From: a virus
IMG/VR virus record: IMGVR_UViG_3300005288_000021
Location: 1-43,791 of that record
Length of the DNA: 43,791 bases
Reading direction: 5' to 3' (one strand)
Positions 1 to 43,791 of the stretch are shown here, one piece after another. A program made the translations under genes and the position numbers. The notes below the pieces were generated by a model. It was not told the DNA's origin, searched no databases, and saw nothing but the letters and a program-made list of their open reading frames with translations. Within the stretch, counting starts at the first letter, position 1. Every line of letters begins with the position of its first letter.

Positions 1-29
1 CCGTTCCGAAGCCCCAGGAGGGCCAAGAC

Positions 30-1370
30 ATGAAATTCGCAGAACAGATCAAATCGTTCAAGGAAGCCCTTGAGCAAAAATCCGCGCGCCAAACCGAACT
101 GCTCGAAAGCGCAGAAGGCCGTACCCTGGACGCTGCTGAGTCGGAAGAGTTCGATACCCTGTCGGACGAGATCGCCGCAACCGAAACCCACATCAAGCGT
201 CTCGAAACCATGGAAAAATCGGCCATCGCTAACGCGAAGCCCGTGACCGACGTTTCCGGTATGCGTGAGCGTTCCTCGATCACCGTGAAAGCGACCAACC
301 CTGTCGCCAAGGGCACCGCCTTTACCCGCTACGTGATCGCCCAGTGCCGCGCTAAGGGCAACCTGATGCAGGCTGCCGAGATCGCCAAACAGTGGTCGGA
401 TACCCCGGAAGTTGAACAGGTTCTGAAAGCTGCCGTTGCCGCCGGTACTACTACCGACGCCACTTGGGCCGCCCCTCTGGTTCCGTACCAGAACATGACC
501 GGCGACTTCATCGAACTGCTGCGCCCAGCCACACTGGTCGGTCGCATGACTGGTCTGCGCAATGTGCCGTTCAACGTGCGCATCCCCGGCCAAACCCAAG
601 GCTCGACCGTTGCATGGGTCGGTGAAACCGCACCGAAGCCTGTATCGGCTCTCGGTTTCGAAGACATCACCCTGCGCTTCAACAAACTGGCCGGTATCGT
701 GGTGATCTCCGACGAACTGGCTCGTCTGTCGACCCCGTCCGCCGAAGCCATCATCCGCGGCGACCTGGTCGCACAGATCGCCCAGTTCACCGACGACTCG
801 TTCATCAACCCGGCTTACGCTGCGGTGACTGATGTTCGTCCTGCTTCTGTGACCAACGGCGTTACCCCGATCGCGGCCAGCGGCACCGACGCCGACGCCC
901 TGCGTGCCGATGTACGCGCGGTTTACTCGAGCTTCATCGCCGCCAACCTGAGTACCGCGGGCGCGGCATGGGTGATGACCTCTACTCAAGCCATGGCAAT
1001 CGGCATGATGCAGAACCCACTTGGCCAGAACGAGTTCCCGGGCCTCGGCGCAGAAGGCGGCACCTTCATGGGTCTGCCGGTTCTAGTATCCGAAGTGGTG
1101 CCAAGCGATTCGAACGGTTCTATCATCGTTCTGATCAAACAAAGCGAAATCCTCCTGGCAGACGAGGGCGGCGTGACCGTCGACGTGAGCCGTGAAGCTT
1201 CGCTGCAGATGAACTCCACTCCAGATAATCCGGCTACGGCGTCCACTGTGATGACCAGCTTGTGGCAAAACAACCTGCTGGGTATCCGCGCCGAGCGCAT
1301 GATCACCTGGCGGAAGCGTCGTCCGCAGGCCGTGGCTTACATCAGCGGCGCTAACTACGGCGCGGTATAA
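30..1370 (+). CDS. Major capsid protein (HK97 gp5 family)
   Basis: 446 aa, the length of an HK97-fold capsid protein that still carries its N-terminal scaffolding (delta) domain. Residues 1-70 are charged and predicted coiled coil (FKEALEQKSARQTELLE and onward). The rest is the alpha/beta capsid shell typical of the phage_capsid family, with a central stretch WVGETAPKPVSALGFEDIT and a C-terminal segment rich in short beta strands. A strong ribosome site (AGGAGG) lies 8 nt before the ATG. The protein would assemble the icosahedral head, after a protease, not in this window, removes the delta domain. A rho-independent terminator follows directly, which fits a highly expressed gene. The unusual point is order: the portal gene lies downstream instead of upstream. 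Confidence 0.93.
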   Translation: MKFAEQIKSFKEALEQKSARQTELLESAEGRTLDAAESEEFDTLSDEIAATETHIKRLETMEKSAIANAKPVTDVSGMRERSSITVKATNPVAKGTAFTRYVIAQCRAKGNLMQAAEIAKQWSDTPEVEQVLKAAVAAGTTTDATWAAPLVPYQNMTGDFIELLRPATLVGRMTGLRNVPFNVRIPGQTQGSTVAWVGETAPKPVSALGFEDITLRFNKLAGIVVISDELARLSTPSAEAIIRGDLVAQIAQFTDDSFINPAYAAVTDVRPASVTNGVTPIAASGTDADALRADVRAVYSSFIAANLSTAGAAWVMTSTQAMAIGMMQNPLGQNEFPGLGAEGGTFMGLPVLVSEVVPSDSNGSIIVLIKQSEILLADEGGVTVDVSREASLQMNSTPDNPATASTVMTSLWQNNLLGIRAERMITWRKRRPQAVAYISGANYGAV

Positions 1371-1391
1371 GCTACAAGGAAGTTGATCGAG

Positions 1392-1417
1392 GGCGGCCTA
1401 ACGGTCGCCTTCTTTTT
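1392..1417 (+). terminator. Rho-independent terminator after the capsid gene
   Basis: A 7-bp stem (GGCGGCC with GGTCGCC, one G-T pair) closes a TAAC loop and is followed by TTCTTTTT. It lies 22 nt after the capsid stop and before the ribosome site of the next gene, so it should reduce transcription of the downstream head genes relative to the capsid gene. Confidence 0.8.
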
Positions 1418-1436
1418 ATGTGAAAGGAGGTGGGAC

Positions 1437-1868
1437 ATGGCTTTCCCAACTGGCTACAGATTAATCGGCGGTTTGTACTATAAAAATACAGATCGCTCAG
1501 GCCCTTACGCTATCGCCTCGGACGGCACCGCCACATTAATGACAGGCGGTAGTGGCTCAGGAACTGGCTTTATCCCTACGTTACAACGCGAAATGCCTTC
1601 GGACGGAGACACTATCACTGTCGAGCAAAGCGCCGCAGTGGTGACTGTGCTTCTTGAAGGTTCTTCGGATCTGAACAATCTTACGATCGTACTGCCTCAG
1701 CCGGGCGCGTCCTCCCCCGGGCAGATTGTGCGAATTATCAGCTGGGTGGATATTGCTTCGGTAAATTACGGAGCTGCAAATGTGAACGGTGCGGCTACGC
1801 AGTTGTTTAGCGGCGACGGTATCGCGATCCAGAATATTCAAGACAACGAATGGTTGGTGCTTCCATGA
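1437..1868 (+). CDS. Small unknown protein of the head module
   Basis: 143 aa. The ATG at 1437 is chosen because a near-perfect ribosome site (AAAGGAGGTG) sits just upstream; an earlier in-frame start at 1383 would overlap the terminator stem. The protein starts [17 protein letters not shown], then has a Gly/Ser-rich linker (TGGSGSGTG) and a C-terminal domain rich in short beta strands that ends NEWLVLP. Such a compact beta domain between the capsid and a collagen-like fibre gene could be a head decoration protein or the head-anchoring base of the fibre, but I recognise no family. The stop overlaps the start of the next gene (ATGA), which suggests coupled translation and a shared role. Confidence 0.8.
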
Positions 1869-2878
1869 AACGGATTTTTCTTGCTTTAGCTTTACTGCCC
1901 TCGCTTTGCTTAGGTGCAGCGTTTGACTTCGGCATCGACCAAAGGTCGGCAGCTAATAATTCATGGGAGAAGAGGCTTTTAATCAGTCCAGCTACTACCG
2001 GAATCATGGCGTACGACCCGGGTACAAAACTTGCCTCCTGGGTAACGCTAGGGCAGGGTTTGCAGGTAAGTTCGGGAGTTCTTTCGTCAACGGTTTTGCA
2101 AGGGCCTAAAGGCGATCAAGGTGTCCCTGGACCCGCAGGCCCTCAGGGAGTAAAAGGAGATCCCGGAGCTGCCGGACCGCAAGGGGATACTGGATTACCG
2201 GGTATCGAAGGGCCGCCGGGGCCTAAAGGCGATCCTGGCCTACAGGGCATTCAAGGTCTAACAGGCCCTAAGGGTGATACAGGGGCGCAAGGCGTAGCGG
2301 GAGCTGACGGTGCTCGGGGAGAGAAAGGAGATCCTGGGATTCAAGGGCCAGCAGGACTCACTGGCGCTCAAGGTTTGCAAGGACTCAAAGGTGATACAGG
2401 ATCAACGGGCCCCACGGGCGCTCAGGGCATACAAGGTGTGCAGGGACCAAAAGGAGACACGGGCGTTCAAGGCGTTCAAGGCACCACTGGGTTGACCGGA
2501 GCTACAGGCCCCGCTGGAACATCGGCCCCTACCCCTGTACCTGCTTCCGCTACGCGAGTGTTGAACACTGCTTTCCAGGTTAGTGCGAACCGCCCCGCAC
2601 TGGTCAGTTATTCGGTGGATATCAGTGTTGTATCGCTGCTTCTGACTGGGACACAGGGTACAGTTACTCTGCAGTACGCCGATACTTCGGCTATGACTTC
2701 GCCAGTTACGGTCTCTATCGCCACTAACAGTACCGGCGGTGTCCTGAACGTTGCTAATATTGGGACAGCTACTCTGTCCGGTTTCGTTCCAGCAGGTAAA
2801 TTTGTACGACTGATGACGACCAATGTGAGCGGTACTCCTACCTTCACATTCAGAAATGGTCAAGAAACTATTTTCTGA
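1865..2878 (+). CDS. Collagen-like fibre protein with an N-terminal signal-like sequence
   Basis: 337 aa. Residues 1-18 ([17 protein letters not shown]) have the basic start and hydrophobic core of a signal peptide, with a possible cleavage site after CLGAA. Residues about 80-218 are roughly 46 uninterrupted Gly-X-Y triplets, rich in GPKGD, GDTG and GIQG, the signature of a collagen triple helix. The last 110 residues form a beta-rich domain ([24 protein letters not shown]) like the trimerising heads of phage fibre proteins. The start is the ATG that overlaps the previous stop; the earlier GTG at 1850 would destroy the signal-like start. Inference: a trimeric head or tail fibre. A signal-like sequence is odd in a virion protein, which should assemble in the cytoplasm; secretion from the infected cell or a hydrophobic anchor are alternatives. 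Confidence 0.85.
2102..2518 (+). repeat. Collagen Gly-X-Y coding repeat
   Basis: This stretch encodes about 46 Gly-X-Y triplets in a row. Units such as GPKGD, GDTGxQG and GIQGxxG recur with varied codons, so the repeat is clear in protein but imperfect in DNA. It is a likely site of length variation between related phages by slippage or recombination. Confidence 0.9.
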
Positions 2879-2908
2879 TACACTGCCGTAAACTCGAGGC
2901 AAGCCACC

Positions 2909-3205
2909 ATGAACAAAGTAGAATTTATTTACAGCAAAGGCGGTAAAAAGGTTTCTATGGCCCGCCGCTATGCGGAAACCCTGCGCAAACTCGGCCACGG
3001 TACTTACGCCGACGACGGCTACAACACCCGTATGCTGACCGCCGGTAAACCTACCATGGATGAAGAACCGAAAGTCTCCGAAGCAGTTGCCGAGTTCGCC
3101 AAAGAAAATGGCGTAGACATCGAAAAAGTGGTGGGAACCGGGAAGGACGGCCGGATCAAGAAATCTGACGTAGAAGCCGTAATCGCCGCGCAGGATCTTG
3201 CCTAA
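2909..3205 (+). CDS. Small protein with a C-terminal E3-binding-like domain
   Basis: 98 aa. Residues about 55-96 match the peripheral subunit-binding (E3-binding) fold of dehydrogenase acyltransferases: AVAEFAKENGVDIEKVVGTG, then DGRIKKSDVEAVI, with the diagnostic Gly-Thr-Gly and Gly-Arg-Ile turns. The N-terminal half (MNKVEFIYSKGGKKVSMARR) is basic and has no clear family. The three-helix fold is a protein-binding module; LEM/HeH/E3-binding-like domains recur in small phage head proteins, where they may bind capsid or DNA. Its place between a fibre gene and the portal suggests a head accessory protein. The stop overlaps the portal start (TAATG). The domain call is good; the function is inference. 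Confidence 0.85.
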   Translation: MNKVEFIYSKGGKKVSMARRYAETLRKLGHGTYADDGYNTRMLTAGKPTMDEEPKVSEAVAEFAKENGVDIEKVVGTGKDGRIKKSDVEAVIAAQDLA

Positions 3206-4584
3206 TGCGTATCTTTGGCCGAGAACTGACCTTCAAACGAGCGCCAGTAACCTCGGCCGTCTCCGGCAGCCGTGGCGGCGGATGGTTCCCTTGGATCAAT
3301 GAGCCCTACACTGGCGCTTGGCAAAAAAACGACGAGTGGAAAAGCCCTACGGTATTGGCGCATTACGCCGTGTACGCCTGCGTAACCCTGATCGCCAATG
3401 ACATCGGCAAATTGCGGCAACGGTTGATGCTGCTCGGGGATAACGGGATCTGGACCGAAACAACTAGTTCTTCGTTCAGTCCAGTGTTGCGCAAGCCGAA
3501 TGGCTACCAGAACCATATTCAGTTTAAGGAATGGTGGCAGACCAGCAAGCTTACGAAAGGTAACGCTTATGGCTTGAAGCAGCGCGACAATCGTGGTGTT
3601 GTTACGGCAATCTACTTGCTCGATCCGGACCGCGTAACGGTTTTGGTTGCAGCAAACGGCGATGTTTACTACCAGTGCAACGGCGACGACCTGAACGAAC
3701 TCGGGAGTGAAGGTGTGACGGTCCCGGCCAGTGAAATTATTCACGATCGCATGAATTGCCTGTTCCATCCGTTGATTGGTATTTCTCCTCTCTACGCGTG
3801 CGCCCTGGCCGCGTGTCAGTCTTTGAAGATGCAAAACGATAGCTCTACATTCTTCGAGAACGGCGCCCGCCCTGGCGGCATCCTGAGTGCTCCCGGAGCT
3901 ATCAGCGACGAGACCGCGGCAAGACTTAAAGCGCATTGGGACACGAACTACACCGGCCAGAACGCGGGACGTGTAGCGGTGGTGGGCGATGACCTAAAAT
4001 TCCAGCAGATGAAAATGTCTGCTACGGATTCCCAGCTCATCGAGCAATTCAAGCTGACGGCGGAAATGATCTGCACGGCGTTTCATGTTCTTCCTTCTAA
4101 AGTTGGGGTAACGCCGGCGGCGAATGGCGTGACTGCTGAACAAGAGAACCAGAAATATTATTCGGATTGTCTGCAGGTTCTGATCGAAGAGTACGAAGCT
4201 TGTATGGACGACGGTTTGTCCCTGCCGGATAAATATGGCGTCGAGCTGGACATCGACGGGCTGCTTCGAATGGATATGGGAAAACTGGTTGAGACGCTGT
4301 CGGCCGCTGTCAAAGGCGGTATTATGCCTCCGAACGTCGCTATGGCCCGCCTTAATCTTCCGCCAGTCGAAGGGGGCGATACGGTCTACCTCCAGCAACA
4401 AAATTTCAGCCTATCCGCTCTCGCCAAGCGCGACGCGCAGGCTGATCCGTTCGCTACAGGCACGACCACTGCGCCAGTTGCGGAGGCTGCCACTCCGGCA
4501 GAACCAACCGACGAACAAATCCAAGACAGCGCGAAAATGCTCGCTCTGCTGATCGAAAAGAGGCTCGCTAATGAACCTGCGTGA
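3205..4584 (+). CDS. Portal protein (HK97 gp3 family)
   Basis: 459 aa, the usual size for the HK97-type phage_portal family. Typical features are AVYACVTLIANDIGKLRQRL near residue 55, the central SPLYACALAACQSL, and EQFKLTAEMICTAFHVLPSK around residue 280, followed by the NGVTAEQENQ segment. Twelve copies form the ring at one head vertex through which DNA is packaged and ejected. The C-terminal 60 residues are Ala/Pro/Thr-rich and probably disordered. The start is fixed by the TAATG overlap with the previous gene; the 3' end overlaps the next gene by 14 nt. In most HK97-like phages the portal precedes the capsid gene, so the order here is rearranged. Confidence 0.95.
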   Translation: MRIFGRELTFKRAPVTSAVSGSRGGGWFPWINEPYTGAWQKNDEWKSPTVLAHYAVYACVTLIANDIGKLRQRLMLLGDNGIWTETTSSSFSPVLRKPNGYQNHIQFKEWWQTSKLTKGNAYGLKQRDNRGVVTAIYLLDPDRVTVLVAANGDVYYQCNGDDLNELGSEGVTVPASEIIHDRMNCLFHPLIGISPLYACALAACQSLKMQNDSSTFFENGARPGGILSAPGAISDETAARLKAHWDTNYTGQNAGRVAVVGDDLKFQQMKMSATDSQLIEQFKLTAEMICTAFHVLPSKVGVTPAANGVTAEQENQKYYSDCLQVLIEEYEACMDDGLSLPDKYGVELDIDGLLRMDMGKLVETLSAAVKGGIMPPNVAMARLNLPPVEGGDTVYLQQQNFSLSALAKRDAQADPFATGTTTAPVAEAATPAEPTDEQIQDSAKMLALLIEKRLANEPA

Positions 4585-5476
4585 ACTTGAAGCGCAAGCC
4601 GAATTCCTCGCGCCGGTTATTGCCGCAGCGGTGGCGAAGGCTGTTGCACCGCTGAACCTCGAACTGGCCGATCTACGAAAGTGCCTCGCCGATCGCCCCG
4701 AGCCTATCGAGCCGGAACCAGTGGATGTTAAGGCTATCGCGCAAGCCGCTGCGGCTCTCGTAGTGTTACCGGAAGTGAAGGACGGCAAAGATGCTGAGCC
4801 GGTCGACTTGGAAGCATTAGCCAAGGCCGCAGCAGAGTTCGTTCAGTTGCCCAACATCGACATCGCTTTGCTCGCGGCCGAAGCGGCAAAGCTGGTTGAT
4901 GTGCCTGAGCCGATACCAGGTAAAGACGCTGAGCCGGTAGATCTTCAAGCTTTGGCGCGGTCTGCCGCTGAGATGATCCCAGTTCCCGAAGTTCGCCAGC
5001 CTCAAGATGGCCGAGACGCGCTGCACCTTGAAATCCTGCCAGGTATCGACGAAGCGAAAACTTACGCGCGCAACACCTACGCGAAGCACGACGGCGGCCT
5101 ATGGCGTAGCTTCGAGCAGACCAGCGGCATGCGCGGCTGGGAATGCATCGTGGAAGGTTTGAAAGCCATATCGGTTGTGCAGGAAGGTGACCGGGAATTC
5201 TCGGTGACCCTCTCCAAATCGAGCGGCGCTGAGGTCGTACAGAAGTTCGCCATGCCTATTCAGATCTACAAAGGCGTTCACCGTGATGGAGAGAAGTACG
5301 ACCAGTACGATAACGTAACGTGGGCGGGCAGCCAGTGGACTTCGACTAAAGCGGAGAACACCGACAAGCCGGGCTCTAGTGATAGCTGGACCTTGGTCGT
5401 CAAGGCCGGCCGTAACGGTAAAGACCTTCGCGAGAACGCGAGCACCTTCGACCCGGCAAAAGGGGTCAAGCTATGA
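4571..5476 (+). CDS. Repeat protein with carbohydrate-binding-like modules
   Basis: 301 aa, no family recognised with confidence. Residues 1-150 are Ala/Glu-rich helices containing a tandem repeat of about 45 residues: GKDAEPVDLEALAKAAAEF recurs as GKDAEPVDLQALARSAAEM. The C-terminal half has two stretches that look like small aromatic carbohydrate-binding modules: YAKHDGGLWRSFEQTSG and YDQYDNVTWAGSQWTSTKA, each with the pattern of aromatics seen in chitin-binding (CBM5/12-like) modules. It begins inside the end of the portal gene with GAGG before the ATG. It may be a neck or head-surface protein that binds cell-surface or matrix sugars; that is inference from the modules and position. Confidence 0.85.
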   Translation: MNLRELEAQAEFLAPVIAAAVAKAVAPLNLELADLRKCLADRPEPIEPEPVDVKAIAQAAAALVVLPEVKDGKDAEPVDLEALAKAAAEFVQLPNIDIALLAAEAAKLVDVPEPIPGKDAEPVDLQALARSAAEMIPVPEVRQPQDGRDALHLEILPGIDEAKTYARNTYAKHDGGLWRSFEQTSGMRGWECIVEGLKAISVVQEGDREFSVTLSKSSGAEVVQKFAMPIQIYKGVHRDGEKYDQYDNVTWAGSQWTSTKAENTDKPGSSDSWTLVVKAGRNGKDLRENASTFDPAKGVKL

Positions 5477-5847
5477 TGTACGTCACCCTGGCGCGCGCTA
5501 AGCAGCACCTGAATATGGACCACGACGAAGACGACACGCTGATTGAGGTTTACGTTCAGGCGGCGTCCGGTGCGGTTAAGAACTATCTGAAAAGCGCTTC
5601 GCCCTACGAGGTCGAACGCGACAGTAACGACGATCCGATTCTTGATAGTTCGGGCGACCCTGTGTACGTCGTCGACAGCTCTGGTGATAAGCTGGTTAGC
5701 TACCCGGTACAGGCCGCTGTGCTCCTGATGGTCGGCTTCCTGTACAAAGACCGCGACGAGAACCCTGATCAGGCATTTCAGCAAGGCTACTTGCCGAAGC
5801 CTGTGACGGCTCTGCTTTATCCACTTCGTAAGCCGGCCCTAGCATGA
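5473..5847 (+). CDS. Head-tail connector (HK97 gp6-like)
   Basis: 124 aa. The N-terminus MMYVTLARAKQHLNMDHDED followed by DTLIEVYVQAASGAVKNYL is the hallmark of the gp6/DNA-packaging connector family (helical, binding as a ring below the portal). An insertion of Asp/Ser-rich residues (DSSGDPVYVVDSSGDK) sits mid-protein, before the conserved helix PVQAAVLLMVGFLYKDRDEN. Two ATG codons in a row overlap the previous stop, so the start could be 5473 or 5476. It is followed by the head-closure gene through an ATGA overlap, the usual connector pair. Confidence 0.9.
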   Translation: MMYVTLARAKQHLNMDHDEDDTLIEVYVQAASGAVKNYLKSASPYEVERDSNDDPILDSSGDPVYVVDSSGDKLVSYPVQAAVLLMVGFLYKDRDENPDQAFQQGYLPKPVTALLYPLRKPALA

Positions 5848-6182
5848 GTCGCGCAGGCCAGTACCGCCATCGGGTGGATATCCAAGACCGGACCGAAATC
5901 CGTGACGAGGAGACCGGAGGGTTTACCGAAGCTTGGGTAACGGTCTTCGAGAACGTCCCGGCGCGCATTGCTCCGGCCAGTGGGCGGGAATTCCTGGCCG
6001 CAGCGGCGATTCAGTCCGAGATCATCGCGCGCATCGTGATCCGACAGCGCCCCGGCCTGAATGCCAAGCAACGCATTTTGCATAACGGCGACATCTACAA
6101 CGTGCACGCTTGGCTGCCGGATCAGGAAAGCGGGCGCGACTATGTGTCGGCACCATGCAGCAGAGGGGTAAACGAAGGATGA
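5844..6182 (+). CDS. Head closure / head-tail joining protein (SPP1 gp16-like)
   Basis: 112 aa, typical size. The start MSRAGQYRHRVDIQDRTEI, the segment ETGGFTEAWVTVFENVPARI and the end NGDIYNVHAWLPDQESGRDY match the phage head-tail joining family (lambda gpFII/SPP1 gp16 type beta barrel). It would seal the connector after DNA packaging and dock the tail. The ATGA overlap at each end places it in a tightly coupled operon with the connector before it and a small unknown gene after it. Confidence 0.92.
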   Translation: MSRAGQYRHRVDIQDRTEIRDEETGGFTEAWVTVFENVPARIAPASGREFLAAAAIQSEIIARIVIRQRPGLNAKQRILHNGDIYNVHAWLPDQESGRDYVSAPCSRGVNEG

Positions 6183-6367
6183 AAGTCGGCAAAGGATTTA
6201 TTTCTACCGGATTCGTCAAGGGCAAGAGCACTTGGTGGCACGTTCTCGTGTCGGTCGGCGCGCGATGGAAATTCTATTTCGTTAAGCCGCCGGGTAAACC
6301 TAGTTATCGACGGCTATATGTCGGCCCCTTCGAGCTGGAATGGAGCTGGTCGCCGAGGACTTTGTGA
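6179..6367 (+). CDS. Small unknown basic protein
   Basis: 62 aa beginning MKVGKGFISTGFVKGKSTWW. The ATG at 6179 overlaps the previous stop and has GAGGGG about 11 nt upstream. The protein is rich in aromatic and basic residues (WWHVLV, WKFYFVKPPGKPSYRR, ELEWSW), suggesting a single small beta-sheet domain. I recognise no family. Its stop overlaps the GTG start of the next gene (GTGA), so it is part of the same translational chain. Confidence 0.65.
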   Translation: MKVGKGFISTGFVKGKSTWWHVLVSVGARWKFYFVKPPGKPSYRRLYVGPFELEWSWSPRTL

Positions 6368-6915
6368 AAACCTTCGTCTGCATCGCCTCCGGCCCGAGCC
6401 TCCACGCGCAAGACTGCGAACTGGTAAGGGCCGCCGGCCTTCCCACAATCGCTGTGAACAACTCTTGGCAGTTAGCCCCGTGGTGCGATCACCTTTACGC
6501 AGGTGATCTCGCGTGGTGGGATGCGAACGTTTCCGAAGTGCCAGACGGCCCTAAGCGGTGGACGTGTACCCGCCAAGCGTCCGCAAAGCATGCTCTCAAT
6601 CTGCACACCGCATACGGCGAGTACAACAGCGGTCTACGGGCGATCGAACTGGCCTTTCAGCTAGGCGCAGAACGCGTCCTGCTTCTTGGGTACGACTGCA
6701 CGGTGCAAAGCGGTACGCACTGGCACGGCGACCATGCGGACACCAAGAACCCAGACGAAGCGTTGTGCAGGAAGTGGAACAAGCAGCATTGCCGGTTGGC
6801 GCAGCGCGATAAAGTTGTGAATTGTTCGCGTGACACGGCGCTGACCGCGTACCGTTTAGGCATGCTGGAAAAAGAGTTGCAAAAGGTTGTTGACACTTGT
6901 GATGCGAGTGATTAA
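6364..6915 (+). CDS. GT42/MAF (DUF115)-like transferase
   Basis: 183 aa. The GTG start at 6364 is preferred: it overlaps the previous stop (GTGA), has GAGG 6 nt before it, and begins directly on the first beta strand (KTFVCIASGPSL). An ATG 24 nt earlier is the alternative. IASGPSL followed by IAVNNSWQLAPWCDHLYAGD resembles the nucleotide-sugar pocket of MAF/DUF115 and GT42 sialyltransferase-like proteins; SGLRAIELAFQLGAERVLLLGYD resembles their second conserved block. It would modify a sugar or glycan, perhaps on a virion protein or the host surface. No signal peptide is present. It heads a trio with a GT9-like protein and a methyltransferase. The fold call is moderate; substrate unknown. Confidence 0.8.
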   Translation: MKTFVCIASGPSLHAQDCELVRAAGLPTIAVNNSWQLAPWCDHLYAGDLAWWDANVSEVPDGPKRWTCTRQASAKHALNLHTAYGEYNSGLRAIELAFQLGAERVLLLGYDCTVQSGTHWHGDHADTKNPDEALCRKWNKQHCRLAQRDKVVNCSRDTALTAYRLGMLEKELQKVVDTCDASD

Positions 6916-6918
6916 AGT
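6890..6918 (+). promoter_or_regulatory. Sigma70-type promoter for the structured RNA locus
   Basis: A perfect -35 box TTGACA (6890-6895), a 17-nt spacer, and TAAAGT (6913-6918, four of six bases of the -10 consensus). It overlaps the end of the preceding gene and points into the non-coding region, predicting a transcript from about 6925. It is one of the better rightward promoter matches I found in the structural half. Confidence 0.6.
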
Positions 6919-6975
6919 TCATTTCAACAGCGGACAGGCCGCTGAATACTAAAGCCGAGGGGCTAAGGAGATAGC

Positions 6976-7014
6976 ATGAAGCGATGTCAAAGCTTTCCCA
7001 AATTGGATAACTGA
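6976..7014 (+). CDS. Twelve-codon reading frame inside the RNA locus
   Basis: ATG at 6976 has AAGGAG 6 nt upstream, a near-ideal ribosome site, and the frame encodes MKRCQSFPKLDN before a TGA. The ribosome site is placed right after the AGCC/GGCT hairpin. Such a short, well-initiated frame in a structured RNA resembles a leader peptide controlling downstream folding, but no run of one amino acid codon is seen. It could also be a chance match. Confidence 0.4.
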   Translation: MKRCQSFPKLDN

Positions 7015-7144
7015 ATCCTGGTCGGCCGCGGTGCCAGCAAAGCTGGGCCGGTAGCCTTAGAGACGAACTGCGGTGCGCACTCTTTAAAAAGCGCATCACG
7101 TGATCAACCAGCACCAACCGATAAGTGGCCGCACATGCGGCAAG

Positions 7145-7257
7145 TTGCACCAGATGAATCTCTTGGACTAAGTCTCAAGTGGTTTGATCGCCACAGGTAG
7201 AGCTTCCGATGGGAGGTTGCAGGTTCGAATCCTGCGCAGGCGATTCATCTGGTGCAA
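7145..7257 (+). other. tRNA-like element: T-arm within a 16-bp perfect stem
   Basis: 7145-7160 and 7242-7257 are perfect 16-bp inverted repeats. Inside lie three further hairpins (about 7162-7179; GTGG/CCAC 7179-7194; CTTCC/GGGAG about 7203-7215) and a flawless tRNA T-arm at 7219-7235: 5-bp stem GCAGG/CCTGC with loop TTCGAAT. GGTAGAGC upstream looks like the 3' half of a D-arm. A normal cloverleaf cannot be drawn: the bases after the T-stem do not pair with a suitable 5' acceptor strand and the anticodon arm is too short. It is therefore a decayed tRNA or a tRNA-like fold, not a confident functional tRNA. The last 7 bases of the right arm could pair instead with TTGCACC at 7318-7324. Confidence 0.6.
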
Positions 7258-7350
7258 TTGAAAGCGGGGAGACGCCGTGTCATGCCATCGGCGCAGTCTC
7301 GCGGTAAGGCATACCCTTTGCACCTTCAAATTTCCCGTGCTGCGCCCTTC

Positions 7351-7375
7351 ACCCTGCTTCGGCGGGGTTCTTTTT
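7351..7375 (+). terminator. Rho-independent terminator closing the RNA locus
   Basis: A 7-bp stem ACCCTGC/GCGGGGT with one T-G pair and a stable TTCG loop, followed by TCTTTTT. It ends 12 nt before the ATG of the GT9-like gene, so expression of that gene would need readthrough or antitermination. Confidence 0.8.
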
Positions 7376-7387
7376 GAAAGAGGCTTT

Positions 7388-8221
7388 ATGATAATCCATT
7401 CAATGAAAGGCTTGGGCGACAATATCTACCAGCGCGCTTTCCTGAAGAACATGCCCGGCCCGATCTACCTCGACACCCCCTGGCCTGAACTCGTATCTGA
7501 TTTGCCGCATGTCCATTGCGTTCGACCTCAAACCAATCTGCGTACCCAAGCGAAGAACATCGCTCGGCATTCCTCTTGGCTTATGCCCCCGGCCAAGCAA
7601 CCAGCGAGACACATTCGCTACGGCACGGAAGGAATTATCCCCGGCATGATCGCCAGCTTCGGCGTAATGCCGGGCGAGTTTGACCTTCCTCCTCCCCCGC
7701 CGTCGCCCGAAACCGGTAAATACGTCGTTGTGCGCCCTGCTACCGTGCGTAGCGAGTGGCGAGCAGATACCCGGAATCCTTCGCCGGATTACATCCTTGT
7801 CGCCGCAGCGAATGCTAAGGCTCGCGGTTATAAAGTGATCAGCGTAGCTGACCTAGTAGACCGGGTAGAATGGATCGTCGGCGATGCCCCATACGCTGAC
7901 GTGCGATACCACAAAGGCGAACTGCCAGTCGAACAACTCCTCTCACTGGTCGCCAACGCCTCGGCGGTGATCGGCGGTATCGGATGGCTGGTGCCGGCGG
8001 CACTCGCTGCGAAAGTTCCCGCATGGATCATCTGCGGCGGCCAGGGCGGTTATAATGCCCCGGAGCTGATCACGCCAAAAGGTCAGAGCAATATCACATT
8101 CGCGGTGCCGGACAACTTCTGTCGCTGCCGCCTTAAACAACACAACTGCGACAAGAGGATTTCGGACTATGACTCAAAGCTTGCCCAGTGGGCTGACAGA
8201 CTGCTTCCTGTGGTCTCCTGA
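7388..8221 (+). CDS. Glycosyltransferase family 9-like protein
   Basis: 277 aa. The ATG at 7388 follows GAAAGAGG and starts MIIHSMKGLGDNIYQRAFL, the glycine turn seen at the N-terminus of ADP-heptose:LPS heptosyltransferase (GT9)-like proteins. A proline-rich linker (LPPPPPSPETGKYVVVRPA) joins to a C-terminal half with a Rossmann-like pattern and the GT9-type segment ASAVIGGIGWLVPAALAAKV, where sugar nucleotide binds. It ends with a cysteine cluster (FCRCRLKQHNCDK). It would transfer a sugar in the cytoplasm. It lies between the structured RNA and a methyltransferase that begins inside its last 53 nt, suggesting a common pathway. Confidence 0.82.
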   Translation: MIIHSMKGLGDNIYQRAFLKNMPGPIYLDTPWPELVSDLPHVHCVRPQTNLRTQAKNIARHSSWLMPPAKQPARHIRYGTEGIIPGMIASFGVMPGEFDLPPPPPSPETGKYVVVRPATVRSEWRADTRNPSPDYILVAAANAKARGYKVISVADLVDRVEWIVGDAPYADVRYHKGELPVEQLLSLVANASAVIGGIGWLVPAALAAKVPAWIICGGQGGYNAPELITPKGQSNITFAVPDNFCRCRLKQHNCDKRISDYDSKLAQWADRLLPVVS

Positions 8222-8792
8222 ACGGGGACAAGGTTTTCACTCTCGGCCCGCGATGCTCTACGGCGGCGAGTATTTCGCCAATTACCAAAAGCTTGATGCC
8301 ACTAAAATGGGCGGCCTACTGACTAAGGCCCGGGTTGAACTGGTTAAGAAATACTTCAATCCCGCTGAAGTCGTGGATATCGGTATCGGCGGCGGGCGCT
8401 TCGTAGAAGAGTCTCAAGGCATGGGCTACGACGTGTGTCCGGACGCCGTAAGCTGGCTGCAAAGCACTTACTCGTACCGCGATCCTTACGGTAGTGAAGA
8501 GGTTCGCGCGATCACCTGTTGGGATAGCCTGGAGCACATTCCGGAACCTGAAAAGCTTCTCGAGCGGGTCAAGGAATGGCTGTTCGTCTCGATCCCAATT
8601 TGCGAGACGGCCAGTGAGTGGGTAGAGTCGAAGCACATGAAGCCGGGCGAGCATATCCATTACTTCAGCCTGCAAGGCTTTATCCGCTGGTGCGGCGAAC
8701 AGGGTTTCGAGTGTCAGGAAGTGAACTGGGCGGAAACCGAACTTGGCCGCGAAGGTATCGCTTCGTTTGCGTTCAAGCGCGTCTCGGAGTAA
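8169..8792 (+). CDS. Class I SAM-dependent methyltransferase
   Basis: 207 aa. Motif I VVDIGIGGGRFVEES (residues about 63-77) binds S-adenosylmethionine; YDVCPDAVSWL follows the second strand, and AITCWDSLEHIPEPEKLLE is the post-strand-4 block of the Methyltransf_11/23 group. HMKPGEHIHYFSLQGFIRWC also fits that group, whose members often methylate sugars or small molecules. AGAGGAT stands 9 nt before the ATG at 8169, supporting that start although it overlaps the upstream gene by 53 nt. With two glycosyltransferase-like genes before it, O-methylation of a sugar is a fair guess. A strong terminator follows. Confidence 0.88.
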   Translation: MTQSLPSGLTDCFLWSPERGQGFHSRPAMLYGGEYFANYQKLDATKMGGLLTKARVELVKKYFNPAEVVDIGIGGGRFVEESQGMGYDVCPDAVSWLQSTYSYRDPYGSEEVRAITCWDSLEHIPEPEKLLERVKEWLFVSIPICETASEWVESKHMKPGEHIHYFSLQGFIRWCGEQGFECQEVNWAETELGREGIASFAFKRVSE

Positions 8793-8826
8793 GATTCTCC
8801 TACGTCAATGCCTCCTGTGACACCTA

Positions 8827-8855
8827 AAGCCGCCCTACTAAGGCGGCTTTTTCTT
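8827..8855 (+). terminator. Rho-independent terminator after the methyltransferase
   Basis: A perfect 8-bp stem AAGCCGCC/GGCGGCTT with a 7-nt loop is followed by TTTCTT. It ends the transferase group and separates it from the tail genes. Confidence 0.9.
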
Positions 8856-8892
8856 GCCTGTGATAAACTCCTCGCAAACCGAGGGTGACGAC

Positions 8893-9342
8893 ATGGCCGG
8901 TAAAAGCTGGATCACTTACAACCTGAAAGGCGCGGATAAGCTTTCTGCGATTTTCAAGACGTTGCCGCAGGAAATGCAGCGCCAGATTGTTGTGCCGGCC
9001 GCCAAAGACGCTATGGATATCGTGTTGAAAGACGCGATAGCCCGGGCAAGTGCGATCGACGATCCGCGTACCATTCCTGATATCTCGAAAAACATTGCAC
9101 TGGTTGAAGACAAGAAATTCTTCGAGGAGACCGGCAGCACTAAGATTTCCGTAGGAGTGCGCAAAACCAAACGCGGGCAACGGGGCGGCAATACCTATTA
9201 CTGGTGGTGGGTCGAGCTAGGTACGGCTCGTAGTCGTGCGCAACCCTTCATGCGTAACGCGCTCGGGCAGAACCAGCAGGCCGTGTTTCAAGAATTTCTC
9301 AGCTCCGCTAAATTCCAACTGGTCAAACTGGATCTCAACTAA
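8893..9342 (+). CDS. Tail component, HK97 gp10-like
   Basis: 149 aa. The ATG at 8893 is preceded by GAGGGTG. The start MAGKSWITYNLKGADKLSAI and the later WWWVELGTARSRAQPFMRNA are diagnostic of the HK97_gp10 family, in which the E(F/L)GT...P.PF(M/L)R motif is the best conserved part. Such proteins act at the head-tail interface or as tail completion factors. It is followed, through a TAATG overlap, by the tail terminator-type gene, the normal order. Confidence 0.9.
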   Translation: MAGKSWITYNLKGADKLSAIFKTLPQEMQRQIVVPAAKDAMDIVLKDAIARASAIDDPRTIPDISKNIALVEDKKFFEETGSTKISVGVRKTKRGQRGGNTYYWWWVELGTARSRAQPFMRNALGQNQQAVFQEFLSSAKFQLVKLDLN

Positions 9343-9707
9343 TGGATACTCCGTTCTTTCAGGTCTGCAAAGCCGATCCGACAGTACAAGCTTTGCTTGG
9401 AGGTGCTCTACCACGGATCTACCCGTTTGGCAGTGCGCCGCAAAACGTCGCCAAACCCTACGTGGTTTACCAGTGGATCGGCGGCGCCCCTTTCAACATG
9501 ATGAACTGCCGACCGGATGCTGATCGCGCTTCCCTTCAGGTGGACGTGTACGGTCTTACTACACAGTCGACGACTACTGTGGCGAAGGCAATCCGCAACG
9601 CTATCGAACTGGATTCCTACATCACGGGATATCGCGGCGACATGCGCGACGAAGAGACTAAACTTTATCGAACTAGTTTTGACGTTGACTGGTTGGTGAA
9701 TCGCTGA
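9342..9707 (+). CDS. Tail terminator/completion protein (DUF3168-like)
   Basis: 121 aa. The pattern MDTPFFQVCKADPTVQALLG, RIYPFGSAPQNVAKPYVVYQ and the late DVDWLV matches the DUF3168/gpU-like group, small proteins that cap the tail tube where it meets the head. The stop codon of the preceding gene overlaps its ATG. Its place between the gp10-like protein and the tail tube gene supports the call. Confidence 0.85.
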   Translation: MDTPFFQVCKADPTVQALLGGALPRIYPFGSAPQNVAKPYVVYQWIGGAPFNMMNCRPDADRASLQVDVYGLTTQSTTTVAKAIRNAIELDSYITGYRGDMRDEETKLYRTSFDVDWLVNR

Positions 9708-9758
9708 TACGCGTGATATGCTTTCGCCGTCCTACCTAACTTATATGAGGCTGCACCC

Positions 9759-10241
9759 ATGACCATCAAGTCGCAAGGGACCGATCTGTACACGATCGAC
9801 CCGGACACCGGAGCCCTGCTTGACGTGGGCTGCATCACTTCCATCGACGGTATTGACACCGCGATCGACCAAATCGAAACGACCTGTCTGAACGACCTGT
9901 CGCGTACCTACGAAGCCGGTCTCGCCACTCCTGGCGCCGCTACCTTCGGTCTGCAATTCGATCCGGCTGACGTGAACCACATCCGTTTGCACCAGCTCAA
10001 AACCGCTGGCGTGACACTGCAGTGGGCTATCGGTTTCTCTGATGGCACCGCAGCACCGACCACTGGGACCGACAGTAATGGCGATCCTGAATTCGTTCTT
10101 CCGCCGACCCGTAGCTGGCTCACCTTCGAAGGCTACATGAACAGCTACCCATTCACCTTCGCGCTGAACACCATGGTCACTTCGACCGTTGGTATTCAAG
10201 TGTCGGGCGAACCTGTTCTCATCCCTAAGTCGTCGAGCTAA
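9759..10241 (+). CDS. Major tail tube protein
   Basis: 160 aa. A good ribosome site (TGAGG) precedes the ATG. The protein begins MTIKSQGTDLYTIDPDTGAL and has the pattern of phage tail tube proteins of the lambda gpV-type fold: an early strand pair, ETTCLNDLSRTYEAG, then LTFEGYMNSYPFTFALNTMV near the end. Many copies stack as hexamers to form the tube. It stands alone behind a 51-nt gap, fitting high expression, and is followed by the chaperone pair and tape measure, the standard siphovirus order. Confidence 0.9.
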   Translation: MTIKSQGTDLYTIDPDTGALLDVGCITSIDGIDTAIDQIETTCLNDLSRTYEAGLATPGAATFGLQFDPADVNHIRLHQLKTAGVTLQWAIGFSDGTAAPTTGTDSNGDPEFVLPPTRSWLTFEGYMNSYPFTFALNTMVTSTVGIQVSGEPVLIPKSSS

Positions 10242-10244
10242 TCC

Positions 10245-10622
10245 ATGACCTTGAACCTTAAAGACCTCGTCGCGCAGGGCGCTTTCGTCAAAGAGCCTTT
10301 TGTGAAGCGCCAGATCACTTGGCACAACACGGAAGGCGAAGAGCTTACAGCCGATATCTGCGTACGTTTGGCTTCATACCACACGATCACCAATACCTGG
10401 AAAGCTGCTGAAGGCAATCAAGAGCACCTGGCCGCACGGATCGCGACCATGGTGTGCGACGAGGAAGGCGGCCCGATCTTCTCCACGGCTGATATCCTCG
10501 GCACTACCGGAATCGAAGGCCGTGGTGCGATGTGCGACACGTTGTTCCTCGCACTGATCACTGCGGTTAACGAGGCACAATCGGCAAAGACGAAGCCCCC
10601 GAAGACCTCTGGTTCGAACTAG
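10245..10622 (+). CDS. Tail assembly chaperone, G-like
   Basis: 125 aa. It lies between the tail tube and tape measure genes, where siphoviruses encode the lambda gpG-like chaperone. It begins MTLNLKDLVAQGAFVKEPFV and ends in a Lys/Pro/Ser tail. The last codons run across GCCCCCG (10595-10601), a candidate slip site: a shift of -1 there continues into the next frame as APEDLWFELVMNGIGG and joins the T-like domain. The short product and the long fusion would together chaperone the tape measure during tail assembly. Confidence 0.88.
   Translation: MTLNLKDLVAQGAFVKEPFVKRQITWHNTEGEELTADICVRLASYHTITNTWKAAEGNQEHLAARIATMVCDEEGGPIFSTADILGTTGIEGRGAMCDTLFLALITAVNEAQSAKTKPPKTSGSN
10595..10601 (+). promoter_or_regulatory. 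Candidate -1 frameshift site of the G/GT chaperone
   Basis: In the G frame the codons are CCC CCG after a G. Sliding back one base gives GCC CCC and opens the frame of the downstream gene, giving EDLWFELVMNGIGGRTI without a break. That sequence is typical of lambda T-like proteins, which shows the true T domain begins upstream of the first available start codon. Confidence 0.7.
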
Positions 10623-10906
10623 TGATGAATGGGATCGGCGGTCGAACGATCGCCGAAGCCCAGCAGAACATGTCTTTGGTCGAAGCGCGGCGATGGGCTC
10701 AGTACATTAAGCGCCACGGGGGCTTGAACATAGCTGAACGCATTGAGCAGGCCGCCGCGTTGATCTGCGCGACTGGGGCGCAGTTAACGGGCAATAAAAA
10801 GGTTCACGTAAAGGATTTCATCCCGAACCGGGAATCTGACGACGAACTGCGATTTGCTACACCGCAAGACTTCTTAAAAGTGCTTCAAGCCTCAAGGAAA
10901 CAATAG
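10622..10906 (+). CDS. Tail assembly chaperone, T-like domain (frameshift product)
   Basis: 94 aa if started at GTG 10622 (or ATG 10625), but more likely made as the C-terminal part of a G-T fusion by a -1 frameshift about 25 nt upstream. GIGGRTIAEAQQNMSLVEAR followed by WAQYIKRHGGLN is the pattern of the minor tail protein T/DUF4035 group. No convincing independent ribosome site is present, which supports frameshifting. It sits directly before the tape measure gene, as in lambda. Confidence 0.8.
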   Translation: MMNGIGGRTIAEAQQNMSLVEARRWAQYIKRHGGLNIAERIEQAAALICATGAQLTGNKKVHVKDFIPNRESDDELRFATPQDFLKVLQASRKQ

Positions 10907-10908
10907 CT

Positions 10909-13857
10909 ATGGCGGTAGGCAGCCTCGGGCAATTAACTGTTGACCTCGTAGCGAATACCGCAGGTTTTGAGCGCGGTATGGATCAGGCCGAACGCGCTCT
11001 GGCTGCGACGACCCGCGAGGCAAAGCGTCAGGGCGAATCGCTGGAAAGACTGGTAGGTCAAATAGATCCAGTAGTAGGCGCCTTGAATCGCTTGGACGCG
11101 CAGCAGCAGAAGCTTGACGCGCATTTCAAAGCTGGGCGGCTGCCGGAAGACGAGTACAAACGCTTCACCGGCCTCTTGAATCAGCAGAAAGTTGCTGCTG
11201 AAGCCAACGTCGCAACCTTCGCCAAACTCGACAAAGCCTATAACGCCCAAGGACTTACTGCCAAACAACTGGCGGCGAACTTGCGCGGCGTACCAGCCCA
11301 GTTCACTGACATCGCGGTATCCCTCCAAGCCGGTCAAAACCCGCTAACTGTCTTCCTCCAGCAGGGAGGTCAGCTTAAAGACATGTTTGGTGGTATTGGT
11401 CCTGCTGCGAGAGCCCTGGGGGGCTATGTCCTGGGACTGGTCAACCCGTTCACTGTTGCCGCGGCAGCAGCTGCTGCTCTAGCTCTTGCGTACAAGCAGG
11501 GCAGCGACGAGACAACCGCTTTCAGCACCGCGCTCGCGATGACAGGCAACACTGCCGGCACCACGACTGCGCAGCTCTCCGGCCTCGCGCAGCAGATCTC
11601 CTTGACCGGCGGTACGGTCGGCAAGGCTGCGGGTGTACTCGCCCAGCTGGCCGCATCCACGCGTATCCCGAAAGAAGCTTTCGAGAGTATCGCCGTGGCG
11701 GCGATCGCCTTCGAGAAAGCGACGGGGCAGGCTGCGGAAGAAACGGTCAAGAACTTCGAGAAGATTGCTAAAGATCCGGCCGGCGAAATTCTCAAGCTCA
11801 ACGAGTCCATGAACTTCCTGACTGCCTCCACTTACGAGCAGATCAAGGCGTTGCAGGAACAGGGCAAGGTGCAAGAGGCCGCACAACTCGCCAACGAAGC
11901 CTATGAAGGCGGACTGGAGCGTACGGCGGTGTCTGTTCAGAAGAACCTCGGATACCTGGAAACAGGTTGGAACGCTGTCAAGGGTGCAGCCAAAGCTGCG
12001 TGGGATGCCGCCCTTAATATCGGGCGCGAAGACACTCTCGATCAGCAGCTGAAGAAACTGGACGACCAGCTCAATGCTATAGCGAATGCGCGCCGACTGA
12101 ATTCCGGTGACGGCATCGGCAATTTGGCACCGAGCGATAGTTTCCGGGAAGAGGCGTTGCAGGCTGAGAAAACCCAGAAGCTCATCCTAAAAGAAGAACA
12201 GGATCGCCGCGCCGCCGCCAAAGGCTTTCAACAGCAAGCCCAGAAGCAAGCCTTGGATGATCAGCTTGAAATCGATAAGCTGCGCAAGGAAACAGAATCA
12301 AACGCCGATAAGCGGGCGAGAGAGACTGCAAACTATCGGCTCTTGGTAGAACGTCGCGTTCAGGAAGCCCGAAAGACGGGCGACAACTCGTTGCTTATTT
12401 CGGCAACCGAACAAGCGCGTCAAATTGCAGCTATCAACGAGAAGTATAAAGATCCAAAAGTTGCGAAGACGCCGGCTGTTCGGGAAGACGCCGGGCAGAA
12501 ACTGCTAGGAACCCTCCGTGAACAAGCCGCCGCGTTGCAGATGCAGTCTGACTCGATCGATGAGCAGACCGGCAAATACAAAACTCTCGGCGTTCAAGCC
12601 AAAGCACTGGCCGAGTTTGAGCAACGCATCGCGAACATCAAAGAAACAAAGGTACAGACTGCTGATCAAAAGTCTATTCTCGCTAGCCAAGATCTATTGC
12701 GCGCTCAGCTCAAGCGAAACGTGGCGCTTGAGCAAGAGATCGCAGCCCGTAAGACCGCCTACGAAGATGAGCAAAAGCTTGCAGCGTTTCGGGAAAACCA
12801 GTCATCCAAGTTGAGTCAAGCACAGGACGGTTTGAACTCCTCCCTGACTGGTTTGGGTTTTGGTGAGAAGCTTCGTGAACGGCTGAAAGAAGACTTGGCG
12901 ATCCGTAAGGAATACCAGTCCGAAGTCGACAAGCTGAATAACCAGCTGAACAAGGGTCAGATTAGTCAAGACCTGTACCAGCAGGAAACGGATATCCTTG
13001 AAGAGAACTTGGCTTCGCGCTTGGTCATGCAGCAGGACTACTACAACCAGCTCGACGAAGCGCAGGGCTCGTTCTTCATGGGCGCCTCGGAAGCTTGGGC
13101 GAACTGGGCGGATGAAGCGCAGAACTACAGCGCTCAAGCCACTGAGTTCGTAACCGGCACTCTCGACACACTGAGCTCCGGGCTTGCGGATAGCTTCATG
13201 TCGATCCTCGATGGAACTTCGACGGTAGGTGAAGCCTTTCAGAACCTCGCCGCAACCATGGTCAAGTCGATCGTAGGCGCGTTGGTACAAATGGCAGCGC
13301 AGTGGCTGGTATATCAAGCCGTTACGCTCTTGGCGGGCAAAGCGACACAGGCGAGCGCAGCGACAGCGCTTGTAGCTAACGCCCAGGCGACAGCCTTCCA
13401 GGCCTCCTTGGCGGCATTCGCTTCTACGGCGGCTATCCCAATTGTCGGGCCTATTCTCGCACCGGCGGCGGCGGCTTCCGCGGCGGCATTCGCCGCCCCC
13501 CTTGTCGCTGGTGTGGCGACCAGCGCGTTAGCGGGTATGGCCCACGACGGTATTGACTCCATCCCGGAGACCGGCACTTGGCTGCTCCAGAAGGGCGAAC
13601 GGGTAACCACTGCTGATACTAGTGCCAAGTTGGATAAAACCCTGGACGACGTACAAAAGAACAGAACGAACAACAACGCGGGCGGCCAAACTGTTAACAT
13701 CATTGAAGACGCCTCTAAAGCCGGCCAAACGCGCACCAAACTGGACGATCAGGGTATGCAGGAAATTACAGACGTATTCGTTTCGCAGATCTACGGAGAC
13801 GGTCCGGTCGGAGAAGCCATGCAACAACGTTTTGGTTTACGGGGCCAAGGCGTATGA
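10909..13857 (+). CDS. Tape measure protein
   Basis: 982 aa, the longest gene. The start MAVGSLGQLTVDLVANTAGF with ERGMDQAERAL is the usual opening of lambda gpH-like tape measure proteins. Residues about 110-180 contain QFTDIAVSLQAGQNPLTVFL and a hydrophobic Ala-rich stretch; long coiled coils follow (about 400-700), then a second hydrophobic, Ala-rich region near 800-880 that may insert into the host membrane. The protein sets tail length and is ejected before DNA. AAGGAAA provides the ribosome site. No peptidase or lysozyme motif was seen. Confidence 0.95.
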   Translation: MAVGSLGQLTVDLVANTAGFERGMDQAERALAATTREAKRQGESLERLVGQIDPVVGALNRLDAQQQKLDAHFKAGRLPEDEYKRFTGLLNQQKVAAEANVATFAKLDKAYNAQGLTAKQLAANLRGVPAQFTDIAVSLQAGQNPLTVFLQQGGQLKDMFGGIGPAARALGGYVLGLVNPFTVAAAAAAALALAYKQGSDETTAFSTALAMTGNTAGTTTAQLSGLAQQISLTGGTVGKAAGVLAQLAASTRIPKEAFESIAVAAIAFEKATGQAAEETVKNFEKIAKDPAGEILKLNESMNFLTASTYEQIKALQEQGKVQEAAQLANEAYEGGLERTAVSVQKNLGYLETGWNAVKGAAKAAWDAALNIGREDTLDQQLKKLDDQLNAIANARRLNSGDGIGNLAPSDSFREEALQAEKTQKLILKEEQDRRAAAKGFQQQAQKQALDDQLEIDKLRKETESNADKRARETANYRLLVERRVQEARKTGDNSLLISATEQARQIAAINEKYKDPKVAKTPAVREDAGQKLLGTLREQAAALQMQSDSIDEQTGKYKTLGVQAKALAEFEQRIANIKETKVQTADQKSILASQDLLRAQLKRNVALEQEIAARKTAYEDEQKLAAFRENQSSKLSQAQDGLNSSLTGLGFGEKLRERLKEDLAIRKEYQSEVDKLNNQLNKGQISQDLYQQETDILEENLASRLVMQQDYYNQLDEAQGSFFMGASEAWANWADEAQNYSAQATEFVTGTLDTLSSGLADSFMSILDGTSTVGEAFQNLAATMVKSIVGALVQMAAQWLVYQAVTLLAGKATQASAATALVANAQATAFQASLAAFASTAAIPIVGPILAPAAAASAAAFAAPLVAGVATSALAGMAHDGIDSIPETGTWLLQKGERVTTADTSAKLDKTLDDVQKNRTNNNAGGQTVNIIEDASKAGQTRTKLDDQGMQEITDVFVSQIYGDGPVGEAMQQRFGLRGQGV

Positions 13858-14366
13858 TTCCGGCCTACCCCGCCGAGCTTCCATGCCCACTCCGGGACGG
13901 GTACGGCCTCGATAAAGTTAACAAGATCCGCACCACAGGAATGGACGTGGGACGGGCTGTTCAGCGTTGGGAATTCGACGACGCGCCAGCGTTACCGTCC
14001 GTAAGCTGGATTTTTACCGAACAGCAATCAAGGCTTTTCAATGCATGGGTAAATCAAGTAGCAAAAGCAGGGTGGTTTACGATACGCCTACTTAGCGACA
14101 TGGGTTTTGAGGACGTAACCGCGCGTTTTGTCGAAACACCAAAACGCGCGGAATTGTTAGGGAAATACCTTTGGAAGCATACTGCTACCTTGGAAATAGA
14201 GTTCGAGCCAATGCTTGAGGATGGGTGGGCAGAACTTTTGCCAGAATACATTTTACATGCCGATATTTTCGACTACGCGGTCAACCGCGAGTTGCCTGAA
14301 AGTCAATGGCAAACTTATATGGGCGCATTCGATACCGCAATTAATCAGGACTGGCCGCAACCATGA
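13854..14366 (+). CDS. Tail tip-proximal protein after the tape measure
   Basis: 170 aa. The ATGA overlap with the tape measure gene fixes the start. MIPAYPAELPCPLRDGYGLD, then GRAVQRWEFDDAP, and TARFVETPKRAELLGKYLWK with LEIEFEP resemble small proteins found after the tape measure in many Pseudomonas siphoviruses, which are probably distal tail or hub proteins. The last 45 residues look like an added tail. The function is inferred from order. The following fibre gene overlaps by 4 nt. Confidence 0.75.
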   Translation: MIPAYPAELPCPLRDGYGLDKVNKIRTTGMDVGRAVQRWEFDDAPALPSVSWIFTEQQSRLFNAWVNQVAKAGWFTIRLLSDMGFEDVTARFVETPKRAELLGKYLWKHTATLEIEFEPMLEDGWAELLPEYILHADIFDYAVNRELPESQWQTYMGAFDTAINQDWPQP

Positions 14367-15256
14367 GCAATTACAACACGGGCAACGCCGTACCTTCCAC
14401 TGACCCGCGCGACCTCGATGACAACGCAACGGTATTTGACAGGCTCTTGATGGACGCCGTAGCGAGCGTGCCCGACAGGAAGGGGGCATTGCGTAAAACC
14501 TGGTGGCAGATGGAACAGGACGCCTCAGCGCTTGTCAGCCCAAATGTTGCCGCCCTCGCTGCCCTGTCGCCATTAGCCGACAAAGCTTTCTATTTCAGTT
14601 CTGCTGGCCCGGTGGCCATGGGCACTTACACGCTTGTTTCATTCGTCAGAAACTTGGGGGGTTGCGCAAACGACGCAGCTTTCCGTACGGCGATTAACGC
14701 GGCAAAGTCGGGGGCGAATGATGATATCACCAGTATTACTGGCACTGCGGCTTCGCTGACTACCGCCCGCTCGATTGCGGCAACCGGCGACGCGACATGG
14801 TCCGTCAACTTCAGCGGGGCTGGGAACGTCACTGCGGCGCTTACGCTCGCTAACACAGGTGTGGCCGCCGGCATTTACTCACAGGTCACCGTGGACGCCA
14901 AGGGGCGGGTAACCGCAGGTACGAGCAACGGTGCGTTTACTAACCTCACTCTGCAAAATTCATGGACTGTGTTCTCTGGGCGCCGAGCTGCGTACCGAAA
15001 AATTCAAGACAATGTGCAGGTGGAATTGCAAATCTCAGGCGGTACTGCCACAGACGGGACCGTGCTCGCAACTTTACCCGTTGGTTTCAGACCCGCTTTC
15101 CCTGTTGCCATTCCAGTAGTTAGTGGTCCTAATACCTCGCTGTCAACATCCGTCACCCCTCCGAGGGTCTTGATCGATACAGACGGGACGATTAAATGCA
15201 CTAACTGTAGCTCGGCATCCGGAATTTTCTTTAACACAATTTTTGCGACAGTCTAA
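14363..15256 (+). CDS. Tail fibre protein
   Basis: 297 aa. The first 60 residues (MSNYNTGNAVPSTDPRDLDD, then RLLMDAVASVPDRKG) are the virion-attachment start seen in many phage fibres. The middle holds fibre repeat units (TTARSIAATGDATWSVNFSG; AAGIYSQVTVDAKGRVTAGT), and the end is a beta-rich tip containing CTNCSS. It is expected to be a trimeric receptor-binding fibre. It forms, with the following tailspike, a unit inserted between tail-tip genes, a common site for exchange of host-range genes. Confidence 0.85.
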   Translation: MSNYNTGNAVPSTDPRDLDDNATVFDRLLMDAVASVPDRKGALRKTWWQMEQDASALVSPNVAALAALSPLADKAFYFSSAGPVAMGTYTLVSFVRNLGGCANDAAFRTAINAAKSGANDDITSITGTAASLTTARSIAATGDATWSVNFSGAGNVTAALTLANTGVAAGIYSQVTVDAKGRVTAGTSNGAFTNLTLQNSWTVFSGRRAAYRKIQDNVQVELQISGGTATDGTVLATLPVGFRPAFPVAIPVVSGPNTSLSTSVTPPRVLIDTDGTIKCTNCSSASGIFFNTIFATV

Positions 15257-15266
15257 GGGCCTAACT

Positions 15267-17111
15267 ATGTCCAACACTTATCCCACTTCAGACATCCCTT
15301 TGGGCTCAACATCGCCCAAGGTTTTGTACAACAACGCGTCGAATTTTGATGAGTTCTCGGTTTCTCCGAATCCTACATTCACTGACCGTTACAACAAGTT
15401 GCGCAAGACTATCGCCGGAATGGAGATGGACTTTCAAGACTTCCTTGTGCAGAGCGGCTACCGATATATTGGAGCGGATTACGTTGATGGTGTACCTGGC
15501 CTCACGTTTACTTCACGCAACCAGTACACGGTTCGTGCTGGCATTGCGTACCGCCTGGCAGTTACTGCCCCAATCCCCTACGTAACGACAGGCGTTTGGG
15601 CCACAGACCAGCCGAACTTTCTCGCGTTCGAACTCGATTCAATTTTGTTGGCTGATCTTGCTAACAACTTCGACCCATTGAAGGGTGCCGGGATGATCGG
15701 CTACGCCGGTCGCACGGTTTACGCCCGGCTGCAAGACGTAGTGAATGTCTTGGACTATGGCGCTGACCCTACCGGGGCGACCGACTCACTTGCTGCGTTT
15801 AACGCGGCGCGGGACAAACTTATGACCTCCGGTGATTTCCGGGGCGGTAAGATCGTTATTCCCAATGGCTATTACAAGTTGTCCGGGGAATGGACCTTCA
15901 CGGCTGGGGCGTCGATTGTCCACAACATCACGATTGTCGGGAACGGCATCCTGTGTGTCACGCTCGACTTCACGAGTGCGCCGAGTGGAACTGACGGTAT
16001 CCGTTTCACTGGGGCGGGTGCGCACGTAGTAGTTAATGGCTTTATGATACGTGCCGCAAAACGTCACGGCCTTGTGTTCGAAACTTGCCATGAAATATCT
16101 GTACAAGAAATTCGCGTACAGAACTGTATCGGTGACGGAATTCATTTTAACGATACTTTTATGTGCAGTTTGTCAGATATCTGGTCCACTACGAACGGAG
16201 GCAACGGCATAACTTTTGCGCAAAAACATACGTCTGTCACTGGATACCGTGTATACACCAACGATAACGTTGGCATTGGCTTGTCGATAAATGGTATGAC
16301 GTATAGCGCATTTATCGCGTGCGGCTCCGACAACAATAACAAAGGTTATTCTGTTTCCAACGTGCGAGGGTTGGTGTTCCTTGGCTGCGGCGCAGAGGCT
16401 AACAAGACCGACGCATGGTATGTGTTCTCAAGCAACGCATCGCAGGGCACGCTACCTGTTGAATTCCGCTACATCAACGGCCTTGAATTGATCGGCTGTG
16501 CCGGCTATTTCAACAGCGCCGGGAACCCTGGATTGTTTGGCGGGTTTATCACTGTGATCGCGAATGACGCGAACCCCATCCAGTTCTCAATGAAAGGGTG
16601 CGGTTCGGCGCGCGCAAACGTAGCGGACTTTTCCGTTATTCTTTCGGGCGCTACTGGGCCAATCACCTACACCGACGATGGTGCTCGACACGACGCACAG
16701 TATTCGATAACCGGCAACGTTATGCCGACTGACTACTACGAAACCATCGTACCTTCAGGATCTTCGCTATCCCTGACGACTTCTGTCACTCGCAGCATCG
16801 CTTCCATCACGTTGCCTGCTGGTGATTGGGAAGTGAGCGGCAAAGTGTTGTTCACTCCGAACGGTTCTACCGCCGTAGCTGGCTACTATGCCGGGATCGG
16901 TATCACGCCAAACGCGCTGCCGACTGAGCATGACTACTCGACTGGCGGCGTGGGCTATACCCGGACACCGATAGCGGCCACTTTCGATCTGCTGCCACCG
17001 GTTACCCGGATACGTTCGCAAGGTTCAACGGTTGTGTTCCTGCAAGCCCAGGCGGCATTTTCATCGGGGCCCCTGGTGGCCGCTGGTAAAATCATGGCGC
17101 GTAAGCTGTGA
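15267..17111 (+). CDS. Tailspike with pectate lyase-type beta helix (probable depolymerase)
   Basis: 614 aa; ATG at 15267 with TAAGGG before it. Residues 1-135 form an attachment domain (LGSTSPKVLYNNASNFDEFS, TDRYNKLRKTIAGMEMDF) also found in podovirus and siphovirus spikes. DVVNVLDYGADPTGATDSLA near residue 155 is the signature start of the pectate_lyase_3 right-handed beta helix, followed by many short turns with repeated Ile/Val/Asn positions. The C-terminal 130 residues form a beta-sandwich-like cap. Such trimers bind and often cleave bacterial polysaccharide. The stop overlaps the next GTG. Confidence 0.9.
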   Translation: MSNTYPTSDIPLGSTSPKVLYNNASNFDEFSVSPNPTFTDRYNKLRKTIAGMEMDFQDFLVQSGYRYIGADYVDGVPGLTFTSRNQYTVRAGIAYRLAVTAPIPYVTTGVWATDQPNFLAFELDSILLADLANNFDPLKGAGMIGYAGRTVYARLQDVVNVLDYGADPTGATDSLAAFNAARDKLMTSGDFRGGKIVIPNGYYKLSGEWTFTAGASIVHNITIVGNGILCVTLDFTSAPSGTDGIRFTGAGAHVVVNGFMIRAAKRHGLVFETCHEISVQEIRVQNCIGDGIHFNDTFMCSLSDIWSTTNGGNGITFAQKHTSVTGYRVYTNDNVGIGLSINGMTYSAFIACGSDNNNKGYSVSNVRGLVFLGCGAEANKTDAWYVFSSNASQGTLPVEFRYINGLELIGCAGYFNSAGNPGLFGGFITVIANDANPIQFSMKGCGSARANVADFSVILSGATGPITYTDDGARHDAQYSITGNVMPTDYYETIVPSGSSLSLTTSVTRSIASITLPAGDWEVSGKVLFTPNGSTAVAGYYAGIGITPNALPTEHDYSTGGVGYTRTPIAATFDLLPPVTRIRSQGSTVVFLQAQAAFSSGPLVAAGKIMARKL

Positions 17112-17599
17112 GCCAGATACTTGACGAAGTGAATGCGAGCGGCGGAAACGTCGCTTACATCCGCTCGCTTGAACTGACGTGCGCCGCGTGGCCAGAGTCC
17201 AAGGCCGTATGCACCGGTTTCAGGGACAAGCTTATGGGCACTGAAGACGGGCGAACACTTCTTTTCCGTGCCATCAATCTTGGCGTGTCTCTACCTTCAA
17301 AGGACAATAAAGGTAGCCAGACTTTGGCATTTGCTACGGATAATACTACCGGCGAAGTTTCGGAACTGGTCGACCTGGCCGTCGAAGCTAACGCTACGGT
17401 TAATGTCATCTACCGTACTTATTTGTCGAGCAATCTAAGCGCCCCGGCTGAACGTCCATATCGGATGGTAGTCCTTGGCGGGGAACTACAAGGGGTTATC
17501 GCCAACCTGCAATGCGGTTATTTCAACATTCTGCTCACTGCTTACCCCCGTCGATATTTGACACCGGACTACGCCCCCGGTCTTAGGTACATCATATGA
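17108..17599 (+). CDS. DUF1833 minor tail protein
   Basis: 163 aa beginning at GTG 17108, which overlaps the tailspike stop (GTGA). LELTCAAWPESKAVCTGFRD, LASTDNTTGEV-like strands and the ending NLQCGYFNILLTAYPRRYLT followed by YAPGLRY are typical of the DUF1833 family, which precedes the NlpC/P60-type gene in many siphovirus tail-tip clusters. It probably belongs to the tail hub, with a role like lambda gpL. Confidence 0.88.
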   Translation: MSQILDEVNASGGNVAYIRSLELTCAAWPESKAVCTGFRDKLMGTEDGRTLLFRAINLGVSLPSKDNKGSQTLAFATDNTTGEVSELVDLAVEANATVNVIYRTYLSSNLSAPAERPYRMVVLGGELQGVIANLQCGYFNILLTAYPRRYLTPDYAPGLRYII

Positions 17600-17988
17600 G
17601 TTGGATAAACGACTACCTTGACAACGCAGTTTATGTTGACGGCGGGCGAGGGCCAGTTGGGTACGACTGCTGGGGCCTTGTGCGTGAGGTGCGAACGCTC
17701 CACCTTGGTCGGCAGCAACTCCCTGCATATGGCGAACTGCGCAACGACAATCCGCGCGCCTTTACCAAAGCATACCGAGCGGAGTCAGCCAAGCTTAAGG
17801 AGTGCGCGGCGCAGCATGGGGCAATTGCCGCAGTGATGATAGGTAATACCTGCGCCCACGTCGCCGTTGTGCTTGAGCTTTACGGGGAGTTGTGGATACT
17901 GGAAATCAATCCAGAAAAGGGAGCGCGGAAGCTCAGGCTCGAAACCTGGCAGCGCGACCATGTACAGGTGACTTTCCACGATGATTAA
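17596..17988 (+). CDS. NlpC/P60-like tail-tip protein
   Basis: 130 aa. GYDCWGLVREV (residues about 23-33) holds the catalytic-type cysteine of the NlpC/P60 papain-like fold, and CAHVAVVLELYGELWILEIN supplies the histidine strand. This places it with lambda gpK-like tail proteins that may open peptidoglycan or act as assembly peptidases. It overlaps DUF1833 by 4 nt and the tip protein by 8 nt. Confidence 0.85.
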   Translation: MSWINDYLDNAVYVDGGRGPVGYDCWGLVREVRTLHLGRQQLPAYGELRNDNPRAFTKAYRAESAKLKECAAQHGAIAAVMIGNTCAHVAVVLELYGELWILEINPEKGARKLRLETWQRDHVQVTFHDD

Positions 17989-20689
17989 GCTTTATAGCAG
18001 CGTGCTGGCCGGTGGTACTGAAGAAAGCTACCCGATCCAACACCAGCAAAACTTGCTGGCATGGCTGCACGCCAACGGTATCAGCCGGGATAAGGATCTG
18101 GAAAATCTGCCATTGGCAATCTTTGTCGACGGTGAACCTGTGTTGCCGCGTAACTGGGCGACAACTGAGCTTTATCAGTTCAGTGAAGTAGAAATGCTAC
18201 GCGTACCAGAAGGTACTGACCCTTTCTCGATAACCTTTGCATTGATCTTCGGCGCGCAGGCCGCTTTGAAGGCGTTGATGCCTAAGCTGCCGACCCAAAA
18301 GGGTAGCAACAACCGGCAAGGCCAGGGGCTTGACGAAGCGAACGCCAAGGGTAACAAGGTAAAGCTCAATTCTATTCGAACTCAATGCTTCGGCATGAAC
18401 CCGGCGCGATATCCAGATTTTGCCACGCCGAGCCGGCGCTACTTCGCTGCCTACGATGAGCAGCGTATTGAAATGTGCATGTTCGTCGGAGAAGGGTATT
18501 ACGAAATACCTGTGAGTCGTGTCAAGGTTGGCGAGACACCGATGAACACTCTAGGCTCTGATGCCAGGTTCTCGATATACAATCCTGGCGACACGCTGTT
18601 CTATGATCCGGCGCATCTGAATTGGTATCCAGCGCCAGAAGTTGGGCCGAGTTCGAGCGGTTCAGCCGGCCTTGATTTGACAGTGTCTCGAAATCTCACG
18701 ACTTTTGCGACTGCTTCAGCATTCACCTTCAACGCTAAAACTGTCGGAATTGCTGTCGGTGCCGGCGCTTTCCCTACGGACTGGACAGTCGGCCTGTTGC
18801 TGGTCATTGCCTCACCGTATCCGTACACCGTTGATGACGGTACAGGTACTGGCGGGCGCGATGTAATCAACGGTGACATCGCGCAACTAGCTATACCGAA
18901 TGGCGCAGTTATCGAGATACAGGGTAACAACGCTGGAACGTATGTTGTGTTCTCGCAGACTGCAACAACGATGCAACTGAACTACCTCGGCGGTGTGCCA
19001 GCGACTGGCCTGCAAATCGGCCCCGTGACGATGGTGATAGGTTATCCAGGGCTTCGATACAGAATCACCGCGATCACAGCTCAGCTGTTGACTGTGGATC
19101 GACTGCTTGAAAATGGCAGCATCGACCCGAGCTGGCCTGGTTGGACGGCACGAACCACTAGTCAGGGTCAGGTCCGCGTTGACGATTCGAACTTAACTGG
19201 TGGGTATCGCGGACCTTTCCCAGCGTGCCCCGCTGGTGAGTTATGCACCCACATCGAATGGTCTGTGTTGTTCACCACATTCATCGGTATCGGTCGCGAT
19301 GGTACAGAATACACCGTCCCGAGCGCCCACCAGTTCGAATACCGGGACATGGCCGTTGGTGGCGCATGGACGGTAATTGTTAAATCCATGAGCAACAACA
19401 CATTGGACAGCGGCGGCTACACCTTTCGGGAGGCGCTGCCTTACCCCATGCGCCCCGAATGCCGGATAAAACGTCTCCCTAAAACAGGGGGTGCAAACTC
19501 CAATGAAGTCAAAGACGACAGCCAATGGTACAGCCTGTTTGGCCTGCTATACGACCGCTCGCCTGTGAAATACGAAGGCATGACGATGATAACAGTCGAC
19601 ATTCGTGGTGGCGACCGTCTGAGCACCAGCGCAGAGAACCTTGTAGTGCTTGAATGTACCCGCAAGCTGCCGGTGCTGCGCGGCGGAGTGTGGCAACCAA
19701 TGCAGGCGACTCGCGAGATATCCGCTACGATTGGGCACATCTGTCGTGACGCTGGGTACTCTGACACTGAAGACCTGAACATTGCCGAGCTTGAACGGCT
19801 TGAGTCCACGCGCTGGACGCCGCGAGGCGAGTACTACGACAAGATCATAACTGACCAAGACACAGTAAAAGGCTATCTGCTGGAAGCATTAATACCTGGG
19901 ATGTCGGAGCTTACTATTGATCGCGGGGTCTTGACACCAGTTCGGGACGAAGCACGCGGCGAATCGTTCGACCACATTTACAACCCTCGCGTGATGCTCA
20001 AGCCAATGAAGCGCAACTTCACAGGGCCTGGTTTGCCGGATCAATTCAACGGTGTTGACGTTGAGTACTTCGACCACATCACCAAGCAGAATGAAACTGT
20101 TCAATGCCGTCTGCCGGGTGATGCTGGCACGAAGGTCAAGAAGGAAAAGCTTGAAGGGGTTGGTGACCGCACCAGAGCTTGGCGCTACGGGATGCGGGTG
20201 CGGCGCTCGTATCTGTATCGCCAAGGGTCTTACGAGTTCGAGACTGAACTTGCAGGTCTGAACAGCGCCTATTTTTCCTACGTCGGTCTCGGCGACTCGA
20301 CGCCAAAGTACGGTCAGAACGCTGAGCTCGTCAGCTATGAACCTGGGCCGCCTGTACGTCTCGGTGTCTCTGTGGCGCTGGACTGGTCGAAGCCTGGTGT
20401 TTACAAGGTGGTTGTTCGGCGCAAAGACGGCACGGCAGCGGGTCCCTATGTGGCTACGCGGGTTGATGACAAGACGTTCACTATTCCATCACTAGATTTC
20501 GTACCAACGTTCAATGACGATGGGGTGATGAATGCGATCATTCAGTTCGGGCATTCAGATCGCTGGATTTACCCGGCGATTATTACTGAGGTATCGCCCA
20601 AGGGTGTTAAAACCTGCTCGATGAAGGCCGTGAACTATGACGTTCGGATGTTCGCCGACGACGACAACTTCCCGCCGCCTTTGGCGTAG
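17981..20689 (+). CDS. Central tail tip protein (gpJ-like)
   Basis: 902 aa. N-terminal residues 1-75 have an ubiquitin-like beta-grasp pattern (GGTEESYPIQHQQNLLAWLH...FVDGEPVLPRNWATTEL), as in lambda gpI/J-type proteins. A hydrophobic segment (ITFALIFGAQAALKALMPKL) follows, then QCFGMNPARYPDFATPSRRY, and large beta-rich domains. It forms the tail tip that contacts the cell and opens the envelope. An apparent inserted Ig-like or carbohydrate-binding region spans about 225-390. It ends the tail operon, 33 nt before the holin. Confidence 0.9.
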   Translation: MIKLYSSVLAGGTEESYPIQHQQNLLAWLHANGISRDKDLENLPLAIFVDGEPVLPRNWATTELYQFSEVEMLRVPEGTDPFSITFALIFGAQAALKALMPKLPTQKGSNNRQGQGLDEANAKGNKVKLNSIRTQCFGMNPARYPDFATPSRRYFAAYDEQRIEMCMFVGEGYYEIPVSRVKVGETPMNTLGSDARFSIYNPGDTLFYDPAHLNWYPAPEVGPSSSGSAGLDLTVSRNLTTFATASAFTFNAKTVGIAVGAGAFPTDWTVGLLLVIASPYPYTVDDGTGTGGRDVINGDIAQLAIPNGAVIEIQGNNAGTYVVFSQTATTMQLNYLGGVPATGLQIGPVTMVIGYPGLRYRITAITAQLLTVDRLLENGSIDPSWPGWTARTTSQGQVRVDDSNLTGGYRGPFPACPAGELCTHIEWSVLFTTFIGIGRDGTEYTVPSAHQFEYRDMAVGGAWTVIVKSMSNNTLDSGGYTFREALPYPMRPECRIKRLPKTGGANSNEVKDDSQWYSLFGLLYDRSPVKYEGMTMITVDIRGGDRLSTSAENLVVLECTRKLPVLRGGVWQPMQATREISATIGHICRDAGYSDTEDLNIAELERLESTRWTPRGEYYDKIITDQDTVKGYLLEALIPGMSELTIDRGVLTPVRDEARGESFDHIYNPRVMLKPMKRNFTGPGLPDQFNGVDVEYFDHITKQNETVQCRLPGDAGTKVKKEKLEGVGDRTRAWRYGMRVRRSYLYRQGSYEFETELAGLNSAYFSYVGLGDSTPKYGQNAELVSYEPGPPVRLGVSVALDWSKPGVYKVVVRRKDGTAAGPYVATRVDDKTFTIPSLDFVPTFNDDGVMNAIIQFGHSDRWIYPAIITEVSPKGVKTCSMKAVNYDVRMFADDDNFPPPLA

Positions 20690-20722
20690 TGCTATCATGC
20701 GTCAAACGAGGAGGTATGGCGC

Positions 20723-21046
20723 ATGAGCCCATTGGAAAAGATTTTCGTAGACCTCGGCTTGGGTATCGCCGCATTTATCGGTGCCCTGGTCGGGGTCTTC
20801 GCGCAAAAAGAGGTGGCAACTTGGCGGCAAGGTATTGTTTTTGTTCTTAGCGGGCTGGCGATAGGCTACTATGTAACGCCTCTAGTCCTTGACTTATACT
20901 CGATCAAGACAGAATTGACCGGGGCGGTTGGCTTTCTTCTAGGTGCGTTTGGCGGAGCCATCGCAGCCGCCGTATTCAAAGCACTAGGGAACCTGGATCT
21001 CTTGGAGCTGGTCAAAAACCGCATTGGCGGAGGAGATCCCAAGTGA
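20723..21046 (+). CDS. Holin-like membrane protein
   Basis: 107 aa with three hydrophobic segments: about 10-26 (LGLGIAAFIGALVGVFA), 36-56 (GIVFVLSGLAIGYYVTPLVL) and 68-88 (GAVGFLLGAFGGAIAAAVF), then a charged C-terminus. That is the layout of a class I holin, which opens the inner membrane at lysis time. A strong ribosome site (GAGGAGGT) precedes the ATG. It is the first gene of a complete lysis cassette, and its stop overlaps the next start. Confidence 0.85.
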   Translation: MSPLEKIFVDLGLGIAAFIGALVGVFAQKEVATWRQGIVFVLSGLAIGYYVTPLVLDLYSIKTELTGAVGFLLGAFGGAIAAAVFKALGNLDLLELVKNRIGGGDPK

Positions 21047-21324
21047 TGCAAACGGTAAGCCTTATAGCGGTTGGCCTGATAGTCATTCATGCAATTTGGT
21101 GTTTGCTATCCCCTCGTGTAAGTGATGGGGTCTTGGGCAAGTTCCTGTACCTCACACTCTCCCTGGCGGCGTTTGCTTTTCTGAGCAGTCCGTCCCCTTT
21201 CTCCCAAATGTTGCTCAATATCAGCTTCGCCAGCATCGCCGTACGCCACTGGTGGATGAAAACCTACTGGGCGCAGGTAAAGCGGCGTATTCTTCATTAC
21301 GTCCACTCACACGGTAAACACTGA
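21043..21324 (+). CDS. Second small membrane protein of the lysis cassette
   Basis: 93 aa from GTG 21043 (GTGATG; the ATG at 21046 is equally possible). GGAGGAG stands 7 nt before the GTG. Three hydrophobic stretches are visible (VSLIAVGLIVIHAIWCLL; YLTLSLAAFAFLSS; MLLNISFASIAVRHWW), with a basic C-terminus. In Pseudomonas phages a second membrane protein often sits between the holin and endolysin, and can be an antiholin or a partner holin; sequence alone does not decide. Confidence 0.8.
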   Translation: MMQTVSLIAVGLIVIHAIWCLLSPRVSDGVLGKFLYLTLSLAAFAFLSSPSPFSQMLLNISFASIAVRHWWMKTYWAQVKRRILHYVHSHGKH

Positions 21325-21854
21325 TGAATGCCGCTACCTTGTCAGAGGCTATGAACATTCCGCTCGCTCGCGCACAGAAGTGGGCCGACGCGCTTACAGC
21401 GGCTATGGCCGGCGGGCAGATCAACACCAGACTTCGCATCGCTGCATTCCTGGCGCAGATCGGCCACGAGAGCGGTTCTCTGGTCTACAGCAAAGAGCTG
21501 GGAGGCCCGAGCTACTTTGCCAAGTACGACGGGCGCAAAGACCTTGGCAACACGCAGCAGGGCGACGGCGCCAGGTTTTGCGGTCGCGGGCTGATTCAGA
21601 TAACCGGCCGGGCGAACTACGGCCGCGCCAGTCAAGCGCTTTTCGGCGACGATCGGCTGTTGAAGAACCCCGAGCTTTTGGAACAGCCGGAGTGGGCGGC
21701 GAAGTCTGCCGTCTGGTACTGGTCGACGCGCAACCTGAATGCGTTGGCGGATCAGGATCGGTTCATCGACATTACCCGGGCGATCAACGGCGGCACCAAT
21801 GGACTCGAGGACAGGAAGGCGCGCTACCGTTACGCGCTGGCGGTTCTGAAGTGA
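21324..21854 (+). CDS. Endolysin, GH19 (chitinase-like) glycosidase
   Basis: 176 aa, single-domain size. AAFLAQIGHESGSL (residues 40-53) carries the catalytic glutamate E49; E58 in VYSKELGG is the likely second. FCGRGLIQITGRANYGR and KSAVWYWSTRNLNALAD are the other conserved blocks of GH19 phage endolysins, which cut the glycan strand of peptidoglycan. No signal peptide is seen, so it needs the holin for release. TGATG overlap with the gene before and GTGA with Rz after. Confidence 0.95.
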   Translation: MNAATLSEAMNIPLARAQKWADALTAAMAGGQINTRLRIAAFLAQIGHESGSLVYSKELGGPSYFAKYDGRKDLGNTQQGDGARFCGRGLIQITGRANYGRASQALFGDDRLLKNPELLEQPEWAAKSAVWYWSTRNLNALADQDRFIDITRAINGGTNGLEDRKARYRYALAVLK

Positions 21855-22312
21855 TCCCCGGTTACGGCTACATCGCTGCAGCTATCCTCGGCGCCTGCTC
21901 CGCGTGGTACGTCCAGGGGTTGCGCTGGGAGACGGATGTACAGGAACGCGATCTGGCAACCGCTAAGGCGATCGCCGCGAACGTAGATACAGTGAACCAA
22001 CAGCTAATCGCGTCACGCGCACAGACGGAAGCCATTCGGGCGACGTTCATCGAGTATAAGGCAGGTAAAGAAAATGAGACGAATGCTCTTGAGCGGGCTG
22101 TTGCTGATGGTACTAAGCGGCTGTCAATCCGCGCCACCTGTCCCGCAGCAGTGCGCGCCGATGGAACCGTTCCCGGCGGAACTGTCAGCGGAACCGCAGA
22201 ACTTACAGCCGAAGCTGGACGCGCTTATTGGGATCTGCGAAGAGGACTCGACCGGCAGTACGCCGAGTTGCAGTTCTGCCGGTCGGAATTGAGGAAGCGA
22301 TCAGCGAAATAA
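21851..22312 (+). CDS. Inner-membrane spanin Rz (i-spanin)
   Basis: 153 aa from GTG 21851, which overlaps the endolysin stop. Residues 3-22 are a membrane anchor (YGYIAAAILGACSAWYVQGL), followed by a long charged coiled coil (TDVQERDLATAKAIAANVD, EYKAGKENETNALERAV), and a C-terminal part TAEAGRAYWDLRRGLDRQY as in the DUF2514/Rz group. It spans the periplasm and, with Rz1, fuses inner and outer membranes in the last step of lysis. The Rz1 gene is embedded in its +1 frame. Its last 12 nt overlap the end of a convergent leftward gene. Confidence 0.88.
   Translation: MIPGYGYIAAAILGACSAWYVQGLRWETDVQERDLATAKAIAANVDTVNQQLIASRAQTEAIRATFIEYKAGKENETNALERAVADGTKRLSIRATCPAAVRADGTVPGGTVSGTAELTAEAGRAYWDLRRGLDRQYAELQFCRSELRKRSAK
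22074..22292 (+). CDS. Outer-membrane spanin lipoprotein Rz1 (o-spanin)
   Basis: 72 aa nested wholly within Rz in another frame. It starts MRRMLLSGLLLMVLSGCQSA, a textbook lipoprotein signal with lipobox LSGC and acylated Cys17. The mature part is short and proline-rich (APPVPQQCAPMEPFPAE), like other Rz1 proteins. It would anchor in the outer membrane and bind the C-terminus of Rz. Confidence 0.88.
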   Translation: MRRMLLSGLLLMVLSGCQSAPPVPQQCAPMEPFPAELSAEPQNLQPKLDALIGICEEDSTGSTPSCSSAGRN

Positions 22313-22609
22313 GTAAAGCATTACGCTGGCGGCGATGGCCGCGCCGATAAAGAAGCTCCAGAAATGCAGAACCTTTTTCACGACAGTTGGGCCGTAGATA
22401 ACCTTCGGAAGTTCATCACCTTTACGAACAATGTTGAAGTGGGACAAAAGATGGCGCGCCTGATCTTGCTCACGACCTTTGCAAGCGCCTAGGGCGTCCT
22501 GTAGATCGCGCATAAGCTGATAGGTTTGCGCCGCTTCTAAGCTGTCATGGAACGTCCCGTCTCGGGCTTCCCATTTCTCTACCTTCTTGATCTGCTTCAG
22601 TTCACTCAC
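22301..22609 (-). CDS. Small C-tail-anchored membrane protein
   Basis: 102 aa from GTG 22609, which has GAGGAG upstream; an in-frame ATG at 22636 is less well placed. The N-terminal 75 residues are charged and helical (MSELKQIKKVEKWEARDGTF, EAAQTYQLMRDLQDALG), and the C-terminus is one hydrophobic helix (FWSFFIGAAIAASVMLYLF). I recognise no family. It is the last gene of the long leftward operon and converges with Rz, overlapping its end by 12 nt without a visible terminator. Confidence 0.7.
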   Translation of the reverse strand: MSELKQIKKVEKWEARDGTFHDSLEAAQTYQLMRDLQDALGACKGREQDQARHLLSHFNIVRKGDELPKVIYGPTVVKKVLHFWSFFIGAAIAASVMLYLFR

Positions 22610-22748
22610 ACCAATACTCCTCTTCCTCAGTTGCATTTTGCGCAGCGGCTGTTGCCTGGCAGATAACCTGGGCGTCCTGCGTGAAGTACGCGGCCACTGG
22701 CACCGGGCCGTTTGCGGTTAGCATGTAGAGCATCGCTAGGATTTTCAT
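22602..22748 (-). CDS. Small unknown protein, possibly exported
   Basis: 48 aa. It starts MKILAMLYMLTANGPVPVAA, a weak signal-like hydrophobic start, and ends in an acidic stretch TEEEEYWCE with two cysteines overall. The ATG directly follows the stop of the upstream gene, and its stop overlaps the next GTG start, so it fits the coupled chain of this operon. No family is recognised. Confidence 0.6.
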   Translation of the reverse strand: MKILAMLYMLTANGPVPVAAYFTQDAQVICQATAAAQNATEEEEYWCE

Positions 22749-23354
22749 TTAGTCCGCCTTCTTGGCTTTGTGCTGGGCGACCAGTGATAGGTAAATTTCG
22801 CCCAAGGCTTTTTGCGTGATCTTTTTCCAGTTCGGGACTTGTGCTACTGGGCGCAAACCGTCGATGTCGTGACGCATCCTAGTGCCGACAGTAGCTGTAC
22901 CGTCTTCAGCAAAGTCCGCCATCAAAGGGCGGTACAGCCAAGGGTCATGGCGTTTGCACGCCTTCATCCACTTCTCGTTAAAAGCGTACTGTTCGTCCGA
23001 CCAGCGCCATTCAGGCATTCGCATCAACGTGGGACGGTGGAAGTACGAAACGCCGACGTTCGACCACCAGCAAAGAGTCCCGTCTTTAACGCTTTCGCAC
23101 AGATAGCTTTCACCACCACGCTCGAACTTGATTTCGCGCAGCCAAGACAAACGCCACGCGCTTTGAGGTGCGGACTCCAATCTGATCAGATCACCGATTT
23201 TAGCGCTGTCACCGCTTGAGAACCCTGTCGAGACGAACCCTATAGAACCCCCTGTGGTTCGGGGGTATTCGCTTTCCGAATTCTCATAGATCCGCGATAC
23301 GCCGAATTGGATCAGGTAGTCGACAATCGCTGCGTAGGCTTTAGTGTTTTGCAT
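22749..23354 (-). CDS. Unknown protein of the early leftward region
   Basis: 201 aa from ATG 23354 (MQNTKAYAAIVDYLIQFGVS). A TTG 33 nt upstream is an alternative start, but the promoter at 23387-23415 would then leave almost no leader. It is rich in Trp and charged residues (SAWRLSWLREIKFERGGE; MRMPEWRWSDEQYAFNEKWM; VPNWKKITQKALGEIYLSLV). I recognise no family. It is the first gene of a short leftward unit ending against the lysis genes. Confidence 0.7.
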   Translation of the reverse strand: MQNTKAYAAIVDYLIQFGVSRIYENSESEYPRTTGGSIGFVSTGFSSGDSAKIGDLIRLESAPQSAWRLSWLREIKFERGGESYLCESVKDGTLCWWSNVGVSYFHRPTLMRMPEWRWSDEQYAFNEKWMKACKRHDPWLYRPLMADFAEDGTATVGTRMRHDIDGLRPVAQVPNWKKITQKALGEIYLSLVAQHKAKKAD

Positions 23355-23386
23355 TCCCGTATCCCTGAACTTATTTAAGTAACGCA

Positions 23387-23415
23387 AGGATATACAACCT
23401 TCCTCTTGTAGTCAA
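23387..23415 (-). promoter_or_regulatory. Leftward sigma70-type promoter with operator-like inverted repeat
   Basis: On the minus strand: TTGACT (23415-23410), 17-nt spacer, TATCCT (23392-23387). The spacer is filled by a perfect inverted repeat TACAA, 8 nt, TTGTA (23393-23410). It would drive the genes from 23354 down to 22301. Confidence 0.6.
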
Positions 23416-23895
23416 CTATTCCGCTTCACTCCTTTTCGCGGCCCGCACCATGCGAGCGCCGAAGAATTCGACTTTCTCAGCGTTGTATAGCGCTTTGTTG
23501 TCCGCCTTTACCGCGCCGCCCATGCGGCCAGTGCAGGTACGCCAGATCGCTTTAAACGCTTCACCTTCTGCGAAGGTCATGCCAAGCGCTTCGATAATGT
23601 CGATGCTCTCCGTGGTATACGGTTCGCCTCCGCTTATAGGATCAGCGACGAGGCATTTGTAATAGTCGACGCTGCCGCCGGTTTTCTGTTGAGTGTCTTC
23701 AGCGGACGGATTACGCAAAGCCGCTATAGAACCAGCTCCGAGCTTTGAAGCCTTCTCCCATGCGCACCACGCCATATCCGTAGTGAAGTCTGCGTAGACG
23801 AAGTCAACGTCGTCTCGCTCCTTACCGTCTTGCGTAGGAATAAACCATGGTTTTTCTTTCGCCCAGTTTTCAAATTCTTCCCGTACTGTTTTCAT
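23416..23895 (-). CDS. Unknown phage protein with a DUF3310-like C-terminal half
   Basis: 159 aa from ATG 23895, which has AAGGAG upstream and overlaps the helicase stop. The N-terminal part (KTVREEFENWAKEKPWFIP; FTTDMAWCAWEKASKLGAG) resembles the small linker region seen in many phage hypothetical proteins. The C-terminal part SVDYYKCLVADPISGGEPYT followed by SIDIIEALGM and FKAIWRTCTGRMGGAVKADN resembles DUF3310-like proteins (IEAI...KYIWR patterns). Function unknown. It follows the helicase in the leftward operon. Confidence 0.75.
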   Translation of the reverse strand: MKTVREEFENWAKEKPWFIPTQDGKERDDVDFVYADFTTDMAWCAWEKASKLGAGSIAALRNPSAEDTQQKTGGSVDYYKCLVADPISGGEPYTTESIDIIEALGMTFAEGEAFKAIWRTCTGRMGGAVKADNKALYNAEKVEFFGARMVRAAKRSEAE

Positions 23896-25292
23896 GCTGC
23901 TTCTCCTTCGATTGTTTTGTAGCCGCGTTCTTTGAGCGCAGCCATGAGAATGTCTTGGACCTCGCGCTTGCTGTGCAGGCGCTCCAAGACCAGTTCGTCG
24001 ATCGTGTCCTTCGCCATGATCATGTGCATGAACACGGGCCGCTTGAAGCCGGCCTGCAACTGGCGGGTAGGCCCGATGCGTTCGATGGCCTGCAAGTAGT
24101 TTTCCAGCGACCACGAGTAGCCGAAGAACACCATGATGTTCGTGTGGTACTGAAGACCATCGACCCCGTGGCCCATCGAAGCTGGGTGGCCGAACCAGAT
24201 ACGCCCCTCGCCGGCCTGTGCTTTCTCCAGCGCACCTTTCTGCGACAGGTCAATGCCATCCGGGAATCGCTTCTTGAGACGCGCCAAATCGCTCTTGAAG
24301 TTGTACAGGCACAGTATCGGCATACCGGCGGCTTCCTCGACGATCTCCTCGAGCGCTTCCAGCTTCTCGTTATGCACCACTTCCCACGCTTCCCCGCCTT
24401 CCAGGTACATGGCGCCGTTCGCTACCTGCATCAGCTTCATAGACTTGGCCGCAGCGTTCAGAGCCTCAATCTGCGTACCGCTCTCCAGCTCCAGGAAGAA
24501 CTGCTTCTCCATCTGCTTGTACATCACCTGAACCGAAGGCGGCAGGTCGACCAATATCCGGTTGATGATGGGCTCTTCCAGCGCGAACCAGTCGGCCGCG
24601 TCGATCGTGATGCACACGTCTTTAAGCGCTGCCTGGATCTCGCCTTGCGCTTGGTCGGTCGCCTCTACACCGAACCCGGTATGCGAAGCGCGAAACCATC
24701 GTTGCTTGAACGCGTCGAAGGTTCGCCCAAGGCGGTCGCCCTTATCGACGAACCACATTTGCCCCCACAGATCCTGTAGGCCGTTAGGACTGGGCGTACC
24801 GGTCAGCAGGATGATGCGTTTGATCTTGGTATGCGCGACCCGGGCAAGTGCCTTGGCGCGCTGCGTGCCCTGCCGTAACCGAAAGCCTTTCAACTTGGTG
24901 GCCTCATCCGCTACGACGGTCTTGAAGGGCCACCGGTCGCCCAACTCCTCGACCAGCCATGGTAATTGCTCGAAGTTGGTCGTGTAGATATCCGCTGGAA
25001 TGCGTAACGCGGCGCGGCGTTCTTTCAGGCTGCCGGTGACAACGACAACGCGCAGGTGCTTAAGGTGGTTCCACTTGCGCACCTCGTTCGGCCAGGTGGT
25101 TCGCGCAACGCGCAGAGGCGCAACGATGAGCGCGGGGTAAACGTCCTCTACGAAGGTCAGGTCTTCGAGCGCCGATAAAGTGGCGCCGGTCTTCCCGGTT
25201 CCCGGGCTAGACCAGACGGCGCAACGCTTATTGCCGACGATGAAGCCGCCGATCAGTTCCTGATAGCGGCGAGGTATGAAGTCAATTGCCAT
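23892..25292 (-). CDS. SNF2-type DEAD/DEAH-box helicase
   Basis: 466 aa. Walker A is AVWSSPGTGKTGATLSAL (residues 25-42), Walker B is TVVADEATKLKG, and RIILLTGTPSPNGLQDLWGQ is motif III. The C-terminal RecA-like domain contains ILCLYNFKSDLARLKKRFPD and QAIERIGPTRQLQAGFKRPV (motif VI area). Such phage SNF2-like helicases remodel or unwind DNA at replication or recombination sites. Its ATG overlaps the stop of the overprinted frame at 25292 (TAATG), not the stop of the methyltransferase frame. Confidence 0.93.
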   Translation of the reverse strand: MAIDFIPRRYQELIGGFIVGNKRCAVWSSPGTGKTGATLSALEDLTFVEDVYPALIVAPLRVARTTWPNEVRKWNHLKHLRVVVVTGSLKERRAALRIPADIYTTNFEQLPWLVEELGDRWPFKTVVADEATKLKGFRLRQGTQRAKALARVAHTKIKRIILLTGTPSPNGLQDLWGQMWFVDKGDRLGRTFDAFKQRWFRASHTGFGVEATDQAQGEIQAALKDVCITIDAADWFALEEPIINRILVDLPPSVQVMYKQMEKQFFLELESGTQIEALNAAAKSMKLMQVANGAMYLEGGEAWEVVHNEKLEALEEIVEEAAGMPILCLYNFKSDLARLKKRFPDGIDLSQKGALEKAQAGEGRIWFGHPASMGHGVDGLQYHTNIMVFFGYSWSLENYLQAIERIGPTRQLQAGFKRPVFMHMIMAKDTIDELVLERLHSKREVQDILMAALKERGYKTIEGEAA

Positions 25293-26203
25293 TACACCAA
25301 ATCTCCATACAAATATTCGTCAGCAATATCACGCCAGGTACGCTGCGATGAATTCGCGCGCCGCTTCAGCGTTGATAGCGTTTCCGTAGGCGCGCAGTCG
25401 TCCCACTCGACCGGAAGCCCCATTAACCAGCGGGAATGTGCCGGGTTCAACCGGCCGCCACTTTCCATCCCGGCATCCGAGCCAGTCAGAAGCTCGCCAG
25501 AATCCGTTAACCGGGCCGGCTGACATAGCGTTACCTGACGTGGTAGATCCCTCGGATTCGAACCGTCCCCCGCGCTGTTCCTGTAATCCCGAACTACCGA
25601 CGTATGCCAACCCGAGCAAACCGCTACCGTCTTGCGGCTGCTGTCGTTGTTCCCCGCTGCGTTGTTCCCGTTCTGTGCCGGCGTTCCAGCCATAGGGGTC
25701 GGCCATCCGGCCAGGGCCACGATTTGGTTGAGCGGCCTCCCCGTATCCCACGGGCGTGAGTCCTTCACACCCCGATTCGCGTCCGCGGCGGTAACTGTCG
25801 GCCACCCAGAACAATCGGTCTCGGATGTGCGGCGCACCGACGCCCGCAGACGGGAACGGGATGGCCCCGAAGGCGTATTCCATGGCTTCCATGTCAGCGT
25901 GTACAAGGTCGACCCAAGGCTCGACAGCCTTACTTGCAACCTGCTCTCCAAAGATGACTGAAGGTCTGCACTGCTTGATGATCCAGGCAAAAGTTGGCCA
26001 AAGGTGTCTTGGGTCCGCAAACCCAGCTCCAGCGCCTGCCGAGCTGAAAGGCTGACATGGGCAGCTACCGGTCCAAACTGGTCGATCATCGGGCCATCCA
26101 GCTTTGCGCAAAGCGAGACTCCAGACACCGACTCCGGCGAAGAAGTGGCACTGGGTGAAACCGGCAAGGTCTGCAGGGGTAACATCTTCGACAGATCGTT
26201 CAT
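25292..26203 (-). CDS. Long second reading frame overprinted on the methyltransferase
   Basis: 303 aa in another frame, almost wholly inside the C5-methyltransferase gene. Start ATG 26203 follows GGAG by 6 nt (MNDLSKMLPLQTLPVSPSAT). Conspicuous patterns are LSARQALELGLRTQDTFGQ, STLYTLTWKPWNTPSG, repeated GWPT units and the end NPAHSRWLMGLPVEWDDCAP. I recall similar products annotated as hypothetical proteins beside phage methyltransferases, but cannot check this here. Its stop forms a TAATG overlap with the helicase start, as real genes in this operon do, whereas the methyltransferase frame ends 37 nt earlier. It may be a real overlapping gene or a by-product of high-GC codon use. No function is known. 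Confidence 0.45.
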   Translation of the reverse strand: MNDLSKMLPLQTLPVSPSATSSPESVSGVSLCAKLDGPMIDQFGPVAAHVSLSARQALELGLRTQDTFGQLLPGSSSSADLQSSLESRLQVRLSSLGSTLYTLTWKPWNTPSGPSRSRLRASVRRTSETDCSGWPTVTAADANRGVKDSRPWDTGRPLNQIVALAGWPTPMAGTPAQNGNNAAGNNDSSRKTVAVCSGWHTSVVRDYRNSAGDGSNPRDLPRQVTLCQPARLTDSGELLTGSDAGMESGGRLNPAHSRWLMGLPVEWDDCAPTETLSTLKRRANSSQRTWRDIADEYLYGDLV

Positions 26204-26294
26204 CAACAACTCCGGGCGCTATGTGCCCTTCGGCAATTAGGTTACGCAGCCACTGCGCCGCATAGGGGTCGAACTCGTTGTAGTAGGCCGCCAT
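25329..26294 (-). CDS. DNA C5-cytosine methyltransferase
   Basis: 321 aa. HFFAGVGVWSLALRKAGW (residues 50-67) is motif I; WTGSCPCQPFSSAG contains the catalytic Cys80 of motif IV; VIFGEQVASK is motif VI with Gln where Asn of ENV is usual; RDRLFWVA is motif VIII; GRLRAYGNAINAEAAREFI is motif X. A variable target-recognition stretch lies between about 185 and 260. It would methylate phage DNA to escape host restriction. The start ATG overlaps the stop of the VRR-NUC gene (TGATG). A second long frame runs through most of it. Confidence 0.93.
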   Translation of the reverse strand: MAAYYNEFDPYAAQWLRNLIAEGHIAPGVVDERSVEDVTPADLAGFTQCHFFAGVGVWSLALRKAGWPDDRPVWTGSCPCQPFSSAGAGAGFADPRHLWPTFAWIIKQCRPSVIFGEQVASKAVEPWVDLVHADMEAMEYAFGAIPFPSAGVGAPHIRDRLFWVADSYRRGRESGCEGLTPVGYGEAAQPNRGPGRMADPYGWNAGTEREQRSGEQRQQPQDGSGLLGLAYVGSSGLQEQRGGRFESEGSTTSGNAMSAGPVNGFWRASDWLGCRDGKWRPVEPGTFPLVNGASGRVGRLRAYGNAINAEAAREFIAAYLA

Positions 26295-26611
26295 CAGCAA
26301 ACCACCTTGAATTCATGGTCTGACCAAAGACCATCAACGGTTTCCAGACTACGGATAACCGCCTCTACCCCTTCTTTGCTATCCAGCCAAACCACTTCGG
26401 CACCCGCAGCACGGCGACGCTCGTGGTCGCGCACCTGAGCTTCGGTAGGCTTTTTGCCGGTCGCTTTCAGCTCAACGAACAACACGCGACCTCCGAAGGT
26501 GATCATCCGATCGGGCACCGAACGACGCTGGGGACTGGTAAACTTGTCGCACAGCGCGCCAATCTCTTCGCAGCGCTTGACGAGGTACGCTTCGATATCG
26601 CGTTCTAGCAT
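26294..26611 (-). CDS. VRR-NUC domain nuclease
   Basis: 105 aa, the size of stand-alone phage VRR-NUC proteins. SVPDRMITFGGRVLFVELKA followed by TGKKPTEAQVRDHERR is the core: Asp of PDR, Glu and Lys of ELK form a PD-(D/E)XK active site. AGAEVVWLDSKEGVEAVI closes the domain. Such nucleases process DNA branches during replication or recombination. It sits between a 57-aa gene and the methyltransferase in the replication operon with overlaps on both sides. Confidence 0.92.
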   Translation of the reverse strand: MLERDIEAYLVKRCEEIGALCDKFTSPQRRSVPDRMITFGGRVLFVELKATGKKPTEAQVRDHERRRAAGAEVVWLDSKEGVEAVIRSLETVDGLWSDHEFKVVC

Positions 26612-26778
26612 GGCCGTGACTCCGCCCTTTCAGTCCAGGTCTCCCATCCGCGCTGGATAGTGTCAGATTCGTATTCGCCGTCTTTAGGGCTCCCCGGCTG
26701 ATTACGTCGTAAAAGGTCTTTGCAGGACCGATGTCTGCGAACGAAACGCTCATAATTGTCTCTGTCTTTCTCACTCAT
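26605..26778 (-). CDS. Small unknown protein
   Basis: 57 aa beginning MSEKDRDNYERFVRRHRSCK and ending RGWETWTERAESRPC. The segment GEYESDTIQRGWETWTERA matches a pattern common in short phage hypothetical proteins, in which a Trp-x-x-Trp helix follows a Tyr/Asp-rich linker. Its start overlaps the preceding stop, and its stop overlaps the VRR-NUC start, so it fills the only free space here. No function is known. Confidence 0.7.
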   Translation of the reverse strand: MSEKDRDNYERFVRRHRSCKDLLRRNQPGSPKDGEYESDTIQRGWETWTERAESRPC

Positions 26779-27067
26779 GTGTTCTATTCTCCATGTCCGC
26801 TACGGCCAAAACAATCGCCCTTCTAGTAGCGTTTAGAGCGTCTTCGCCGTGATGTACACGAATTCCACCTATTACTGTTTCCTCGTCGGTTATGTCCACC
26901 GGGAGGCAGAAACTTACCGCTAAAGCCAGGGCGTCCGCACTGTTGGTCAAGGGGTTCCAGTAGTGCCCGTTACCCCAGCACGCTATACCTCCTCCCCAAG
27001 CCGGTAGGAATTCCACGACGATACCGGCTGCTTTGCCGGCCGCGGTTAGCAATTCACGGTCATTCAT
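26771..27067 (-). CDS. Small phage protein, DUF2591-like
   Basis: 98 aa. YWNPLTNSADALALAVSFCL near the centre is the key DUF2591-type block, in a protein starting MNDRELLTAAGKAAGIVVEF and ending with TRRAIVLAVADMENRT. DUF2591 proteins are frequent in early regions of phages and have no known function. It overlaps its neighbours by 4-8 nt. Confidence 0.78.
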   Translation of the reverse strand: MNDRELLTAAGKAAGIVVEFLPAWGGGIACWGNGHYWNPLTNSADALALAVSFCLPVDITDEETVIGGIRVHHGEDALNATRRAIVLAVADMENRTHE

Positions 27068-27279
27068 CGCGGAGTTCCTTTAGTTAATGCGTCGCACAAA
27101 GCCATAAGCTGATTGGCTTTCTCCACGAGCGCTCGGGCCTTAGTTTGACGTTGCTCTGAAGTCTCGGTCAGCATTTCGTAGACTTCGGGACTGACAACCA
27201 TGGTGCGGCCAGTTAGCATGTCGTTCTTCAAAACTTGGAAGCCATTCCAGTCGATTGGGCCGTATCGTTCGCTAACCAT
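27064..27279 (-). CDS. Small unknown protein
   Basis: 71 aa, starting MVSERYGPIDWNGFQVLKND. The N-terminal half is beta-like; the C-terminal half is a charged helix (SEQRQTKARALVEKANQLMA). No family is recognised. It overlaps the next gene by 4 nt and the previous by 8 nt. Confidence 0.68.
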   Translation of the reverse strand: MVSERYGPIDWNGFQVLKNDMLTGRTMVVSPEVYEMLTETSEQRQTKARALVEKANQLMALCDALTKGTPR

Positions 27280-27475
27280 TTTTAGCTCTCGCTTCTGAAG
27301 AAATTGCTTTCCGTATTTCCGAAGCGTCCATGCCGCGCAGGTCTATCCATACGCCACGGACCCCGAAAAATAGTTCGGCAACGTGGTCTCCGAGCTCTAC
27401 TGAGACTCCACAGGCTCGGCATTCTTCGAGCGAATCCGCTAGCTTTCGTAAAGCTTCTTTCTGCACTTCATTCAT
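27272..27475 (-). CDS. Small unknown protein, first gene of a leftward unit
   Basis: 67 aa from ATG 27475, with GAGGAGGG upstream. It starts MNEVQKEALRKLADSLEECR, contains VELGDHVAELFFGVRGVWID, and ends in a helical tail. The opening helix followed by CRACGVSVELGD resembles the 69-aa gene at 36828-37037 (LLTLAESLEACERLGFHIG), suggesting a shared fold. The promoter at 27502-27530 gives it a leader of about 20 nt. Confidence 0.7.
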   Translation of the reverse strand: MNEVQKEALRKLADSLEECRACGVSVELGDHVAELFFGVRGVWIDLRGMDASEIRKAISSEARAKNG

Positions 27476-27501
27476 CACAAACCCTCCTCTATTCGTACGC
27501 A

Positions 27502-27530
27502 AGCTTATGCAAGATTCGACTTGTAGTCAA
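27502..27530 (-). promoter_or_regulatory. Leftward sigma70-type promoter with operator-like inverted repeat
   Basis: On the minus strand: TTGACT (27530-27525), 17-nt spacer, TAAGCT (27507-27502). The spacer contains TACAA, 8 nt, TTGCA, one mismatch from the perfect repeat at 23393-23410. The first 11 bases (TTGACTACAAG) are identical in the two promoters. The boxes overlap the last codons of the polymerase gene by a few bases. Confidence 0.58.
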
Positions 27531-28519
27531 CCTTTCCTGTAGCGATACGCTTCGAAGCCGGCCGCGGCGAGGGGTAGGCCTTCTGTCCAGTCGCAACCGG
27601 CTGACATCAGTTCGGCCAGGTGTTCGTGCGTGTAATCGTCGGTATCCGGCGCTTCGCTGATGATCTCGTCGTGGACGGTTAACACAATTTCGTAACCGGC
27701 GGATTCTATGGGTTTCATCGAGTAGGCGAGGACATCGCGCGCCGCCGCTTGGCACATATTTTCACAGAGCTTCCCCGAATATGTGCGCAACCTCTCCCAT
27801 TTGCGGGAATATTGATTGATACCCATAAAGGTGATCTGACCGTCATCCTCGACACGCGGGGATGGGTAGCAGAGATACCGTCCGGAAGGCAACATTACGC
27901 GGAGCCAGGCGCCATCGCGGCGAATCTTATGACGGCGGCAGGTGTAGGTTTGGCCCGGGTTGTTAATCGCCGTCCTGCAGCTATTCTCGATATCCTTCCA
28001 ATACGTCGAGGTGTTGGGATGCGCCTCGCGCCACAGACGCTTAAAGCTATCGCAGACGATGAACGCGCGATCACTCAAACCGTATTGGCTTTTACCCTGG
28101 CCGAGTTGCCATTCCAGGAAACTCGACGCTTCGTCGAGGGTGCTCTTAGGGATCGCGTCGATCGCCCGTTCGGCCATGGCTTCCAAGTCGATATTGAACG
28201 CCAAGGAGAATGTTATAAAGGCGCCTACCCCACCGGCGTACCCGAGCGCCAATTCCATCGTTTTACCGATCTGCCGCATGTCCTTATCGACGTCTGCAGG
28301 GTTAATCCCGAACGCTTTGGCGTAGGCCAATTTGTAGAGGTCGAAACCCCGGCCGGCGTCGAAGTCACGGAACGCCTGGAGTTTCCATTCTTCCCCGGCC
28401 AGCCATGCGAGCACTCGACCCTCAATATTGCTGAGGTCGGCGATCACAAATTTTTTGCCCTTGGGCGCGATGAACACTCCGCGCACAGCGCTTGAGCATT
28501 TTTCCATTACCGTACTCAT
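27527..28519 (-). CDS. DNA polymerase family A, palm/fingers part
   Basis: 330 aa containing the polymerase core: motif A FVIADLSNIEGRVLAWLAG (metal ligand D28), motif B MRQIGKTMELALGYAGGVGA (residues 81-100) and motif C EIVLTVHDEIISE (D284). It lacks the exonuclease and the first part of the polymerase domain, which are in the gene before it. The two frames meet at an ATGA overlap. Together they would make a 686-residue enzyme, the usual length of single-chain phage family A polymerases. It could work as a two-subunit enzyme, be joined by frameshifting, or reflect a frame error. Confidence 0.92.
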   Translation of the reverse strand: MSTVMEKCSSAVRGVFIAPKGKKFVIADLSNIEGRVLAWLAGEEWKLQAFRDFDAGRGFDLYKLAYAKAFGINPADVDKDMRQIGKTMELALGYAGGVGAFITFSLAFNIDLEAMAERAIDAIPKSTLDEASSFLEWQLGQGKSQYGLSDRAFIVCDSFKRLWREAHPNTSTYWKDIENSCRTAINNPGQTYTCRRHKIRRDGAWLRVMLPSGRYLCYPSPRVEDDGQITFMGINQYSRKWERLRTYSGKLCENMCQAAARDVLAYSMKPIESAGYEIVLTVHDEIISEAPDTDDYTHEHLAELMSAGCDWTEGLPLAAAGFEAYRYRKG

Positions 28520-29586
28520 AGCAAGTCCTCAGCGTCATTCAGAAGCTCTTCGATTGCGCGGTCTACGCCTTCAGGAGAAAGCGTACTCCTGCTGAGATTC
28601 TGCGGTTGTAGAAGGCGACCCGCCCACCGCCCCGTGCGCAATGCCCCACAAAACGCAAGAAGCCCCCTCAGCCTGCCGTCGGCACTAACGCCGTTCAGAA
28701 CACGTTTGTACTTCGACACACTGGTTTTTGACGCTTGAAGTCTGACGGCCAGCAGTTCGCGCAACTCCACCGGTAGATCCGGATCATCGATGCGACGCTC
28801 CAGCGTACTGATCTGAAGGTCAGGTAAGCCGACGCCGTAAGCTTCCAGGATATGCTCCAGCATCTTGTCGCGCTGGTTGGCACTGGTCACGGCGCCATCG
28901 GTCAAACGCGCTGCATCGGCGGCGTGGATCACCTGAGCACGATCCGAAGCGCGGATCGCAGCGTGCGCCAAGTCCAGGTCCATCAGCACACCGCGTTCGT
29001 TGATCTTCTGGTCGAGGTGCCACAGTTCCAGTTCTGCGCCGCGGTAATTCCAGCGGGGGAGCTTTTTGTAGATCTCGCGCATCGCCTCGATGTCAAGACC
29101 GCCATAGTCGCGAAAGCGTTGCCACTCTATCGGGTGCGTTGCTTTCGTGGCCCGGCGTATTTTGCGACCCTTCGGTTGAGGTTTGCAGAATAACGAGATC
29201 CATGTCCGCCCTTCCTTGTCCTTAGCCTTATCGGTCGCGACGCCAAGAATGGAACATAGAGTCCCGAGTGAACCCGGCAAAGAGTGCGCCATGGCGCAGA
29301 CCATGGTGTCGAAAACGCGTTCCACAGGAAGGCTAATACCGTTGTGGGCCATAACCGTCCGATCAAACGCCGAATTGTGGATAACAATTTCATAATCTGG
29401 ATCCTCTAAAACAGTGAGCAAGTCGCTTATATCTTCATCCCCATCGCGAATGATTACTTCCCCATCGCCGACCGCCCACTGCCACATGATGATTTCGGCG
29501 CCTTCTGCGTAACGGTGCGTCCCGTTGTTGATCGGCGTTTCGCAGAAGGTTTCCGTGTCGAGGAAAATGCATTTGTCGAGGTTCAT
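28516..29586 (-). CDS. DNA polymerase family A, exonuclease and thumb part
   Basis: 356 aa. CIFLDTETF (D10, E12) is Exo motif I of the 3'-5' proofreading domain, IVIHNSAFDRTVMAHNGI is motif II, and FRDYGGLDIEAMREIYK is motif III. The C-terminal 170 residues continue into the polymerase domain: QINERGVLMD-like start (KINERGVLMDLDLAHAAIRA) and GALRTGRWAGRLLQPQNLSR, the segment before the palm. It then stops at EELLNDAEDLL, exactly where other family A enzymes run on into the motif A region. Confidence 0.9.
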   Translation of the reverse strand: MNLDKCIFLDTETFCETPINNGTHRYAEGAEIIMWQWAVGDGEVIIRDGDEDISDLLTVLEDPDYEIVIHNSAFDRTVMAHNGISLPVERVFDTMVCAMAHSLPGSLGTLCSILGVATDKAKDKEGRTWISLFCKPQPKGRKIRRATKATHPIEWQRFRDYGGLDIEAMREIYKKLPRWNYRGAELELWHLDQKINERGVLMDLDLAHAAIRASDRAQVIHAADAARLTDGAVTSANQRDKMLEHILEAYGVGLPDLQISTLERRIDDPDLPVELRELLAVRLQASKTSVSKYKRVLNGVSADGRLRGLLAFCGALRTGRWAGRLLQPQNLSRSTLSPEGVDRAIEELLNDAEDLL

Positions 29587-29933
29587 TTGCTGATCACTAT
29601 TTCCATGGCTTTGATTTCGCGGTTGAGAACTACAAGCGCTTCAGCCTGTTCTCGACGCTCCTTGTCCGGGTTACGCGGATCCACAACGAATTCGGCCATG
29701 GTGCGGCGGCGTTTACGCATCTCCTGGACCATGGCCCGCAATACCGGCAGGTGCGGCTTTAACGTACGGTACAAGTGCAGCTTGTTGGTTCGTTTCAGCG
29801 ACACTCCGGCTTTACGCAGCCGATAGCCCACCATTTGCTGGCTGCAACCAAGCCGGTTTGCAATCTGCTGCTCGGTCAGCATCTGTTCGAGGTACAGCTC
29901 GACGATGGTTTCGGTGGCTATGGACAGTGTCAT
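29583..29933 (-). CDS. Helix-turn-helix DNA-binding protein
   Basis: 116 aa. The HTH is LTEQQIANRLGCSQQMVGYR (residues about 19-38), followed by basic RKAGVSLKRTNK, as in resolvase- or sigma-like DNA-binding helices. The C-terminal half is a charged helix with EMRKRRRTMAEFVVDPRNPD. It overlaps the polymerase gene by 4 nt, and GAGGGG precedes its ATG. It may be a regulator or a replication accessory protein. Confidence 0.8.
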   Translation of the reverse strand: MTLSIATETIVELYLEQMLTEQQIANRLGCSQQMVGYRLRKAGVSLKRTNKLHLYRTLKPHLPVLRAMVQEMRKRRRTMAEFVVDPRNPDKERREQAEALVVLNREIKAMEIVISK

Positions 29934-30565
29934 TTCCGCCCCTCATTCCGCGCAGCGGTGGCGTCGAGGCAGACCTCAGCAGCTTCGGCGAGCTCCCATG
30001 CTTGTTCGTGCGTTACATAGCCGGTGGCGCGGAATGCATCCTTGAACTGCTCGGTCGTTGGTAGCTCCACCGCGACCGGCGCTGGCGGGGCGGTGTAGAG
30101 GGCTTCCCCTTTGATGTAATCATGTTCGTAGCTTGACCCTGGTCGCGGCCAATAGTGATCCAGGCACTGATGCGTTATCTGATTTCCGATGCTCGTATTT
30201 TTGTAAAGCCACGCCACCGGCTCACCCAGCCCGCTCTCCAGCTCAGCGATGCGCGCCTGTAGCTGGGCGATGATGGATTGCTGATCGCGAATATGGCAGA
30301 GGGCGCGCTTCGAAAGTTTTCCTCCGTTGCTCAGTTCAGAATAGAACTCTTGAAGCTGCTGCTCGTCGGTCATCGCATGCCATTGCAGATGATCAACTTG
30401 CACCGACGGAACTGCGCCATTTTTGGTTCGCACTGTAGCCTCGCCCCAGCCATTAAAACAAAGGAATTCGACCCATCCACGGGGGCAGGCTCGGGTATTT
30501 CCAACATGGAAAAGTCTGTCACCGCGCTTGGGCGACACGCCGTCAATCGTTGTGTTATTGGTCAT
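29930..30565 (-). CDS. Unknown protein with a central coiled coil
   Basis: 211 aa from ATG 30565 (GGAG 7 nt upstream). The first 75 residues look like a small SH3-like beta domain (SPKRGDRLFHVGNTRACPRG; EATVRTKNGAVPSVQVDHLQ). A coiled coil follows (IRDQQSIIAQLQARIAELES), then GEPVAWLYKNTS and GEALYTAPPAPVA, a segment frequent in phage hypothetical proteins. The C-terminus is helical. A mosaic of linker-like modules of unknown role. Confidence 0.78.
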   Translation of the reverse strand: MTNNTTIDGVSPKRGDRLFHVGNTRACPRGWVEFLCFNGWGEATVRTKNGAVPSVQVDHLQWHAMTDEQQLQEFYSELSNGGKLSKRALCHIRDQQSIIAQLQARIAELESGLGEPVAWLYKNTSIGNQITHQCLDHYWPRPGSSYEHDYIKGEALYTAPPAPVAVELPTTEQFKDAFRATGYVTHEQAWELAEAAEVCLDATAARNEGRK

Positions 30566-30567
30566 GG

Positions 30568-30801
30568 TCAAACTCCTTTCGGCTCAAGTATGGCAAGTCG
30601 ATCACGCAAACTGTTGATCTCATCCTGGTATTCGTCAGCCAGCTTCTGAACTTCGTGGTGCTCAACCCAGCTACCGTACTTATCAGGCACCCGGATAACG
30701 GTGCCTTTTTCATCGTCGCCGCCACGCCAAAAATTGAACCGAGGCAATTTGTTGACCTTGTCCCACAGGTCGTAACCTTCACGCGTTTCAATGTTTCTCA
30801 T
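30568..30801 (-). CDS. Small unknown protein with a C-terminal coiled coil
   Basis: 77 aa from ATG 30801 (GAGG upstream). It starts MRNIETREGYDLWDKVNKLP, includes VIRVPDKYGSWVEHHEVQKL, and ends in a coiled coil DEYQDEINSLRDRLAILEP. No family is recognised. It begins inside the end of the upstream gene and stops just before the next start. Confidence 0.68.
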   Translation of the reverse strand: MRNIETREGYDLWDKVNKLPRFNFWRGGDDEKGTVIRVPDKYGSWVEHHEVQKLADEYQDEINSLRDRLAILEPKGV

Positions 30802-31444
30802 GACTTTCTGCCTCGGGGTTGGGGTTGAGGGCGGCATAGGCTTCGGCGATCAAGCATTCCCAGCGATGCGGTAGGCCGCCACGAATCGAATAATCTGTCT
30901 TTTGGACTTCGATGATTCGAGACAGGATTACGCTCATTCCCGCAATGCGCTGCTCGGCGGCGGCAACCCGTTCGTCCTGATATGTCGCGTACTGGTCAGA
31001 CAGCGCGATTTCTTCGTTCTTGGTATCCACTTCCAACTCGGCGGATTCGAGAGCTTTCTTCAGCACATCCCGCTCAGCCTCAGCCGTATCGGCGCGCAGG
31101 CGTTGGGCGTCGAAGTCCTCGACCATGACAACCTTGGGGCCTTTCGGGAAATACTCGAGCTTGCTCCCGCCAGCGCTGAAAATTGTTTGAGCGTTATAGA
31201 TGTGAACATCCGATGGGCGTCCTGTTACCCGACTCTCGATTGCTTTCCAAACTGGCTCATACTCGGGCCAGTCGCTTTCAATGACTACGCAATGACGCTC
31301 AGGCGCGCCCCAACTTGAAAGCATCGAATCAAGATGGAGAAGATAGGACTGTGCCAGATCGCAATCGACTGGGGACATCTTTGCCAAATCGCTGCGCTTA
31401 ATTACGTAATAACGGTTTTCACGTTCGAATTTCACTTCACTCAT
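30788..31444 (-). CDS. Unknown protein with a coiled coil
   Basis: 218 aa from ATG 31444; an in-frame GTG 9 nt upstream is possible. MSEVKFERENRYYVIKRSDL is followed by HCVVIESDWPEYEPVWKAIE; the middle is a long coiled coil (RLRADTAEAERDVLKKALES AELEV). The end RWECLIAEAYAALNPNPEAE resembles tails of other phage hypothetical proteins. Function unknown. The start overlaps the stop of a 25-aa membrane reading frame. Confidence 0.75.
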   Translation of the reverse strand: MSEVKFERENRYYVIKRSDLAKMSPVDCDLAQSYLLHLDSMLSSWGAPERHCVVIESDWPEYEPVWKAIESRVTGRPSDVHIYNAQTIFSAGGSKLEYFPKGPKVVMVEDFDAQRLRADTAEAERDVLKKALESAELEVDTKNEEIALSDQYATYQDERVAAAEQRIAGMSVILSRIIEVQKTDYSIRGGLPHRWECLIAEAYAALNPNPEAESHEKH

Positions 31445-31518
31445 GACATGCACCCTTGAATAAGTTGCGGCCAGCCGGTCATGGCTAGACCGAGGATTGC
31501 GAAGAGGTAGGTGGTCAT
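31441..31518 (-). CDS. Tiny membrane peptide
   Basis: 25 aa: starts MTTYLFAILGLAMTGWPQLI, one hydrophobic helix. It is joined by ATGA overlaps to the tiny gene before it and the 218-aa gene after it. The perfect tiling, rather than similarity, supports it. Confidence 0.5.
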   Translation of the reverse strand: MTTYLFAILGLAMTGWPQLIQGCMS

Positions 31519-31586
31519 GATGCGATCCACCAGAAGAGAGGTGCCCAAACGAACACCAGGCAGAACAGAATGCATTTCGTGATCAT
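31515..31586 (-). CDS. Tiny membrane peptide
   Basis: 23 aa: starts MITKCILFCLVFVWAPLFWW, one very hydrophobic helix. AGGAG lies 8 nt before the ATG, and ATGA overlaps join it to the RMF-like gene before it and the 25-aa frame after it. Similar single-helix peptides are common in phage early regions. Confidence 0.52.
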   Translation of the reverse strand: MITKCILFCLVFVWAPLFWWIAS

Positions 31587-31735
31587 GTTTGCTTCTCCTG
31601 GCGGGCACGGTACGCCTTGTTCCAACCTGCTATCCACTTCGAAAATCCCCACGGAGCGGACTTCTCATCGAACGGATTTTCATCACGCTTGAGGCCTTTA
31701 AGAAAAGCCGCATAACCTTGCTCAAATGGCGTCAT
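31583..31735 (-). CDS. RMF-like (ribosome modulation factor family) small protein
   Basis: 50 aa from ATG 31735, which follows GAGGTG. FEQGYAAFLKGLKRDENPFD then WIAGWNKAYRARQ reproduces the spacing of ribosome modulation factor: Gly-Tyr near the start, a Pro-Phe/Tyr turn, and a C-terminal Trp-x-x-Gly-Trp helix. RMF dimerises idle 70S ribosomes in bacteria, and related short proteins (including CrpP-type) occur on mobile elements. The cysteine before the Pro-Tyr turn of bacterial RMF is missing. A role on host ribosomes is inference. Confidence 0.72.
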   Translation of the reverse strand: MTPFEQGYAAFLKGLKRDENPFDEKSAPWGFSKWIAGWNKAYRARQEKQT

Positions 31736-31868
31736 GGCGCACCTCGAACTGGACCGGGCAGTAGGGCGAATTGAAGTCCTCACCATAGAGAACGACGGAC
31801 TGCCCTTGGTCGGCTCTCCATGGATGAACCCACTGGACGTAACCGTTAAGAACGATCGGGGTAATCAT
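31722..31868 (-). CDS. Small unknown protein
   Basis: 48 aa beginning MITPIVLNGYVQWVHPWRAD and containing SVVLYGEDFNSPYCPVQFEV. The compact beta pattern with several aromatics suggests a small barrel. GGGAGAAGGG precedes the ATG. It overlaps the RMF-like gene by 14 nt. No family is recognised. Confidence 0.62.
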   Translation of the reverse strand: MITPIVLNGYVQWVHPWRADQGQSVVLYGEDFNSPYCPVQFEVRHDAI

Positions 31869-31879
31869 TTCCCTTCTCC

Positions 31880-31996
31880 CTACTTGATGAACGGATAACG
31901 AGATTTGTAGAACTTTGCTGCGTAGAGGGCGGCGGCGGGTTTGTAGCCCTTGGCGCGGAGCTTCTTGTAGCACTGGATGCTGAATGCGATTTTCAT
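31880..31996 (-). CDS. Small basic protein
   Basis: 38 aa: starts MKIAFSIQCYKKLRAKGYKP and continues AAALYAAKFYKSRYPFIK. It carries a strong positive charge (nine Lys/Arg), so it could bind RNA or DNA. Its ATG overlaps the stop of the EF-Ts-like gene, supporting real translation. No family is recognised. Confidence 0.6.
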   Translation of the reverse strand: MKIAFSIQCYKKLRAKGYKPAAALYAAKFYKSRYPFIK

Positions 31997-32220
31997 TTTA
32001 CTGGGCACCCGCAAGATTGAAGACTGCCTTTTCGGCGAACTACGGCCCGCCCTTCACAGCGTAAATGCTCTAGGGCGCCGTCGAAATCGCCTTTATGAAG
32101 CTCAAGAGCGCGCTTGCATGACATCAAGCCTTCGCCGCTTCGCTCACGCAGTGCGCGAATTAGTTCAGCAGTCACACATTTGACTTTCTCGTCTGAATAC
32201 CGCTCGATATCTAAAGCCAT
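31993..32220 (-). CDS. EF-Ts N-terminal (UBA/TS-N)-like small protein
   Basis: 75 aa. IRALRERSGEGLMSCKRALE followed by LHKGDFDGALEHLRCEG matches the N-terminal domain of elongation factor Ts (LRERTGAGMMDCKKAL...GD...A...LR), including the Thr/Ser-Gly-x-Gly-Met turn. In EF-Ts this part contacts EF-Tu. The rest of EF-Ts is absent; the C-terminus is short and basic with CGCPVK. GGAG precedes the ATG, and a leftward promoter lies 37 nt upstream. It may bind host EF-Tu; that is inference. Confidence 0.78.
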   Translation of the reverse strand: MALDIERYSDEKVKCVTAELIRALRERSGEGLMSCKRALELHKGDFDGALEHLRCEGRAVVRRKGSLQSCGCPVK

Positions 32221-32256
32221 TTTCCGTTACTCCCTGCGTTTGTTTTCGTTAAACCA

Positions 32257-32285
32257 AATGTACAACGCATTACTTGTATTGTCTT
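32257..32285 (-). promoter_or_regulatory. Leftward promoter with perfect operator-like inverted repeat
   Basis: On the minus strand: AAGACA (32285-32280), 17-nt spacer, TACATT (32262-32257). TACAA, 8 nt, TTGTA (32261-32278) is perfect and overlaps the spacer and the edge of the -10 box. It would drive the EF-Ts-like gene and the small genes after it. Confidence 0.55.
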
Positions 32286-32308
32286 GCGTATCCCGACGAG
32301 CGGTCAAC

Positions 32309-32335
32309 AAAAAGCCCGACACAAGCCGGGCTTTT
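32309..32335 (-). terminator. Rho-independent terminator (leftward) after the DUF2815 gene
   Basis: A perfect 9-bp stem AAAAGCCCG/CGGGCTTTT with an 8-nt loop, followed on the minus strand by T residues. It closes the transcription unit of the DUF2800/DUF2815 genes just before the next promoter. The A/T flanks are symmetrical, so it may also work rightward. Confidence 0.85.
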
Positions 32336-32351
32336 CGAATTGCTTTAGCTG

Positions 32352-32888
32352 TTAGGCCAAGTCGTCCGCATCAGCGCCGTCTGCGATTTCCTCAAAGTCG
32401 CTGGCGTCTGCGGAGGTGCCGCCACCGGAGAACGCTTCACCGTCTTTGACGAACTGGATCCCTTGCAGCTGGGCGTTGACCTTCTTGCCGTACTGGTTGT
32501 CCTGCGCCCATACGTCGATGATCACGTTGACATAGCAGCCGGAGTACGGCTTGCCATCGGCGGCGACCAGGGGGCTACGGTCGCGGTCTACCACGGTTGG
32601 ACGAACGGTGTTGTTCGCATTGAAGAACAGGTTCCCTTCGTAGCCGACATAAGATGCTTTGCTGTCGCCATCGTGGATCAGCAGGTTGTCGCCCGCTTTC
32701 AGCTCTTTGCCGATCTGCGCCCACTTGGCGCCCCACTTGGCTTTCCCGACTTCTTCGACTACAGCCTTCAGCGCGGTGATGCCCGGGTGATCAGTCGGGA
32801 AAATGAACGCCGCGGCGAACTTGCCGTCTTTGTTCGGCTCGAAGATGTCAGGGAAAGCCAAGCGAGCGTTAGTGAAAGTATGTTTCAT
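32352..32888 (-). CDS. DUF2815 protein (probable single-stranded DNA-binding)
   Basis: 178 aa. MKHTFTNARLAFPDIFEPNK and the later SKASYVGYEGNLFFNANNTV, then YSGCYVNVIIDVWAQDNQYG are hallmarks of DUF2815, an OB-fold-like family that accompanies phage DNA polymerases and is thought to bind single-stranded DNA. The very acidic C-terminus (DASDFEEIADGADADDLA) is like that of SSB and T7 gp2.5, where it recruits partner proteins. It follows the DUF2800 nuclease gene. Confidence 0.9.
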   Translation of the reverse strand: MKHTFTNARLAFPDIFEPNKDGKFAAAFIFPTDHPGITALKAVVEEVGKAKWGAKWAQIGKELKAGDNLLIHDGDSKASYVGYEGNLFFNANNTVRPTVVDRDRSPLVAADGKPYSGCYVNVIIDVWAQDNQYGKKVNAQLQGIQFVKDGEAFSGGGTSADASDFEEIADGADADDLA

Positions 32889-32931
32889 GTGGTGAATCTC
32901 CAGTCTATTTTGAGGGTTCTATTTCTGTTTG

Positions 32932-34443
32932 TTATACGAGGTCATCGAAGTTGTCTTCGGCGACAGTTACTTGCTCTACTTCCGCCGGCAGCACACCGAA
33001 CTGCTCGGCGATCGCCATGCTCAAAGCTGGGCGCTTGTCGCTGGCTGGCGCCACCGATGGCTTACCATCGCTACGGCCAATAAGTGGCTGCAGCTTGTTC
33101 CACTTGCGCGGGTTGGCTTCCTTCAAGACCTTCTCGGCTGTTGTGGGGCTGATCAGCTTGAAGTCGTACATTTGGTTGACCTTCAGGCGCATCGCCTTCA
33201 GTGCGGCTTCGGCTTCCTCCTCGCTGATCCAGCTACGCGCACCCTGGCGGCCTTCGACCAGTTTGTAACGGGCATCGGTGAACGATCCGGACAGGAGACG
33301 CCGCTCAACCTCAGCGCGTACCGCTTTGGCAAAACCTTCGATCATATCGGCCGCGTCCATCAGCGTAGCCAAGCGCTCATCTGATGCGTCCGGCAGCTTG
33401 GCTTCAGCAGCTTCGAGACTTGGCCGAATATTCGGCTTCTTGACGGTGAAGTGTGGCGCCTCTACTTCGTACGTGTCGTTTTGCTCGTGAAAGGTAATCG
33501 CAGCCGCCTTCACGCCGAAGCTCTGCGCCAAAAGCTTTTCGGCCTGTGGCATTTCGACCTTAACGAATCCTTTTTCCAGGTCTACGAATTCGCCCACGAT
33601 AAGCTCCATGGTGTGTTGAGTTCGCTCGTCGCAAGTTGCAGCGCGCTTGCAGAACTTGCACTGCTTCTCACCTGGAACGGCCGGCAGATCTTCGGCTTTG
33701 CTGAACGCTATACGCTTGGACGCAGCGCGGATCAGATCAATCCGCGCATCGAGTTCAGCGCGCGTGAGCTTAGCTTCGTCAAAGTGATGCATGCGCGGCT
33801 GGAGGATATGCAGCTCAATCTGTTCAACCTCGCCCAGCAGATCGAATTCTTGCAGACCGGCATCGGTATACATTTCCTGCTGCTCGTTGTCCTTCGCGAA
33901 CACCTGGACGCCCATTCCCCATTTGAGATCCATGCAAATGGCGGTCTTGCCCTTGATGATCCAAACGTCAGTGGTGCCAGTCGCAGGCTCAACTTCGTCT
34001 TTTGTATAGATTTCTCCGGTGTCGAAATCGACAAAATTCCCGACATCGGTAAGAAAACAGACCGCCCCGGTGACTTTGTGCCAATGCTCGCCAGTGATAT
34101 GCGCAATGCTGAGCTTCTGTTCGGTGTAAATCGTCGCCCCATCAGCGACAGCCCGAACGTAATCCAAAGCCTTCTGCATTGGGCCGATCATGTCGAGTCC
34201 AACCGGGTATTGGCCGGCGGTGTGGAACTCGGTTACACCATCCTGAACGCGGATGCGCAGACCTTGAAAGTCTTTCGCGTCCTTGTTTTCGAGCAGGCAT
34301 TGTTCCATCAGGAAATGCGCTGCGGTGCCTTCGTCCGCAAAGCTACTCGACTGGTCGGGTAGCCCACGTTCCCGATGCGGCTTAGCCAAGCAGCGAATCG
34401 CTGCCGGCATACCGCTAGAACTTAAGAGTGCGTGAACGCCCAT
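32932..34443 (-). CDS. DUF2800, PD-(D/E)XK-type nuclease
   Basis: 503 aa. MGVHALLSSSGMPAAIRCLA and SSFADEGTAAHFLMEQCLLE open the protein as in DUF2800/RecB-like nucleases. The active-site region has TDVWIIKGKTAICMDLKWGM (Asp and the DxK-type pair). EKQCKFCKRAATCDERTQHT holds the four-cysteine-type cluster seen in Cas4/AddB-like enzymes, here three to four Cys. It probably acts in phage DNA recombination or end processing. It is followed by the DUF2815 single-strand-binding protein. Confidence 0.9.
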   Translation of the reverse strand: MGVHALLSSSGMPAAIRCLAKPHRERGLPDQSSSFADEGTAAHFLMEQCLLENKDAKDFQGLRIRVQDGVTEFHTAGQYPVGLDMIGPMQKALDYVRAVADGATIYTEQKLSIAHITGEHWHKVTGAVCFLTDVGNFVDFDTGEIYTKDEVEPATGTTDVWIIKGKTAICMDLKWGMGVQVFAKDNEQQEMYTDAGLQEFDLLGEVEQIELHILQPRMHHFDEAKLTRAELDARIDLIRAASKRIAFSKAEDLPAVPGEKQCKFCKRAATCDERTQHTMELIVGEFVDLEKGFVKVEMPQAEKLLAQSFGVKAAAITFHEQNDTYEVEAPHFTVKKPNIRPSLEAAEAKLPDASDERLATLMDAADMIEGFAKAVRAEVERRLLSGSFTDARYKLVEGRQGARSWISEEEAEAALKAMRLKVNQMYDFKLISPTTAEKVLKEANPRKWNKLQPLIGRSDGKPSVAPASDKRPALSMAIAEQFGVLPAEVEQVTVAEDNFDDLV

Positions 34444-34446
34444 GGT

Positions 34447-34887
34447 TCAGCCCTCAAGCGCTTGCAGATCGACGTAAACGGCTTCCAGCTTCGCCTGGTC
34501 GTTCACGGTGCTGAAGTCGTCTTCTTTGTCGAGCAGCACTTTGAGGTTGGCAATACCGTGCTTGGCGTTCAGCGCCTTGATTTCTTCACGCTTACCGGCG
34601 CCGGCTAGTTTCAGGACCAAGGAACGGACGGTTTCGTAGGGAACGGCGGTGAAGTCCGAGATATCGTCTTTTTCTTCGACGATTGGCTCAGGCTTAGGTT
34701 CTTCTTTTTTGATGACGCCTGCTCCTTCAAGGTTAGCCTTGATAGCGTCGACGACCGTTTCCTTTTTTACTGCTTCTTTTTCAGGCTTCGGAGTACGCCC
34801 GGCCAGGGAAAGGGTCAGCAGCTTGACGGCTTCGGTGTTCGCGAGCAGGGCTTCGGTATGGGCTTGGATCAAGGCTTCGATCGACAT
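34447..34887 (-). CDS. Unknown replication-region protein
   Basis: 146 aa from ATG 34887 (AAGGAAC upstream). MSIEALIQAHTEALLANTEA and VKLLTLSLAGRTPKPEKEAV form the N-terminal helix; a Lys/Glu/Pro-rich linker follows (KKEEPKPEPIVEEKDDISDF), then a helical C-terminal domain (VRSLVLKLAGAGKREEIKAL; GIANLKVLLDKED). It resembles small proteins of unknown function beside DUF2800 in other phages. It is first in the unit driven by the promoter at 34923-34951. Confidence 0.78.
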   Translation of the reverse strand: MSIEALIQAHTEALLANTEAVKLLTLSLAGRTPKPEKEAVKKETVVDAIKANLEGAGVIKKEEPKPEPIVEEKDDISDFTAVPYETVRSLVLKLAGAGKREEIKALNAKHGIANLKVLLDKEDDFSTVNDQAKLEAVYVDLQALEG

Positions 34888-34922
34888 GTTGCAAGTTCCT
34901 TTTCGGTTAAGGTGTGCCGCAG

Positions 34923-34951
34923 ATGGTAGAGAGCGGCACAAGGTATGTCAA
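34923..34951 (-). promoter_or_regulatory. Leftward sigma70-type promoter for the DUF2800/DUF2815 unit
   Basis: On the minus strand: perfect TTGACA (34951-34946), 17-nt spacer, TACCAT (34928-34923). It lacks the TACAA-N8-TTGTA repeat of other leftward promoters, though TACAAGCAATAGCAA lies just upstream. The next gene starts 36 nt downstream. Confidence 0.65.
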
Positions 34952-34956
34952 GTGGA

Positions 34957-35382
34957 TTAATTGCTATTGCTTGTAGCTGGAGCGGTGAAGGTAAAAGCGC
35001 GGCTACCTGGCTGACCGAGGTTCACTTCACCTTCCGCTTCGAAGGTTTCGATTTTCAGCTCGTCCCAGTGACCCAGCACCTGTTGGCACTTATCGAGGCG
35101 CGCTTGAATGTGGCGTAGCTCATGACGCTTACGAATTGAATAGTGGCGTTTAGCGTCCTCAATCGAGGAATGGCAGTATCGGGAGCCCAGCTTAGGAACC
35201 CAACGTTTGTTTTTCTCTACCCATTCTGGGAAGGTGTGCCGATAACGCCAGTAGTAGTCGGACAGCACCCAGTAGCCGCAGGCTGTCTCACGCACTACGT
35301 GGAACTTCTCAAGATCAACCGTTACTTCGCCGCTTGCCGTCCAGTGGTCGGCTAAACGGTAGTGCATTGGGCCATTACTCAT
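34957..35382 (-). CDS. Unknown basic protein
   Basis: 141 aa from ATG 35382, which has AAAGGAGAAGG upstream. MSNGPMHYRLADHWTASGEV is followed by GYWVLSDYYWRYRHTFPEWV, EDAKRHYSIRKRHELRHIQA and a beta-like tail. It is rich in Arg, His, Trp and Tyr. A role in binding nucleic acid is possible but unproven. It is the last gene before the promoter at 34923-34951. Confidence 0.72.
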   Translation of the reverse strand: MSNGPMHYRLADHWTASGEVTVDLEKFHVVRETACGYWVLSDYYWRYRHTFPEWVEKNKRWVPKLGSRYCHSSIEDAKRHYSIRKRHELRHIQARLDKCQQVLGHWDELKIETFEAEGEVNLGQPGSRAFTFTAPATSNSN

Positions 35383-35693
35383 TTTCCTTCTCCTTTCCAA
35401 TCGTGGCAGTACCACCCGTTCGACGGGCTGGCGCTGCCTTTGCGGTGTGGGGCGCCGTCGATCTCCCAAGGGAAGCCCGAGCATTTGCACCCCAGTTGTT
35501 TGTGTTCTTTCTTCTTGCGATACCAGTCCACCCGATACGTCCCGCCGCAGTCACAGTGGACCTCGGGTTCTATGCCCTTGGCTCGCGACTCCTGGCAGGC
35601 TTTGCACTTGCAGCCGTTGCGCATGTACTCCGGTGGCTGGGTAAGCGTTCTGCGGCCGGCACATCGCCGGCAGCGGCAGGGATATCGGTTCAT
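35379..35693 (-). CDS. Cysteine-rich, probable zinc-binding protein
   Basis: 104 aa from ATG 35693 (MNRYPCRCRRCAGRRTLTQP). It has nine cysteines: CRCRRC, CKCKAC, CDCGG and GCKC. They make two probable zinc fingers, separated by the RNGCKCKACQESRAKG segment. It resembles small phage zinc-ribbon proteins of unknown role. Overlaps tie it to the genes on both sides. Confidence 0.75.
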   Translation of the reverse strand: MNRYPCRCRRCAGRRTLTQPPEYMRNGCKCKACQESRAKGIEPEVHCDCGGTYRVDWYRKKKEHKQLGCKCSGFPWEIDGAPHRKGSASPSNGWYCHDWKGEGK

Positions 35694-35962
35694 CGCCGAA
35701 GTTCTGCAAGCTTCCGGGTAAGGTCCAACGAAGCGCGCTTGCCGGCTGCGTGTGGTGCCACTTCTGACCCATGGTCGTAAATCGTTTCGTTGCACTCCGG
35801 GCATTTGGAGTGATCAGCAGCTTGATCGATTTGATAAAGGCTGCAGGATGATCGCCAGCAGCGCCGAGTTTTCTCTTTACGTGCCTTGCGCAACGCTTCC
35901 AAGGCTTTCTTGGTGCGCATGATCTCGATCAGCGCCTCGTCAATCGTTTGGTCTTTAATCAT
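35690..35962 (-). CDS. Small protein with a zinc-ribbon-like segment
   Basis: 90 aa. It begins MIKDQTIDEALIEIMRTKKA, a helix, then has basic KARKEKTRRCW, the pair CPEC with two upstream Cys (CWRSSC), and a helical end. The four cysteines may bind one zinc. AAAGGAGAAGG precedes its ATG, a leader nearly identical to that of the gene at 34957-35382. No family is recognised. Confidence 0.72.
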   Translation of the reverse strand: MIKDQTIDEALIEIMRTKKALEALRKARKEKTRRCWRSSCSLYQIDQAADHSKCPECNETIYDHGSEVAPHAAGKRASLDLTRKLAELRR

Positions 35963-36245
35963 TTTCCTTCTCCTTTATCAGTTCGGTACGCAGAATCTGT
36001 ACTTCCCGCGGTGCGGTGAAATTGAGTTTTGCGTGGCCTTTGGCGAGGTCGACTACCAAAACGGAAACGCCGTCGGCGATCTGCAGGGAGCCACGGAACC
36101 GGACGCGTTCTACCTGCAGCGTGGACAGGATCCGCATTTTGCAGAACCCGCCGCACACATCGAGGATGTCAACGTATTCCGCTACGCCGCCGATCAGGAG
36201 GCGAACAGACGTTCCGGCTTTGCGTGTCAATACGAGATTGGTCAT
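35955..36245 (-). CDS. CsrA/RsmA-like protein with an enlarged core
   Basis: 96 aa, against about 61-65 aa for CsrA. The N-terminus NLVLTRKAGTSVRL aligns with the first strand of CsrA (LILTRRVGE...), and the end KLNFTAPREVQILRTELI aligns with its last strand and the RNA-contacting arginine region (NAPKEVSVHREEI). Between them are about 35 extra residues that look like a second copy of the core strands: GGVAEYVDILDVCGGFCKM and ADGVSVLVVDLAKGHAKL. CsrA/RsmA binds GGA in mRNA leaders and controls translation in Pseudomonas. Here it may copy or block that role; the RNA-binding activity is inference. Confidence 0.8.
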   Translation of the reverse strand: MTNLVLTRKAGTSVRLLIGGVAEYVDILDVCGGFCKMRILSTLQVERVRFRGSLQIADGVSVLVVDLAKGHAKLNFTAPREVQILRTELIKEKEND

Positions 36246-36562
36246 ACGTCATCCTCGACGATTTCGAATTTGCGGTAGCCGGCCTTATAGATGTCTTCCG
36301 CCATTGCCGTAGTACAGTTCAGATCGGCTTTAATAAGATCTATGGCTCTCGCCTGTCTTTCTTCCATTGTTTTCGGAGGCATCGGTATCATGTTTTTCGT
36401 ACCTGGTTTACCGACATCTTCGCGCCACCCTTCTCTTTCGAAATCTGTTACGCAGAACCATGATTTATCGCCTTTTACCTTTACCCAGTGTGGTACGTAG
36501 CCGTCTACCATCGGGTGAAAGTGGGTAGTACCTTCAGGCGCCTTGCTCCAATCAATATTCAT
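36242..36562 (-). CDS. Unknown early protein
   Basis: 106 aa. MNIDWSKAPEGTTHFHPMVD is the start of a module frequent in phages (WSKAPEGATHY), followed by HWVKVKGDKSWFCVTDFERE. The second half is helical (MEERQARAIDLIKADLNCTT). Function unknown. Overlaps of 4 nt join it to both neighbours. Confidence 0.75.
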   Translation of the reverse strand: MNIDWSKAPEGTTHFHPMVDGYVPHWVKVKGDKSWFCVTDFEREGWREDVGKPGTKNMIPMPPKTMEERQARAIDLIKADLNCTTAMAEDIYKAGYRKFEIVEDDV

Positions 36563-36744
36563 TTGCGCATCACCTTATCTATCATCAAGTCAACTTCGAA
36601 CACCGTGGCTTGCATGTCCATGCGGCGTGCTGGCGCATTCTTTGTACCGACGATCAAGTCCTGCTCGTTCAACGCGTAACCCGTTTGTGTGATCCAGTGC
36701 CCGGGGCGCCACGGCGCGAGGTCTGTTACTGGTGGCTGAAGCAT
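36559..36744 (-). CDS. Small unknown protein
   Basis: 61 aa: begins MLQPPVTDLAPWRPGHWITQ, continues GYALNEQDLIVGTKNAPARR, and ends in a helix. A short beta-rich start with Trp and Pro suggests a compact domain. AAAGGAGT precedes the ATG. No family is recognised. Confidence 0.65.
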   Translation of the reverse strand: MLQPPVTDLAPWRPGHWITQTGYALNEQDLIVGTKNAPARRMDMQATVFEVDLMIDKVMRK

Positions 36745-36757
36745 GGCGGTTACTCCT

Positions 36758-36826
36758 TTATGCGAAATAGAAGCCGATCAGGATCAAAGCGAGCACGGTC
36801 AGGAACATGAAGTCGGCGTCGTCCAT
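36758..36826 (-). CDS. Tiny membrane peptide
   Basis: 22 aa: MDDADFMFLTVLALILIGFY followed by FA, one hydrophobic helix after an acidic start. It fits exactly between the 69-aa gene and the 61-aa gene. The ribosome site is weak (GAG only), so support is positional. Confidence 0.42.
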   Translation of the reverse strand: MDDADFMFLTVLALILIGFYFA

Positions 36827-36827
36827 G

Positions 36828-37037
36828 CTAGGTCTCGCTCTTCGGCATGAGGTCAGACACGAGTAAGCGGATATCGAGAGCTGTCAATTCGGTATCAAGG
36901 TAGCTCGTGTCTTGGGTCAGCTCAGCGATACCGCAGCCTTGCGCCATAGAGGCGCCAATATGAAAACCTAAGCGCTCGCACGCTTCCAGCGACTCGGCCA
37001 GGGTTAGTAATGCTTGAGCCTGTGCGCGGGTGATCAT
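36828..37037 (-). CDS. Small unknown protein
   Basis: 69 aa beginning MITRAQAQALLTLAESLEAC with a later TELTALDIRLLVSDLMPKSE. The helical start resembles the 67-aa protein at 27272-27475, suggesting a small paralogous group. It overlaps the gene before it by 4 nt. Function unknown. Confidence 0.65.
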   Translation of the reverse strand: MITRAQAQALLTLAESLEACERLGFHIGASMAQGCGIAELTQDTSYLDTELTALDIRLLVSDLMPKSET

Positions 37038-37330
37038 GGTCGTTTTCCTTTAATCGAGTTCAGCAACGAGCGCCAAAAGGCTACCAGCTTGCTAATGCGA
37101 AGATCAGCATCCGTTACCCACTGGTCATGCTGTACTAGGTTATTGAAGCGCTGTACTGCCTCCTGGCTTTCCTTCCTGAAGTAGGTAGCACGCTCTTCCC
37201 AGTTTTTGTAAGCCGCTTCCATAGTGTCGCCCGTTGCTTTGATCCAACCGACGATTCCACATCTTTCTTCCATCGAGCGGCAGATGTAGCCGTCTACTCC
37301 GTATGGATCTTTCTTAATACGCAGCTTCAT
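37034..37330 (-). CDS. Small unknown protein, paralogue of 37925-38107
   Basis: 98 aa. The first half, MKLRIKKDPYGVDGYICRSM followed by GDTMEAAYKNWEE, matches the protein at 37925-38107 (KRDVWSSVGFVCRS, GDTIEQAYKHWEE). The pattern of basic start, aromatic strand and Trp helix looks like a small domain of its own. The C-terminal half is an added helical region. Function unknown. Confidence 0.7.
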   Translation of the reverse strand: MKLRIKKDPYGVDGYICRSMEERCGIVGWIKATGDTMEAAYKNWEERATYFRKESQEAVQRFNNLVQHDQWVTDADLRISKLVAFWRSLLNSIKGKRP

Positions 37331-37479
37331 TTCGAAATATTCCCGGCTACGTAGGCGCTCATGCCTGCGCCAATGAGGATCAAAGCGTTTAGGAAAAAAT
37401 CCGCTTCTTGAGAAAAGCTGGTCGGTACCTGAGTAGCGCCGGCCATGAACACCGCCAAGGCTAAAAATAAAATCTTCAC
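37327..37479 (-). CDS. Small membrane protein with two helices
   Basis: 50 aa from GTG 37479, which overlaps the previous stop (GTGA) and has AGGAG 11 nt upstream. VKILFLALAVFMAGATQVPT is the first hydrophobic segment, and FFLNALILIGAGMSAYVAGN is the second. The charged loop SFSQEAD lies between. Such small inner-membrane proteins are common in early phage regions; role unknown. Confidence 0.6.
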   Translation of the reverse strand: MKILFLALAVFMAGATQVPTSFSQEADFFLNALILIGAGMSAYVAGNISK

Positions 37480-37646
37480 GGCTTGCGTACTCCTAGCAGT
37501 TGCTCGGGGACGACGCGCATGGTGGTAGGCCCTACGGCCACGTCGTAGCTCTTCACACCGACCTTCACAACACGCGCCAGGCACTTGTGGTACTCGCTCT
37601 GCGTGTCGTTAATGCGAACGGTCTGATTGGGTTTGAAGCGGTTCAT
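37476..37646 (-). CDS. Small unknown protein, beta-rich
   Basis: 56 aa: starts MNRFKPNQTVRINDTQSEYH, followed by CLARVVKVGVKSYDVAVG and TTMRVVPEQLLGVRKP. Alternating hydrophobic residues and a KOW-like turn suggest a small SH3-type barrel, which can bind RNA, DNA or protein. Overlaps join it to the zinc-ribbon gene before it and the membrane gene after it. Confidence 0.62.
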   Translation of the reverse strand: MNRFKPNQTVRINDTQSEYHKCLARVVKVGVKSYDVAVGPTTMRVVPEQLLGVRKP

Positions 37647-37843
37647 TCGAACGGCTTCCCGCAGTCGGCACAGAACTTACGGCCGGTACTACGGTTTCCG
37701 ATAATAGTTTCGTGCTGGCAGAGCTGACGCTGCGCGGCCTTCGCTTCATCTTCAGACATGTAGACGTTTGCCGCAGCGTTCATCGCCGGACTGCCGAGGC
37801 GCACTTCGATCGGCTTATTTACTACGTTCAAAATCCAAACCAT
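37643..37843 (-). CDS. Small zinc-ribbon protein
   Basis: 66 aa from ATG 37843 (a second ATG directly upstream at 37846 is possible). GAGGAGAAGG precedes it. It begins MVWILNVVNKPIEVRLGSPA, has a charged helix EDEAKAAQRQLCQHETIIG, and ends in KFCADCGKPFE, half of a zinc ribbon, paired with the upstream Cys and His. It is the first gene after the promoter-like site at 37879-37907. Confidence 0.68.
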   Translation of the reverse strand: MVWILNVVNKPIEVRLGSPAMNAAANVYMSEDEAKAAQRQLCQHETIIGNRSTGRKFCADCGKPFE

Positions 37844-37878
37844 CATCCTTCTCCTCAATATCTGTTTGGTGTGAAACA

Positions 37879-37910
37879 ACTATACAACACGAAACTTGCG
37901 ATTGCTTGTA
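37879..37910 (-). promoter_or_regulatory. Leftward promoter-like site with variant operator repeat
   Basis: On the minus strand a good -10 (TATAGT, 37884-37879) has no clear -35 box. A degenerate inverted repeat (TACAA, 8 nt, TTGCG on the plus strand, 37883-37900) overlaps the -10, as at 32261-32278. TACAAGCAATCGCAA just upstream recalls TACAAGCAATAGCAA before the 34923 promoter. Confidence 0.42.
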
Positions 37911-37924
37911 TGTCCGACGAACGG

Positions 37925-38107
37925 TTAGGGTTTTGCTTTAACGATGTCTTCTTTCCGCTTCTTTACTTCCTCCCAATGTTTGTAGGCTTGTTCTATCGTG
38001 TCGCCATAAGCCGACACAGGATAAGTTCCGAAGAATCCTCCGGGTTCGCGTGATCGGCAGACAAACCCTACAGAACTCCAAACGTCGCGCTTGATATGAG
38101 GTTTCAT
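37925..38107 (-). CDS. Small unknown protein, paralogue of 37034-37330
   Basis: 60 aa: begins MKPHIKRDVWSSVGFVCRSR, then GGFFGTYPVSAYGDTIEQAY and a charged end. It shares the pattern Lys/Arg-rich start, Gly-aromatic-Val/Ile-Cys-Arg-Ser and Gly-Asp-Thr-x-Glu-x-Ala-Tyr-Lys-x-Trp-Glu-Glu with the 98-aa protein to its left, pointing to an old tandem duplication. Function unknown. Confidence 0.68.
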   Translation of the reverse strand: MKPHIKRDVWSSVGFVCRSREPGGFFGTYPVSAYGDTIEQAYKHWEEVKKRKEDIVKAKP

Positions 38108-38262
38108 TTCTTCCGATCTCCTCGGTTCGTATTGATCAAAGGCTTCTGGCCGTCCTTCAACGGCCAGGGTGATTCGGTATGGCAATCCGGGCAGTGGATA
38201 ATGCGTAGGCTGCTCATGCGTATCACGTCCGGGTTACCGCACTTTGGACATTGGAGGGTCAT
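38104..38262 (-). CDS. Small zinc-ribbon protein
   Basis: 52 aa: starts MTLQCPKCGNPDVIRMSSLR and continues IIHCPDCHTESPW. The two CPxC pairs are a complete zinc ribbon. The tail is polar and basic (NTNRGDRKK). Its ATG overlaps the stop of the Ser-rich gene (TAATG), and its stop overlaps the next start (ATGA). Probably a DNA-, RNA- or protein-binding accessory factor. Confidence 0.68.
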   Translation of the reverse strand: MTLQCPKCGNPDVIRMSSLRIIHCPDCHTESPWPLKDGQKPLINTNRGDRKK

Positions 38263-38642
38263 TAATCACCACCGCCTGAGGAGCTACTCCCTCTATCGCA
38301 GGAGGACGAAGACCCACTGTCATAGCTGCTACTGCTCGAACTGCCACAGTCGTAGCTTGAAGAGTGCGAGCTGTGATTAGGCGTCGAGTCGTAATACACG
38401 GAGCTATTGAGGCCGATCGGGTTGAGTGGATTCAGGGGGTGAATCGGGTTCGACATAATGTCGTCTTCGCGCCGCGTTGAGGACGTGGCCGAACTTGACG
38501 ACCGCGCTTTGCTGGTTCGCAAAGGTTGAGCGTTATCGTAAAGATCTCGAGGGCGCCGCTGTTCCATGAGTTGGGCAATCGTCAGTGCTGGCTTTGGTTC
38601 TTCTTTCTTGCCGAAGACCAAAGCGAAAAGTTTTGCGAACAT
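38262..38642 (-). CDS. Ser-rich low-complexity protein
   Basis: 126 aa from ATG 38642, with AGGAG upstream. MFAKLFALVFGKKEEPKPAL is a short hydrophobic start followed by a charged helix. The middle contains HPLNPLNPIGLNSSVYYDST. The last 45 residues are almost only Ser, Gly, Asp, Tyr and Cys (SSSSSYDSGSSSSCDRGSSS, then GGGD). Similar Ser/Gly-rich ends occur on some bacterial membrane-linked proteins. It is probably disordered. No family is recognised. Confidence 0.7.
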   Translation of the reverse strand: MFAKLFALVFGKKEEPKPALTIAQLMEQRRPRDLYDNAQPLRTSKARSSSSATSSTRREDDIMSNPIHPLNPLNPIGLNSSVYYDSTPNHSSHSSSYDCGSSSSSSYDSGSSSSCDRGSSSSGGGD

Positions 38643-38655
38643 GGTAAATCTCCTG

Positions 38656-38877
38656 CTAGGCGAGGAATATGGTTGGAATGGTCTTAGGTTTGTCGGCACA
38701 GAGCACGTAATACGGCCCGTCGCCGATGAGCCGGCTTGCTTCGAAGCCGAGATCGTTTATCACGTAGTCGAAGTGACAAGCGGCGTCGTACATCGACTCG
38801 AAGATATTGCTTTCGTAGATCGCCAAGCCGTTACGACCCAAGCGTTCAAGGATTTCGATTCGCTGTTCGTGAGTCAC
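38656..38877 (-). CDS. Small unknown protein
   Basis: 73 aa from GTG 38877, overlapping the previous stop (GTGA), AGGA upstream. MTHEQRIEILERLGRNGLAI, then SMYDAACHFDYVINDLGFEA and YYVLCADKP. A mixed alpha/beta fold is likely. No family is recognised. Confidence 0.65.
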   Translation of the reverse strand: MTHEQRIEILERLGRNGLAIYESNIFESMYDAACHFDYVINDLGFEASRLIGDGPYYVLCADKPKTIPTIFLA

Positions 38878-38996
38878 GCTATAAATCCTCCTGGCATGGT
38901 TTTCACATATCGCTGTGCCGCCGGCTGATGCATCTGACCTTTGGCGCAGTCGCTGGTGTTGACTTTGGGCATCTTGGGTTTCTTAGGCTTGCGCAT
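38874..38996 (-). CDS. Small basic protein
   Basis: 40 aa: starts MRKPKKPKMPKVNTSDCAKG and ends YVKTMPGGFIA. The first 12 residues are nearly all Lys, Arg and Pro, like a nucleic-acid-binding tail. AAGGAT lies upstream of the ATG, and it overlaps both neighbours. No family is recognised. Confidence 0.58.
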   Translation of the reverse strand: MRKPKKPKMPKVNTSDCAKGQMHQPAAQRYVKTMPGGFIA

Positions 38997-39333
38997 CGGA
39001 AGAATCCTTTATTGAGAGTTCGGCCAGGGCCAAAGCTTCGAAAATAGAGAAGCTATGCGACTTAAGCGTTTGCGGGTCGAGGAGGGACAAGCCGCAACGA
39101 TCGAAAGCACCAGATCGTTCAACGCCTCGACTTATAAAGTTGCGGCCCTCTATGGATACGATAGCCCCTTGGGGGAACCAGTCTGTTAACACCCGAGATA
39201 GATTTACCGACCCCATCCCGCTGCGCGTGGGTAGAGGATTGGCCTTTTGCCCCGGGCGGAAGAAAAATTCAGGGGTATAGAACATCTCTGGGAGTTTCCA
39301 GAGCTTCAGAAAATCTTCACGTTGCATATCCAT
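38983..39333 (-). CDS. First gene of the leftward early operon, unknown function
   Basis: 116 aa. AGGAG stands before the ATG. MDMQREDFLKLWKLPEMFYT is followed by GSVNLSRVLTDWFPQGAIVS and a C-terminal helix FSIFEALALAELSIKD. No family is recognised. As the first gene after the promoter at 39362-39390, next to the control region, it could be a very early protein. Confidence 0.7.
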   Translation of the reverse strand: MDMQREDFLKLWKLPEMFYTPEFFFRPGQKANPLPTRSGMGSVNLSRVLTDWFPQGAIVSIEGRNFISRGVERSGAFDRCGLSLLDPQTLKSHSFSIFEALALAELSIKDSSDAQA

Positions 39334-39462
39334 GGTGGATCTCCTGCGTTGGTGTGAAGCAAATCTAATTGTGTTTTCTTGCTTTGTCTAGCGCTATTTG
39401 CTTTTCCTGTTAAATCCCGTAGGATGCACCCCATCGACCCCCTAAACAGAAGAGAAGTACCG
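39334..39462. promoter_or_regulatory. Divergent control region between leftward and rightward operons
   Basis: 129 nt without a gene, between the start of the leftward early operon and the Cro-like gene. It is AT-rich relative to its surroundings. It holds the leftward promoter at 39362-39390 and the 8-bp palindrome TAGCGCTA (39389-39396). A convincing rightward promoter was not found. It is the natural place for a lytic/early switch, with the Cro-like protein as the candidate binder. Confidence 0.55.
39362..39390 (-). promoter_or_regulatory. Leftward promoter of the early operon
   Basis: On the minus strand: TAGACA (39390-39385), 17-nt spacer, TAGATT (39367-39362). The spacer (AAGCAAGAAAACACAAT) is A-rich. 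The first gene starts 29 nt downstream. The boxes are moderate matches to consensus but the spacing is exact. Confidence 0.5.
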
Positions 39463-39777
39463 ATGGACAAGAAACTCGAAGCTCTGAACAAATACGCACT
39501 GGAACACCGCGCCACCCTGGCTGTGATGAACGCGCTGGTCAGCGCCAAGTCCTACACCGGGATTCTCGATACAGTAGTACGCGCCGGCAGCCTTGACGAC
39601 GTAGCTGAAAAGCTTGGCGTTACCTACCAGGCAGTCCAGCACTGGTTGAAGCTCGGCTACGTGCCACTGGGCCGTATCCCTGAAATCGAAAGCACCTACG
39701 GCGTACCTCGTAAAGATCTGATGAACCCGAAGTATGCAGCAGCCCTCGCCGAGCCTAACTTCTCGTCCGACGTATAA
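39463..39777 (+). CDS. Cro/YdaS-like transcription regulator
   Basis: 104 aa from ATG 39463 (AGAGAAG upstream). The HTH is AGSLDDVAEKLGVTYQAVQH (residues about 41-60), followed by WLKLGYVPLGRIPEIESTYG and VPRKDLMNP, the pattern of YdaS/Cro-type proteins (QAV..W...G.VP..R...IE...GV.R..L). The N-terminal 40 residues form an added helical region. It faces the leftward early operon across the control region and probably represses early promoters there. Confidence 0.82.
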   Translation: MDKKLEALNKYALEHRATLAVMNALVSAKSYTGILDTVVRAGSLDDVAEKLGVTYQAVQHWLKLGYVPLGRIPEIESTYGVPRKDLMNPKYAAALAEPNFSSDV

Positions 39778-39795
39778 GCCGTGGGAGCCGCGAAG

Positions 39796-41793
39796 ATGGC
39801 CAAGGCATTAGAGAGCCTGCAGGCGCCTGCCGCCTTGCGGGAGTTGAAACAGTGGTTGATTTGGAAGTTCGAGCCCAACCCTAAACCCGGGAAGAAAGAC
39901 CTCAAGGTTCCCTATTACGCCAAGTCAGGCACAAAGCGCGGATGGATGCCCGGCGTTCGCAGCAAGAAGGTCGGCCAGGGTTCAGCAGAAGAACTGCCGT
40001 TGCTCGTTACGTTCGACGAGGCCTTGGTTGCAGCGCAAGAGCGCGGTATGACGGGTGTAGGACTGGCCATGGTGCCTGGGCAACCGGTAACCGCCTTGGA
40101 CTTCGACCACTGTGTCGTTGACGGCAAGATAGATCCGGCGGTAGAAGCACTGATCGTTGGCACTTATTCCGAGATCAGCCCGTCAGGTACTGGCGTTCGC
40201 GCGTTCGTCTTAGGCGATCTTGGCGACCGTAGCGACGCCCACCCCGAAGACGGCGCGTTCGGCTTTGAGACGTACACCACATCACGTTTCGTGACCTTCA
40301 CCGGCAACGTCACCGATATCGCCGAGCTTACTGGCAGCGAAAACACGGTCGCAGAGCCTTCCCAATTGCTGCTCGATACCTGCGAGAAGCGTTTCGGCCC
40401 TCGTGTAATTCGTCAGATCTCCATAGGTAAGAGCGACAAGGAACGTGTAGGGCTTACCGACGCGCAAATCGCCGAAGTGCTCAAGTGGGTGGCCGTAGGA
40501 GACCATAACCGCTGGATGGCGGTAGGGATGGCGATTCACCACGAGACCGAAGGCGAAGGCATGTGGTTATGGGACGAGTGGTCGCAGCTTGGTGCTGACT
40601 ACGAAGGCCCGGACGAGATCCAATATAAGTGGTCGACCATTGGCAACTATACGGGCAACGAGAAGACCTTCTGGTCGGTCCTGCGTGAAGCTCAGGCCCA
40701 AGGCTGTCCGGTTGATGTCGATACCGCATCGCCAGACGAATTCGAAGCTCTTCCTATGCCCGTCGGCGGTCGCTTCAATATCCGCTCACATGCTGACTTC
40801 GCCGGCCAGGTTCGATCGGTCCGGTGGATCGTCAAAGACTTCCTGCCTCACGCCCAGCTCGGTGTTCTGTTCGGCGAGTCGGGCTCGGGTAAGACGTTCG
40901 CTTCCTACGACCTGTGCGCCGCCATTTGCCGTGGCATTGAATGGAACGGTAAGCGCGTGACCAAGGGTCGCGTCTTGTACGTCGTGGCAGAAGGCGTGGC
41001 CGGCTTCGTGAACCGGATCAAGGCGTACTGCCATCAACAGGGCATAAAGCCTTCCGACATCGATATGGACGTGATCAGCGACCTTACACCGAACCTCCTC
41101 GAGCCAGCGCAGATCACCGACCTAATAAAAGACATCAAGAAGCAAGAACCCTACGACCTCATCGTGATGGATACCTTCGCCCAGGTAATGCCCGGAGCTA
41201 ACGAGAATAGCGGTGAAGATGTCGGTAAGGCCTTGGCCGAGTGCAAGAGGATCCACCGCCATACCGGCGCCATGGTGCTCCTCGTTCACCACAGCGGCAA
41301 AGACGCTTCCAAGGGTGCCCGTGGCTGGTCAGGTCTTCGTGCGGCGGCTGACGTTGAGCTTGAGGTTCTGCGCTCGGACGAACTGCGGTCTATCTCGGTC
41401 ACCAAGCTGAAGGACGGTCAGGACGGCGCCAATATCGGCTTCAAGCTTCACACCGTGATCCTCGGCGAGGATGAGGACGGCGATGACATTACTAGCTGCA
41501 TCGTTGAGTACACCAACACCGGCCGCGCGACCAGAGAGAAAGGGGCCACTGTAGGCCCGAAAGAGCGTCAAATTCTGATGGTTCTGAACGAGGTTTTCGG
41601 CCTTGGAACAGATCAAAAGATGGCTTTGCCGGAGCTTATTGAGGCTGCCGCAGCACAATTGGCACCGCCGATTGATGGAAAAAGGGACAATCGCAAACGC
41701 GATGTGTCCAGGTGTATCGATAGCTTATCCGCAAAAAACTACCTGTTCGTCGAGGATGGCATGGTGAAATTGCCGGAAAACAACAATGCGTAA
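39796..41793 (+). CDS. Primase-helicase: N-terminal primase/polymerase-like and C-terminal RecA-like ATPase
   Basis: 665 aa from ATG 39796 (GGAG 8 nt upstream; GTG 39781 is possible). N-terminal half: VTALDFDHCVVDG gives the Asp-x-Asp metal pair (D102, D104), and EISPSGTGVRAFVLG and FETYTTSRFVTFTG follow, as in prim-pol/DUF3987-type primases. C-terminal half: Walker A LFGESGSGKTFAS (359-370), Walker B YDLIVMDTFAQV (453-463), and MVLLVHHSGKDASKGARGWS as the sensor loop, as in RepA-like AAA_25 helicases. It would start and unwind DNA at the origin, which probably lies just downstream. Confidence 0.93.
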   Translation: MAKALESLQAPAALRELKQWLIWKFEPNPKPGKKDLKVPYYAKSGTKRGWMPGVRSKKVGQGSAEELPLLVTFDEALVAAQERGMTGVGLAMVPGQPVTALDFDHCVVDGKIDPAVEALIVGTYSEISPSGTGVRAFVLGDLGDRSDAHPEDGAFGFETYTTSRFVTFTGNVTDIAELTGSENTVAEPSQLLLDTCEKRFGPRVIRQISIGKSDKERVGLTDAQIAEVLKWVAVGDHNRWMAVGMAIHHETEGEGMWLWDEWSQLGADYEGPDEIQYKWSTIGNYTGNEKTFWSVLREAQAQGCPVDVDTASPDEFEALPMPVGGRFNIRSHADFAGQVRSVRWIVKDFLPHAQLGVLFGESGSGKTFASYDLCAAICRGIEWNGKRVTKGRVLYVVAEGVAGFVNRIKAYCHQQGIKPSDIDMDVISDLTPNLLEPAQITDLIKDIKKQEPYDLIVMDTFAQVMPGANENSGEDVGKALAECKRIHRHTGAMVLLVHHSGKDASKGARGWSGLRAAADVELEVLRSDELRSISVTKLKDGQDGANIGFKLHTVILGEDEDGDDITSCIVEYTNTGRATREKGATVGPKERQILMVLNEVFGLGTDQKMALPELIEAAAAQLAPPIDGKRDNRKRDVSRCIDSLSAKNYLFVEDGMVKLPENNNA

Positions 41794-41797
41794 GAAT

Positions 41798-41926
41798 TGC
41801 GGATCTCTTTGCTCCATGCTCCAAACTGCTCCAATGGAGTAAATGGAGTAGTTGATCAGTCTCTTTTCTGCTCCACTCCACTCCACCACCCTTTAGGGGT
41901 GGAGTAATGGAGCAAAGAGATCCGCA
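41798..41926. other. Probable replication origin: 20-bp inverted repeat enclosing iteron-like repeats
   Basis: The arms 41798-41817 and 41907-41926 are perfect 20-bp inverted repeats. Between and within them GCTCCA occurs at 41811, 41818, 41828 and 41870; ACTCCA at 41875 and 41880; and TGGAGT at 41835, 41844 and 41901. CCACCC/GGGTGG forms an internal hairpin (41886-41902). Another TGGAGCA lies at 41957. AAGAATTGC-like repeats occur at 41793, 41977 and 42001. The site is directly after the primase-helicase gene and is the only sizeable gap nearby. The right arm runs up to the ATG at 41926 and could also mask its ribosome site. Confidence 0.6.
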
Positions 41927-42150
41927 TGGAACAGCAGATTCAGAAAGAGAAACGAATGGAGCAAAATGAACACGCAAGAATTGCAGATTACATAAACACG
42001 CAGAAATTGCGCGTAATGCAGTTAACTACCCCTGGCCGAGACGCCTACCCCAGTTCGCGGTTTACGGGTACGCTGATCACTCACCACATGGAGCGGAACC
42101 CATGGCATGTTCCGGATGCGCTCGACGTCGGGCGAAATTCAAAAAGATAA
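41926..42150 (+). CDS. Small unknown protein downstream of the origin
   Basis: 74 aa beginning MEQQIQKEKRMEQNEHARIA and ending in TGTLITHHMERNPWHVPDAL with a basic tail. The only upstream ribosome-like sequence (AAAGAGA) is part of the right arm of the inverted repeat, so folding of the repeat should lower translation. A start at the later ATG (41956) is possible. No family is recognised. Confidence 0.55.
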   Translation: MEQQIQKEKRMEQNEHARIADYINTQKLRVMQLTTPGRDAYPSSRFTGTLITHHMERNPWHVPDALDVGRNSKR

Positions 42151-42162
42151 TGGAGTTAGCCA

Positions 42163-42468
42163 ATGAACGATTCGAAGAACTCAAGCAACGGATTACTGGT
42201 AATGCGGATCCCTCAGGTGCTCGGGAAGGAGACCGTTCAGTTGATCACGGACCACATAACCCCGATCGCTGACCAACTGGGCCTAGAGCCGATGGTCTTG
42301 GACGGTGGCGCCGATATCCGCATTGAGAATGGCTCCTCGGCTTTGCTTGAGCGCGTATGCGCGGCGCTAGAGGAAATCGCGGCCCAAGGACGCATGCCGG
42401 AGGCTTCCGCAGAACAGGTTGAGACGCCAGTGCTTAATCGCCGACCATCAGGCTTGAATAGCCGTTGA
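42163..42468 (+). CDS. Unknown protein
   Basis: 101 aa; GGAG precedes the ATG. MNDSKNSSNGLLVMRIPQVL is followed by HITPIADQLGLEPMVLDGGA and SALLERVCAALEEIAAQG. The alpha/beta layout with an Asp-Gly-Gly-Ala-Asp loop suggests a small regulatory domain. It is the last gene before the promoter at 42465. No family is recognised. Confidence 0.68.
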   Translation: MNDSKNSSNGLLVMRIPQVLGKETVQLITDHITPIADQLGLEPMVLDGGADIRIENGSSALLERVCAALEEIAAQGRMPEASAEQVETPVLNRRPSGLNSR

Positions 42469-42493
42469 CAACGGCAACCCTAGGCTAGATACT
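42465..42493 (+). promoter_or_regulatory. Rightward sigma70-type promoter toward the HNH/terminase genes
   Basis: TTGACA (42465-42470), 17-nt spacer, GATACT (42488-42493); TAGATA at 42486 is an alternative -10. It overlaps the stop of the gene before it and lies about 35-45 nt before the next start. It would transcribe the HNH genes and whatever follows the window end. Confidence 0.65.
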
Positions 42494-42536
42494 CAAGATC
42501 CGTTTAAACGTCTCTTACGAGCCTGGGATGCCCAAC

Positions 42537-42701
42537 ATGAAGCAAAAAACGAAACGTATCTGCCCCACTTGCCGAGGAAGGTTCGAAAACTCCCGATCCG
42601 ATGCGGTCTTCTGCTGCGGTGCTTGCCGCAGCAGAGCCCACTACTCGAAAGTCAAAAAGGAACTGGCCGAACTTCGGGAGCTGCGCAATGAGTCAAACTA
42701 G
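42537..42701 (+). CDS. Small zinc-finger protein
   Basis: 54 aa from ATG 42537 (an in-frame ATG at 42528 adds MPN). MKQKTKRICPTCRGRFENSR followed by FCCGACRSRAHYSKVKK has two Cys pairs (CPTC and CGAC), a probable zinc ribbon, and a charged helical end. Short zinc fingers like this often precede HNH genes in phages. It overlaps the next gene by 14 nt. Confidence 0.68.
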   Translation: MKQKTKRICPTCRGRFENSRSDAVFCCGACRSRAHYSKVKKELAELRELRNESN

Positions 42702-43155
42702 AGACGAACTGCTCAAGGTCTACAATTTCCTCTACTCTGCCGCGCCCGCCGAAAGATCGGAAATGGGATGGCCTCTATGCGTTTACTGCGGCGATCCTGC
42801 TGATTGCATAGATCACGCTCCACCACTCTCTAAAGTTTCTCAATACCGCGCCCTAGGCGTTCACAGGGAAATGTATCTCTTAGTCAAAGCCTGCAAGCCC
42901 TGCAACATGATGCTCGGGTCTACCGTCCAGACCGATATCCTGTCCCGTATCGACGAAGCAAAGGGCCTGATCCGCAAGAAGCTAGGGCGAAGGGATGTCG
43001 GGTACACCTGGGCAGAAGAGGATCTAAACGACCTCGGACGCAACCTCAGGAGTCACGTTGGTTCGGCAATGCGAAAGACCGAGTCTTTGATACGCCGCAT
43101 TGAGTATCGAGGCGGATACCGCGCAGTGCTCGGCATGCTTAGGGATACGGAGTAA
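42688..43155 (+). CDS. HNH-type zinc-binding nuclease-like protein
   Basis: 155 aa from ATG 42688 (GGGAG upstream). WPLCVYCGDPADCIDHAPPL then LLVKACKPCNMMLGS is a treble-clef HNH core: Cys pair, Asp-His and second Cys pair with Asn. The spacing is unusual and the C-terminal 75 residues are helical. It may nick DNA during packaging or replication, or be a non-catalytic relative. It overlaps the classical HNH gene after it (TAATG). Confidence 0.75.
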   Translation: MSQTRDELLKVYNFLYSAAPAERSEMGWPLCVYCGDPADCIDHAPPLSKVSQYRALGVHREMYLLVKACKPCNMMLGSTVQTDILSRIDEAKGLIRKKLGRRDVGYTWAEEDLNDLGRNLRSHVGSAMRKTESLIRRIEYRGGYRAVLGMLRDTE

Positions 43156-43502
43156 TGGCTAAGTCCAGGGTCACCATGCAGCCCACCCGAGCGCGTGAGA
43201 TCAGCACGCAGGCTGTGCAGATGCTCAACCCTGACGCATGGCGTGAAGGGTTGACCACAGCGCAACGTGGGTATGGTGGTAAGTGGCAGCGCTACAGGCT
43301 GAAGTTCCTCGAGAGGAACGTGCTGTGCGTCATGTGCCACGCCCAAGGCAAGGTGACTGAGGCCACGGTCGTTGACCACATCGTTGACCACAGGGGCAAC
43401 CAGGCGCTGTTCTGGGATCGGGCTAACCACCAGGCCCTGTGCAAGCCCTGCCACAGCGTCAAGACGGCAGCTGAAGGCGTAGGCGCTGCGCGCCGAGGCT
43501 AG
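43155..43502 (+). CDS. HNH endonuclease (terminase-associated type)
   Basis: 115 aa. KFLERNVLCVMCHAQGKVTE, TVVDHIVDHRGNQALFWDRA and NHQALCKPCHSVKT form a complete HNH motif with four zinc-binding cysteines and the catalytic Asp-His, preceded by a basic region (YGGKWQRYRLK). The same type (as in HK97 gp74) lies next to the small terminase gene in many cos phages and is needed for packaging. The terminase genes would be expected directly after this, beyond the window. Confidence 0.92.
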   Translation: MAKSRVTMQPTRAREISTQAVQMLNPDAWREGLTTAQRGYGGKWQRYRLKFLERNVLCVMCHAQGKVTEATVVDHIVDHRGNQALFWDRANHQALCKPCHSVKTAAEGVGAARRG

Positions 43503-43791
43503 GCCCACCTCCTAGAGCCGTCTAGCACGCGGCTTTCAGCCTATCCGCAGGCCGCGCGCCCGCCACCCAGGCCCACCCCCACAAAGCCGCACCGGTTGCG
43601 CGTTCGTCGCAGCCAACAGACCTGATCATGCAAATTGCATGACTCAAATGCGAATGAAACCTATGCAACGACGTGAGTGACGTGCTTCAAGCGCGTTTCT
43701 GCACGGTTTTGGTGCATTTTCGCCACTTTTTGAGAATATTTCGCACTACCGGGGGGTACTTACGTGCTACATGCCGACCCCCTGTCCTGAT
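43503..43791. other. Non-coding end region, possible cos or terminase-binding site
   Basis: 289 nt with no convincing gene. ATGCAAATTGCAT (43628-43640) is a palindrome around one central base, followed by ATGCGAATG and ATGCAACG, which look like degenerate repeats of one site (43628, 43649, 43663). The final 50 nt contain a run of six G (43750-43755) and of C. Such repeats next to HNH and terminase genes are typical of packaging recognition sites; here this is inference from position. Confidence 0.4.

Follow-up and report, generated by a model that had tools for sequence, protein, structure and literature searches.

Phages are known to counter host defences mostly with proteins, and the few RNA decoys described so far each address one system. 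In phage PhiTE, the toxin of an abortive-infection system is suppressed by pseudo-ToxI, a noncoding mimic of an antitoxin RNA (PMC3475682). RNA anti-CRISPRs (Racrs) are phage-borne solitary mimics of the RNA of a defence system (PMC10651486). The AbiF toxin is neutralised by direct binding of the abiF RNA, both in cis and in trans (PMC12373285). Finally, phage tRNAs with altered anticodon loops escape anticodon nucleases (PMC10264068), and phage tRNAs are also used against retrons (PMC11555353). Here, we describe a stretch of a soil phage that appears, from its sequence, to code for no protein and no normal tRNA and to specify a structured RNA of about 450 bases. The structured RNA element is genuine, and we found no description of such an RNA island in the open-access literature.

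The interval (positions 6916-7387 of the window, i.e., of the whole stretch of 43,791 nucleotides that was analysed) is flanked by an ORF at 6340-6915 (phrog_4603) and by a phrog_6804 gene that starts at 7388. We infer that it is transcribed as a noncoding RNA running from a promoter to a terminator (Table 1). The fold of 6916-7375 has a z-score of -3.5, and an equivalent promoter-to-terminator interval was seen in 39 related cassettes (loci are labelled L followed by a number). Since coding sequence extends into its -35 region, the conservation of the promoter in D3-like relatives is confounded. A better argument that it is a promoter comes from L145 and L206, where promoter-like sites follow unrelated genes; that of L203 has a different sequence. 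Searches of the window with Rfam at the gathering threshold gave no match, and neither ARAGORN nor Rfam detected a tmRNA. The leader of the putative RNA also contains a tiny ORF (MKRCQSFPKLDN, 6976-7014) with a good ribosome-binding site (AAGGAG), and tiny ORFs likewise open the cassettes of L010, L012, and L141.

Table 1. Features of the putative RNA and of its promoter, in coordinates of the window.
Feature	Position	Strand	Basis
Promoter of the sigma70 type (TTGACA-17-TAAAGT), where the upstream ORF ends	6890-6918	+	sequence
Inferred noncoding transcript (RNA island), ~450 nt	6922-7375	+	promoter-terminator span, fold, relatives
Leader module: hairpin CAGCGG/CCGCTG, then stem GGCTAAGG../..TAGCC	6926-7058	+	sequence, fold
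H-type pseudoknot PK2: S1 GAG/CTC, S2 GGTGCGC/GCGCATC, A-rich linker	7060-7099	+	compensatory changes
Recurrent junction motif CAACCARCGCC; window version CAACCAGCACC	7105-7115	+	most cassettes, all contexts seen
Small hairpin CCGC-ACAT-GCGG, shortly 5' of the long stem	7129-7140	+	conserved; present in relatives
Arm a of the long stem	7145-7160	+	first 8 nt (TTGCACCA) near-invariant in 19 families, remainder covarying
Slot B insert, tRNA-like module	7161-7241	+	sequence, fold, sibling inserts
D-loop-like GGTAGAGC in slot B	7196-7203	+	sequence
Shortened anticodon arm CTTCC-GAT-GGGAG in slot B	7203-7215	+	sequence
Canonical tRNA T-arm GCAGG-TTCGAAT-CCTGC	7219-7235	+	sequence, Rfam tRNA fragment
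Arm b of the long stem	7242-7257	+	alignment of relatives
Slot C insert, closed by the alternative stem b:a'	7258-7317	+	same insert in L028
a', TTGCACC, alternative partner of b	7318-7324	+	relatives, constrained folds
Intrinsic terminator hairpin, then TCTTTTT	7351-7368	+	sequence

The locus had been singled out by a first-pass annotation for a tRNA T-arm held within a long perfect stem. Its coordinates proved exact to the base for both arms (TTGCACCAGATGAATC, 7145-7160, and GATTCATCTGGTGCAA, 7242-7257), for the T-arm (7219-7235), for the two copies of TTGCACC (7145 and 7318), and for GGTGCAA (7251). The enclosure of the T-arm is borne out by folding, as the hairpin folds alone with a z-score of -6.0 and the long stem is retained when the entire 460-nt interval is folded to its energy minimum. 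The absence of a cloverleaf, also proposed there, agrees with ARAGORN, which called no tRNA in the whole window, and at a relaxed threshold the Rfam tRNA model recovered only the T-arm (7214-7235, 15.8 bits for a threshold of 29). The module has the T-arm of a tRNA, with its TTCGAAT loop, and lacks a program-called cloverleaf with a 7-nt anticodon loop. We regard it as a probable tRNA-derived fold that would be unable to decode, since a long covarying stem takes the place of the acceptor and the anticodon loop is cut down.

The long stem was analysed in a manual alignment of 19 families. Its first eight pairs (TTGCACCA/TGGTGCAA) scarcely vary. The next, inner ten pairs are strongly variable, yet paired in 187 of the 190 cells (a 2-nt bulge in five families was taken out by hand for this count). 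When arms were swapped between families, the mean was about 115 paired cells, with a maximum of 142 in 2,000 trials. This comparison indicates that the long stem is not a product of chance. The variable cells include 13 G-T and only 3 A-C or C-A combinations on the + strand, which favours an RNA of this strand over a DNA structure.

We used the downstream protein (phrog_6804) as a query and obtained 80 viral loci. The loci nearest to the window belong to uncultured phages, and the nearest named ones to D3-like Pseudomonas phages. The uncultured relatives likewise have a promoter-to-terminator cassette in this interval, and its content is highly variable: close phages differ almost wholly in their modules, and the hairpin is absent from many sibling cassettes. 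Pattern scans also found the frame in other phages, directly behind the large terminase gene. Judged by these matches, uncultured D3-like phages and other phages carry the element, which occupies at least two genomic locations. The D3-like prophage relatives that we examined share the flanking protein gene and have no cassette at that place. The cassette is not covered by any record of an isolated phage; matches there were tRNAs, terminators, and weak short ones. A scan of 84,980 species genomes for the frame pattern returned 48 stretches, all of which lack the extended frame stem. In L003, L023, and L027, the cassette upstream of the phrog_6804 homologue is replaced by small ORFs that resemble homing-type endonucleases by eye.

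The anatomy of the island is well supported: its slots carry interchangeable modules, which are true tRNAs, tRNA-like folds with a disrupted anticodon, or H-type pseudoknots. The T-arm hairpin of the window is one slot of this modular RNA (slot B, between a and b), not a stand-alone switch. T-arms occur 23 times in the 39 related cassettes, for 1.2 expected from shuffles, and some sibling cassettes carry ordinary tRNAs (Trp, Gln, Gly, Met, and others). Slot B is tRNA-like in the window, L011, L032, L132, and L145, and contains other folds elsewhere; the insert of L132, whose anticodon arm is replaced, reaches 26.9 bits against the tRNA model, slightly below the threshold. Slot C is tRNA-like in L008, L010, and L030 (those of L010 and L030 are called by the tRNA program), so that b:a' is there an extended acceptor stem. 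By eye, we also observed a long hairpin (GTAGG...CCTAC) in L015 (3599-3988) and L097 (12618-13100); the tRNA-like fold inside it has a CGAA loop where the anticodon loop would be.

The H-type pseudoknots, with A-rich linkers, are located upstream of the frame. They are predicted from the complementarity of S1 and S2 and from compensated changes, and such a fold is one mark of type III antitoxins. In PK2, with compensatory changes in L007, L005, and L088, S1 changes from GAG/CTC to AGG/CCT and S2 reads GGTGCGC/GCGCATC, GTGGGC/GCCCAC, or GGGTCC/GGGCCC. In PK1, S1 changes from GAGG/CCTC to GTGG/CCAC and S2 from CTCGG/CCGAG to CCGGG/CCCGG. Other marks of type III antitoxins, namely tandem repeats with a toxin gene or a known family, were not found: the modules are not tandem repeats, the next gene is phrog_6804, and Rfam gives no match. 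In searches run without a positive control, the PK2 pattern was found in cassettes only, no pseudoknot module adjoined a toxin gene, and the combination of module M6 and PK1 had no match in phages, plasmids, and 298 Pseudomonadaceae genomes. A broad automatic pseudoknot scan was discarded as too unspecific, and no covariance model was built from the MAFFT alignment because it misplaced the pseudoknot stems. Module M6 (TGTCCTAGGCACGTAGCAGC...) is also found in a phage contig of a third type (L202, around 2076 on the minus strand, 12184-12203 on the plus strand), in which TATCG/CGATA becomes TGTCC/GGACA, an apparently compensated change.

One relative carries a module of a known antitoxin family. 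Positions 5825-5788 of L127 match the abiF RNA (Rfam RF03085, 43.5 bits for a threshold of 37). This RNA sits between a CAACCAACGCC motif and the CCGC hairpin, immediately 5' of the latter, in the slot that is filled by pseudoknots elsewhere. Because they occupy the same position, we take the other pseudoknots as candidate antitoxin mimics. Across the relatives' cassettes, Rfam identified tRNA and abiF only, without GOLLD, ROOL, or any other family, and L127 is the one examined cassette with a match to a known antitoxin; the window has none. Six further records gave abiF matches below the threshold, all of which we treated as chance; the three that we placed (L032, L005, and L006) fall outside the cassettes. 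In Pseudomonadaceae, the abiF RNA adjoins an Abi_2 gene in three (L288, L290, and L292) of the loci that we opened.

These features bring the island close to the described systems and also set it apart from them. Its nearest point of contact with the AbiF system is the true abiF RNA in the slot of L127 (RF03085; PMC12373285). It differs in that this RNA is solitary within an RNA island, with no Abi_2 (abiF) gene found in the 46.8-kb record of L127 (a single contig that may be incomplete) or in the window, and in that the window has no covariance-model score above gathering for RF03085. A lone antitoxin-type RNA in a phage is reminiscent of pseudo-ToxI (PMC3475682). However, pseudo-ToxI consists of repeats resembling one antitoxin, whereas the island is a mosaic of modules and tRNAs with a conserved hairpin frame, and we found no ToxI match in it. 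Like Racrs, the abiF RNA of L127 is solitary in a phage; Racrs imitate CRISPR repeats (PMC10651486), and we noticed no module of that kind in the island. The island shares with anti-defence phage tRNAs the carriage of tRNAs (PMC10264068, PMC11555353), but many of its tRNA-like folds have no usable anticodon and are set within long stems.

Of the functions considered, anti-defence is the best supported: the region would be a phage RNA island that carries decoy antitoxins together with tRNA-like RNAs. We give this reading, which is drawn from one identified module, about an even chance. The island, which has a promoter and a terminator to itself and interchangeable structured modules set in conserved slots, would be transcribed once the phage has infected a cell. 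Its pseudoknots would then keep the toxins of abortive-infection or type III systems inactive by imitating their antitoxin RNAs. By analogy with known phage tRNAs, the tRNAs and tRNA-like folds may replace or decoy the targets of tRNA-cleaving defences, and the exchange between a, b, and a' would perhaps serve the processing of modules. In line with it are the lone abiF antitoxin-type RNA in L127, the covarying stem and pseudoknots, the conserved b:a' match, the promoter and terminator, the T-arms and tRNAs, and the mobility of the cassette, which in some phages follows the terminase gene; against it stand the restriction of the known antitoxin to L127 and the failure to find a pseudoknot module beside a toxin gene. 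We also propose, more tentatively and at somewhat less than an even chance, that this is a new class of element: a hypervariable fixed-slot RNA island that collects and exchanges decoys against AbiF-like systems, type III toxins, and tRNA nucleases, and in which the three-copy stem (a, b, and a') would allow the modules to fold, or to undergo processing, independently of one another. If such a many-decoy island exists, its modules would be a catalogue for finding unknown RNA-antitoxin defence systems, and it would explain why phages retain tRNA-like folds lacking an anticodon. Even without a function, the island is a well-supported structured RNA element covered by no Rfam family.

The first-pass annotation had instead read the two pairings of b as a switch, and part of this reading holds. 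The mutually exclusive pairings are real, since b and a' match perfectly in 19 of 23 loci, for 3.15 expected from dinucleotide shuffles. In L008 and L030, a' pairs by wobble. In L203 and L204, two near-identical contigs that we scored as one lineage, the three copies are altered in step (a, b, and a' are TTTCACCA, TGGTGAAA, and TTTCGCCA); this suggests that both pairings are maintained, with gene conversion in a single lineage as an alternative. Folding with constrained pairings, as had been advised, showed that only the outer 7 bp exchange: the inner stem remains, and slot C becomes a second domain with b:a' as its closing stem. Moreover, a:b is more stable than b:a' by 3.2-14.3 kcal/mol in 17 families. 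The terminator hairpin shares no bases with either pairing, whereas in a riboswitch or attenuator a pairing would touch it. The mismatches of a' in L009, L032, L141, and L142 are uncompensated, the content and length of slot C vary freely, and in L144 this slot is empty and b directly touches a'. A conformational switch in which b swaps between a and a' and controls termination, processing, or the exposure of TTGCACCA is possible, and we consider it unlikely.

Three further explanations fare worse. The region could be a decaying array of phage tRNAs, the T-arm hairpin being a pseudogene and the remainder drift. The real tRNAs of the siblings, the T-arm and D-loop remnants of the window, and the tRNA-model score of the L132 insert are all compatible with decay, but pseudogenes would not retain a perfect covarying stem or covarying pseudoknots, and this covariation largely refutes the explanation. 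The abiF RNA, moreover, does not belong to the tRNAs, and we hold decay to be quite improbable. An equally poor prospect is that the RNA serves as a scaffold or in packaging, or that it is one of the ornate RNAs, such as GOLLD and ROOL, and bears decorations that differ by lineage: although the island is a large, structured, and tRNA-associated phage RNA that adjoins the terminase gene in several phages, Rfam matches it to no such family, its modules differ almost totally among close phages, and many siblings lack the hairpin. The sequence might also act as DNA, as an attachment or recombination site (an attP in a tRNA 3' end, or an attC-like hairpin) whose inverted repeats serve the insertion of modules. 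The palindromic empty form in L144 (TGGTGCAATTGCACCA), the tRNA-derived sequence, and the clear swapping of modules would fit such a site. However, no tyrosine integrase was found in the record, which led us to reject the attP idea, the replication genes are of virulent type, and the excess of G-T cells points to RNA, which makes a DNA-level element highly improbable.

Elsewhere in the window, the DNA polymerase is apparently split into two adjacent overlapping ORFs on the minus strand (27527-28519 and 28516-29586), each of which matches a part of phrog_17 (exonuclease-side and polymerase-side). A gene for a collagen-repeat tail fibre (1850-2878) lies between the capsid and portal genes, and an HNH endonuclease gene (43155-43502) is found close to the end of the contig.

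Follow-up and report, generated by a model that had tools for sequence, protein, structure and literature searches.

Two overlapping frames of a phage genome as the probable subunits of a single C5-cytosine DNA methyltransferase

Two long reading frames on one strand of a viral genome occupy almost the same DNA, which raises the question of whether the second frame is a gene and, if so, what its protein does. We analysed the window, meaning the whole stretch of 43,791 nucleotides, together with related loci from phages and bacteria. The two frames are called A, which resembles a methyltransferase, and B, which a preliminary description had listed as a protein of unknown function. In our reading, to which we give a probability of about 0.9, A and B would be the two subunits of one obligate C5-cytosine DNA methyltransferase of the M.EcoHK31I kind. 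The layout of the locus is as follows.

25329..26294, minus strand: frame A, putative catalytic (alpha-like) subunit of a C5-cytosine methyltransferase, 321 aa (PF00145, phrog_363, M.HhaI match)
25292..26203, minus strand: frame B, putative beta-like subunit with motif IX, 303 aa, read at +1 to A (phrog_31772, phrog_1008, selection tests, conservation)
26203..26214, minus strand: ribosome-binding site GGAG of B with a 6-nt spacer before the B ATG, CGGAGTTGTTGATG (sequence)

Frame A begins with the ATG at 26294, which overlaps the upstream endonuclease (nuclease-like) gene as TGATG, and the stop of A ends at 25329. Frame B runs from the ATG at 26203 to a stop at 25292, with nearly its whole length inside A, and the stop forms a TAATG overlap with the start of an SNF2-type helicase. 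The preliminary description had reported a ribosome site 6 nt before the B ATG, 303 open codons, the TAATG overlap, and repeated GWPT and SRWLMGLP patterns. GGAG is indeed present at that spacing, the open length and the overlap are borne out by the sequence, and GWPT was located at residues 133 and 166 and SRWLMGLP at residues 257-264 of B.

Frame A was compared with protein families and solved structures. It matched PF00145 (5.6e-11) and phrog_363 (4.3e-88), and the nearest solved enzyme was M.HhaI. The C5-methyltransferase motifs I, IV, VI, VIII and X were all found in the sequence of A at the following positions.

26127..26144, minus strand: motif I (FFAGVG)
26043..26060, minus strand: motif IV with the catalytic Cys (PCQPFS)
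25938..25949, minus strand: motif VI (GEQV in place of ENV, with the Glu kept)
25797..25832, minus strand: motif VIII region (PHIRDRLFWVAD)
25371..25400, minus strand: motif X (RLRAYGNAIN)

These matches and motifs indicate that A is a C5-cytosine methyltransferase.

We then examined whether frame B behaves as a gene. When the synonymous codons of A were shuffled (5000 trials), an open +1 frame of this length appeared in 0.5% of the permuted sequences and in 0.14% of those drawn by codon usage. Among 127 distinct relatives, the +1 frame had no interior stop in 124, whereas the +2 frame carried 11.2 stops on average and was never stop-free. Each of the 79 loci retrieved with only A as the query likewise had a +1 frame open over most of A; the script misplaced a few A starts in this set. 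B lay at +1 to A in 164 of 164 loci, as well as in 80 of 80 bacterial loci retrieved via B. Canonical C5 genes had no long +1 frame (37-145 codons). A stop-and-frame check of 243 phage and bacterial loci found both frames intact in 234, only B intact with A interrupted in six, only A intact with B interrupted in one, and both interrupted in two. Some of the six loci with an interrupted A may be sequencing errors. Four loci (L230, L210, L212 and L063) have an in-frame stop in A with B open, which could reflect decay or sequencing error. Pseudomonas phage PMG1 (L002, 2286-3204) has an intact B beside an A with a frameshift close to the A start, and only B is annotated, as a methyltransferase.

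The sequences of the relatives carried a second signal. The identity of B between relatives was 0.52-0.55, compared with 0.29 when A was held fixed and its codons were randomised. The third bases of shared four-fold codons were identical in 67% of cases in the overlap, against an expected 28-30% and against 34-37% in the non-overlapping start of A. When changes were counted by their effect in both frames over 1104 pairs, which are non-independent, dNN/dNS and dSN/dSS were 0.20 and 0.52 for B and 0.11 and 0.30 for A. The preliminary description had named codon-aware selection tests in both frames as a check and breaks in B beside an intact A as grounds for rejecting the gene; the ratios lie below 1 in both A and B, and such a break was seen at just 1 of the 243 loci. 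In the relatives, the ribosome site of B (AAAGGAG) is embedded in codons of A, and 58 of 124 relatives use the rare codon AGG for the Arg of A at this site, versus 7% in flanking genes. These patterns indicate that B is a second real gene and that both frames are under purifying selection.

Two readings that would deny B a protein product were weighed against these results. It is extremely improbable that B is untranslated and that its open frame is a by-product of the composition of A: long alternative frames are frequent in GC-rich genes and the shuffle of this single gene reaches only 0.1-0.5%, but the third-base constraint is limited to the overlap, the +1 frame and not the +2 frame stays open in diverged relatives, and B is kept at the six loci where A is broken. 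Constraint on the DNA or RNA, through structure or regulatory sites, instead of on protein B would not leave exactly one frame stop-free or preserve the residues of B and its start site. Rfam had no match in the region and no support for such constraint was found, and we give this reading next to no weight.

What protein B would be was approached through families, structure prediction and motif profiles. B matched phrog_31772 (2.1e-41) and phrog_1008 (3.2e-37 over residues 8-275, most of the protein), while it had no match in Pfam, NCBIfam or PADLOC and no sequence match in the PDB. The AlphaFold2 model of B alone was weak (pLDDT 59, with residues 76-123 as the confident part); it had no PDB match and says nothing on the fold. 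Two elements of B were delimited.

25814..26056, minus strand: N-terminal domain of B (approximate), predicted helix and beta hairpin (residues 76-123 of the model, conservation)
25403..25450, minus strand: motif IX of B (LNPAHSRWLMGLPVEW); the profile selects motif IX when run on canonical enzymes, and phrog_1008 spans the element in single-chain enzymes

The N-terminal domain is conserved, and ordinary C5 enzymes have no such domain. The invariant block LNPxxxxWLMGxPxxW of B resembles C5-methyltransferase motif IX, and its codons end 2 nt ahead of the motif X codons of A. With a profile made from 13 diverse B proteins, the true motif IX came out on top in seven of eight canonical C5 enzymes (Dcm, SPR and phage enzymes; combined p 6e-12), and M.HhaI reached 17.1 bits. 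When the same profile was applied to the corresponding zone in 130 A proteins, the median was -4.8 bits and the maximum 1.4, indicating that motif IX, standard in single-chain C5 enzymes, is absent from the A chain; A would therefore be one subunit and not a complete single-chain enzyme. A profile built from close B relatives alone could not pick out motif IX in the majority of canonical enzymes and was dropped for the diverse one, so the motif IX result depends on diverse B sequences chosen by eye. Since B carries motif IX, it would be the missing half of the methyltransferase and not a separate unknown. The preliminary description had proposed an overprinted gene tied to DNA modification: the genuine overlapping gene and the modification link hold, and the label of unknown does not. 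The word overprinted fits the layout, but the motif content of B is not that of an unrelated overprinted gene.

Between these conserved parts lies a region that is repetitive in both frames.

25598..25807, minus strand: dual-coded repeat modules, GWPT/GWPT/GWHT in B and VAD/MAD/LAY-type units in A

The third B repeat is GWHT, at residue 198. In the relatives, each gene has between 0 and 5 modules, read as GWPTP in B and as LADA/VADS-like units in A, for which the general form is (L/V/M)A(D/N/Y/H)(A/T/S/P). The modules sit where other C5 enzymes place target recognition, and therefore they may set specificity. We tentatively suggest, as a possibility that is rather less than even, that the variable middle is a modular recognition region in both frames, in which the gain or loss of one module alters both subunits and could switch specificity.

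Natural rearrangements of the two halves were found among the relatives. Actinophages (L277-L319) encode a single chain that combines the core with LPTP repeats, a motif IX reading EWMMGWPAGW and a motif X of the GNGVVP type, corresponding to the A core joined to the C-terminal half of B. In one of them (L281), the match to phrog_363 covers residues 1-430 of the chain and that to phrog_1008, which is the B family, covers residues 276-432 (6e-61); the predicted model of the chain overlaid residues 12-325 of M.HhaI (Z 20.7, 256 aligned, 4.2 A). In mycobacteriophage Melvin (L323, 1513-2608), the core gp81 and the B-like gp80 are adjacent genes, with gp80 at +1 to gp81; gp80 matched phrog_1008 at 1.7e-79 and bears motifs IX and X. 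Each is annotated as a DNA methylase, and they are two halves of one C5 methyltransferase. Diverged forms of B were also found in +1 within methyltransferases of mycobacteriophage Zerg and of a Lacticaseibacillus plasmid. Together, these sequences and the overlaid model make the link between B and the methyltransferase firm. One contig (L275) has the N-terminus of A and the C-terminus of B in one frame, and the cause is either an error in sequencing or an ongoing fusion. At the actinophage single-chain loci, the +1 frame is still open for about 106-199 codons, and in the two that were read (L273 and L281) this stretch carries the N-terminal domain of B, which may thus still be made on its own beside the single-chain enzyme.

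These forms bear on two further readings in which B is translated. B could be a real overlapping gene with a job of its own, for example in anti-restriction or in regulating the methyltransferase, and merely resemble motif IX. Its conserved N-terminal domain, foreign to ordinary C5 enzymes and persisting in +1 beside single-chain ones, speaks for this, but the in-frame fusion of the C-terminal half of B to the catalytic core in actinophages, the absence of motif IX from A and the failure to see B without a core in the loci sampled speak against it, and we hold it to be unlikely. The single-chain forms of other phages would also suit programmed frameshifting that joins A and B into one chain instead of two proteins; however, B starts at an ATG near the start of A with a ribosome site of its own, relatives keep this start region, and because B overlaps A almost fully a frameshift product would lose either the core or the B domain. 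We consider such joining exceedingly unlikely.

The two-subunit reading was then compared with known split enzymes. The small polypeptide of M.EcoHK31I (YGGCCR) has a mass of about 23 kDa, and Lee, Kam and Shaw (1995) are reported to have placed its coding sequence within the large gene, out of frame with it; in the window, the small gene is likewise read out of frame with the large one, at +1. The window pair differs in its phage setting and in the size of B (303 aa against about 23 kDa). In M.EcoHK31I, motifs I-VIII and X are on the large polypeptide and motif IX alone is on the small one (PMC3404938), and the window pair has the same division, with I-VIII and X but not IX in A and IX in B, a likeness in motif layout. 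No restriction enzyme was recognised among the neighbouring genes examined in the window. In M.AquI, two polypeptides likewise form one split C5 methyltransferase (PMC3404938), but the division falls between I-VIII and IX-X, similar to Melvin gp81 and gp80; a split of this type was rejected for the window pair because A keeps motif X, which is not on the small subunit. In phage ShiLan, as in the window, a second frame lies in a phage methylase gene, but there it is an out-of-frame HNH (PMC11855218), an inserted homing endonuclease and not a methyltransferase subunit. The two-frame, two-subunit layout is already known from one bacterial enzyme, and the window pair would be of that kind.

In the two-subunit reading, A would contribute motif X together with the core for AdoMet binding and catalysis (motifs I-VIII), and B would provide motif IX of the small domain, the GWPTP repeat region and its own N-terminal domain. 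The two proteins would bind each other to form one enzyme, neither would methylate DNA alone, and B would help to set the target sequence. The assembled enzyme would most likely methylate cytosine at a specific site, and the phage would use this mark against host restriction, probably protecting its own DNA.

We also surveyed how B is distributed and annotated. The B family was present in 17 of 299 genomes from the phylum of a Pseudomonas match, the chosen centre being counted among the 17. Among 33 loci picked by B alone, some of them from the same place, 32 had a C5 core and the remaining one, with four stops, looks like a chance match; no stand-alone B was found in this set. The window proteins are members of phrog_363 (A) and of phrog_1008 and phrog_31772 (B), families whose sole label is 'DNA methyltransferase', with the two-frame relation unstated. 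Both frames are annotated in some phage records (K1ind1, PhiXhv-5) and only A in others, such as N15 and epsilon15. The 'C-specific methylase' and 'Mte8-like protein' of K1ind1 are the same overlapping pair, the second annotated without function. The second half is very common in phages and mostly unannotated. The literature searched, which included few subscription papers, contained no description of the phage A/B pair, and the prevalence of the two-frame form in phages seems little recognised.

Same-strand dual coding over about 0.9 kb, conserved across phages and prophages from many bacteria, is unusual in both its length and its spread, and related forms occur in mycobacteriophages as well as in a Lacticaseibacillus element. 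In phage genomes usually a single frame is annotated, and a required enzyme subunit would therefore be missed; lone A genes may be cloned and then wrongly judged inactive. With its overlapping, split and fused forms, the series is a natural experiment in how overlapping genes originate and resolve.

Elsewhere in the window, the family A DNA polymerase (27527-29586, minus strand) consists of two ORFs with a 4-nt overlap. The ORF at 28516-29586 is the exonuclease part (phrog_17 positions 670-989) and the ORF at 27527-28519 is the polymerase part (phrog_17 positions 993-1232), which may represent a natural split or a frameshift.
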